Assembly (NCBI RefSeq): GCF_003287285.1
Contig: NZ_QMIG01000044.1
Coordinates: forward strand, 1 to 39,707
Reading direction: 5' to 3'
Length of the DNA stretch: 39,707 nt
DNA from: Phytoactinopolyspora halophila
GTDB lineage: Bacteria; Actinomycetota; Actinomycetes; Jiangellales; Jiangellaceae
A program made the translations under genes and the position numbers. The notes below the pieces were generated by a model. The model was not told the DNA's origin. It saw only the letters and a program-made list of their open reading frames with translations, and ran no database searches. Positions 1 through 39,707 of the stretch are shown in pieces (position 1 is the first letter of the stretch; each line of letters opens with the position of its first letter).

Positions 1-1
1 C

Positions 2-346
2 AAGAACGACTTCATCACGCTTTTGACGTACATTGAAACCGTAGGCGAGGCACCCACCGACGAACTGCACGACCTGTTCGCCCAACTCGGACCCGAGGCA
101 GAGGAGGCCTACATGACCACCGCAGACATGCTCCGCGCCGAAGGCGAAGCCCGCGGTGAAGCCCGCGGCGAGGCCCGCGGCGAAGCCCGCGGGCGCACCG
201 AAGCACTCGTGCAGCTACTCACCCTCAAATTCGGCCCCCTACCCCAGAGCACACTCGACACCGTGCACACCGCCACCATCGACCAACTCGAAACCTGGAC
301 CACCCGCGTCCTCACCGCCCACACCCTCGACGAGGTCCTGCACTGA
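2..346 (+). CDS. Rpn-family nuclease / putative transposase, C-terminal part (cut by window start)
   Basis: Only the last 114 codons are present; the reading frame is open to the left edge. The C-terminal region is very close in DNA and protein to the end of the complete Rpn (PD-(D/E)XK, Transposase_31/YhgA-like) gene at 35022-35990, sharing stretches such as LTYIETVGEAP and ELHDLFAQLGP. Family knowledge: Rpn proteins are DNA endonucleases linked to recombination and phage defence; the catalytic core lies N-terminal of what is visible here. Residues about 48-63 of the visible part are four copies of a Gly-Glu-Ala-Arg unit encoded by a 12-bp tandem repeat. A strong internal ribosome-binding site and in-frame ATG (113) could produce a 77-residue C-terminal product. 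The gene converges on the DUF1080 gene with a 10-bp gap. Whether the missing 5' part is intact cannot be seen. Confidence 0.85.
   Translation, partial: KNDFITLLTYIETVGEAPTDELHDLFAQLGPEAEEAYMTTADMLRAEGEARGEARGEARGEARGRTEALVQLLTLKFGPLPQSTLDTVHTATIDQLETWTTRVLTAHTLDEVLH
100..115 (+). promoter_or_regulatory. Internal Shine-Dalgarno and in-frame ATG inside the Rpn gene
   Basis: AGAGGAGG at 100-107 is followed after 5 nt by ATG at 113, in frame with the nuclease. Initiation here would give a 77-residue C-terminal protein (113-346) containing the tandem repeat. The same arrangement occurs in the paralogue at 35768-35783. Established knowledge: in E. coli and other bacteria rpn genes encode a shorter in-frame product (RpnS) that inhibits the full-length nuclease. 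The codons involved (Glu-Glu) are common, so chance is possible. Confidence 0.4.
143..190 (+). repeat. 12-bp coding tandem repeat, four copies
   Basis: Four consecutive 12-bp units of the form GGYGARGCCCGC at 143-154, 155-166, 167-178 and 179-190 encode (Gly-Glu-Ala-Arg)x4. Units 1 and 4 are identical; units 2 and 3 each differ by one synonymous change. Gain or loss of a unit keeps the frame and would only change helix length. The paralogue at 35811-35846 has three diverged units in the same place. Confidence 0.9.
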
Positions 347-356
347 CAGTTCCAGG

Positions 357-1055
357 TCAACGTGGCTCGATTCGGATGTGCCGGAAGTACACCTCGTCGC
401 CGTCGTCGTGATTCTGTAGTCCGATGAACCCCTCAGAGAGATCGCGTGCCGGATCCGAATCCTCGAACTGGTTGATCAGCTCACCGTTCAGGTACACGTC
501 GATGGCCTGGCCTTCGACGACGATCTCGTACGCGTTCCAGGTACCCGGAGGATTCAACGCCGCGTCCCGGGCGTTGACATCCGCACCCTGGACCCCGTAG
601 ATCGCTCCCGTCGTCCGGTCCGGCTCGTCGGTCGCATCGATCTGGATCTCGTATCCGTGCTCGACAGCGACCCAGGGGTCGTCGCCCGGGTCGGGGAAGC
701 CGACGAACACCCCGGAATTGTCGTCCCCGGCCACCTTCCACTCCAGCCTCAGACGGTACGAGCCGAACGATTCCGGATACCAGAGCAGACCCATACCTCC
801 CACGGTGCGGACACTGCCGTCGCTCTCGAGGACGAACTCGCCGGGCCCGGTCATCCGCCACTCGTCGAGGCTCTCCGGCGTTCCGTCGAGCAACGTGCGG
901 TCACCGTCCCCGGGAGGGCTTGCCGACGGAGCCCTGTCCCCTAGCGCCGGGGCGTCCGCACCGGACTGGCCGTCGTCCGGGCCCGCAGGGGTGCACGACG
1001 GCACGGCAAGCACCACGACGTACGCCACCATGGCCGCGATGCGAATCGGCGACAT
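357..1055 (-). CDS. DUF1080 (3-keto-disaccharide hydrolase-like) lipoprotein
   Basis: A 232-residue exported protein. The N-terminus has a hydrophobic signal ending in AVPSC with Cys21 as the likely lipidated residue, then a low-complexity linker to about residue 55 and one DUF1080 domain to the end. Family signatures visible in order are DNSGVFVGFPDP, GYEIQIDATDE, TGAIYGVQG, PPGTWNAYEI, IDVYLNGELINQF, GFIGLQNHDDGDEVYF and RHIRIEPR. The family has a concanavalin-like beta-sandwich fold; some members hydrolyse 3-keto-glycosides. I chose ATG 1055 because GGAGG lies 9 nt upstream; the ATG at 1064 directly abuts that ribosome-binding site. It lies 75 bp downstream of the DJ-1 gene on the same strand and may be co-transcribed. 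Substrate unknown. Confidence 0.85.
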   Translation of the reverse strand: MSPIRIAAMVAYVVVLAVPSCTPAGPDDGQSGADAPALGDRAPSASPPGDGDRTLLDGTPESLDEWRMTGPGEFVLESDGSVRTVGGMGLLWYPESFGSYRLRLEWKVAGDDNSGVFVGFPDPGDDPWVAVEHGYEIQIDATDEPDRTTGAIYGVQGADVNARDAALNPPGTWNAYEIVVEGQAIDVYLNGELINQFEDSDPARDLSEGFIGLQNHDDGDEVYFRHIRIEPR

Positions 1056-1130
1056 CCGCGTCATCCTCCCGAATGTCGCGAGGTGGCCAGCAGGGACGCG
1101 CCAGGCTTCATCCAGGCGGCCCGCAGCTGG

Positions 1131-1640
1131 TCAACGCACGAGGCCGAGAAAGGCGGCCGTGAATCCAGGCAGGTCCACGTAGTGCTGCGCGGTCACGAGA
1201 TTGCCGTCGGTGACCACTCGCTCGTCCGAGTACGACGCCCCCGCGTTGACCAGGTCATCCCGGGTGGAGGAGTATCCGGTGAGCTGGCGCCCCTTGGCCA
1301 CGCCGGCGCTGATCAAGACCCATCCGGCATGACAGATGGCGCCGAGTGGTTTGGCCGCGTCGTCGACCGCGGCGACGAGAGACAGCATGGCGCCGTCCCG
1401 GCGCATGTAGTCAGGCGCGAATCCACCCGGCACGATGAGGCCGTCGAGCGTAGCCGCCTCGAACCCGACCGCGGCCGCGTCGGATGTCTTGGGGAAACCC
1501 GCCTTGGACCGGTAGGTGTGCTCGGCGTGCGAGCCGATCACCGTGACGGCGAAGCCTGCTTCCTGGACCCGGTAGAAGGGGTAGATGAACTCCTGCTCAT
1601 CGAAGAGATCCGCGATGAGGATCCCGATCTGACCTGGCAT
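1131..1640 (-). CDS. DJ-1/PfpI family protein
   Basis: A 169-residue single-domain protein of the class I glutamine amidotransferase-like DJ-1/PfpI superfamily. Visible motifs are GQIGILIADLFDEQEF at the N-terminus (acidic residues 14-17 supply the conserved Glu region), DGLIVPGGFAPDYMR, the nucleophile elbow AICHAGW with Cys103-His104, and the C-terminal segment VTDGNLVTAQHYVDLP. Members include PfpI-type peptidases, glyoxalase III and proposed deglycases; the sequence does not say which activity applies. Start ATG 1640 is supported by AAGGAG 8 nt upstream (1649-1654, minus strand); the GTG three codons earlier overlaps that site. It may be the first gene of a two-gene unit with the DUF1080 lipoprotein. 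Confidence 0.9.
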   Translation of the reverse strand: MPGQIGILIADLFDEQEFIYPFYRVQEAGFAVTVIGSHAEHTYRSKAGFPKTSDAAAVGFEAATLDGLIVPGGFAPDYMRRDGAMLSLVAAVDDAAKPLGAICHAGWVLISAGVAKGRQLTGYSSTRDDLVNAGASYSDERVVTDGNLVTAQHYVDLPGFTAAFLGLVR

Positions 1641-1904
1641 GGTGTGCACTCCTTGGCCAACGTGCTCGTTCCGCCGAGCCTACCGGCCAGCGCCGTCGAC
1701 ATTCACGGCCGTGGGCAGCGGACGTGTACCGGGGCCTCCGCCCCTCGGACTCGGACGAGCATGTGATGCACATCTCGGAATCCCTCACGAATTGACCGAA
1801 ATATGGACGTGATCGACACCGTTGTGTGGGTATGTGAAACGAATCCGCAGTTGGTTCCACGTCCGGTGGAGATGCCGGACGCTCCGTACGAGGGAGGGAA
1901 CGTG

Positions 1905-2156
1905 ATGCCCGATCTCGTCGTCGTGGCGGTACTCGCGTTCCTGGCTGGTGGCGCGGTGTTCGGCGCGGGCCGGGATATGCGATTGATCAACGTCGCGAAC
2001 CGGGAACGGGACCGCCGTGGTGAAGCCGAAGAGCGCCTGAGCATGGCCCAGATCGATCCGTTGACGGGCTCGTCGTTCACACCCAGGCCACGCGGTTCGC
2101 AGCGCCGGGGATGGACGCCAACCAGGAAGAACACGAAGGGACGCATCGTCGCCTGA
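1905..2156 (+). pseudogene. Membrane-anchored GGDEF-like protein stump
   Basis: An 83-codon reading frame with a strong ribosome-binding site (AGGGAGGG, 1891-1898). Residues 3-20 form one hydrophobic helix, followed by a charged helix rich in Arg/Glu and then AQIDPLTG, which matches the opening of GGDEF domains (typically DPLTGLPNR). Homology-like sequence stops right after LTG and the remaining 28 residues look like random translation (many Arg, Pro, Thr). I read this as the 5' end of a diguanylate-cyclase-type gene whose catalytic part was lost by deletion or rearrangement near base 2070. Alternative: a genuine short membrane protein whose LTG match is fortuitous. Confidence 0.4.
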
Positions 2157-2767
2157 GCGCACGTACCTCCGGTCATCGTCATCGGTCGAGCCGCTCCAGC
2201 CAGCGACGCTGCTCGCGACTCCGCAGCCCGGCATCCGCCTGCTCGACTGCCGCAACTCCGAACGACGCCCTCCTCTGCCAGCTCCCGACATCAACCTCAC
2301 CGTACGAAACATCGATGCCGTCGAGGCACTTCGCCCCTTCTACACGCGAAAGGCCGGATCCGAGCAGCAGTCCAGACCCCCAAGCGGCAGTCCGACTCCG
2401 AGCGGCCGGCCGGATCCGCACGATTTTGCCGACCCGAACGCCATCCACGACAACCCCCGGCGGATCGGTCTCGCGCTCGTTCGTCCCCCGCGATCTATTC
2501 CACGTAATCCTTGACGACGGTGCACATGTCCATGTTGACGATCATTGATGATCAGTACCGTGGCTGCGGGCTCACCAGCGTCGTGTCGCTCGCGCCGACG
2601 GAGGGGCATCTCGGCATGAGCATTTCGGAGTCGCAGGCGCTCAAGTTCCCGGCCGGCTGACAAGACGCCTCGGGTGCCGACTCTGTATAGGGGTATCGCG
2701 AGCGGACTTGACACGCTACAGTACCGCTCGTTGAAGGTCAGCATACAAATCACTGGGGATCTTGGTC
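2157..2767. other. Gene-poor, apparently degraded region
   Basis: About 600 bases without a convincing intact gene. All longer open frames are rich in Arg, Ser and Pro and lack any recognisable motif. One frame around 2290-2345 reads DINLTVRNIDAVEALRPFY before turning into low-complexity sequence, which may be a gene remnant. The right end must carry the promoter of the esterase gene: a TTGACA hexamer is at 2708-2713, but no good -10 box follows at standard spacing. Confidence 0.5.
2526..2660 (+). CDS. Possible short hypothetical protein or gene remnant
   Basis: A 44-residue frame beginning MSMLTIIDDQYRG with about 86 percent G or C at third codon positions, as in real genes of this genome. 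It has no good ribosome-binding site and no recognisable domain. It lies within the degraded region ahead of the esterase gene, so it may be the tail of a lost gene. I cannot assign a function. Confidence 0.2.
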   Translation: MSMLTIIDDQYRGCGLTSVVSLAPTEGHLGMSISESQALKFPAG

Positions 2768-5521
2768 ATGGATCGTATCACCGGTTCCGCACGGTACGCC
2801 CGGAACATCGGAGTTCCCCTGGTTGGAGCGTCACTACTCGCCATCTCGGCTGGATCGGCCGCATCGGCCGAGGAGTCGGAGGATCCGTCTCGATCCGCCG
2901 GTGAGCCCGGTCAGGTAGAAGGCGACCGGCAACCTGCGGCCCCGGCAGACGAATTCGCCTCCGCACTCGGGGACCCCGATGTTCTCGTGGGTGCCGAGTT
3001 CGAGACCGGGCCACCAGACAGCTCTGCCGCGATCGTCGGTGGCGATCCGATCGGCGGGTTTCCTCGCGAGGGCGACGAATTCGTCATGCTCTCCACGGGC
3101 GACGCGTCGATGGCCTACGATCCGAATGACTCGGGGAACACGTCAAGCGACTTCGGAGCCACCGATCGAGGCGTGAACGACCCGACCGTGCTACGTATCG
3201 ATCTCGACGTCCCCGAGACCGCCAACTGTCTGCTCGGCGTGGATTTTCGATTCTTGTCCGAAGAATTCCCCGAGTTCGTCGGGACGAGTTTCAACGATGC
3301 GTTCGTAGCGGAGGTCGGGGAAACGACGTGGTCCGTGGGGGACCAGGATGTCGAAGCGCCGCGCAACTTCGCCTTCGACGAAGAGGGCAATCCCATCACG
3401 ATCAATGCAGCCGGAGCTGCGACCATGACCGAGGAGGAAGCGGGCGGCACTACTTATGACGGCGGCACCACGCTGCTGACGGCCGCCACGCCGCTCGAAC
3501 CCGGGCCCGAATCTCTGTACTTCTCCATCTTCGATGTCGGCGACGGTATCTTCGACTCCACCATCCTGATCGACAACATTCGCGTCGGCGAGGTCGCTGA
3601 TGTGGAAGAAGACTGCGAGCCAGGAGCTGAGGAGGTCGATCCGCAGGCATACGTCAGCCTCGGCGACTCCTACTCGTCCGGGTTCGGGGTGGACCCTTAC
3701 CACGATGGGACCCACGAAGAGGATGGCAACGATTGCCAGCGCTCGACCAGGGCCTACTCAGAAGTGCTGGCCAGCAGCTTAGATCTGAACAACTCGTTCC
3801 ACGCGTGCCAGGGAGCGGTTACCGATGACTTCTACTCCGTGGCGGAGGGCCGCGAGCATTGGGGTGAGGAACCTCAGCTGGACTACCTGGCCGACGACAC
3901 GGGGCTGGTCACATTCTCCATCGGTGGCAACGACGCGGGATTTGGCACGGTGCTCCAAGACTGCATCGATGGATGGGAACTACTCCCCTTCAACACGTGT
4001 CACGGTGACGAGCGTGTCACCGAGCGGGTACGGGAAGCGTTCGACAACCTCGCCGGCCGAAGCGACAGCAAGGCTGACATTCACCCGTATGCCGAGATCC
4101 TCGCTGACGTCCGGGAGCGTTCACCGTTCGCCGATCTGGTCGCCGTCGGATATCCCCGCTTCTATCCGGCCGGCGGTGAAGGCCGGTACCTGCCAGGCGC
4201 GCGCTGCGAGGCGGTGAAGCAGGCTGACCAGCGATGGATTGTCGAGAAGATCGGAGAAATCAACCGCATTCTCGAGACGGAGGCCGAGCGGTTCGGATAC
4301 CGCTTCGCGAACCCGAGTGATCGGTTCATCGGGCACGAGCTGTGTGGTGAAACCGGAGACGAGTGGATCTTCCCGCTGCTCTCCTCGGGCAGGATTCACC
4401 CTACTGCCGACGGCCACCAGGCCATGGCTGCCGAAGTCGAGGAGGTGCTCACCGATGAGGACGATCCCAGCTTCGTCGTGGAGCCCGGCGAGACTGTCAC
4501 CACAGCGTATGTGGTCGAGGAAGGCACCGTGCGAACCACCGTGGTGCTGCGCTGGCCCGGAAGCGACGTCGTGACGACATTGCGCTCGCCGTCCGGCGAA
4601 GAGTACTCTCGCGAGGACCTCGAGGGGCTCGCCGACCACAGCAACGGGCCCGCTTACGAGCATTTCGAGCTGGTGGATCCAGAACCGGGCGAGTGGACCA
4701 TCGAGAGCCATGGCTCCGATGTCGATCCCGGCGGCGAACCAGTGTATCTGTCGACCTATAACGAGGATGCACCGAACGAGCGCCCGGAGGCCGCGGCGAC
4801 GGCACTCCGCGCCGGCGACACCGTCGAGCTGGACGGCACGGGATCGAGTGATCCCGACGGCAGCATCGCCTCGCACCAGTGGTATGTCGAGTTTGCCGAT
4901 GCCGACGAAGTGGTGGACGCGGCGACCGGGCAGGTCGACGTGTCTTCCACCGAACCGGTCAGCGTGACGTTGGTGGTCACCGACGACGAAGGATTGACTG
5001 ACTTTGCGACGTCTACGCTCGTCGCCGGCAAGGTGCTGCTGGAGGAGGGACAAACGGAGCTCGGCACCGACGTCGAATTCGCGCTGCTGGCAGCAGAGAT
5101 CTTCGATGCCGAGGCGGCCATCGACGAGAACACTCTGCGGCTGGGCCCGGCGCAGGTCGAGCCCGATACGGTAGACGTGCGTGACGTGAACGACGACGGA
5201 TACGACGATGTGGTCGTGACGGCACGCTATGACGACCTCGGATTCGCCGGGGATGAGGTGGAGTTGTGTGCCACCGGCGTGTTGAACGACGAACGTGAGC
5301 GGAAGTTCCGCGCATGCGACGCCGTCAGCCTGCCCGGAGAGGATCCAGAACCGACGCCCGAGCCGACCGAAGACCCGGACGACGAACTTCCCGACACCGG
5401 TGCCGGTATAGCCATCTACGTCTGGCTGGCCGCCATCGTCGTCGGGATGGCTGGTTTCCTCCTGGCCTCCGGCTCGTGTGGCGCGCAGCGGTCAGCTCAC
5501 ACCAGCGGTAGACACGGCTAG
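2768..5521 (+). CDS. LPXTG-anchored SGNH (GDSL) esterase/lipase with PKD domain
   Basis: A 917-residue surface protein. In order: signal peptide (about 1-34, ending ASA); a domain resembling the choice-of-anchor L type (about 40-275, with VDFRFLSEEFPEFVG and GDGIFDSTILIDNI); an SGNH hydrolase domain (about 295-565) with Ser301 in SLGDSYSSG, Asn388 in IGGNDAGF and His544 in GRIHPTADGH; a beta-sandwich segment; a PKD-like domain (about 670-760, SSDPDGSIASHQWY); a Pro/Glu/Asp spacer; and a sorting signal LPDTG (874-878), hydrophobic helix and basic tail. There is no Asp three residues before His544, as in the Streptomyces scabies esterase, where Ser-His act without a side-chain acid. Expected role: ester hydrolysis at the cell wall. 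ATG 2768 has GGGGAT upstream (2755-2760). The 3' end overlaps the convergent membrane gene by 30 bp. Confidence 0.9.
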   Translation: MDRITGSARYARNIGVPLVGASLLAISAGSAASAEESEDPSRSAGEPGQVEGDRQPAAPADEFASALGDPDVLVGAEFETGPPDSSAAIVGGDPIGGFPREGDEFVMLSTGDASMAYDPNDSGNTSSDFGATDRGVNDPTVLRIDLDVPETANCLLGVDFRFLSEEFPEFVGTSFNDAFVAEVGETTWSVGDQDVEAPRNFAFDEEGNPITINAAGAATMTEEEAGGTTYDGGTTLLTAATPLEPGPESLYFSIFDVGDGIFDSTILIDNIRVGEVADVEEDCEPGAEEVDPQAYVSLGDSYSSGFGVDPYHDGTHEEDGNDCQRSTRAYSEVLASSLDLNNSFHACQGAVTDDFYSVAEGREHWGEEPQLDYLADDTGLVTFSIGGNDAGFGTVLQDCIDGWELLPFNTCHGDERVTERVREAFDNLAGRSDSKADIHPYAEILADVRERSPFADLVAVGYPRFYPAGGEGRYLPGARCEAVKQADQRWIVEKIGEINRILETEAERFGYRFANPSDRFIGHELCGETGDEWIFPLLSSGRIHPTADGHQAMAAEVEEVLTDEDDPSFVVEPGETVTTAYVVEEGTVRTTVVLRWPGSDVVTTLRSPSGEEYSREDLEGLADHSNGPAYEHFELVDPEPGEWTIESHGSDVDPGGEPVYLSTYNEDAPNERPEAAATALRAGDTVELDGTGSSDPDGSIASHQWYVEFADADEVVDAATGQVDVSSTEPVSVTLVVTDDEGLTDFATSTLVAGKVLLEEGQTELGTDVEFALLAAEIFDAEAAIDENTLRLGPAQVEPDTVDVRDVNDDGYDDVVVTARYDDLGFAGDEVELCATGVLNDERERKFRACDAVSLPGEDPEPTPEPTEDPDDELPDTGAGIAIYVWLAAIVVGMAGFLLASGSCGAQRSAHTSGRHG

Positions 5522-5827
5522 AGCGGCGCCGACGGCTACCGCAAGGAGTATCCACCACCAGCGGCTACGGAGTAGGGCGACGGCTACGGCTGCCGGAACG
5601 GCCAGTGAGATGACCAGCCCGGCGCCGTAGCCGACGAGCATTCCGGATCGGGGTTCCTCGTCAGGTCCGCCAAAACTGGCGTTCTCCACGTAGAGGGACA
5701 GCCAGAAGCCGATGGCAGATATCGTTCCAAGCACGCCCAGTATCCCGACGACGGCCACTCGCCAGCCTGTAGGACGAGGAGACTCGTGCCTATCGCTGGT
5801 CCCGGCCATGACGCGCAGCGTAGCCAT
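5492..5827 (-). CDS. Small membrane protein, function unknown
   Basis: A 111-residue protein with three predicted membrane helices: about 23-46 (VAVVGILGVLGTISAIGFW), 63-86 (MLVGYGAGLVISLAVPAAVA) and 88-107 (SRWWWILLAVAVGAALAV). No family was recognised. It is the last gene of a minus-strand group after the SpoU methyltransferase (67-bp gap), and its stop lies inside the convergent esterase gene. No clear ribosome-binding site was seen; the start could be ATG 5827 or ATG 5810 (105 residues). The helix pattern and high third-position GC make it likely to be real. Confidence 0.65.
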   Translation of the reverse strand: MATLRVMAGTSDRHESPRPTGWRVAVVGILGVLGTISAIGFWLSLYVENASFGGPDEEPRSGMLVGYGAGLVISLAVPAAVAVALLRSRWWWILLAVAVGAALAVSTAGVS

Positions 5828-5894
5828 CGAAACCGTGTCCGGTCGAGGGTGGTCTGATGGCCCGGAACGGGTACGGCGATCGCTTAGACATAGT

Positions 5895-6434
5895 TCACCG
5901 ATGCCCAGCGCCGTCGTCGCCGTGGGTCCGTAGGCAGTACAGCGCGACCCCTGCGGCCACGCTGACGTTGAGCGAGCTCTTCTGCCCGTACATCGGAACC
6001 TGCAACAGCACGTCGCAGTGTTCCCGCAGCGAGGCGTCGATGCCCCGCACTTCGTCGCCGAGCAGCAGGGCGATCCGATCCGGCGGGTGATATTCGGCGA
6101 TCGTGACCGCGCCGTCGTCGATCTCGAGCCCTGCCACCGTATACCCATCCGTACGCAGCGATTCGAGCAGCGCGTAAACGTCTGGTTGGTGCGTGACCGG
6201 CATGGTTCGCTCCGCTCCCGCCGCGCTCTTGGCGATCCGCTTGGTCAGCCTAGCCTGCAAGGCGGGGTCGCGGGAGTCGTCGGACTGCGACGGGTAGGGC
6301 GTGAACCCGGTCACGTAGACGCGCTCCACCGCGAAGACGTCGGAGGTCCGCAGCAACGAGCCCACGTTGAACACCGAACGCAAGTTGTGCGCGAGAACTA
6401 CGATGCTGCGCTGGACATGGTGAGCCACCGTCAC
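5895..6434 (-). CDS. SpoU/TrmH-family RNA 2'-O-methyltransferase
   Basis: A 179-residue SPOUT-fold methyltransferase, compact as in the TrmH/TrmL type without an extra N-terminal RNA-binding domain. All three family motifs are visible: motif 1 HNLRSVFNVGSLLRTSD (residues 16-32), motif 2 IALLLGDEVRGI (121-132) and motif 3 VPMYGQKSSLNVSVAAGVAL (146-165), which form the knotted S-adenosylmethionine site. Expected activity is 2'-O-methylation of a ribose in tRNA or rRNA. The exact target cannot be read from the sequence. The start is GTG 6434, only 6 bp after the stop of the CGNR gene, which suggests a shared transcript. No strong ribosome-binding site is present, consistent with translational coupling. 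Confidence 0.92.
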   Translation of the reverse strand: MTVAHHVQRSIVVLAHNLRSVFNVGSLLRTSDVFAVERVYVTGFTPYPSQSDDSRDPALQARLTKRIAKSAAGAERTMPVTHQPDVYALLESLRTDGYTVAGLEIDDGAVTIAEYHPPDRIALLLGDEVRGIDASLREHCDVLLQVPMYGQKSSLNVSVAAGVALYCLRTHGDDGAGHR

Positions 6435-6440
6435 ATCGTC

Positions 6441-6995
6441 TCAGGGCACGACGCCGGTGCTGCGCCGGTAGTAGCTCCGGGTCTTGCTCCGGTTTCCACA
6501 GATCCGCATCGAGCACCACCTCTTGGAGCGATTCTTGGAACCGTCGTAATAGACCACTTCGCATTCCGGCGCCGAGCACAGCTTCAGGCGCCGCCACTCA
6601 CCGCTGATCGACGCGAGCACCGTCGCGCCCAGGACCTCGGCCAGGAATCGTGACACGCCCACACCTGCGGGACGCACGGTGGCGTCCCCGTCGGCGTCGA
6701 ACGCCACGCCGAGACCCGCCGGCAGCGCGAGCTCGGTGAGCCCGTCTGCGTCGATGCTCGTGTTGTCGCCATGATGCCGGCGCAGCACGTCACGCAGCGC
6801 GGCGCGCAGCTGTCGCGCCCACTCGAGGTCCGGCGCCGTGACGTGCCCGGCGTCGGCGGGCCGGTGGTGCGCGCGTAACCAGGCGCGGAAATGGTCGGCG
6901 TCGACCAGATCGTCCGCGCCGGAAGCGACGTCGACCGAGTTGAGGAACGATTCCACCAGCCACAGCCGAGGTGGGACGCCGGTTCTCGCGCTCAC
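6441..6995 (-). CDS. CGNR zinc-finger protein (ABATE domain), probable regulator
   Basis: About 184 residues. The N-terminal two thirds match the ABATE/DUF1470 region (RLWLVESFLNSVDVASGADD, then EWARQLRAALRDVLRRHHGD). The C-terminus is a CGNR zinc finger: LCSAPECEVVYYD then RWCSMRICGNRSKTRSYYRR, with Cys140, Cys145, Cys161 and Cys166 as probable zinc ligands. Such proteins are thought to be stress-responsive transcription regulators in actinobacteria. The start is uncertain: GTG 6995 has GGGAG 9 nt upstream, while a GTG six codons earlier abuts AAGGAGG. It is divergent from the VOC gene across about 90 bp, where CTTTC (7024-7028) and GAAAG (7037-7041) form a short inverted repeat. It heads the unit containing the SpoU methyltransferase. 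Confidence 0.85.
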   Translation of the reverse strand: MSARTGVPPRLWLVESFLNSVDVASGADDLVDADHFRAWLRAHHRPADAGHVTAPDLEWARQLRAALRDVLRRHHGDNTSIDADGLTELALPAGLGVAFDADGDATVRPAGVGVSRFLAEVLGATVLASISGEWRRLKLCSAPECEVVYYDGSKNRSKRWCSMRICGNRSKTRSYYRRSTGVVP

Positions 6996-7085
6996 CCTGC
7001 CATGCTCCCACACCTCCTTGACACTTTCGACGGTGTGAAAGACACTACCGGCGAAACTGTTTTGCTGGTGTGAGGATAGGCGACT

Positions 7086-7751
7086 ATGGCACTCGCTCGC
7101 TTCAAAGACCTCTGCTTCGACGCCGAGAATCCCCGCGTACTCGGCGAGTTCTACGCCCGGGCGCTCGGGCTGTCGTATGTGGCGCACGACAGCAACGGTC
7201 ACCTCGAAGGACAGGCACCCGAGCAGACCATCTGGATCAATCCGGTTCCGGAACTGAAGACCACCAAACATCGAGTGCACGTCGACGTCCGCACACCATC
7301 GGTCCACGAGCTCGAGAAACTCGGCGCCACCGTGCTCAACCATGCCGATGGCTGGACGGTAATGACCGACCCCGAAGGCGGGGAATTCTGCGCGTTCGAG
7401 CGGGACCGCGTCGACGACTACCGCTTGTACGCCGTCATCGTGGACTGTGCGAAACCGCGGTCCCTGGCCACCTGGTGGGCCGACGTCGTGGGCGGGGAGG
7501 CACGATTCGACTCGGCGCACGGGCTGTGGTCGATCGAACCCATGCCCGGGGCGCCGTTCGAATCGTTCGTGTTCGTGCCGGTCCCGGAGCCGAAGTCGAC
7601 GAAGAACCGCATCCACTGGGACGTGACCACCAGCGACGTCGATGCCTTGCTCGATCGAGGTGCCACCATGTTGCGGGAGAAAGGCGGCGACATCGACTGG
7701 CACGTCCTCGCCGATCCCGAAGGCAACGAGTTCTGCGCCTTCGTGACGTGA
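7086..7751 (+). CDS. Double VOC/glyoxalase-like domain protein
   Basis: A 221-residue protein made of two vicinal-oxygen-chelate (Glyoxalase_6 type) modules, about 1-110 and 112-221. The halves repeat the same pattern: ENPRVLGEFYARALG / AKPRSLATWWADVVG, HRVHVDVRTPSVHELEKLGA / NRIHWDVTTSDVDALLDRGA and TDPEGGEFCAF / ADPEGNEFCAF. His and Glu in those strands are candidate metal ligands. VOC proteins include glyoxalases, dioxygenases and antibiotic-binding resistance proteins; nothing here singles out one role. The start ATG 7086 has GAGGATAGG 5 nt upstream. It is divergent from the CGNR regulator, which might control it. Confidence 0.9.
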   Translation: MALARFKDLCFDAENPRVLGEFYARALGLSYVAHDSNGHLEGQAPEQTIWINPVPELKTTKHRVHVDVRTPSVHELEKLGATVLNHADGWTVMTDPEGGEFCAFERDRVDDYRLYAVIVDCAKPRSLATWWADVVGGEARFDSAHGLWSIEPMPGAPFESFVFVPVPEPKSTKNRIHWDVTTSDVDALLDRGATMLREKGGDIDWHVLADPEGNEFCAFVT

Positions 7752-7794
7752 GCGGCACGCCACGCGTCACCGCGCGGTCGTCGCCACGCGGTCG

Positions 7795-10329
7795 TCACGC
7801 CAGCTGGATGTCCTCCGGCGCTCCTTCGGCCACGATCTGACCACCGCCGACGCCGCCCGCCGGGCCGAGCTCGATCACCCAGTCCGACGCGCGGATGACG
7901 TCAGTGTCGTGCTCGATGGTCACGACGGTGTTCCCGGCGTCGACGAGTCGCTGGAGCACATCCAGCAAGCACGCGGTGTCCGCCGCATGCAGGCCGACCG
8001 TCGGCTCGTCGAGCAGGTACAGTGCCCGCGCGCCGGCACCGCCCTTCCGCGTGCCCTGCCGGGCCAGTTCCTTCGCCAGCTTGATGCGCTGCGCTTCGCC
8101 CCCGGATAACGTCGTCGCGGGCTGGCCCAGCGGCAGGTATCCGAGGCCGACGTCGGCCATTACCTGCAAGCGCGACGAGATCGCCGGCACGTCGCCGAAG
8201 ATGTCGAGTGCCTCGGCGACAGTCATGTCGAGCACCTGCGCGATATCGCGGCCGCCATACGTCACCGCCAGCACGGCGGGCTGGAAACGGCGTCCACGGC
8301 AGCTCGGACAGCGCACTTGCACGGCCGGCAGGAAGTGCATCTGAACGTCGAGCACGCCCGCGCCCTCGCAACGTTCGCATCGTCCTCCACGAACGTTGAA
8401 CGAGAAATGCCCAGGGGTGAGACCACGTTCCCGGGCCCCGGCCGTCGCGGCGAACGCCTCGCGGATCGGCGTGAACGCCCCGGAGTAGGTCGCCGCATTC
8501 GAGCGCGGCACGCGGCTGATGGGCTGCTGGTCGATGGTCACGACCTTGTCGAGGTGTTCCCACCCGTCGATCCCATCGTGCGCTCCGGATGTCTCGATGG
8601 CGCCGTAGAATCGTTGCCGCGCGGCGCGGCTGACGATGTCGAGCATCAGCGACGACTTGCCCGAGCCCGACGGCCCGGCAACCGCGACGAGAAGACCGAG
8701 CGGCAGCCGCACGGTGACCTCCTTGAGGTTGTGTTCCCTCGCCCCGCGAATGATCAATGCCGTCCCGTCGCCCGCTCTGCGGGTTTCCGGCACGGGTGTG
8801 GCCAACTGCCCTGCGAGGTGGCCGCCCGTCACCGAGTCCGGGCTCGCGGCCACCTCGTCCGGCGTACCCGTCACCACGATGCGCCCGCCATGCCGACCCG
8901 CACCGGGTCCGATATCGACGACGTGGTCGGCTGCTCGCAACACGTCGAGATCGTGCTCGATCACGAGCACCGTGTTCCCCAGGTCACGCAAACGGCGCAG
9001 CACGCCAATGAGCCGCTCCGTATCGGCCGGGTGCAGTCCGATAGTGGGTTCGTCGAGCACGTACAGCACCCCCGTCAGCCCCGAACCCAGCAGGGCGGCC
9101 AATCGCAGCCGCTGGGCTTCACCTCCGGAGAGGCTGGGAGTCGGCTGGCCGAGCGTGAGGTACCCGACGCCGACGTCGACCAGGCGGCGGATCCGTTCTT
9201 CGAGGTCGACGACGATGGGCTCGGCCACCAGCCACTCCTCGGCCGTGATCTGACCCCGGAGGGAATCGATCCAGGTCGCAAGCTCGTCGAGGGGCAAACG
9301 CAGCGCATCGATGATGGTCCGCCCGGCGACCGTGACGCGTCGACTCTCGGGACGGAGACGCGTGCCCCGGCAGTCCGGACACGTCTGCGTGACCAGGACG
9401 TGCTCCGCCCTCTCACGGTAGTCGGCGTCCTCGATGCGGTCCGCATAGCGCCGCAGCACGTTCGTCACCACACCCTCGAATCGCCCGCCCGTGACGGTCG
9501 CGGGTGGCTCGATGTCGGGGACGTGCCGGCGGAATTCAGGACTGTCGACGCCATAGAACAGCAGGTCACGTTGCGTCTCTCCGAGTTCCCTCACCGGCGC
9601 ATCGGCGTCGAAGGAGAAACCATAGTGCCGCGCGGCCGCCTGGAGCACCGAGATGTTGCGCGCAGTGAGCGAAGGATGCCAGCCGACGACGGCTCCTCCG
9701 GCCACGCTGCGCTCGTCGTCCACCAGGCGCTGTACGTCCGCGTCGAACACCGTTCCGAGGCCGGTGCAGGTGGGGCACGCACCGGCAGGCTTGTTGAACG
9801 AGAAATTTCCCATCACTAGCTCCGCCACGGGTGTTCCGCAGTGGGGACAGGGCACGGTCGGGCCCGCCTCTGGTGTCTCCTCCGGCTCGCCACCGGGGAC
9901 GTCGTCGTCCCATACTTCATCGCCACTCACCCGGTACGCCGGTGGGACGCCCTGCCCGCATTCCGGACACGCCTGGTAGCCGATGCGTGCCCACAGCACG
10001 CGGAGATAGGTGAAGACCTCCGTTGCGGTTCCGACGGTGGAACGCGGGCTGCGATTCGTCAGGTGCTGATCGACACTGATCGACGGCGACAGGCCGGTGA
10101 TCGAGTCCACCGCCGGCTTGCTCACGAACCCCGTCACCATACCCAGCGATTCGAGGTACTGGCGCTGGCCTTCCTTGTGCAGAATGTCGAACACCAACGA
10201 CGACTTGCCCGAGCCCGATACCCCGGTGGCCACGGTCAGCAGGCGTTTGGGCACGTCGACATCGATATTCGCGAGATTGTGTTCGCGCGCTCCAATGACC
10301 CGAATTCGTTCACCAACTCCGAAATCCAT
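7795..10329 (-). CDS. UvrA-like ABC ATPase lacking the UvrB-binding insert (UvrA2/DrrC/TioU type)
   Basis: An 844-residue duplicated ABC ATPase. Walker A sites are GVSGSGKSS (36-44) and GPSGSGKSS in the second half; ABC signatures are PSLSGGEAQRLRLA and TTLSGGEAQRIKLA; Walker B/D-loop segments are LYVLDEPTIGLH and LYLLDEPTVGLH. Zinc modules CPEC (121-124), CPHC (161-164), CPTC (185-188), CPDC and the CERC/CPSC pair are kept. Only 36 residues, mostly acidic, separate CPEC from CPHC, where canonical UvrA has well over 100 residues including the UvrB-binding domain. It therefore belongs to the UvrA2-like class. Actinobacterial members (DrrC in the daunorubicin cluster, TioU in the thiocoraline cluster) protect DNA from bound drugs. 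It is divergent from a tandem-MerR regulator, and the inverted repeats lie 2 nt from its ATG. Confidence 0.92.
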   Translation of the reverse strand: MDFGVGERIRVIGAREHNLANIDVDVPKRLLTVATGVSGSGKSSLVFDILHKEGQRQYLESLGMVTGFVSKPAVDSITGLSPSISVDQHLTNRSPRSTVGTATEVFTYLRVLWARIGYQACPECGQGVPPAYRVSGDEVWDDDVPGGEPEETPEAGPTVPCPHCGTPVAELVMGNFSFNKPAGACPTCTGLGTVFDADVQRLVDDERSVAGGAVVGWHPSLTARNISVLQAAARHYGFSFDADAPVRELGETQRDLLFYGVDSPEFRRHVPDIEPPATVTGGRFEGVVTNVLRRYADRIEDADYRERAEHVLVTQTCPDCRGTRLRPESRRVTVAGRTIIDALRLPLDELATWIDSLRGQITAEEWLVAEPIVVDLEERIRRLVDVGVGYLTLGQPTPSLSGGEAQRLRLAALLGSGLTGVLYVLDEPTIGLHPADTERLIGVLRRLRDLGNTVLVIEHDLDVLRAADHVVDIGPGAGRHGGRIVVTGTPDEVAASPDSVTGGHLAGQLATPVPETRRAGDGTALIIRGAREHNLKEVTVRLPLGLLVAVAGPSGSGKSSLMLDIVSRAARQRFYGAIETSGAHDGIDGWEHLDKVVTIDQQPISRVPRSNAATYSGAFTPIREAFAATAGARERGLTPGHFSFNVRGGRCERCEGAGVLDVQMHFLPAVQVRCPSCRGRRFQPAVLAVTYGGRDIAQVLDMTVAEALDIFGDVPAISSRLQVMADVGLGYLPLGQPATTLSGGEAQRIKLAKELARQGTRKGGAGARALYLLDEPTVGLHAADTACLLDVLQRLVDAGNTVVTIEHDTDVIRASDWVIELGPAGGVGGGQIVAEGAPEDIQLA

Positions 10330-10331
10330 AC

Positions 10332-10357
10332 CTTCAAGTATCTCATTGAAGTACTTG
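10332..10357. promoter_or_regulatory. Overlapping inverted repeats at the UvrA-like gene start (candidate MerR operator)
   Basis: CTTCAA (10332-10337) pairs with TTGAAG (10346-10351), and CAAGTA (10335-10340) pairs with TACTTG (10352-10357), giving two nested palindromes immediately upstream of the ATPase ATG (10329). On the minus strand a GATACT -10-like element sits 7 nt before the ATG, so the message may be leaderless and the operator would lie within its promoter. MerR-type regulators bind dyads between -35 and -10. The divergent gene encodes a double MerR protein. Confidence 0.4.
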
Positions 10358-10433
10358 CGTAAACTTTGTCTGAGCTAACCTCGAATTTCATCGTGCCTAT
10401 ACAGAAAAACTCTCAACTAGCGGAGAAAAGGCA

Positions 10434-11204
10434 TTGGCATCGACTGGCGAACCGATGGATCGGGCAGGGAAACGGCTGCGGCCGGTCGATCTCGCCCGGG
10501 CGGCGGGTATCTCGACACAGCAGGTCCGCAACTACGAAGAGGCTGGCGCGCTACCCGCGGCTCCACGCACGCCCTCCGGCTATCGCAGCTACGACGCGCG
10601 GCACCGGAACGCCCTGCTGACGTATCGGGCGCTCGTCCGCGGATACGGAACGGACACCGCCCTGGCCATCATGCGGGCCGTGCACGCCGGGGACATCCCC
10701 CAGACTCTCACCCTCATCGATGCCGGGCACGCTGCGCTGCACGAACAACGGCTGTCCCTGGAAGCGACGCAGAACGCCCTGGAAGTGGTGGCCGAGGAGA
10801 ACCCGGACAGCTCGGCTCCGGGGCGTTCGGGCATGCGCATCGGCGAGGTCGCCGCCTACCTCGGCATACGCGCCTCCGCGCTGCGCGTGTGGGAGTCCGC
10901 CGGCCTCCTGGCGCCACGGCGCGAACACGGCACCAGGTATCGCAGCTTCGACCCGGCCGATATCCGGGATGCCCGAATCATCCACATGCTGCGGCAGAGC
11001 GGATACCTTCTCCCGCAGATCCGTTCCGTGCTTGACGGGCTCCGCCACACCGGAAATACCGACGCGCTCCGCGCGGCGATCGAACAGCGCCAGAAGCAGC
11101 TGATACAGCGCTCGACCGCCATGCTCGAAGGCGCCAGCCTCCTCCATCGCTACATCACCGGCGAGCAGATCTCCGGCGCCGATGCGGGTGGCGCAGGTGG
11201 ATGA
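10434..11204 (+). CDS. Tandem-domain MerR transcriptional regulator (TioE-like)
   Basis: A 256-residue protein with two complete MerR winged-helix domains. The first covers about 16-85 (RPVDLARAAGISTQQVRNYE, then PSGYRSYDARH). The second covers about 134-203 (MRIGEVAAYLGIRASALRVW, then GTRYRSFDPADIRDARIIHM). A helical linker joins them and a short helical tail follows. No Cys-based metal site is apparent. Single-chain double MerR proteins are found in actinobacteria beside UvrA-like resistance ATPases, as with TioE/TioU (named from memory of the family). I infer that it controls the divergent ATPase and itself from the dyads at 10332-10357. The start TTG 10434 has GGAG 8 nt upstream (10422-10425); ATG 10455 is the alternative. 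The gene ends 4 bp before a long hairpin. Confidence 0.88.
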   Translation: MASTGEPMDRAGKRLRPVDLARAAGISTQQVRNYEEAGALPAAPRTPSGYRSYDARHRNALLTYRALVRGYGTDTALAIMRAVHAGDIPQTLTLIDAGHAALHEQRLSLEATQNALEVVAEENPDSSAPGRSGMRIGEVAAYLGIRASALRVWESAGLLAPRREHGTRYRSFDPADIRDARIIHMLRQSGYLLPQIRSVLDGLRHTGNTDALRAAIEQRQKQLIQRSTAMLEGASLLHRYITGEQISGADAGGAGG

Positions 11205-11208
11205 TCTA

Positions 11209-11276
11209 ACTTCTTGGGCCTGTGGAACGTCCAGAGCCGGATTTTGCCTTCTGGACGTTGCGCAGGCCCAAGAAGT
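11209..11276. terminator. Long imperfect hairpin after the MerR gene
   Basis: Two 26-nt arms (11209-11234 and 11251-11276) are inverted copies with 24 of 26 positions paired, around a 16-nt loop. It begins 4 nt after the MerR stop, between convergent genes. It is much longer than a usual intrinsic terminator and has no T-run, so it may be a palindromic repeat element that also stops transcription. Confidence 0.55.
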
Positions 11277-11349
11277 GCTCTCGTTCCAGCCTCTCGTCAC
11301 CGCCCGACCCGGCACCGAGTGGGGTGGTACCGAGCGGCGGCGACGAAGG

Positions 11350-11389
11350 AACCGACATTGTCGAGGCCATCGCCTTGATGATGTCGGTT
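11350..11389. repeat. Palindromic repeat, copy 1 (degenerate)
   Basis: 17-nt arms (11350-11366 and 11373-11389) with 14 paired positions and a 6-nt loop. Its sequence (AACCGACATTGTCGAGG arm) is clearly related to the hairpins at 26306-26345 and 27330-27375. It lies between the MerR gene and the oppositely oriented FAD-oxidoreductase gene. It may act as the terminator of the latter. Confidence 0.6.
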
Positions 11390-11456
11390 CGTTTGTCAGC
11401 GGCAAGGGGCGGAGGCCCAGCGCAAGGCTCAGCCGTGGCACGGATGCGCGTCGCAC

Positions 11457-13700
11457 CTACGAATACACGCGCAGGGAGATCACATGTGCCCGTGGTGCGC
11501 CGTTGGTGGCCTCGGCGACGAGCCGCAGTGCGCGGGCAGACGTCGGAATGTCGAGCCGGTGCACGCGCCGGCGCCACCGGTTCGCCCGCTCCGACAGCAC
11601 GACGCGCCAGTCCCCCGTCCCATCCGCGTCGACCTCGATCCGGTACTCGCGGACTAGGGTCGGAAGCACCTCGAACGGCGTACGCCAGTGATGCAGGTTG
11701 ATCAGGTACTCGTCGACATCGTCGTCGAAGATGATCTCTACCTGTCGCACAGGGATCGGCTGCTCCCAGTCCAGCCGCAGCCACTCACCACCGTCGCCGG
11801 ACAGCGGCTCGGACGCCCACAGCTGGGGACCCGCCCAGGGGCGCGCATACCCGCCGACGGCCTTGTCCGGCTCGTATGCCGCCGTGTCCGGACGTACCGC
11901 CACGCAGAAAGTCTGCCAGTCGCGGAGCTTGGGCCATTCCAGCAACGGCTGATCGAAATCGGCGTTCGGCGGAGCTGGCCGGTAGAAGTAACTGCGCACG
12001 CCCGGCTCGGCGATTCCGCTGGTGAAGATCGTCAGCTGGGGATTCTCCCGCACCACCACGAAGGCATTGCGCGGCGTTTCCGGCCGCCACGGCAGGTCGA
12101 GCCAGACCCACCGGGTTGGCCCGGCGGCGATCGGGGCGACGGCACCGCCCACCCGCTCGTGCGGAACGTAGTTCTGCTCGCGCCCGGTATCGAACAGCTC
12201 GACCTCCAGCTCGGTATCCGCCGCGGCTTCGACCAGCAGCCCCACTTCGGTCAGCTCGGGGTCCACCGGCACGATCGTTCCGACATCGCCCGTCAACGGC
12301 CACCGCCTGCCGCCGGTCGGCTCCGGGCGGACCGCCAACCGGGTCAGGGTGCTGGACGCCGTCACCGTCGCCGCGCGCGCGACGTCGGCGGGATCCTCGT
12401 TGCGCACCCCCAGGATCGACGCGTCCTCACGCAGCATCGCCTGGTGCAGCTCGGATAGATGGTCGCGGGCCAGCTCGCGCGGAGTGACGCCGAGGTTCTG
12501 AGCGACCGCCGCGCCACTGCCTACAGCCTGTCCCACTACCGCGCACGTCGCCATCACCCGGGTGGTGCCGAAGGCGACGTGGGAGGCGCTGATGTCCCGG
12601 CCCGCGAACCAGAGGTTCTCGACGTTCGCCGAATACAGGCAGCGCAGCGGGATGTGGTACGTGCCGTTCGGATGCCAGTGCTTCGATCCCGCTTCGGTGG
12701 CGTAGACGCCCTGCGGTGGGTGCAGATCGATCGACCAGCCACCGAACGCGACGCGGTCCTCGAATGGCGTCTGGGCGAGGATGTCGTGCTGGGTGAGCGT
12801 GTAGTCGCCGACGAACCGACGATACTCACGCTTTCCGGGCACCGTCCCGACCCATTCGAGCTCCATCGTGTCCGAATCGAAGTTGCCGGAGTTCTTGATG
12901 TAGTCCCAGATCCCGTAGATGACCGCCCACAGTTCGTCGCGGATGCGCTCGTTCTCGTGGACCGTGTCAATCTCGCCGCCCCACTCGATCCACCAGTAGG
13001 CGCATCCGTTATCTCCGGACCGGATGATCCGCCGCTCGGGAATGGGCGTCTTCGTGACATCGACGGCGAACGACGGCGGGACGTACTTGACCGGATAGCC
13101 GACGTCCTTGGTGTAGAACAGCAGGGTGCTGCCGAGCGTGATGTCGTCGGCCACGTCGGGCGCCCACGGCTCGTCGTACTCGGCCCGGCTTTCGCGCCCG
13201 ATGCGATGCCGGGCACCGGCGAGGTGCCCGATCAGGCCGTCGCCCGTGCAGTCGGCGAACATGGGCGATTCGAACCGGATCCGCCGTTCGGAACCCAGCA
13301 TCCACCCGGTGATCGCGTCGACCCGTCGCCGGGAGCCGTCATCGCTCGCCTCCACCTCGTGAACGTCCGTGTTCAGGAACGTCTGTATACCGGGCTCCTC
13401 ACGCACCGCTTCGTGAACGACCGTGTCCCAGTAGTACGGGTTGCCCTCGGGATTGCGGTACTGGTTCTCCACGTACAGCTCTCCCATGATCCCGGTCTCG
13501 CGGGCGTAGCGCTGCCGGCCGTGCGCCGTGGCACCACAGACCCACACGCGGACCTCACTGGACGAATTCCCGCCCAGCACCGGCCGGTTGTTCACCAGGG
13601 CAACGCTGCGGCCCAGGCGCGCAGCGGCGATCGCCGCGCACACGCCCGCAAGGCCACCGCCGACCACGGTCAGGTCGGTCTGGACAGACTCGTCTCGCAT
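11457..13700 (-). CDS. FAD-dependent oxidoreductase (FAD_oxidored family) with C-terminal beta-sandwich
   Basis: A 747-residue protein. The N-terminus has a Rossmann FAD site, TVVGGGLAGVCAAIAAAR, followed by NNRPVLGGNSSSEVRVW. The second FAD contact region reads LWFAGRDISASHVAFGTTRV with ATCAVVGQAVGSGAA, typical of the FAD_oxidored (PF12831-like) group. From about residue 600 the protein changes to a discoidin-like beta-sandwich (PIPVRQVEIIFDDDVDEYL, YRIEVDADGTGDWRVVL, ARALRLVAEATNGAP). No secretion signal is seen, so it is probably cytoplasmic. Enzymes of this group often occur in sugar or uronide catabolic loci. ATG 13700 has AAGAGGA 9 nt upstream. It is the last gene of the minus-strand unit with the binding protein and IclR, pointing to oxidation of the imported compound. 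Confidence 0.85.
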   Translation of the reverse strand: MRDESVQTDLTVVGGGLAGVCAAIAAARLGRSVALVNNRPVLGGNSSSEVRVWVCGATAHGRQRYARETGIMGELYVENQYRNPEGNPYYWDTVVHEAVREEPGIQTFLNTDVHEVEASDDGSRRRVDAITGWMLGSERRIRFESPMFADCTGDGLIGHLAGARHRIGRESRAEYDEPWAPDVADDITLGSTLLFYTKDVGYPVKYVPPSFAVDVTKTPIPERRIIRSGDNGCAYWWIEWGGEIDTVHENERIRDELWAVIYGIWDYIKNSGNFDSDTMELEWVGTVPGKREYRRFVGDYTLTQHDILAQTPFEDRVAFGGWSIDLHPPQGVYATEAGSKHWHPNGTYHIPLRCLYSANVENLWFAGRDISASHVAFGTTRVMATCAVVGQAVGSGAAVAQNLGVTPRELARDHLSELHQAMLREDASILGVRNEDPADVARAATVTASSTLTRLAVRPEPTGGRRWPLTGDVGTIVPVDPELTEVGLLVEAAADTELEVELFDTGREQNYVPHERVGGAVAPIAAGPTRWVWLDLPWRPETPRNAFVVVRENPQLTIFTSGIAEPGVRSYFYRPAPPNADFDQPLLEWPKLRDWQTFCVAVRPDTAAYEPDKAVGGYARPWAGPQLWASEPLSGDGGEWLRLDWEQPIPVRQVEIIFDDDVDEYLINLHHWRTPFEVLPTLVREYRIEVDADGTGDWRVVLSERANRWRRRVHRLDIPTSARALRLVAEATNGAPRAHVISLRVYS

Positions 13701-13785
13701 ATTCGTCAATCCTCTTGGGGTCGGTTTCTCGGTCTTGACGTCCGCCGGCGGCCGCGCCGACGGTGATCACGCTGGTCAGGGCGTA

Positions 13786-14562
13786 CTAGTCGCTGAGCGC
13801 CTGTTCGACCGAGCGCCGGAAGCTGTGCAGCCAGAGCCGGATCGTGTCCGGATCGGCCAGCTCGGTGCGCCCGGTGAGCGCCAATGCCACGGGCGGCTCG
13901 CCAGGCGCATCCACCGTGATGGCCGAGGACATGTGCCCCGGCTTCAACCATCCATCGAGGATCAGGCAGTCGTGGACCAGCAGTTCGCGACCACGCCGCA
14001 GCGCCTCCTGTTCGGACTGCGGCGCCGGTGGCTCGGGCCGCTCCCAGCCGTACTTGTCGCGCGATTCCCGCAGCAGCTCGAGGGCCTCGTCTTCGGGAAG
14101 GTCCAGCAACAAGCGCAACCCCGGCGCCGACAGGTGCAACGGCCAGCCATCGGCATTGAACAGCACCGGCTGGTCATCGCCGCGCGTGCGGAGGAAGTAA
14201 ATGACCTCTCCCCGCCACAGCACCGACAGCGAGACGGCCATGTCCCGCGCGTGCCGGGCGGCCTCCTCCATCGCCTTGCGCGGCTTGTGGGCCAGGTTGA
14301 ACTTGGTAATGGCCGCCGCACCGAGCGACAGCACGCCGAAATCGGGAGCGAAGCTGCGGTAGCCAGTCTTGCGCGCATACCCGGCTGCCGCGAGCGTGGA
14401 CAGGATCCGCGACACCGAGCTCTGGTGCAGACCGACCCGACGAGCGATCTCGCTGGCCGAGAGTGGCTCGTCGGACTCGACGAGCGCCTGTAACACGCTC
14501 ACTCCATTGGCGAGCGCCTTGGCCGAGAGGCCAGTTCGCTCGGCGGCTGCTTCAGTTCCCAT
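13786..14562 (-). CDS. IclR-family transcriptional regulator
   Basis: A 258-residue protein with an N-terminal winged helix-turn-helix (about 15-75: SVLQALVESDEPLSASEIAR, GLHQSSVSRILSTLAAAGY) and a C-terminal IclR effector domain (about 90-255). The effector domain includes MAVSLSVLWRGEVIYFLRTR, PLHLSAPGLRLLLDL and PGHMSSAITVDAPGEPPVAL. It is of standard length. The start ATG 14562 lies inside the end of the binding-protein gene (11-bp overlap), so the two are translationally coupled. The FAD-oxidoreductase gene follows after 85 bp. IclR proteins usually sense a small catabolite and control the neighbouring pathway. The dyads at 16566-16585 and 23795-23818 are candidate binding sites, but nothing in the sequence proves this. 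Confidence 0.92.
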   Translation of the reverse strand: MGTEAAAERTGLSAKALANGVSVLQALVESDEPLSASEIARRVGLHQSSVSRILSTLAAAGYARKTGYRSFAPDFGVLSLGAAAITKFNLAHKPRKAMEEAARHARDMAVSLSVLWRGEVIYFLRTRGDDQPVLFNADGWPLHLSAPGLRLLLDLPEDEALELLRESRDKYGWERPEPPAPQSEQEALRRGRELLVHDCLILDGWLKPGHMSSAITVDAPGEPPVALALTGRTELADPDTIRLWLHSFRRSVEQALSD

Positions 14563-16513
14563 CGAAAAAGTATTGCTCCGGATTTGTCGGTGCTGGTGTC
14601 GGATAGGTCCACGAATTGGGCATGGACTCCGGAATGTTGCGGAGGGTCGCGGCGGCGACGCCGTACTCGTCGGGTTGCAGGTTGATACCCATGACCCAGA
14701 ATTCCTCGCGGGCGATACGCAGGATCTCGGCCATGGCACTGGCCTGCTCCTCGGGATCGGTGGTCGCCTTGATCTGATCGTAGAGCTCGAACTGGCGACG
14801 CATCGCGTCGGGTGGCTCCTCACCACTCTCGCCGCCACTCTGGTACCACCGGGTCCACGTGACGGCGTACGCGGCATTTCCCGCGATGGTCGGCACGTAG
14901 AAGCGGGGAGCCAGGTAGATGTCGTTGAGCCCACCGGAGCCCTGCCAGACGGCCGCATCATGGTCTCCTGCCTCGGTTCGTTCCAGGAACAACGAGCGGT
15001 CGATGCCGTTGATACTGGTGTCCACCCCGACCTTCTTCCAGTAGCCCTCGATCAAATTCAGCGTGTCCGGGTAGTCCGGCCAGATCCCCGTGGCGAACTC
15101 GATGAGGATCTGCAGCCGGTCCCCGCTGGGCAGCAGCCGGTAGCCGTCGCCGTCCTTGTCGGGCAGCACACCGTCGAGATACTCGTTCGCCAGGTCCACG
15201 TCGTACTCGGTGTACTGCTTGGCGAGTTCCTCGTTGTACAGCTCGGACTCCGGGCGCGGCGCGCATTGCCACGGCTCCCCCTGACGCTGGTAGACCGCAG
15301 TGATGATCTCTTCACGATCGATGGCGTGGGACAGCCCGATTCGAAAGTCCTTGTTCCGGAACACCTCCCGGACCTCGTCGTTCTCGTGGCTGAGGTTCAG
15401 GCACAACGCCATCGTGTTCATGTTGGCCGGAACGGCGTCGAAGAAACGATAGCCACCGGACTCCCGGTCTTCGGCGAGGACGGGCCGGTTCTCCAGGCTG
15501 TTCACCGGTCGTAGCTGGAAGTCGATGTCGCCGGAGACGACGCGCAGCAAGATGACCTCTTCGTCCTGGATCATGTCGTAGGTGACCCGGTCGATGTAGG
15601 GGAGCTGGTTACCGTCCGGGTCCGTCTTGAAGTAATAAGGGTTGCGTTCGAGACGGACCTGGTTTCCCTCGCCCACGGGGTCGACGACGATCCACGGGTT
15701 GAGCGTCGGCAAGTCCGGGTTGGACCAGATCTCGGCCTTGTCCTGGAACAGCTGCATCCAGTCGGCCGCCCCTTCGGACTCGACCAGATCGTCGAGTTCC
15801 GAGTTGTAGTCCGGGTGGAACTGCTCCAGGTAATGCTTGGGCAAGCTGACCAGCGTGGTGCCGGCGCTTGAGGCGTACACCTTGGCCTGGTCCTGGAGGA
15901 AGAGCCCTTCGGGTTCGTCGAACACGAATGTCACCGTGTAATCGTCGATCTTCTCCGCCCGCACCGGGTTGGGCGAACCTCCGGGATACAGCTCCTCGTT
16001 GTTCAGGACGTCGTTACGGGCGAAGACGAGATCGTCGGCGGTGAACGGCTCGCCGTCGGACCACTTCATGCCGTCGCGCAATCGGAACGTGAACTCCCGA
16101 TCATCGTCGCTGACCTCGAAGCTCTCGGCGATGTTCGGGATCACGGATATCTCCCAGTCGGGGGTCCAGCGCACCAGCGCTTCGTACCCGACGATCCGGT
16201 ACAGCTGGATGGCTTCTCCGGGACCCAGGATTGCGCTCGTCAGCTCGCCACCGTAGCTCCCGATCTCCGCGACCGGCTCGACGACGAGCGGGTTGGCGGG
16301 CAGCCGCTCTTCCAGCGGTGGAAGGTCACCGTCTGCGACGCGCTGGGCGAGCATCGGTGACTCCTGGCCCTGGGGCCCGTCCGAGCCTTCGTTTTCCCCT
16401 CCTCGCGGTTCGGGTTCAAGGCTGCACCCACCGAGGAGATACACGGTCGCGGCGCCACCACTGGCCGCGAGGAACCGCCGTCGAGACAAGCTTCTGGCCA
16501 CGTTCTTGGTCAC
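14552..16513 (-). CDS. Tat-exported lipoprotein, family 5 ABC substrate-binding protein
   Basis: A 653-residue solute-binding protein (SBP_bac_5, cluster C). The N-terminus has a twin-arginine motif SRRRFLAAS (10-18) and a lipobox LLGGC with Cys30, so it is probably folded before export and anchored to the outer face of the membrane. A Glu/Gly-rich linker follows, then family segments such as WTPDWEISVIPNIAESFEVS, FTFRLRDGMKWSDGEPFTAD, LPYIDRVTYDMIQDEEVIL and KDFRIGLSHAIDREEI. It is longer than typical peptide-binding members; large proteins of this family often bind oligosaccharides, as in Thermotoga. GTG 16513 has GGAGGA 5 nt upstream. It is divergent from the plus-strand arm that encodes the permeases and ATPase of the same transporter. 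Ligand unknown. Confidence 0.92.
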   Translation of the reverse strand: MTKNVARSLSRRRFLAASGGAATVYLLGGCSLEPEPRGGENEGSDGPQGQESPMLAQRVADGDLPPLEERLPANPLVVEPVAEIGSYGGELTSAILGPGEAIQLYRIVGYEALVRWTPDWEISVIPNIAESFEVSDDDREFTFRLRDGMKWSDGEPFTADDLVFARNDVLNNEELYPGGSPNPVRAEKIDDYTVTFVFDEPEGLFLQDQAKVYASSAGTTLVSLPKHYLEQFHPDYNSELDDLVESEGAADWMQLFQDKAEIWSNPDLPTLNPWIVVDPVGEGNQVRLERNPYYFKTDPDGNQLPYIDRVTYDMIQDEEVILLRVVSGDIDFQLRPVNSLENRPVLAEDRESGGYRFFDAVPANMNTMALCLNLSHENDEVREVFRNKDFRIGLSHAIDREEIITAVYQRQGEPWQCAPRPESELYNEELAKQYTEYDVDLANEYLDGVLPDKDGDGYRLLPSGDRLQILIEFATGIWPDYPDTLNLIEGYWKKVGVDTSINGIDRSLFLERTEAGDHDAAVWQGSGGLNDIYLAPRFYVPTIAGNAAYAVTWTRWYQSGGESGEEPPDAMRRQFELYDQIKATTDPEEQASAMAEILRIAREEFWVMGINLQPDEYGVAAATLRNIPESMPNSWTYPTPAPTNPEQYFFDGN

Positions 16514-16565
16514 GGGGTCCTCCTTCAACGGCTGACGACATCGGCTCTTGACTCCGGGCCGTACA

Positions 16566-16585
16566 CATGCTCTGATCAGACCATG
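16566..16585. promoter_or_regulatory. 20-bp palindrome in the divergent promoter of the transport locus
   Basis: CATG-C-TCTGATCAGA-C-CATG is symmetrical at 18 of 20 positions and overlaps the ATG (16583) of the phosphoesterase gene. It is the only clear dyad in the 69-bp gap between the two arms. A TTGACT hexamer (16548-16553) precedes it by 12 nt. It is a candidate operator for the IclR regulator. Confidence 0.35.
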
Positions 16586-19102
16586 CATGTCGCGCATAGT
16601 CAACCATCCAAGTTGCGCTACACGCTTGGAATACTCACCGTGACCATGGCGACGCTGGCAAGCTCGTCGGCGCTCGCATACGGGCCCGAAGCCCGAAGTA
16701 ACGAGCAGCCGTCCGGTGCGAGTGACGAGCGGTCGGTCACGTTCACCCTCGCCGCGCCGCCGCATGCAGAGGGCGAAGACGGCCCGGTGCTCGCGACGGT
16801 GGTGTGCGACGGCCAGATCGTCGCCTCCGCAGAGCTCACCCTCTCCGGCAACGCCCGCGTGACCGTCCCGCTGGACGAGCACATCCCCGGACCGTGCCGG
16901 GTCGACGCCGACGTGCCCGTACGCGACGCCAGCACCCACGAGGTGACGATGACCGTGCGCGAGGACGGGGATCCGATCGAGCGCACCCGGCAGTACACCG
17001 GCGACAGTGATCCCTCCCGTCGGGTCTCCACCAGCGAATTCAACGTCGCCGGACGAGCCGAGCCCGTCGACCTCGCCGTCGACATCACGCTCGGCCGGTT
17101 GGCCGCCGACGAGGTCGGCACCGCACTGCGCGTGATGACGTTCAACATCTGGCAGGGCGGCACCCTCGATCCCACACACGGCGCCGGCATGGGCGAGCAG
17201 AACCTCGACGAGCTCGTCGAGTTCGTCCGCCGTGAGGACCCCGACGTGTTGTTCGTCGTGGAGACCTACGGGGCGGGCCAGCGCATCGAAGACGGCCTGA
17301 ACCGTGACCGCGACGACGGCCGCGAGTTCACCGGCGTCCAGATCACGAGGGAGCCGGGCCAGGACCCCGACCGGGACAATCTGTGGATGTTCACGTGGCT
17401 ACCCGTCGAGGAGATCTACGATCGCATCTCCGGTGGTGGCGTGTCGTCGTTCCACTTCGGCGGCGCGCGCCTCGGGTTGCCCGACGGCGGGCACGTGCAC
17501 GCCTTCTCGGCGTGGCTGCACCACCAGGACAGCGCACGGGCCCACGCCAACCGCGCGGCCGTCGAGGAGACGCTCGACCTGTGCCGCTACCACAGCCCGG
17601 AAGAGATCGTCGCAACCGACGAGCGCAACCGGACCCGGATGGCAATGACCGTGCTCGAGGACCGGCTGGACACCTACACCGGCAACGACGGTGCACCGGT
17701 GATCATCGGCGGGGACTTCAACACGCTGTCGCATCTGGACTGGAACGAGCAGTCCGCCGACGCCTTCGGCCACGGCGGCCTGGTCCTGGACTGGCCGGTC
17801 ACCCGGATGTTCGCCGACGCCGGATTCACCGACACCTACCGGTGGGCCTACCCGGACGCGGGCCGGTATCCGGGCTCCACGATGGACCCCGCACGTGGCG
17901 AACTGTTCGCGCCCGGCCGTATCGACTACATCCTCACCCGCGGCGACGACGTACGTGTCCTGGACTCGGCCACCCGTACCGAGCGGCTGCCCGGCCAGCA
18001 GGGCTCGGCACTCGACGACCGGTTCGCCTTCTACTCCGATCACGCGGCCGTGATGACCGATCTGGTGATCCGCGGCGGCGGGCCCGGCACCGAAAGCGAC
18101 CGGTATCGAGAGCGTGTACCGCTCGCGGACGAGCCGGTAAACCCCGACGCGACCTGGCCCGACGAGCCCGAGGGCATCCGTGTGCCCGCGGGCGAGCTCA
18201 CCGCGGTTGCGTCGACGGAGGACGAGTTCCGGGAAGCCGGCAACGCCGTCGACGGGGACATCCGCTCCTATTGGCACTCCAGCACCTCCCCCGTGGAGGA
18301 GCTGCCCCACCAGATCACCGTGGATATGCAGCGTGTACGCCACCTGTCCGCGCTGCGATACCAGCCACGGTTCAACAGCGCACCGGGCACGATCCTCCGG
18401 GCGACCTTACAGGCCAGCCGCGACGGCTCAGACTACACGGATGTCGCCGAGGTGGACTGGGACCGCACCCGGTTGCCGAAAGACGTCGATCTCGACGGCG
18501 TCAGCGCCCGCTACCTGCGCCTGACGATCGAACGCGGTAGCGGCGGGGACCTGTCGTCCGCCGCGCAGCTCATCCCGTACGAGACGCGGAGCACCGGGCC
18601 GCCGGCCGAGGTGCCGGGCCCGCCCAGCGACGAACCGGGCCCACCCGAGGTGCCGGGAGCCCCGCCGTTCACCGACAGCCAGGACGTGGTGGTCACCACC
18701 CAGACGTTCCACTCCGACTGTGCCCGCGGCTACACCGAGGCCGGCACCTGGCACCCGAGCAGCCTGCTCGGTCACGACGGTTCGTACACCCGGTACAGCA
18801 ACGTCCCGGACTCGACGGCAACGTGGACACCGGAGATTCCCCGGGACGGCGAGTACGACGTGTTCGTGTGGTGGCCGGATCATCCGACGGCGACGAACTC
18901 CGCCACCTATACCGTCGACGGAGCCGGCCCGGCCGAGGACGTCACGACCGATCCGGCCGATGGCATGGGTGAATGGCAGCTCCTCGGACGGTGGCCGTTC
19001 GAGGCCGGCACCAGCGGCGACGTCACGCTGACCGTGGGCTCGGGCTACCACCGCACCGACGCCGTCCGTTTCCGTCCAGTGCAGCACGATCCGCGCCCCT
19101 GA
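16583..19102 (+). CDS. Secreted endonuclease/exonuclease/phosphatase-family protein with discoidin and golvesin-like domains
   Basis: An 839-residue exported protein. In order: signal peptide (about 1-33); a beta-rich region (50-175); an EEP catalytic domain (about 182-500) with Asn188 (MTFNIWQGG), Glu227 (DVLFVVETYG), Asp378/Asn380 (IIGGDFNTLS) and Asp486/His487 (YSDHAAV); a discoidin-like F5/8 type C domain (about 540-675); a Pro-rich linker; and a golvesin C-terminal-like sandwich (about 705-836, ARGYTEAGTWHPSSL, TVGSGYHRTDAVRF). The catalytic Asn/Glu/Asp/His set is complete, so a metal-dependent phosphodiesterase, nuclease or sphingomyelinase-like activity is plausible. The two accessory domains suggest carbohydrate or surface binding. 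It heads the plus-strand arm, 68 bp before the first permease. No strong ribosome-binding site precedes ATG 16583, so the message may be leaderless. Confidence 0.88.
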   Translation: MHVAHSQPSKLRYTLGILTVTMATLASSSALAYGPEARSNEQPSGASDERSVTFTLAAPPHAEGEDGPVLATVVCDGQIVASAELTLSGNARVTVPLDEHIPGPCRVDADVPVRDASTHEVTMTVREDGDPIERTRQYTGDSDPSRRVSTSEFNVAGRAEPVDLAVDITLGRLAADEVGTALRVMTFNIWQGGTLDPTHGAGMGEQNLDELVEFVRREDPDVLFVVETYGAGQRIEDGLNRDRDDGREFTGVQITREPGQDPDRDNLWMFTWLPVEEIYDRISGGGVSSFHFGGARLGLPDGGHVHAFSAWLHHQDSARAHANRAAVEETLDLCRYHSPEEIVATDERNRTRMAMTVLEDRLDTYTGNDGAPVIIGGDFNTLSHLDWNEQSADAFGHGGLVLDWPVTRMFADAGFTDTYRWAYPDAGRYPGSTMDPARGELFAPGRIDYILTRGDDVRVLDSATRTERLPGQQGSALDDRFAFYSDHAAVMTDLVIRGGGPGTESDRYRERVPLADEPVNPDATWPDEPEGIRVPAGELTAVASTEDEFREAGNAVDGDIRSYWHSSTSPVEELPHQITVDMQRVRHLSALRYQPRFNSAPGTILRATLQASRDGSDYTDVAEVDWDRTRLPKDVDLDGVSARYLRLTIERGSGGDLSSAAQLIPYETRSTGPPAEVPGPPSDEPGPPEVPGAPPFTDSQDVVVTTQTFHSDCARGYTEAGTWHPSSLLGHDGSYTRYSNVPDSTATWTPEIPRDGEYDVFVWWPDHPTATNSATYTVDGAGPAEDVTTDPADGMGEWQLLGRWPFEAGTSGDVTLTVGSGYHRTDAVRFRPVQHDPRP

Positions 19103-19170
19103 CGGCGTCCAGGCGTGCGAACCGGGCGTGCGAACCGGGCCCTGACGATCGGCGAAAGGAGAGGCCACGA

Positions 19171-20166
19171 GTGCTGGGGTATATGACGCGCCGGGTCCTC
19201 ATCATGGTGCCAACCCTGTTCGTGATCTCGATCATCTCGTTCGCCATCATCCAGCTTCCTCCGGGCGACTACCTGACGACGATGGTTGCCGAGATGGAGG
19301 CGCAGGGCAACGAGATCGACGAGGCCCAGCTCGATGCCCTGCGGGAGCGTTACGGGCTGGGCGAGTCGTTCTTCACCCAGTACTACAGGTGGATCACCAA
19401 CGTCGTGTTCCACCTGGACTTCGGCCATTCCTTCGACTGGAATCGCCCCGTGTCGGGCCTCGTCGGCGACCGCCTGGCGCTGACCGTGGGGCTGTCCATC
19501 GCCACGATCCTGTTCATCTGGATCGTGGCGTTTCCCATCGGCGTCTACTCCGCGATGCGCCAGCACTCGGTCGGCGACTATGCGTTCACGATGGTCGGGT
19601 TCATCGGCCTGGCGGTCCCGAACTTCATGATCGCGCTGGTGTTGATGTGGATCGGCCTGCGATATTTCGGGCAGAGTCCGGGTGGCATCGTCTCCCCCGA
19701 ATACGCCGACGCCGCGTGGAACCTCGGCAAGGTGCTCGACGTGTTGGGTCACCTGTGGGTACCGATTGTCGTCTGGGGCACCGCCGGCACGGCCGGCCTG
19801 ATCCGGATCCTGCGCAACAACCTTCTGGACGAGCTGCGCAAGCCGTACGTCGTCGCCGCTCGGGCCCGTGGCGTGCCCGAGACGCGGCTGACCGTGAAGT
19901 ATCCGCTGCGGGTGGCGCTCAACCCGTTCTTCTCGACCATCGGCTGGATCCTGGCCTCGCTGATCGGCGCCGACGCCATCGTGTCGCGGGTGCTCAACCT
20001 CGACACGACCGGCCCGTTGCTGCTGCGGGCTCTGATGGCCCAGGACATGTATCTCGCCGGCTCCCTGATCCTGATCAGCGCCGTGCTCGTCGTCCTCGGC
20101 ACGCTGCTCTCGGATCTGTTGCTCGGCTGGCTCGATCCACGTGTCCGGTTCCGGTACGGACGTTAG
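19171..20166 (+). CDS. ABC transporter permease, DppB/OppB type
   Basis: A 331-residue inner-membrane permease of the peptide/nickel/opine family (BPD_transp_1). The N-terminal signature MTRRVLIMVPTLFVISIISF and PPGDYLTTMVAEME is typical, and about six membrane helices can be traced. The EAA loop that contacts the ATPase reads LRKPYVVAARARGVPETRLT, followed by PLRVALNPFFSTIGW. The start GTG 19171 is chosen because AAGGAG lies 9 nt upstream (19156-19161). It is 19 bp from the second permease gene, with which it forms the translocation pore for the binding protein encoded at 14552-16513. Confidence 0.93.
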   Translation: MLGYMTRRVLIMVPTLFVISIISFAIIQLPPGDYLTTMVAEMEAQGNEIDEAQLDALRERYGLGESFFTQYYRWITNVVFHLDFGHSFDWNRPVSGLVGDRLALTVGLSIATILFIWIVAFPIGVYSAMRQHSVGDYAFTMVGFIGLAVPNFMIALVLMWIGLRYFGQSPGGIVSPEYADAAWNLGKVLDVLGHLWVPIVVWGTAGTAGLIRILRNNLLDELRKPYVVAARARGVPETRLTVKYPLRVALNPFFSTIGWILASLIGADAIVSRVLNLDTTGPLLLRALMAQDMYLAGSLILISAVLVVLGTLLSDLLLGWLDPRVRFRYGR

Positions 20167-20185
20167 TGAGGGGTGGCTCGACACC

Positions 20186-21349
20186 ATGGCACGAGAGATC
20201 GCAGGTAGCGCCGATCCGGCCGACGATTCTGGCCTCACCTCCGGACGTGACCCAGCCGGGGACGAGCAAGAGGTATCTGTCGCCCCGCAGTGGAAGCTCG
20301 TGTGGTGGAGCTTCAAGCGTCACCGCATGGCACTTGTCGGCGGGATCATCACGATCTTCATCTACCTGGTCGCCCTCTTCGCCGGATTCCTCGCCCCATA
20401 CAGCAATGATTCCTTCGACTCGGAGTACGCCTACGCCCCGCCTCAGCGGCTGCACGTCGTCGACGACGGCGAGTGGGGTCTGCATGTCCACGGTTACCGG
20501 GCCGAACAGGATCCGGAGACGCTCGAACTGTCCTGGGAGATCGACGAGAGCCAGAAGATACCGGTCGGGCTGTTCGTCCGCGGCGAGGAGTACGAACTCT
20601 TCGGACTGATCACGTGGGACCGGCATCTGATCGGACCGAAAGATTACGACGGTCCGCCGATGTACCTGCTCGGCGCCGACGAGCTCGGCCACGACATGCT
20701 CTCCCGGATCATTCACGGCACGGCCGTGTCGATGTCCATCGGCCTGGTCGGCGTGATTCTTAGCTTCTTGCTCGGCGTCGTCCTCGGGGGCATCTCGGGC
20801 TACTTCGGCGGCTGGGTCGACAACCTCATCCAGCGGATCACCGAGTTCGTCATCTCGATTCCGACCATTCCCCTCTGGATGGGGCTGATGGCCGCCATCC
20901 CGTCGCACTGGGGACCACTCCAGCGATACTTCGCTCTCACCGTGATCCTTTCCCTGATCAGCTGGGCCGGGCTGGGCCGGGAGGTCCGCGGCAAGTTCTA
21001 CGCGGTGCGCGACGAGGAATTCGTGATGGCGGCGACCGTCGACGGCGCGAGCCAGCCCCGGATCATCTTCCGGCACATGCTGCCGTCGTTCACCAGCCAC
21101 ATCATCGCGAACATGTCGCTGGCGATCCCGGCCATGATCCTCGCCGAGACTGCCCTGTCGTTCATCGGCATCGGCCTCCAGGAACCCACCGTGAGCTGGG
21201 GCGTGCTGCTGGAAGAGGCGCAGAGCATCCGGGTTCTCGAGTCCGCGCCGTGGATGATGCTGCCGGGAGTCGCCGTGATCGTCGCCGTGCTGTCACTGAA
21301 CTTCTTCGGTGACGGGCTACGCGATGCGGCCGACCCGTACAAGAGCTAG
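20186..21349 (+). CDS. ABC transporter permease, DppC/YejE-like type with external insert
   Basis: A 387-residue permease. After a cytoplasmic N-terminus comes one membrane helix (about 50-70, IITIFIYLVALFAGFLAPYS). Next is an extracytoplasmic insert of roughly 90 residues containing IPVGLFVRGEEYELFGL and DRHLIGPKDYDG, before the conserved YLLGADELGHDMLSRI. Such an insert is known from YejE-like permeases and is absent from plain DppC. The EAA loop reads RDEEFVMAATVDGASQPRII. The C-terminal segment LNFFGDGLRDAADPYKS is typical of the family. ATG 20186 has a GAGGGGTGG stretch upstream. The partner permease is immediately upstream and the fused ATPase follows after 69 bp. Confidence 0.93.
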   Translation: MAREIAGSADPADDSGLTSGRDPAGDEQEVSVAPQWKLVWWSFKRHRMALVGGIITIFIYLVALFAGFLAPYSNDSFDSEYAYAPPQRLHVVDDGEWGLHVHGYRAEQDPETLELSWEIDESQKIPVGLFVRGEEYELFGLITWDRHLIGPKDYDGPPMYLLGADELGHDMLSRIIHGTAVSMSIGLVGVILSFLLGVVLGGISGYFGGWVDNLIQRITEFVISIPTIPLWMGLMAAIPSHWGPLQRYFALTVILSLISWAGLGREVRGKFYAVRDEEFVMAATVDGASQPRIIFRHMLPSFTSHIIANMSLAIPAMILAETALSFIGIGLQEPTVSWGVLLEEAQSIRVLESAPWMMLPGVAVIVAVLSLNFFGDGLRDAADPYKS

Positions 21350-21418
21350 CGGACGAGCACCGGAGACGAACCAGAGCACGTAGCAGCGACGACCCAGAGA
21401 CGGCCAGGGAGAGCATCG

Positions 21419-23665
21419 ATGCAACCGACCCACCCCTACCCGGCAGCACCACAGACCTCCGTGGCCGCAGAGCCCGGCCCGCCCGCGCCGGGAGAGCCAC
21501 TGCTGCGGATCGAAGACCTGCGGACACACTTCTTCACCGACGAAGGAGTCGTGAAAGCCGTCGACGGGATGGACCTGACCGTGCCCAGCGGCAAGACCGT
21601 CTGCGTCGTGGGCGAGTCCGGCTGCGGCAAGTCGATCACGGCCCGTTCGATTCTCCAGCTCGTCGACCAGCCGGGCCGGATCGTCGGCGGTGCGGTCTAC
21701 TGGCGATCGGGCACGCGCCCGTGGACGGATCTCGCCACGCTCGACGCGACTGGCGAGGAGATCCGCCAGATCCGGGGCGACGAGATCGGCATGGTCTTCC
21801 AGGAGCCGATGGCCTCACTGTCGCCGATGTACACCGTGGGTGCCCAGCTCAGCGAGACGTTGCGGCTGCACCGGGGCCTGAACAAGGCCGAGGCCCGCGA
21901 GAAGGGCATCGAGCTGCTCCGCAGGGTCGGTATCCCACGGCCGGAGCGGCGCTTCGACAGCTACTCGTTCCAGCTGTCCGGTGGCATGTGCCAGCGAGTC
22001 ATGATCGCGATCGCGCTGTCCTGCGATCCGGCGCTGCTCATCGCCGACGAGCCGACCACGGCGCTCGACGTGACGACACAGGCACGGATCATCGATCTGC
22101 TGAAGAACCTGCAAGAGCAGAACGGCATGGCGATGGTTTTCATCACCCACGACCTCGGCGTGGTGGCCGAGATCGCCGACGAGGTCACGGTCATGTATCT
22201 CGGCACGGTCGCCGAACACGGCACCGTCGACGAGATTTTCGGCAATCCCAAGCACCCGTACACCCGGGCGCTCCTCAGCTCGATCCCCACCATGCGGGGT
22301 GTGCGGAGCGGCGGTTCGGCCCGGCAGCGGCTCACCGCCATCCGGGGCATGGTGCCGCACCCGCAGAACCGCCCCACCGGGTGTCCCTTTCACACCCGGT
22401 GCGAGCTGGCCATCCCGGGCACGTGCGACACCGAAGCACCGCCCGTGGCCCGGTTCGACAGCGCGGGGCACCTCGCGTACTGCCACCTCTTCACGGAACC
22501 GGCAGAGCGGCGCGAGCTTCACACCCAGGCGACGCCGTCCGCGCCCGTCTCCGTCATCGAGCCCGAAGTCGCCGTCATTGAGCCTGACCATGAACCGGAA
22601 CAACACGAGCCGGACCATGAGACCCACCCGCGCACCCCGGCACGCTCGCAGGGGCAGCCGCTGCTCGACGTCCAGGACCTCACCATGCACTTCCCGCTGA
22701 GGACCGGCTTGTCCCGACGAGCTCGCACCGTTGTCCGGGCCGTCGACGGCGTCGATCTGACCATCCACCCCGGGGAGACGCTGGGCCTGGTCGGCGAGTC
22801 GGGCTGCGGGAAGACCACGCTCGGCCGCTGCATCGCCCGCCTGCTTGAACCCACGAGCGGGCACATCTACTACCGCACCGACGACGGTGACCAGGTCGAC
22901 CTCACGCGCCTGCGCCGTCGCGAGCTGCACGCGTACCGCCAGCAGATCCGCGTGATCTTCCAGGATCCCTACTCATCGCTGAACCCCCGGATGACGTTGG
23001 GGCAGATCATCGGCGAGCCGTTGCGGGTGAACCGGCTGGCCCGCGGCTCCGAGCTGGAGGACCGGGTAGCCGACATGCTGTCCCGCGTCGGCCTGCGCCC
23101 CGAGTACATCCGCCGCTACCCGCACGCGTTCTCCGGTGGAGAACGCCAGCGCATCAACATCGCCCGCGCGCTCGTCACCAACCCGCGCCTGGTCATCGCC
23201 GACGAGGCCGTATCCGCTCTCGACGTCTCGGTACGCGCACAGATCCTCAATCTGCTCGTCGACCTTCAGGCCGAGCTCGATCTCACGTACCTGTTCGTCT
23301 CGCACGACCTGTCGGTGGTCGAACACATCAGTGATCGGGTCACCGTCATGTACCTGGGCAACGTCGTGGAATCGGCGGACACGTCCGATCTGTACCGCCA
23401 GCCGCACCACCCGTACACCGAGGCCCTGATGAGTGCGGTGCCCTTGCCCGACCCGGGGCTGCGCACCGCCCGGCACCGCACGCAGATACCCGACGACCTG
23501 CCGGACCCCACGAATCCACCGCCGGGTTGCCCGTTTCACCCCCGCTGTCCGCACGTCCGTCCGGACCGATGCCGGGCCGAGATTCCCGAGCTCCGCCGTA
23601 CCGGAGACCAGCGCCTCGCGGCCTGCCACCATTCGGAGTCCCTCACGCTGACCGGCGTTTCGTGA
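21419..23665 (+). CDS. Fused double ABC ATPase (DppD-DppF type)
   Basis: A 748-residue fusion of the two ATPases that usually occur as separate Dpp/Opp subunits. Half 1 (about 20-365) has Walker [14 protein letters not shown], signature [12 protein letters not shown], Walker [14 protein letters not shown] and the C-terminal oligopeptide motif [11 protein letters not shown]. Half 2 (about 415-748) has [37 protein letters not shown] and [11 protein letters not shown]. They are joined by a Glu/His/Pro-rich linker (about 378-410, with [14 protein letters not shown]). In half 2 the usual Pro of the ADEP motif is Ala, a known variant in DppF-like subunits. It powers the transporter made with the permeases at 19171-21349 and the binding protein at 14552-16513. 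The start ATG 21419 has AGGGAGAG just upstream. Confidence 0.94.
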
Positions 23666-23744
23666 CGCCATACGCACCGCGCGACGGATCCCTCGCACGC
23701 CGGTTCGGTGCGCCGCCGACGCGCAGCCGGTGCTCTAAGCCCTC

Positions 23745-23773
23745 TTGAGCAATCCCGACACTCCCACTAAAGT
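23745..23773 (+). promoter_or_regulatory. Candidate promoter of the beta-propeller gene
   Basis: TTGAGC (23745-23750) and TAAAGT (23768-23773) are separated by exactly 17 nt, matching a housekeeping-type promoter. Transcription would start near 23780, upstream of the dyad at 23795-23818. The surrounding 100 bp are clearly AT-richer than the genes. Confidence 0.4.
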
Positions 23774-23794
23774 GACCGAAACTATTAATAGACG

Positions 23795-23818
23795 CACACT
23801 TAATCGAATATAAGTGTG
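23795..23818. promoter_or_regulatory. Perfect 8-bp dyad, candidate operator
   Basis: CACACTTA (23795-23802) and TAAGTGTG (23811-23818) are perfect inverted repeats separated by 8 AT-rich bases. The site lies just downstream of the predicted promoter and 46 bp before the ATG at 23865, a typical position for a repressor. The local IclR protein or an unlinked regulator could bind it. Confidence 0.45.
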
Positions 23819-23864
23819 TCCGTTTAGGTCACAGCGCACCGGGAAGCCGACGGAGGAGATCGTC

Positions 23865-26243
23865 ATGTGGATCGAAACGAAGGGCCTGAGCCGCAGGAGC
23901 CTGCTGGCCGCAGCAGCGTCGTCCCTGCTGGTTCCGGCCGCCGCCAGCACGGGCGTTGCGGCATCACCCGCTCGCTCCGGGACGGCCGGCTCTGCCGGTC
24001 CACTCCTGACGCGCAGCGAGGGCGGCGAGCCCGTGTCGCTAGGCTCCCCGCTCACCGACGTCAACATGGTCGGAGCCCAGGTCTTCACCCGCAACGACGG
24101 CGTCCCCATGCTGTGCGGCGTCACCAGCGGGTCTCCAGCCAGCGTCTCGGGTGTCGACGCCCGAACCGGCGAACTCCTCTTCAGCGAGCCCCTGCCGGGC
24201 GCCAGCGGATCGTACGGCGCGATCGTCGGCCCCGACGGGCTCGTCTACCTCGGGTCGCAGTCGAACGGCCTGCTGTTCCGGGTCGATCCGAGCGACGGCA
24301 CCGTGGAGGAACTCGGCCGTCCACTCGCCGGCGAGACCTACGTGTGGGAGCTCGTCGTCGGCGACGACGGCCAGCTTTTCGGCGTGACCTATCCGGGAGC
24401 ACGGCTGTTCCGATACAACCCGGAAACCGGCGACGTCCACGACTACGGCTCCGTCGTGTCCGATACCAAGTACGCCCGGGCGGTTGAGGCCACCGGCGGC
24501 TCCGTCTACGTCGGCACCTCGCGGGGCGTGCACCTCCTCCGCGTCGACCCGGGCACGGGAGACATCCGCGAACTCGGCCTTCCCGACGGCGTCGAGGCGG
24601 GCGACGTCGGCACGTCCGTCTGGGAGGTCAACGCCTCCGGCGGGTTGCTGTATGTACGCCTCGGCGACGACATCAAGTACTCGCCGCTCTACGCCTTCGA
24701 CCCGTCCACCGAGGAATGGATCGCCAGCCTCGACAACGTCGCCGGCCTGCACATGGCCGAGCCCGGCCCCGACGGGCGCGTCTACGTCATGCACGACAAC
24801 GAGCTGACCGGATGGGACCCGCACACCGGCGAAACCACGAGCACCGGCCTGCTGTACCCCGGCCGGGTGTGGAACTACCGCGGCGTCGGCTGGGTCGAGC
24901 TCGACGACCCCGACTGGCCCGGCCAGACCCTCACCGGATGGTTCTGGCGCGGAGAGATGTGGCGGTACAACCCGCAGACCGGCCAGCACTCGATGACCGA
25001 CGGGGCCACCGTGCCGGGCGAGCCGCGAGATGTCCTCTCCCTGGTCACGACGCACGACGGTGCGGTGCTCGCCGGCGGTTTCCTCGCCGGATTCGCCCGT
25101 GTCGACCCGGACGACGCCACCACCGACTTCAACCGGTTCTCGCAGACCGAATCCCTGCTCGACGACGGCGAGTCGGTGTGGGTCGGCGCCTACCCCGATG
25201 CCCGCGGCTACCAGTACGACCCGGACGAGCCGTGGAACAGCTCCGAGTACTCGCCGGGACCGCCAGGGACGCCGGAGAACCCCGTCAAGATCTGGGACCT
25301 GAAGGGACACGACGACCCCCAGGACCGGGTGTTCGCGATCGCGCGCGCCGGCCAGTACATCGTCGCCGGAACCGGCCCGGCCGGGCCCACCTTCGGCGGT
25401 GCCCTCGTGGTGCACGACACCGAGGCCGACGACTACCGGGTCACCGCCGCCGAGCTGGGCGATCGGGCGGTCTGCGACCTAGCTGTCGACGGCGGCGTGG
25501 TCTACGCCGGCACCTGGATTCACGGCGGATCTGGCGCCCCCGAGCCGCCGGAGACCGAAGGCAACCTCTTCGCGTACGATCCCGGCAGCGACCAGATCCT
25601 CTGGTCGGCCACGCCCGTTCCCGGTGCCGCATCGTACGCCGGGGTGCACATCGACCGGGACGGCTTGCTGTGGACGATCGCCGATACGACGCTGGCCGAG
25701 ATCGACCCGGAGACCGGCGAGGCCATCCGCACCGTCGAGCTGGGTGACCGGCCAGCTGGCGGGCGCACCTTCCCGAACACGGTGGCCATCCTGCGCGAGG
25801 CTCCTGATGCCCCGGCGCTCTACGTGAAGTCGGCGGGCCGGCTGTGGCGGGTCTGGACCCGTACCGGAGCCGTCGAGGACCTCGGCCTCTCCGGATACCG
25901 GCTGTTCACCGTGCTGCCGGATGGTTCGCTCGTGCTCGCGGACGCCGAGGAGCTCTTCCGGTGGGACCCGCCCGCGTACGACGAGTCCGGCCCCACCATC
26001 TCGGTGACATCGAAGCGCCACGGCGGCGAGTGGATCGAACGGATCGTCATCGAGGCGGAGGACACCGGCGGATCTGGCCTGTGGGAGGTGCGCTACCGGC
26101 TGCGCGGTGGGGACTGGACCGAGTACACCGGGCCGATCGCCGTGTCACGGCCCGGCCGGCACCACATCGAGGTCACCGCCGTCGATGGCGCAGGGAACGA
26201 GACGACAGACACGCAGCGCGTGCTGGTCCGGCCGAACAGGTGA
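23865..26243 (+). CDS. Tat-exported beta-propeller protein with C-terminal Ig-like domain
   Basis: A 792-residue exported protein. The N-terminus has a twin-arginine signal (LSRRSLLAAAASSLLVPAAA). Residues about 50-690 carry many beta-propeller blades built on a recurring pattern of Asp-Pro-x-Thr-Gly followed by a Gly-rich strand, for example VDPSDGTVEELG, YNPETGDVHDYG, VDPGTGDIRELG and WDPHTGETTSTG. The last 90 residues (GGSGLWEVRYRLRGGDW, RHHIEVTAVDGAGNETTD) form an Ig-like module of the OmpL47 type. No catalytic residues can be assigned; possible roles are binding, or lyase or hydrolase activity on a polymer. The start ATG 23865 has GGAGGAG 6 nt upstream. It has its own promoter region 199 bp after the ATPase gene but probably belongs to the same locus. 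Confidence 0.8.
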   Translation: MWIETKGLSRRSLLAAAASSLLVPAAASTGVAASPARSGTAGSAGPLLTRSEGGEPVSLGSPLTDVNMVGAQVFTRNDGVPMLCGVTSGSPASVSGVDARTGELLFSEPLPGASGSYGAIVGPDGLVYLGSQSNGLLFRVDPSDGTVEELGRPLAGETYVWELVVGDDGQLFGVTYPGARLFRYNPETGDVHDYGSVVSDTKYARAVEATGGSVYVGTSRGVHLLRVDPGTGDIRELGLPDGVEAGDVGTSVWEVNASGGLLYVRLGDDIKYSPLYAFDPSTEEWIASLDNVAGLHMAEPGPDGRVYVMHDNELTGWDPHTGETTSTGLLYPGRVWNYRGVGWVELDDPDWPGQTLTGWFWRGEMWRYNPQTGQHSMTDGATVPGEPRDVLSLVTTHDGAVLAGGFLAGFARVDPDDATTDFNRFSQTESLLDDGESVWVGAYPDARGYQYDPDEPWNSSEYSPGPPGTPENPVKIWDLKGHDDPQDRVFAIARAGQYIVAGTGPAGPTFGGALVVHDTEADDYRVTAAELGDRAVCDLAVDGGVVYAGTWIHGGSGAPEPPETEGNLFAYDPGSDQILWSATPVPGAASYAGVHIDRDGLLWTIADTTLAEIDPETGEAIRTVELGDRPAGGRTFPNTVAILREAPDAPALYVKSAGRLWRVWTRTGAVEDLGLSGYRLFTVLPDGSLVLADAEELFRWDPPAYDESGPTISVTSKRHGGEWIERIVIEAEDTGGSGLWEVRYRLRGGDWTEYTGPIAVSRPGRHHIEVTAVDGAGNETTDTQRVLVRPNR

Positions 26244-26305
26244 CGATCGGCTGACACGCGGCGAGCCACGGCACGTCCACTCGTTGCGGACGCCCGCTCC
26301 AAAAG

Positions 26306-26345
26306 AACCGGCGTTGTCGAGGTCATAGCCTCGACAACGCCGGTT
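26306..26345. repeat. Palindromic repeat, copy 2
   Basis: Perfect 17-nt arms (26306-26322, 26329-26345) around the loop TCATAG. The flanks (CGCTCC...AAAAG on the left, GGGCACGC on the right) are also shared with copy 3, so the whole unit is about 75 bp. It lies 62 bp after the propeller stop and may terminate that transcript. Confidence 0.8.
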
Positions 26346-26405
26346 TCTTATGAGCACGTTGCGGGCACGCCGGCGGGGTCGTACGACCAGCCAGCAGCGA
26401 TCGAG

Positions 26406-26418
26406 TAAGAATGATCCC
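26406..26418 (+). promoter_or_regulatory. Candidate -10 element, leaderless start of the acetyltransferase gene
   Basis: TAAGAAT followed by GATCCC and then GTG (26419). The same arrangement, a -10-like hexamer then GATCCC then the start codon, precedes the methyltransferase at 32294. With no ribosome-binding site present, transcription probably begins at the GTG itself. No convincing -35 is visible. Confidence 0.3.
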
Positions 26419-27234
26419 GTGCAGCAACAATCGACAACGAGCGTGCTGACCCGTTCCAGCCTCGCCGGCGATCTCCGTGCACTCGGGCTCGCCGAGGGCG
26501 ACGCCGTCATGCTCCACGCGGCCTTCCGGCAGGTCGGCACGGTACTCGGCGGGCCCGACGCGCTCGTCGACGCCGTGCTCGACGTGATCGGCCCCGGGGG
26601 AACGCTGCTGAGCTACCAGGACTGGGAACTGAACGTGGACATCTGGGACGGCGACGGCCGGGTGATCGACGCCCTCCGTGACCACGTGCCGCCGTTCGAC
26701 CCGGCGACCGCTCGCCCGTCACGTGATCACGGCATCATCGCGGCCACGATCGGCACGCGACCGGGCGCGCGCCGAAGCGGCAACCCTGGGGCGTGTGTCG
26801 CCGCCATCGGCGCTCTCGCCGACGAGTTCACCGCCGCCCACCCTCTCGACTTCGGGTACGGAGAGGACTCCCCCTTCGCCCGTCTCGTCGCGTCAGGTGG
26901 ACGGGTCCTGATGGTGGGCGCGCCGCTCGACACGATGACACTCCTCCACCATGCCGAGCACCTGGCCGACCTCCCGCACAAGCGGCGCGTCCAGGTCGAG
27001 TATCCCCTCGCGACGCCGGCGGGGACCGAATGGCGCGTGGTCGAGGAGTACGACACCGCGGCACCGGTCGTCGACGGCCCGCCAGAGGACTACTTCCGGC
27101 TGATCGTCACCGACTACCTCGCCACGGGAGCGGGCCGCAGCGGCCTCCTCGGCGCGGCCAACAGCGTGCTGGTCGACGCCGCCGGGATCACCTCGTTCGC
27201 CGTCTCCTGGCTTGAGGACCGGTACGGCCACTGA
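26419..27234 (+). CDS. Aminoglycoside 3-N-acetyltransferase-like protein, AAC(3)-II type
   Basis: A 271-residue antibiotic N-acetyltransferase (PF02522 family), the usual length for AAC(3). Family segments are visible throughout: LRALGLAEGDAVMLHAAFRQ, PDALVDAVLDVIGPGGTLLS, PPFDPATARPSRDHGIIA, PGARRSGNPGACVAAIGALA, EDSPFARLVASGGRVLMVGA, PLDTMTLLHHAEHLADLPHK and the C-terminal AAGITSFAVSWLEDRYG. Known members transfer acetyl from acetyl-CoA to the 3-amino group of 2-deoxystreptamine aminoglycosides. Actinomycete homologues may also serve self-protection or other amine substrates. GTG 26419 gives the family N-terminus; there is no ribosome-binding site. The gene stands alone between two directly repeated palindromic elements. 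Confidence 0.9.
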   Translation: MQQQSTTSVLTRSSLAGDLRALGLAEGDAVMLHAAFRQVGTVLGGPDALVDAVLDVIGPGGTLLSYQDWELNVDIWDGDGRVIDALRDHVPPFDPATARPSRDHGIIAATIGTRPGARRSGNPGACVAAIGALADEFTAAHPLDFGYGEDSPFARLVASGGRVLMVGAPLDTMTLLHHAEHLADLPHKRRVQVEYPLATPAGTEWRVVEEYDTAAPVVDGPPEDYFRLIVTDYLATGAGRSGLLGAANSVLVDAAGITSFAVSWLEDRYGH

Positions 27235-27329
27235 CAGACACTGACGGCCGCTGACGGCTGTCTGCGCCGGCCGTTCGCCCCACGCAGGGGCGTACGCCGA
27301 CCCCTGGCACAACACGTCGGCGCTCCGAA

Positions 27330-27375
27330 AAGAACCGGCATTGTCGAGGTCATGGCCTCGACAATGCCGGTTCTT
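27330..27375. repeat. Palindromic repeat, copy 3
   Basis: Perfect 20-nt arms (27330-27349, 27356-27375) around the loop TCATGG. Compared with copy 2, the G-C pair at arm position 8 of the shared 17-nt core is replaced by A-T on both sides, a compensatory change. It lies between the convergent acetyltransferase and catalase genes and is well placed as a bidirectional terminator. Confidence 0.85.
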
Positions 27376-27418
27376 AACAGCGCGTTGTGGGCACGCGGTG
27401 ATCGACCGCTACAGCCGA

Positions 27419-28873
27419 TCAGCCGTTGCCCTTGACGCCCTTCTCGATACGGTCACCGATGTCCGGGTCGATGTTGCGCCAGTACTGGAAGGCACGCTGC
27501 AAGATCGGCTCGGAGACGCCGTTCTTCAGATGCCCGACGACGTTGGACACCAGCCGCGCCCGGGCGTCGTCGTCCATCACCTCCCGGACCAGGGTGCCAG
27601 CCTGCACGAAGTCGTCGTCGTCCTTGCGCGGCGTGTAGGCGGCGTGCACCATCTCGCCGCTGGTGTACCAGCCGGCAGGTTCGCCGAACCGCGACGTGTC
27701 CGCCTGCGGGCCACCGTACGAGTTCGGCGCGTACACCGGGTCGGACACGTTGTTGACCCGCATCACGCCGTCCTTGCTGTAGCTGTGCACCGGGCACTGC
27801 GCCGAGTTGACCGGAATCTGCTTGTAGTTGACTCCCAGCCGGGCGCGGTGCGCATCGGCATAGGAGAACAGCCGGGCCAGCAGCATCTTGTCCGGGCTCG
27901 GCCCGATACCGGGCACCAGGTTGTTCGGCTCGAAGGCCGCCTGCTCGATCTCGGTGTGGTAATCGGTCGGGTTGCGATCCAGCGTCAAACGGCCGACCGG
28001 GATGAGCGGGTAATCACTGTGCGGCCACACCTTGGTGAGGTCGAACGGGTTGAACCGGTAGGTCTTGGCTTCCTCGAACGGCATGATCTGCATGTACAGG
28101 GTCCAGCTCGGGTAATTGCCCTGCTCAATCGCATCGTACAGGTCACGCGTGTGGTAGTCGCCATCCTCGCTGGCGATCCGGTCGGCCTCGTCCTGGGTGA
28201 GGAAGTCGATGCCCTGGTCGGTCTTGAAGTGGTACTTCACCCAGAACTTCTCGCCGTCGGCGTTGACCCACATGTACGTGTGGCTGGAGTAGCCGTTCAT
28301 GTGCCGCCACGTCTTCGGGATGCCCCGGTCACCCATCAGCCAGGTGACCTGGTGCGCGGACTCCGGCGAGAGCGTCCAGAAGTCCCACTGCATGTCGTTG
28401 TCCCGCAGGTTGTTGTCCGCGCGGCGCTTCTGCGAGCGGATGAAGTGCTGGAACTTCATCGGGTCGCGGACGAAGAATACCGGCGTGTTGTTGCCGACCA
28501 TGTCGTAGTTGCCTTCGCTGGTGTAAAACTTCACCGCGAAGCCGCGCGGGTCACGCCACGTGTCCGGACTGCCCCGTTCGCCCGCCACACTGGAGAACCG
28601 GATCATCACCTCGGTCTCCGTGCCCGGCTGGAACACCGCCGCCTTGGTGTAGGCGCTGACGTCGTTGGTGACAACGAACTTGCCGAAGGCTCCCGCTCCC
28701 TTGGCGTGCGGCTGGCGCTCCGGGATGCGCTCCCGGTTGAACGCCGCCATCTGCTCGATGAGGTAGTTGTCCTGCAGCAGGATCGGACCGTCGGGGCCGA
28801 CCGTGAGCGAGTGCTCGTCGCTCGCTACTGGAATACCAGCATCTGTCGTCGTGGGGGGCCTGGATTCCGCCAT
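27419..28873 (-). CDS. katA: Catalase, small-subunit clade 3
   Basis: A 484-residue monofunctional haem catalase that breaks down hydrogen peroxide in the cytoplasm. Active-site residues are visible: His56 in [14 protein letters not shown], the distal Asn in [10 protein letters not shown] (about 128-129) and the proximal haem ligand Tyr338 in [14 protein letters not shown]. The length and the C-terminal end without a flavodoxin-like extension place it in the small-subunit group, which often binds NADPH. Its ATG (28873) shares one base with the TAA stop of the upstream Fur-family gene, so the two are one translationally coupled unit. Peroxide control by that regulator is the expected arrangement. 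Confidence 0.97.
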
Positions 28874-29436
28874 TACTGTGCCTCCTCGTCATTGGCTGGA
28901 TCATGTGTCAACGGCGCCATATCCGGGTCCGTTCGCGGCCCCGTTCCCGACGCCCCGTCCGTCGTTCTCGACGCCGTATCCGTCGTCGTTCCCGTTGCCG
29001 CTGCTGACGCCGCCGCACGCGAGCAATCGCGACAAATGCCCCAGAACACCACCTCGGCCTCGTCGACGTCGTACCCGTGCGCCTCGCTGGGAACCAGGCA
29101 TGGCTGGTCACCCACCGCACAATCGACGTCGTCGATCCGGCCGCATTCGCGGCAGACGAGGTGGTGATGGTTGTCGCCGACGCGACGCTCGTAGCGTGCC
29201 GGGTGGCCGGCCGGCTCGATCCGCCGGACGAGCCCCGCCGTCGAGCATGCCACCAGCACGTCGTAGATCGCCTGCGTCGACACCGACCCGAGGCGCTCAC
29301 GCACACCCGTACCGACCTGATCGGCGGTCGCGTGCGGGTGCCCTTCGAGCCACTCCAGCACCGCCACGCGGGGCCCGGTCACCCGGAGCCCGGCCTGGCG
29401 GAGCTCGTCGTGCACCGAGGTGTTGCCATGGGGCAT
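28873..29436 (-). CDS. furA: Fur-family regulator (FurA/CatR/PerR type) of catalase
   Basis: A 187-residue Fur-family repressor. The winged helix covers about 8-85 ([37 protein letters not shown]). The metal-binding region reads [20 protein letters not shown] with a C-terminal GICRDCS, giving two CxxC-type zinc sites. After about residue 140 comes a low-complexity tail of some 45 residues rich in Ala, Thr, Asp and Gly that is unusual for the family. It directly precedes katA with a TAATG overlap, as in actinobacterial furA-kat operons where the protein senses peroxide. The ATG is only 6 nt after a likely -10 box, so the mRNA is probably leaderless. The symbol is given by context. Confidence 0.9.
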
Positions 29437-29442
29437 GCTTCT

Positions 29443-29471
29443 ACTGCACTACGTTTTCTGGAATCAGTCAA
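29443..29471 (-). promoter_or_regulatory. Candidate leaderless promoter of furA-katA
   Basis: On the minus strand TTGACT (29466-29471) and TGCAGT (29443-29448) are 17 nt apart; the predicted start of transcription falls on the A of the furA ATG (29436). The region is strikingly AT-rich for this genome, as expected for Fur-family binding. Leaderless furA transcripts have been described in mycobacteria. Confidence 0.45.
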
Positions 29472-29506
29472 GCAATTCATACAACAAAGATTATGCCCCG
29501 CCCCCT

Positions 29507-29566
29507 CCCGCTGATCATGAACACTTTGCCATGCCACAGCCCCACGAAGTCTTCATGATCAGCGGG
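29507..29566. repeat. 20-bp inverted repeat between divergent furA and MFS genes
   Basis: Arms 29507-29526 and 29547-29566 pair at 19 of 20 positions around a 20-nt spacer; the core is GCTGATCATGAA with its complement. Because both flanking genes start away from it, it is not a terminator. It could be an operator, or a different class of palindromic repeat element. Confidence 0.6.
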
Positions 29567-29659
29567 TCGACGGCGGCGAACGCGGCCCCTCGTCACCGTT
29601 TCCCCGCGGTTCACGCTCGCGTAAGCTAGCGGGTCACCCGAATCTGCTCTCATCCAGGA

Positions 29660-30991
29660 ATGACGTTGCCCGTGAGCACGCCCACCCCGGCCCGGAACCG
29701 CCGCCCGCTGTTCGCCTGGGCCATCTGGGACTGGGGATCCCAAGCGTTCAACACCATCATCCTGACCTTCGTCTTCACCGTGTATCTCACCGACGCCGTG
29801 GCCACGGATCCGGACAGCGGATCACAAGCGCTAGGGACGGCACTGACCATCGCCGGTGCCATCGTCGCCGTCCTCGCACCGGTCACCGGCCAGCGCAGCG
29901 ACGCCAGCGGGCGCCGCAAACTGTGGCTGGCCGTGCACAGCATCATCGTGATCGTCTGCATGGCGGCGTTGTTCTTCGTCCGGCCGGACCCCTCGTACCT
30001 GCTGCTCGGGCTGGCACTCATCGCACTGGCCAGCATCTTCTCCGAGTTCGCCGGCGTGAACTACAACGCCATGCTGATGCAGGTGTCCACGCGCGAGACC
30101 ATCGGCCGCGTCTCCGGTTTCGGATGGGGCATGGGCTACTTCGGCGGGCTCGTCGCGCTCGTCGCCGTGCTGTTCGCGTTCGTCCAGCCCGACGTGGGCC
30201 TGTTCGGCGTGACCTCCGACGACGGCATGGACATCCGCGCCGTCGCCGTGTTCTGCGCCGCCTGGTTCGCCGTGTTCGCACTGCCCCTGTTCTTCTTCGT
30301 GCCCGAGGCGCCGGCCTCGGGAGATGCTCCCCGGCGCAACATCATCGCGAGCTACGTCGTTCTCGGGAAGCGGATCGCGCGAATGTGGCGCAACGAGCGG
30401 CGCACGCTGTGGTTCCTCGGCGCCAGCGCCATCTACCGCGACGGCCTGGCGGCGGTCTTCACGTTCGCCGGGGTGATCGCCGCCGGGACGTTCGGGTTCA
30501 GCTCCACCGAGGTCATCATCTTCGCCATCGCCGCCAACCTGACCGCCGGCCTCGGCGCGATCTTCGGTGGGCGCGTCGACGATCGTCTGGGCCCGAAGAC
30601 GGTGATCGTGGGTGGGCTGGCGTCGCTGCTCGTCGTCGGTGTCGCGATCACCTCGCTAGAAGGGGCGGTCGTCTTCTGGGTCGGCGGCCTCATCCTTGCT
30701 ACCTTCGTCGGCCCCATCCAGTCCGCCAGCCGCACGTTCCTCGCCCGCCTGACCCGGCCCGGACTGGAAGGCGAAGCGTTCGGCCTCTACGCGACCATGG
30801 GCCGCGCCGTCAGCTTCGCCGGGCCACTGGCGTTCAGCGGGTTCATCTCGATCTTCGGCACGCAGCGCGCGGGCATGGCCGGCATCGTGCTCGTCCTGTT
30901 CCTCGGCCTGGTCGCGGTACTGGGCGTGCGCCCGCCCGGGCAGGCTCCTCGCACGGCTGACGACGCTGGAAGTTCACCCCTGCCCGGATGA
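29660..30991 (+). CDS. MFS transporter, UMF1/Atg22-like
   Basis: A 443-residue integral membrane protein with about 12 hydrophobic helices. The opening FAWAIWDWGSQAFNTIILTF and VYLTDAVA is characteristic of the UMF1 (vacuole effluxer Atg22-like) family of the major facilitator superfamily, as is GQRSDASGRRKLWL in the loop between helices 2 and 3. The middle loop (PRRNIIASYVVLGKRIARMW) and SRTFLARLTRP are also family-like. Family members are thought to export amino acids or related small solutes; the substrate here is unknown. ATG 29660 is almost fused to an AGGA, and GTG 29672 is an alternative. It converges on the LtrA gene with an 18-bp overlap. Confidence 0.88.
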   Translation: MTLPVSTPTPARNRRPLFAWAIWDWGSQAFNTIILTFVFTVYLTDAVATDPDSGSQALGTALTIAGAIVAVLAPVTGQRSDASGRRKLWLAVHSIIVIVCMAALFFVRPDPSYLLLGLALIALASIFSEFAGVNYNAMLMQVSTRETIGRVSGFGWGMGYFGGLVALVAVLFAFVQPDVGLFGVTSDDGMDIRAVAVFCAAWFAVFALPLFFFVPEAPASGDAPRRNIIASYVVLGKRIARMWRNERRTLWFLGASAIYRDGLAAVFTFAGVIAAGTFGFSSTEVIIFAIAANLTAGLGAIFGGRVDDRLGPKTVIVGGLASLLVVGVAITSLEGAVVFWVGGLILATFVGPIQSASRTFLARLTRPGLEGEAFGLYATMGRAVSFAGPLAFSGFISIFGTQRAGMAGIVLVLFLGLVAVLGVRPPGQAPRTADDAGSSPLPG

Positions 30992-32179
30992 CACCGACGC
31001 CCGCGCCCGGCCACTCGACAGCTGGGTGTACACGGCCAGGCCCGCCATGATGACCACCGTCGACAGTCCCAGCGCCAGCGGCGTCATGGCGTCGCGGCCG
31101 AGGTGCGCACCCACGGCGACGAGAACCAGCAACGCCGCCGCGACGTAGCGCGACCGGGCCACGTTTCCCCAGCGGGAACGCAGGAACAGCAGGTTGCCCG
31201 CGAGATAGATCAACGGCCCGCCCACCGTCGTGAAGATCATGGGGCTGTCGAGCGTGTCGTGCGTGAGGCGCAGCTCGATCGACACGGCGACGACGATCGC
31301 ACCCGCCACCATGATCGCGTGCGCATACGCGAAAGCGGAACGCAGCACCCGGGTCTCGCTGCGGGCACCGGTATGTGCCACGTCGTGACCGGCGATCGCG
31401 AAGTAGTTCCACCATTGCACCAGCAGACCGACGAAACCGAGCCCGGTCACCACGAGGGCACTCGTGGAGATCACGTCCAGCTCCGACAGCGTGAAGCCCA
31501 TGATCAGGATCGACTCGCCGAGAGCGATGATGAACACGAGCCGGTTGCGCTCAGCCAGGTGCTCGGCGTCCACCGGCCACGTGTGCATCGGTGCCGTACC
31601 GAAGCCCGGCACCCGGAAATCCGCCCGGGGCGCCAAGTAGTCGAGGAAGACCGCGAACAGCCAGATCCACAGCCGCGACTCCTCGGGAGCCAACCCGCCG
31701 ATGAGCCAGACCACACCGGCCGCAGCGCTCCAGGTGAGCAGGTGCGCGTAGTTGCGGCCGAGCTGCTCGCCCCGATAAGCCGCCACCATGAACGCCGCTC
31801 GCACCACGTGGGCGAACACGTAGCACGCGGCGAACAAGAACCCGTCCTCGTCGAAGGCGTGGGGAATCGCCAGCGCCATACCGAGCGCGGCCAGCATCAG
31901 CACCGCGTTGAGCAGCCGGACCAGCCCGCTGCGCGGGTCGAGCCAGTTCATGGCCCACGCGGTGTAGTTCCACACCCACCACACGCCGAGGAACAGCACA
32001 CCGACCTGCGCCGCCCCGGTCCACGTCAGGTCATCCAACAGGGTGTGTGAGATCTGGATGATCGTGAACACGTAGACGAGATCGAAGAAGAGCTCGATCG
32101 GCCCCACCTCGGAACGATGCTCATCATCCGCCCGCCGGACACCGCCCAGCCCGCGCCGAGCGTGCACCATCTTCCCCAT
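30974..32179 (-). CDS. Low temperature requirement A (LtrA) family membrane protein
   Basis: A 401-residue membrane protein of the LtrA family. The diagnostic N-terminal motif is EVGPIELFFDLVYVFTIIQI, followed by WWVWNYTAWAMNWLDPRSGL and later AERNRLVFIIALGESILIMG. About 10-12 hydrophobic helices can be traced. The name comes from Listeria, where the gene was linked to growth in the cold; the biochemical function is not known. The start ATG 32179 has GGGGAG 6 nt upstream. Its last 18 bases overlap the end of the convergent transporter gene. Confidence 0.92.
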   Translation of the reverse strand: MGKMVHARRGLGGVRRADDEHRSEVGPIELFFDLVYVFTIIQISHTLLDDLTWTGAAQVGVLFLGVWWVWNYTAWAMNWLDPRSGLVRLLNAVLMLAALGMALAIPHAFDEDGFLFAACYVFAHVVRAAFMVAAYRGEQLGRNYAHLLTWSAAAGVVWLIGGLAPEESRLWIWLFAVFLDYLAPRADFRVPGFGTAPMHTWPVDAEHLAERNRLVFIIALGESILIMGFTLSELDVISTSALVVTGLGFVGLLVQWWNYFAIAGHDVAHTGARSETRVLRSAFAYAHAIMVAGAIVVAVSIELRLTHDTLDSPMIFTTVGGPLIYLAGNLLFLRSRWGNVARSRYVAAALLVLVAVGAHLGRDAMTPLALGLSTVVIMAGLAVYTQLSSGRARASVSSGQG

Positions 32180-32281
32180 CGACGGCTCCCCGTCAGCTCG
32201 TTTCTGTCGCGGTCAACCATGCCATGCACCGGGCTCGGCCGCAGGTCGACCGACGCAATCCTCCAGTTCCACGAGTGTGTA

Positions 32282-32293
32282 TAGACTGATCCC
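32282..32293 (+). promoter_or_regulatory. Candidate -10 element, leaderless start of methyltransferase gene
   Basis: TAGACT (32282-32287) then GATCCC then ATG (32294). The spacing places the transcription start on the ATG, and no ribosome-binding site exists. It resembles the element before the acetyltransferase gene at 26406. No clear -35 was seen. Confidence 0.4.
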
Positions 32294-32842
32294 ATGGCTG
32301 AATTCGGCGCCGTCATGGCACGCGTCTACGGGCTGTTCAACCGCAACCCGAAGTCCAACCAGATGATGGTGGATATCGCCGAGTTGAAGCCCGACGATCG
32401 GCTGCTGGAGATCGGATGCGGTGCGGGTGCAGCCGTGGCCCTGGCCGCCGAGCAGATCGGCGCCGAGAACGTGGCCGCTGTCGATCCGTCCGAGACCTTC
32501 GTCGACATGGTTCGCCGCCGCGTTCCCGGCGCTGACGTGCGGGTCGCCGGTGCCGAGGACCTGCCGTTTGACGACGCGTCGTTCACCGTCATCTGGTCGA
32601 TCGCCTCCATGCATCACTGGCCGGACCGTGCCGCGGGGCTCGCCACTGTAGCGTCGAAACTCGCTCCGGGAGGTCGCCTCCTGCTCGCCGAACGGCTGCT
32701 CAAGAAACCCGGCCACGGCATCACATCCGCGCAGCTAGCCGAGGTCAAGGCAGAACTCGCGGAGCTCGGCCTCAGCAACCCGGAAACGATCGAGCGCAAG
32801 CTCGGCCGCAAGACGATGGCGGTCATCCACGCCACGCGCTGA
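32294..32842 (+). CDS. Class I SAM-dependent methyltransferase
   Basis: A 182-residue single-domain methyltransferase (Methyltransf_11 type). Motif I is LLEIGCGAGAAVALAAEQIG; the acidic loop after strand 2 is VAAVDPSETFVDMVRR. Motif III-like AEDLPFDDASFTVIWSIASM and LAPGGRLLLAERLL complete the S-adenosylmethionine fold. No substrate-specific domain is present, so the methyl acceptor cannot be predicted. The gene appears to stand alone with a leaderless promoter. A loose hairpin follows the stop. Confidence 0.9.
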   Translation: MAEFGAVMARVYGLFNRNPKSNQMMVDIAELKPDDRLLEIGCGAGAAVALAAEQIGAENVAAVDPSETFVDMVRRRVPGADVRVAGAEDLPFDDASFTVIWSIASMHHWPDRAAGLATVASKLAPGGRLLLAERLLKKPGHGITSAQLAEVKAELAELGLSNPETIERKLGRKTMAVIHATR

Positions 32843-32881
32843 ATCCGGCCGGACACGGCAACGCGGTTCGTCGGCTGGATT
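32842..32881. terminator. Possible hairpin terminator after the methyltransferase
   Basis: AATCCGGCCGGAC (32842-32854) and GTCGGCTGGATT (32870-32881) are nearly complementary, with one mismatch and one bulge. There is no T-run. It lies between the convergent methyltransferase and Uma2 genes. Confidence 0.35.
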
Positions 32882-32928
32882 GCCCTGACGAGCGCTGCCC
32901 GATGCGTTCGCTGCAGGCGGCCGTTTAG

Positions 32929-33465
32929 CTAAAGCTTTTGCTGCCCCTGACCGGCTTCCAGCTCGTCTAGAGACGACACCTCCGTTTCGACATAGACGGG
33001 CGAACCGTCAACTGCGTGGGTGAGCAGATACCGATGAACCATGGCCGTGCCGTCAGGCGCTTCTTCTACCCTCCAGTACTCTGGAATACCAGCCGATGCA
33101 TAAAGCCGGGGCTTGATGCCCCGATCCTCGCGGTGTGAGCTGTTTGAGACAATCTCCACCAGGAGAGCGAAGTCTGTGGCTGGTCGATACGCAGCATCGC
33201 CCGCGGGTGGTTCGCGGAAAACACCGACATCGCACGTGCGAATCTCTCCGGGGCCAATCTCCACGCCTTGCTCGATGTATGCGTGCCTGCCTTGCTCCCG
33301 CAAGACACGAACGATCCGATACTGCGCGTCCGCATGCCACGGGCGCATGGCTGCCGCCATCACGACCAAGTTCCCCTCCCTGACCTCATAACGAAACTCG
33401 GGCGACAGCGTCTCCAGTACCTCAGCGGTCCACTCAGACTTCTCCGGCAGCTCGAGGATCGCCAT
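32929..33465 (-). CDS. Uma2-family (DUF820) restriction-endonuclease-like protein
   Basis: A 178-residue protein of the Uma2/DUF820 family with a PD-(D/E)XK fold. Visible family features are RYEVREGNLVVMAAAMRPWH, the acidic position Asp79 in RTCDVGVF, Glu104 in LLVEIVSNSS, DRGIKPRLYASAGIPEYWRV and Lys118. Members are predicted nucleases, widespread in cyanobacteria and actinobacteria and often present in many copies; their biological role is not settled. The start ATG 33465 has GGGAGG upstream. It is a stand-alone gene. Confidence 0.88.
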   Translation of the reverse strand: MAILELPEKSEWTAEVLETLSPEFRYEVREGNLVVMAAAMRPWHADAQYRIVRVLREQGRHAYIEQGVEIGPGEIRTCDVGVFREPPAGDAAYRPATDFALLVEIVSNSSHREDRGIKPRLYASAGIPEYWRVEEAPDGTAMVHRYLLTHAVDGSPVYVETEVSSLDELEAGQGQQKL

Positions 33466-33661
33466 CTCACACCTCCCTGCCGATCATCGTCATACACATC
33501 GGCTCGGCGGTGTTCATTCTAGTCCTCGATGAAAGGCCGGGTGAGCATTCGACCGAGAGCCCACGGAGGCCGCCGCGGATAGTCGTCCCTTCAGGCGAAA
33601 CGACTGCCAGGCGGGACGTACCTCCCGACCGGCATCCTCACGTGGTCACGCGTCGTAGGCG

Positions 33662-34819
33662 TCAGCGGTCACCCTTCTCATCGTTCGGGTGTTCCTGCAT
33701 CTGCTGCGCCGCGGTGCGCACCTGCGCCACAGCGTCGGCGACGTCCAGGCCGAGCGCCCGCAACAGGTCCGTCGCCGTTGACCTCACCTGGGCGACCACC
33801 GCACTCGTGGGCATGCTCGCCTGGTCGCTGACCAGCAGGCTCGCTCGTCCCGCGGCGCGCACCGCATCCGCTCGCGCCCGGGCACCTCCCTCGCCCCCGT
33901 CAAGTTCCGTCTCCAGTCCGAGGACCGCAGCGGCGAGATCGCGGACCGCGAGCGCCAACTCCGGGGAGATCCTCTTCTCCATCGAGCACACCCGGACCAC
34001 TCCCCGGGCGAGCACGCGCACGTCTCGCACCGCCAGCTCGACGGGGCCGAGCGCCGCAGCCTGACGCCCGACGTGTGATCGCTTCCGGCGGTGTGGCGGC
34101 GAGAGGAACGCTGTCTCCTCGGCCTGGTCGATCGCCTCCTGCCAGGCGTGAACGTAACCGTCAAGCGTACGTGACCGTTCCAGGACAGCATCCGCCTCGG
34201 TGACGGCTCCCGTTTCCAGGGCGACGGCTATCTGTTCAAGCGTCCCGCGCAGTTCGGCGAACAGCGGCGTGGCGGCAGCGCGGGTGCTGGCCAGCGGGTG
34301 CCGCGGCAAGGTAAACGACGCCACGAGGCCAACACCACCACCGATCAGAACGTCGATCAGGCGCTGGTTGGCCAGCGAACTGTACAGGCCGTCAGGAGGT
34401 TCGATCGTGGCGATCAGGACACTGGCCACTCCTGCCTGCGTAACCAGCATGGGAGGGGCGCCAAGTGCCGTCGCGGCCCCCATCGCGAGCGTCGCGACCG
34501 CGAACACCTGCACGGGTCCCGTCCCGATCACAGCGATCAACAGGTCGCCGATGACGACACCAACCGCGGCCCCAGCGACGATCTCCACGGCGCGCCGGAC
34601 CCGCCGCCCGGGCGCCAGGCTGAGCACCAGCATGGCACCGATCGGGGCGAAGATACCCGGCCGGTGCCCCAACACCTCGTGCGCCAGGAACCACGATGCA
34701 CCGGCCGCCGCAGCCGCCTGCACGAGCGTGGTTCCTGCCTCCCGGAGACGCCCCGCCGGCGACGCCAGTACGCGCGCGAACCTGCTGAACAGCTCCTTCG
34801 GAGCATGGCGCCGGCCCAC
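33662..34819 (-). CDS. FUSC/aromatic acid exporter-family membrane protein
   Basis: A 385-residue protein. The N-terminal half has about five to six membrane helices, with the family-like segment PGIFAPIGAMLVLSLAPGRR followed by RRAVEIVAGAAVGVVIGDLL and a later RLIDVLIGGGVGLVASFTLP. The C-terminal half is a soluble helical domain. Related proteins (FUSC, ArAE) are putative exporters of aromatic acids or other small molecules. GTG 34819 is chosen because GGAGG lies 7 nt upstream; the frame extends further but has no better signal. It is divergent from the Rpn gene. Confidence 0.85.
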   Translation of the reverse strand: MGRRHAPKELFSRFARVLASPAGRLREAGTTLVQAAAAAGASWFLAHEVLGHRPGIFAPIGAMLVLSLAPGRRVRRAVEIVAGAAVGVVIGDLLIAVIGTGPVQVFAVATLAMGAATALGAPPMLVTQAGVASVLIATIEPPDGLYSSLANQRLIDVLIGGGVGLVASFTLPRHPLASTRAAATPLFAELRGTLEQIAVALETGAVTEADAVLERSRTLDGYVHAWQEAIDQAEETAFLSPPHRRKRSHVGRQAAALGPVELAVRDVRVLARGVVRVCSMEKRISPELALAVRDLAAAVLGLETELDGGEGGARARADAVRAAGRASLLVSDQASMPTSAVVAQVRSTATDLLRALGLDVADAVAQVRTAAQQMQEHPNDEKGDR

Positions 34820-35021
34820 CCTTCGACCTCCCTCGTCGACGGATCGCTGCTCCCATTGTCCGGTCTCGCCGTGCAGCCGGGTGTGACCGGCGCGCGGCCA
34901 GTGCCACGGCCCCAACGCCCAGCGCCGCGGTCATCGGCCTCTCGATCAGGAGAAAAACGAGGTGTGCGGTGCGCAGCGGCCCGTCGTCGGACAGTCGATG
35001 CCAGCACGTACGTTGACGACC

Positions 35022-35990
35022 ATGTCCAGTCAGCAGGGCCCCCACGATGCGGTGTTTCGTCGGATTCTCGGTGAACCTGCGAACGCGGCTACACAGTTGC
35101 GCGCGACACTGCCAGCTACCATGGTGGCTCGGCTCGACCTGGATCAGCTGGCCCGGGTGTCCGGTAGCTTCGTCGATGCGTCGCTGCGCTGGCGGCACTC
35201 CGATCTGCTTTTCACTGTCCCGGTCGACGGTCACGAGGCGTTCATCTACATCCTCGTCGAGCACCAGAGCAGCGCCGACCCCTTGATGCCGTTTCGGATG
35301 TTGCGCTATGTGGTGCAGATCTGGGACAGGTACCTGGCGGGGCACCCCGGGGTCACCCGCCTGCCCGCGGTCATCCCGCTGGTGGTGCACCACAACCGGA
35401 ACCCGTGGACGGGCCCGACGGACGTGCTGGATCTGCTCGACGTGGACAGCGATATCGCCGACGCGGCGCGCGAAAACCTGCCACGATTCCGGTTCCTGCT
35501 CGACGATCTGGCCGTCCTCGACGAGCAGGCGCTTCGCAGCCGACCGCTGACGCCGCCAGCCCGCATGACACTGCTCCTGCTCAAGATCGCTGCCGGCAAT
35601 GCTCGGCTCGCCGATGACCTCCGGCCATGGACCGACGAGCTGCGCGCAATCCTGGAACGATCCGGCGGCATCGACGACTTCATCGCTCTGTTGACGTACA
35701 TTGAAACCGTAGGAGAGGCACCCGTCGATGAGCTCCACGACCTGTTCGCACAACTCGGGCCAGACGCAGAGGAGGCGTACGTGACCACCGCAGACATGCT
35801 ACGCGCCGAAGGCCGCACCAAGGGCCGCGCCGAGGGTCGCGCCGAAGCGCTCATACAGCAGCTGACGCTCAAGTTCGGCCCACTTCCCCAAACTGCGCTC
35901 GACGCCATACACGCCGCATCCACCGAGCAGCTAGAAATCTGGACTGCCCGCGTCCTCACCGCAGACACGCTGGATCAGGTCCTGCATTGA
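35022..35990 (+). CDS. Rpn-family recombination-promoting nuclease / putative transposase
   Basis: A 322-residue protein with an N-terminal PD-(D/E)XK nuclease domain of the Transposase_31/YhgA type. HDAVFRRILGEPANA opens the domain. Asp61 in HSDLLFTVPV and the Glu80-x-Gln82 pair in ILVEHQSS are the expected metal-binding residues, followed by PFRMLRYVVQIW and PAVIPLVVHHNRNPWTGP. The C-terminal third is helical, with three diverged four-residue repeats (Gly-Arg-Thr-Lys, then two Gly-Arg-Ala-Glu). Family knowledge: Rpn proteins cut DNA, raise recombination and act in phage defence. ATG 35022 gives the family N-terminus; the frame opens earlier. An internal AGAGGAGG plus in-frame GTG (35781) could yield a 69-residue C-terminal product. 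A paralogue's 3' end lies at 2-346. Confidence 0.9.
   Translation: MSSQQGPHDAVFRRILGEPANAATQLRATLPATMVARLDLDQLARVSGSFVDASLRWRHSDLLFTVPVDGHEAFIYILVEHQSSADPLMPFRMLRYVVQIWDRYLAGHPGVTRLPAVIPLVVHHNRNPWTGPTDVLDLLDVDSDIADAARENLPRFRFLLDDLAVLDEQALRSRPLTPPARMTLLLLKIAAGNARLADDLRPWTDELRAILERSGGIDDFIALLTYIETVGEAPVDELHDLFAQLGPDAEEAYVTTADMLRAEGRTKGRAEGRAEALIQQLTLKFGPLPQTALDAIHAASTEQLEIWTARVLTADTLDQVLH
35768..35783 (+). promoter_or_regulatory. Internal Shine-Dalgarno and in-frame GTG in the Rpn gene
   Basis: AGAGGAGG (35768-35775), a 5-nt spacer and GTG (35781) in frame. Length and spacing are identical to those in the paralogue at 100-115, although the spacer and start codon have changed (CCTAC-ATG there, GCGTAC-type and GTG here). 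A 69-residue C-terminal product would result. Confidence 0.4.
35811..35846 (+). repeat. Three diverged 12-bp coding repeats
   Basis: Units 35811-35822, 35823-35834 and 35835-35846 encode Gly-Arg-Thr-Lys, Gly-Arg-Ala-Glu and Gly-Arg-Ala-Glu. They sit at the position of the four-copy repeat in the paralogue, so repeat number and composition differ between the two genes. Confidence 0.75.
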
Positions 35991-36080
35991 ACCGACAGGC
36001 CGCGTATCGGGAACCCCCTGGTGTAGGCACGCTTTGCACTGACGGGCTTCGCCCGGCCTCGAGGATGGAAAGGCTCCTTG

Positions 36081-36683
36081 TCACTGGGAGCGTCTGGGTC
36101 TGTCTTGTCCGGCTGCGATCGCTTGGGGTATGAGGGCGTGGCGGTACCGTTCGGCCGGTAGTCGGGCGAGTGCGTCGGTCTTGATGATGTAGCGCCCGAA
36201 GATGATCCCCATGATCAGGGTCAGGATCGCAGCGGTGCGGTCGCGGGCACGATGCCCGCCGAAAAATTCAATGAGGCGCTGGCTGATCTCGGTCTCGACG
36301 TATTCGTGCAGCGCGGCAAGCAAGCGAGGGTCCTCCAGTGCGGCGTGGATCAGCCGCGCCAGACGCGGTCCGGTCTTGGGGTCTTCCCAGGCGGTGATGA
36401 CCTGGTTGACCAGTCGTTCGCCCAGCAGTTCGGGCGGTCCTGGGAGTGCCTGCTCCACCACCTCGGCTGGGCTCAACACCACCGCCGTGACCTGCGCGAA
36501 CAGTCCTCGCTTGGACCCGAAATGGTGGGCCACGAGAGCCGGATCGCAGTCGGCGGCCTCGGCCAGCATGCGCAGGCTGGTGCCTTGGTACCCGTGCTCG
36601 GTAAACAGCCTCGTACCGGCTTCCAGAAGACGGTCTCGACCACGAGAGGTGCCCAGTGGTGGTCGACCGCGCCGTTTATTCAT
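36081..36683 (-). CDS. TetR-family transcriptional regulator
   Basis: A 200-residue repressor. The N-terminal helix-turn-helix (about 14-62) reads RDRLLEAGTRLFTEHGYQGT, SLRMLAEAADCDPALVAHHF and GSKRGLFAQV, typical of TetR. The C-terminal helical ligand-binding part includes LGERLVNQVITAWEDPKTGP and AILTLIMGIIFGRYIIKTDA. It is divergent from the ornithine-cyclodeaminase-like gene across 67 bp that contain a perfect 6-bp dyad, so it probably controls that gene and the monooxygenase behind it. ATG 36683 has no ribosome-binding site; a TAAACT element 8 nt upstream would fit leaderless transcription. Confidence 0.9.
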   Translation of the reverse strand: MNKRRGRPPLGTSRGRDRLLEAGTRLFTEHGYQGTSLRMLAEAADCDPALVAHHFGSKRGLFAQVTAVVLSPAEVVEQALPGPPELLGERLVNQVITAWEDPKTGPRLARLIHAALEDPRLLAALHEYVETEISQRLIEFFGGHRARDRTAAILTLIMGIIFGRYIIKTDALARLPAERYRHALIPQAIAAGQDRPRRSQ

Positions 36684-36713
36684 CGGTGTTGAGTTTAATG
36701 GCTCTGGTGGTGA

Positions 36714-36731
36714 TGCTGACGTGACTCAGCA
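36714..36731. promoter_or_regulatory. Dyad TGCTGA-N6-TCAGCA, candidate TetR operator
   Basis: Perfect 6-bp arms (36714-36719 and 36726-36731) lie in the gap between the divergent TetR and ornithine-cyclodeaminase-like genes, 19 bp before ATG 36751. The position suits repression of the plus-strand pair. Confidence 0.4.
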
Positions 36732-36750
36732 ACACCACGAGGGAGGCACG

Positions 36751-37725
36751 ATGCCGCTACTGCTGTCCCGATCCGATCTGAGCCCACTGGCGGCGGACGA
36801 CGAGGCATTGGATGATGTCATTGACGCGGTGCAGGAATCGCTGCTACGCAGCCATGCCGGTGATCGCGGTGAGTCGGTTTTCGCCGGGGTCGGCCTGTCG
36901 AATGGGGATGAGCTGACGAGTCAGCTTGGGGCCTCCTCGGACGGGGCCAGTGTGCGGCTGTTTCCCAGGATCGTCCGTGGCGTTCGGCGCAATGCCTGGC
37001 TCGGCATCCAGATCGACGGAGCGGCCGGTGAGGTCGAAAGCATGATCGCGCTCGATGACCTGAACGAGCTGCGGACTTCGGTCCCGGCCGCGGTCGGGGT
37101 GCGCTATCTCGCCCCCGAGCATGCGACGACCCTGACGGTGCTCGGCAGCGGCGCGCAGGCGGCCAGCCACCTCCGGACATTTGTCCGGGTGATGCCCGGT
37201 CTCGAGACCGTCCGAGTGTGGAGCCCGACGAAAGCGCATCGCGACGCGTTCGCCGATGACATGTCGGAGCGGCTGCAAGTGGGGGTGACGGCCATGGATA
37301 CCGTGGAGACTGCGGTCGACGGCGCCGACGTCATCACCGCTGCTGGTCGCACCACCCCCGGCGAGTCGGCAGTGCCGGATCCGACAGTGGTACGGGCGGG
37401 GACGCTGTTCGTGAGCGTGACTGCGGCCGGGCTGAATCTACTGCCGCTCGGAGCACGGCTGGCGGTGCCGACCACGCAGCGACCGGAACTGGTGGCCCAT
37501 GGCTTTGCCAGCGGGTTCCTCCGGGACGGCCCACCACCGGCACCGCCGGACGCCCTGGAACTGGCCGAGGTCATCCGCAACCGCCACTCGGCGCGCCGGT
37601 CGCCGGCAGAAACGGTGGTGTACGAGCTCGCTGCGCCCTACCTCTGGGACCTTCCGATCTTGACTTGGATCACCGACTGGGCCAAACGCCACGGTGCGGG
37701 CACAACCTTCGACTTCTCGGACTGA
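36751..37725 (+). CDS. Ornithine cyclodeaminase / mu-crystallin family protein
   Basis: A 324-residue NAD(P)-binding protein. The Rossmann segment reads TLTVLGSGAQAASHLRTFVR. The preceding region (NAWLGIQIDGAAGEVESMIA, LDDLNELRTSVPAAVGVRYL) and following VRVWSPTKAHRDAFADDMSE, GADVITAAGRTTPG and AGTLFVSVTAAGLN match the OCD/Mu-crystallin family. Members include ornithine cyclodeaminase, alanine dehydrogenase, ketimine reductases and siderophore-precursor synthases, so the reaction is not fixed. ATG 36751 has GAGGGAGG 4 nt upstream. The FAD monooxygenase gene follows after 63 bp, and a TetR regulator is divergent, suggesting a small inducible catabolic or biosynthetic unit. Confidence 0.87.
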   Translation: MPLLLSRSDLSPLAADDEALDDVIDAVQESLLRSHAGDRGESVFAGVGLSNGDELTSQLGASSDGASVRLFPRIVRGVRRNAWLGIQIDGAAGEVESMIALDDLNELRTSVPAAVGVRYLAPEHATTLTVLGSGAQAASHLRTFVRVMPGLETVRVWSPTKAHRDAFADDMSERLQVGVTAMDTVETAVDGADVITAAGRTTPGESAVPDPTVVRAGTLFVSVTAAGLNLLPLGARLAVPTTQRPELVAHGFASGFLRDGPPPAPPDALELAEVIRNRHSARRSPAETVVYELAAPYLWDLPILTWITDWAKRHGAGTTFDFSD

Positions 37726-37788
37726 CAACACCTGTCCACCATCCGATCCTTTCCACCGGAAGTACGCGAACAGGGGAGCAGCTAGGCC

Positions 37789-39450
37789 GTGAGCGAGATA
37801 CAGACCGATGTGTTGGTCGTCGGAGCTGGACCGTCCGGCTTGGCTGTCGCCGCCGTGCTTGCGAGGTATGGCGTGGATTTCCAGGTGGTGGATGCCAAGT
37901 CTGGGCCGGTGGAACAGTCGCGGGCAGCGCTGGTGCACGTGCGGACGCTGGAGCTGCTCGACCGGCTCGACTTGGCCGAAGCAGCCGTGGCCCGCGGGGT
38001 GAAGGTCAACACGGTGGAAATCGCCGAGCGAGGGCGGCAGGCCGGGTCGTTCCCGCTTGTCGATCGCGAAGCCGCGCAGACAACGCCGTACCCGTACGCG
38101 CTCGGGCTGGAACAACATCAGACCGAACACCTGCTCGCCGAGCACTTGACGTCATGGAGGCGCCCTGTGAAATGGGGTGTCGCGCTAGAAGCGCTCACTG
38201 TGAGAGTCGAGGGTGCGAGAGCCGTGGTGCGCCGCGAAGACGGCGTCCAAGACGCCATCACCGCTCGCTGGGTTGTCGGTGCGGACGGGGCACGCAGCCG
38301 GGTGCGTCACGCCCTGGGCATCGGTCTCCGTGGCGGCACCTTCGGCCAGACCGGCCTGCTTGCCGACCTGGACCTCGAACTGCCCCACCGAGAAGAGCTC
38401 CGGCCGGGGACGCTGCGACTCAACCTCACTCGCGGTGGGTTCGTCGGCCTGTTCGCCTTGCCCTCCGGGCGCTATCGACTGTTCGGCGCGGTCCCACCGA
38501 ACCTCACCACGGCTCAGCGCGGCACGCAGGTCTCACACGAGGCCTACGCGGAGGTCACCCCGCCCGATCTGCAGAGATGGCTCGACGAATACTTCGCCCT
38601 CGATGCCCGCATCCACCACACCACCTGGACCGCGCTATACCGCATCCACAGCCGATGCGCCGAGCACTTCCGCACCGGCGACATCTTCCTAGTCGGCGAC
38701 GCCGCCCACCTACACAGCCCAGCTGGGGGTCAGGGGATGAACCTCGGCCTCGGCGACGGATTCAACCTCGGCTGGAAGCTGGCCCTCGTAGCCACGGGGC
38801 AGGCCCACGAGACATTGCTCGACTCCTACGAATCCGAGCGCTACCCCATCGCCAGGGCCGTGCTGCGCGGCAGTGACCGCGGTTTCGCACTCGAGACCAC
38901 CCCGAACCCCCTCGCACGATGGTTACGCGCGAACATCGGAACTCGCCTGATCACACCCTTGACCCGGCTACGCTCGGTCCGCGCTGCGATCTTCAAGTTG
39001 TTCTCACAGACCTGGATCCGCTACCCGCACAGCCTGGTCACTGCGAACGACAAGAGACACCGCGGCCGGCCCCGTCCCGGCGACAGAGCACCCTTCGGAC
39101 ACCTCGACACTGCACACGGCAAGGCCAGCGTGTTCGACCTCTGCGGTGGTACGGCCCACCATCTGCTGTTCTTCCACGGACCCACGCCCTCCCCCGATCT
39201 CCCGTCCGTCCGCACAGCCATCCAAAGCCTGGTCAGCGCTTACGCCATCCCCATAGAAGTTCACGACGTTTCGGCCGATCAAACCGGCCTCCACGCACGC
39301 TATGGCGTCACCGCGCCATCCCTGTTCCTGATCCGCCCCGACGGCTATATCTCCTACATCGGAACACCCGACGAACTCCAACGCCTCGAAGCGCACCTCG
39401 ACCACATCTACGTCCGGCGCCAGCGGGGCGATCCAGCACGCCCCAACTGA
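37789..39450 (+). CDS. FAD-dependent aromatic monooxygenase (PheA/TfdB type)
   Basis: A 553-residue flavoprotein hydroxylase. The motifs are GAGPSG (12-17) for the ADP part of FAD, the NAD(P)H/FAD motif VVGADGARSRVR (162-173) and GDAAHLHSPAGGQGMN (303-318) for the ribityl chain. The C-terminal 110 residues form the thioredoxin-like domain of phenol hydroxylase-type enzymes (GDRAPFGHLD, FLIRPDGYISYIG). These enzymes hydroxylate aromatic rings using NAD(P)H and oxygen; actinomycete relatives also act on polyketides and on rifampicin. GTG 37789 has GGGGAG about 10 nt upstream. It is the second gene after the ornithine-cyclodeaminase-like gene and shares its likely TetR control. Confidence 0.92.
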   Translation: MSEIQTDVLVVGAGPSGLAVAAVLARYGVDFQVVDAKSGPVEQSRAALVHVRTLELLDRLDLAEAAVARGVKVNTVEIAERGRQAGSFPLVDREAAQTTPYPYALGLEQHQTEHLLAEHLTSWRRPVKWGVALEALTVRVEGARAVVRREDGVQDAITARWVVGADGARSRVRHALGIGLRGGTFGQTGLLADLDLELPHREELRPGTLRLNLTRGGFVGLFALPSGRYRLFGAVPPNLTTAQRGTQVSHEAYAEVTPPDLQRWLDEYFALDARIHHTTWTALYRIHSRCAEHFRTGDIFLVGDAAHLHSPAGGQGMNLGLGDGFNLGWKLALVATGQAHETLLDSYESERYPIARAVLRGSDRGFALETTPNPLARWLRANIGTRLITPLTRLRSVRAAIFKLFSQTWIRYPHSLVTANDKRHRGRPRPGDRAPFGHLDTAHGKASVFDLCGGTAHHLLFFHGPTPSPDLPSVRTAIQSLVSAYAIPIEVHDVSADQTGLHARYGVTAPSLFLIRPDGYISYIGTPDELQRLEAHLDHIYVRRQRGDPARPN

Positions 39451-39491
39451 CCACAGCTAGGGATCGCGATCATCGCAATGCGCTGTGGTCA
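39448..39491. terminator. Inverted repeat between convergent genes
   Basis: TGACCACAG (39448-39456) and CTGTGGTCA (39483-39491) are perfect 9-bp arms around 26 nt that contain smaller palindromes. The left arm includes the stop codon of the monooxygenase; the right arm overlaps the end of the minus-strand fragment. It may be a bidirectional terminator or a recombination scar. Confidence 0.4.
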
Positions 39492-39706
39492 ACGTCCTGC
39501 CAGTCGAAAAAGGGCTGCTTGCTCAGGATGGCGGTCCCGTACTGCCGCCGCGGCTCCCCGGGGTTCAGCGGATCACGGTCGAGGTTCGCCCCGTAGACCA
39601 CGTGCATGTTCAGCTCGCGGGCCAGCCATGCCGCCTGGTCAACGAAGTCGCTGCGCGCGGACCAGTGCCGGTCCACTTCCTGCAGGCCGACGACGTCGGC
39701 CTCCTC
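39470..39706 (-). pseudogene. Endonuclease/exonuclease/phosphatase-family fragment, cut by window end
   Basis: The last 78 codons of a minus-strand frame open to the right edge. It reads DVVGLQEVDRHWSARS, the conserved catalytic-Glu region of the EEP family, then LNMHVVYGANLDRD and RRQYGTAILSKQPFFDW. In intact EEP proteins this point is less than halfway, and an Asn/Asp loop and a terminal SDH motif should follow. Here the frame stops after about 20 more residues. I therefore think the gene is truncated at its 3' end, perhaps by the event that created the inverted repeat at 39448-39491. Its 5' part lies outside the window. It is not close in sequence to the EEP protein at 16583-19102. Confidence 0.6.
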
Positions 39707-39707
39707 G

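Follow-up and report, generated by a model that had tools for sequence, protein, structure and literature searches.

Regulators of the MerR family are the textbook case of transcriptional activation by twisting of the promoter spacer. Within this family, TioE proteins, named from the thiocoraline cluster, are described in the CDD as having two adjacent MerR-like domains; we take the CDD models cd04772 and cd04773 to be those of the TioE family. We found no experiment on the TioE family in the open-access literature, and neither an operator nor a mechanism for it, and to our knowledge the description of these proteins includes no phased operator. Classical MerR activators, such as CueR, SoxR, BmrR, MtaN, and TipA, are built from a wHTH domain and a long helix, and a review places their operator in the spacer between the −35 and −10 elements (PMC9909328). 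HspR is likewise a MerR-family protein, a repressor, of which one type is a fused dimer according to its NCBIfam name, and a report on the Helicobacter pylori protein proposes cooperative binding beside its inverted repeat (PMC6102357). BldC, a MerR-like single domain of 68 residues, is described as binding direct repeats in head-to-tail multimers (PMC5859096). Outside the family, short promoter loops have been proposed for H. pylori Fur (PMC5007355). Finally, DrrC, TioU, and Ecm16 are UvrA-like self-resistance proteins, and two sources regard UvrA relatives of this type as acting on drug-bound DNA (PMC4052310, PMC10192343).

Here, we describe a locus of Phytoactinopolyspora halophila that shares features with each of these systems. 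It lies in a window of 39,707 nucleotides (the whole stretch of DNA analyzed), which is part of contig C36 of a 5.04-Mb genome. Its regulator, like members of the TioE family, comprises hardly more than a pair of adjacent MerR domains and is encoded beside a UvrA-like gene of resistance type. With the classical activators it has in common the wHTH domain followed by a long helix, and the half-site CTTCAA found next to its gene resembles the CCTCAA of SoxR (half-site CCTCAAG). Unlike those activators, it has two DNA-binding domains per chain, and a Pfam scan found no effector domain; moreover, the operator that we describe covers a −10-like element of a putative promoter, rather than lying between −35 and −10, and includes a remote phased half-site. 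The order and spacing of the half-sites differ from those of HspR. BldC differs in having one domain rather than two, and its direct repeats are comparable with a direct repeat of half-sites H2 and H3 found here. Fur is metal responsive and of an unrelated protein family, the likeness being the proposed short loop. Like DrrC, TioU, and Ecm16, the divergent protein is a UvrA relative, present in the genome in addition to another UvrA; its assignment to the resistance type is putative.

The tandem-MerR regulator and its divergent neighbor

The regulator gene occupies positions 10434 to 11204 on the plus strand and encodes a cysteine-free chain of 256 aa, from a TTG start at 10434 (with an ATG at 10455, codon 8, as the alternative) to a stop ending at 11204. 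A Pfam scan placed PF13411 (MerR_1) on two stretches of the protein (E value of 4.4e-25), and a whole-genome profile search with PF13411 gave two matches inside this open reading frame, at 10488 to 10640 and 10833 to 11039. The N-terminal MerR wHTH domain (10476 to 10679, plus strand; residues ∼15 to 82) carries the recognition helix STQQVRNY, and the C-terminal one (10833 to 11042, plus strand; residues ∼134 to 203) carries RASALRVW. In an AlphaFold2 model made from 30 input sequences (mean pLDDT, 84.5; pTM, 0.71), the unit of a wHTH domain and a long helix occurs twice per chain, the long helices being residues 88 to 121 (10695 to 10796) and residues 210 to 242 (11061 to 11159), both on the plus strand. 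In a fold comparison by VIA-align, which barely covers the N-terminal part, the C-terminal domain aligned with GlnR, MtaN, CueR, TipA, and SoxR at Z scores of 10 to 12. A Foldseek search with the whole chain gave zero PDB matches at an E value of ≤0.001, and MerR proteins headed the list. The earlier note on this DNA had read two full MerR DNA-binding domains in one polypeptide and had called the protein TioE-like. Profile matches and model bear out the first point, and the naming of relatives bears out the second: several carry the NCBI product name “TioE family transcriptional regulator,” among them proteins to which the regulator is 46 to 48% identical over 90 to 94% of the query. We count the protein as a further, new member of that named family. 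The model for fused HspR, NF047377, scored 18.7 bits on the regulator, below its cut-off of 300.

Three histidines draw attention to the first long helix. Among 82 relatives, H99 is kept in 80, H84 in 66, and H103 in 61; H84 lies just ahead of this helix, and H99 and H103 lie within it. These residues may contribute to the binding of a ligand or a metal. In the esterase-type regulators listed, one or two of the three are missing, with replacements at position 84 or 103.

The regulator is closer to proteins of Streptosporangiales (70% identity to the protein at locus L047 and 67% to a Planobispora protein) than to its matches in genomes of its own family, the best of which reaches 59%, a difference in likeness that hints at horizontal transfer. 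Tandem-MerR relatives were also seen beyond Actinomycetes, on a Paenibacillus plasmid (L176) and in Enterococcus, at ∼28 to 30% identity, and in the Paenibacillus record the divergent neighbor of the tandem-MerR gene encodes a GntR regulator.

The UvrA-like gene lies divergently at 7795 to 10329 on the minus strand and encodes 844 aa from an ATG at 10329 to 10327. Its product scores 976 bits against TIGR00630 (cut-off, 729.8) and contains PF17755, the UvrA DNA-binding domain. In the best stretch of the match to PRK00349, residue 159 of the protein is set against model position 253, and ∼94 residues are missing ahead of this stretch, a region that we take to be where UvrB binds. Another UvrA, with 47% identity, is encoded on contig C40 of the same genome. 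The divergent protein is a probable resistance ATPase for DNA-bound drugs. A further UvrA-like stretch in this genome (G000:C18:23270-25591) has its matches split over two open reading frames of 864 and 1,237 aa and is perhaps a broken or fused copy.

The inverted repeat O1 and the putative promoter of the UvrA-like gene

Between the two genes, a repeat search found an inverted repeat, here called O1, made of CTTCAA at 10332 to 10337 (half-site H1, plus strand) and TTGAAG at 10346 to 10351 (half-site H2, minus strand), with 8 nt between the arms; we refer to this word as the type I half-site. Position 10332 is the first base of this palindrome, not of the regulator gene. The earlier note had described O1 as interleaved with a second palindrome, CAAGTA/TACTTG. 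This too is present in the window, at 10335 to 10357, with CAAGTA at 10335 to 10340 and TACTTG at 10352 to 10357. The repeat search also returned a longer inverted pair, CAAGTATCTCA at 10335 to 10345 and TGAAGTACTTG at 10347 to 10357, which is 82% complementary. Comparison with relatives separates the two palindromes: the arms of O1 are conserved, but the right arm of the second (columns 20 to 25, columns being positions counted from O1's first base) holds 0.05 to 0.61 bits over 51 nonredundant sites. We therefore retain O1 as a real element, reject the second palindrome as an operator, and regard it as peculiar to this window and, perhaps, to a small number of other sites.

Over the same 51 sites, 11 of the 12 arm columns of O1 hold 1.16 to 2.34 bits and the last holds 0.37, values that are partly circular, O1 having served in part to select the sites. 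A test free of this selection is a count over 59 tandem-MerR loci, unfiltered for redundancy (30, including the window, plus 29 from two homology searches). The pattern CTTCAA-N8-TTGAAG, with at most 3 mismatches in 12, occurs within 250 nt upstream in 44 of the 59; at three of these (L022, L027, and L036), a place other than O1 scores best, though O1 can still be recognized. Conservation of the palindrome in front of homologous gene pairs, on which the earlier note had made its operator depend, is therefore found for O1. At the remaining 15 loci, no O1-like repeat was present within 250 nt upstream at this threshold. At L038, one of these 15, O1 is present in a more degenerate form, and we counted this copy as an operator. 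The 14 tandem-MerR genes lacking O1 upstream (L011 to L013, L019, L020, L026, L054, L055, L061, L063, L066, L068, L072, and L075) encode recognition helices that resemble those of the rest, which we count against the reading preferred below; their targets may lie elsewhere, as in genomes G146 and G127, which have separate operators.

An extended form of O1 with 13 fixed bases, CTTCAA-N6-CATTGAA, was used for genome searches. It occurs once without mismatch in the 5.04-Mb genome, and with up to 2 mismatches 33 times versus 10 for the control. Exact matches were found at 55 places (54 of them distinct) in 249 genomes from the order of G074 versus 1 for the reversed control, and at 43 places among the matches listed for 295 Streptomyces genomes versus 1 for the control. 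In 148 nearer relatives, the contrast is weak, at 8 places versus 4.

O1 covers an element that resembles a promoter. On the minus strand at 10337 to 10345, the sequence TGAGATACT can be read as an extended −10 motif (TGn) and a −10 hexamer, GATACT, and the ATG of the UvrA-like gene follows 7 nt on. Reading of the window sequence revealed no well-placed Shine-Dalgarno sequence before this ATG. A scan of the window found no sigma-70 promoter with full −35 and −10 elements, and we rejected a promoter of that kind with a −35 in the window. Since the extended −10-like element covered by O1 stands only seven bases from the ATG, the UvrA-like mRNA is likely leaderless, and O1 would be centered at about −12.5 from the start point so placed, over the −10. 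The earlier note, which had set the palindrome on a probably leaderless promoter for the UvrA-like gene, is supported on this point.

Conservation in this region was followed over the 74 nonredundant operators assembled below. The A at hexamer position 2 (column 9), a base that neither the half-sites nor the search pattern include, is conserved in 73 of 74, and hexamer position 6 (column 5) in 74 of 74, but the latter falls within H1. Columns 9 and 12 could be conserved for the protein rather than for sigma. In relatives facing erythromycin-esterase-like genes, this place is taken by hexamers such as TACCGT. Start codons stand at columns −4 to −1 at 37 of the 45 sites adjacent to a TioE gene versus 3 of the 29 others, from which we conclude that probable leaderless starts go with linked targets. 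Many targets away from the regulator gene have short leaders.

Two further half-sites and the helical phasing of H4

Sequence comparison showed that the operator extends beyond O1 and consists of four half-sites, two CTTCAA and two AAcYYTCAA, with each pair inverted. The type II half-site H3, of consensus TTGARRcTTT, lies at 10358 to 10367 on the minus strand; in the window it is degenerate (CGTAAACTTT), and this is counted against the reading preferred below. The second type II half-site, H4, is AACTCTCAA at 10408 to 10416 on the plus strand, with its six-base core at 10411 to 10416 (column 79). The H4 consensus, AAcYYTCAA, is the H3 word inverted, so that one consensus is common to both. In addition, H2 and H3 form direct repeats 12 bp apart.

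H3 begins at column 26 in 60 of the 74 operators and at column 27 in 12. H4, by comparison, occupies a ladder of positions (columns 68 to 70, 78 to 81, and 89 to 90) whose rungs are about one helical turn apart. In the 51 nonredundant sites, scanned over columns 43 to 112, the best H4 fell at columns 68 to 70 in 18 and at 78 to 81 in 33, and 24 additional sites found through O1 alone placed it at 68 to 69 (6 sites), 79 to 81 (17 sites), and 89 (1 site). A 70% identity limit reduced 101 sites to the 74 nonredundant operators; three exact O1 matches without H3 and H4 (L137, L144, and L145), judged to be chance matches, had been dropped by eye before this count, the operators at L027 and L036 were anchored by hand, and the scan, which had ended near column 112 before, was carried to column 127 for this count and for those with nothing dropped. 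H4 is on the ladder in all 74 operators, at columns 68 to 70 in 23, 78 to 81 in 50, and 89 in 1, with cluster means of 68.4, 79.3, and 89 (the last from one site) and hence steps of ∼10 to 11 bp. A matrix-free count of YTCAA over the 74 sites gave 0 in columns 36 to 66, 64 at columns 69 to 70 and 79 to 81, and 1 in columns 93 to 130.

With nothing dropped, 52 of the 54 distinct sites from the order search carry an in-phase H4 that scores ≥7. The two exceptions are L144 (score of 5.7) and L145 (column 85); L137 lies outside that set. Of the 43 Streptomyces places listed, 29 sites were fetched, and H4 is in phase at 25 of these, including four with H4 at column 90. The four Streptomyces misses are L239, L250, L252, and L253. 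Of these, L252 and L253 retain O1 and H3 with no H4, and L239 has no H4 on the ladder; these, too, we count against the preferred reading. A control scan on the opposite side of O1 gave 10 strong hits among 83 sites, 1 of them in phase.

The phase rule does not depend on the regulator gene being nearby. Among the 59 regulator-derived loci, 45 have an operator that could be located, and every one of these 45 has H4 in phase. The same is true of all 29 operators for which the tandem-MerR gene is absent from the fetched ∼1.5 kb on each side. H4 is therefore part of the target's operator, and we rejected the idea that it is a mere promoter element of the regulator gene. A quick tree was made for 60 regulators, with weak support for 22 of its 57 inner branches. 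On it, H4 changes phase at least 9 times, and at least 4 of these changes are forced by strongly supported branches; the closely related regulators L246 and L251 have H4 at column 80 and column 70, respectively. A count of 11 target changes on this tree was set aside, because its target labels were taken from short text patterns and at least one of them (L074 as esterase) is wrong. Whole-turn shifts of H4 have thus been accepted repeatedly, and no part-turn change was seen among sites with well-scoring H4 and H3. Shifts of H4 and H3 correlate with an r of 0.30, and the spread is not reduced. A search for a partner arm of H4 yielded only a weak AA at +16/+17, and such an arm was rejected.

Targets and the candidate binder

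A tandem-MerR gene adjoins 45 of the 74 operators and does not adjoin the other 29, a share that is biased, since that gene was the route to some of the 74. A tandem-MerR match at an E value of ≤1e-20 is present in 217 of the 249 genomes of the order search and, at the same threshold, in all but one (G149) of the 49 genomes with an exact O1; given so high a base rate, the co-occurrence of TioE and O1 is weak evidence. One genome, G366, has three operators and a single TioE match at that E value. On these comparisons, the tandem-MerR protein is the likely candidate for the binder of the operator.

Targets of the 74 operators were grouped by similarity clustering, with one or two representatives of each group scanned against Pfam. 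UvrA-like proteins and ABC ATPases, the latter presumably DrrA-like, fall in one BLAST cluster of 30 targets; other clusters are DUF6194 (11 targets) and erythromycin esterase (7 targets), and the target at L028 is a siderophore-interacting flavoprotein. A group of small proteins of ∼62 to 87 residues was recognized by eye. This conserved protein (KFVLEVDM...ELGRILRYWGGNLKHY) follows the operator in many cases where a regulator gene is not close by; it is encoded on the minus strand of the operator at L140, L171, L212, L213, L215, L217, L219, L220, L223, and L227. A Pfam scan of one member, from L220, gave no match. On annotated plasmids, the gene beside the regulator encodes an erythromycin esterase family protein in four records and DUF6194 in one.

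Regulators of the UvrA type and the esterase type differ at Q30 (A in the latter) and at S148-A149 (A-T in the latter). An attempt to assign the half-site types to the N- and C-terminal domains by covariation failed, since both recognition helices change together, and we assign neither head to a site.

Discussion

From the operator's anatomy, its phasing, and its targets, we infer that a TioE-type regulator represses the divergent UvrA-like gene through a composite phased operator in which contact is made with H4, a reading to which we give a probability of roughly 0.5. TioE would repress its UvrA-like neighbor and probably its own gene. Two inverted CTTCAA half-sites would span the extended −10 and the start point of a leaderless UvrA-like mRNA, and two inverted AAcYYTCAA half-sites would be found around −30, for H3, and around −75, −86, or −96, for H4. 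Protein bound at O1 would block RNA polymerase, and a protein contact between O1/H3 and H4 across whole helical turns would strengthen the block, a short DNA loop being the simplest form of such a contact. A signal, which might be a drug or some state that the DNA takes on, would release the block. With O1 centered near −12.5, where it would cover the −10 and the start point, repression is favored over the classical MerR mode. At 41 to 63 bp, the stretch from H3 to H4 would make a very short loop, and this counts against the reading. So do the 29 operators that lack a tandem-MerR gene nearby, the absence of a TioE match at an E value of ≤1e-20 from G149, the weak contrast in the 148 nearer relatives, and the chance that columns 9 and 12 are conserved for the protein.

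The spacing of H3 and H4 by whole turns is expected if protein at H4 touches either the protein at O1/H3, through looping, or RNA polymerase. The latter contact leads to an alternative that we consider rather unlikely, though not negligible: H4 would be a phased, class I-like activator site that touches RNA polymerase, and O1 would be a separate site for repression or tuning. CRP class I activator sites step by one helical turn, and H4 at about −75, −86, and −96 steps in the same way; also, a promoter for which no −35 was found in the window could need help. Yet H3 is a half-site of the same kind as H4, inverted and fixed beside O1, mostly at column 26, and a class I site alone would need no H3. 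Also, O1 covers the −10.

Two more alternatives appear improbable. Classical MerR activation, with the regulator seated in a spacer of 19 to 20 bp and untwisting it on signal, would be in keeping with the MerR domains and with what a review gives as the usual mode of the family (PMC9909328), but O1 lies over the −10 rather than in the spacer between −35 and −10, the scan of the window yielded no −35 hexamer, and H4 is left unexplained. Alternatively, one chain might bind O1 as a built-in dimer, much as the earlier note had envisaged, with H3 and H4 as unrelated elements of the regulator's promoter. That each MerR domain has its own long helix, as in MerR dimers, speaks for such an arrangement; the single consensus of H3 and H4 speaks against it, as does the phase that H4 keeps at all 29 operators whose fetched surroundings lack a regulator gene. 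It is more improbable still that the operator belongs to another, unlinked regulator, with the tandem-MerR gene a frequent neighbor or one more target: 29 of 74 operators lack that gene nearby and the presence of TioE in 217 of 249 genomes makes co-occurrence weak evidence, but 45 of 74 adjoin it (a biased share) in front of several kinds of target, and the half-sites are MerR-like.

Under repression through a composite operator, the number of chains involved may be asked. Four half-sites of two kinds would fit an assembly of two chains at least as well as a lone chain, because a dimer of a two-headed chain has four heads, two per kind, like the operator. Tentatively, and with more doubt than attaches to repression itself, a TioE dimer might be a four-headed clamp that closes a phased, whole-turn mini-loop over promoters of resistance genes. 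The two kinds of MerR head would read the two kinds of half-site, and H2 would be common to the repressing repeat H1-H2 (centered at −12.5) and to the direct repeat H2-H3, whose center at −24.5 would be about where MerR proteins activate. A signal that moved one pair of heads could then switch repression to activation.

A helically phased operator of four parts was not found described in the open-access literature, and as far as we have seen it is a new variation on MerR-type regulation. The tandem-MerR branch appears to depart from the mode for which the family is known, with a multipart operator over the start point and a remote half-site on three whole-turn rungs. The 13-fixed-base pattern is clean enough (55 matches versus 1 in 249 genomes) for genome-wide prediction of targets, and a single kind of switch ties together UvrA-like, ABC ATPase, esterase-like, DUF6194, and unnamed small-protein genes. 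With the operator in hand, the role of TioE in drug self-resistance becomes testable.
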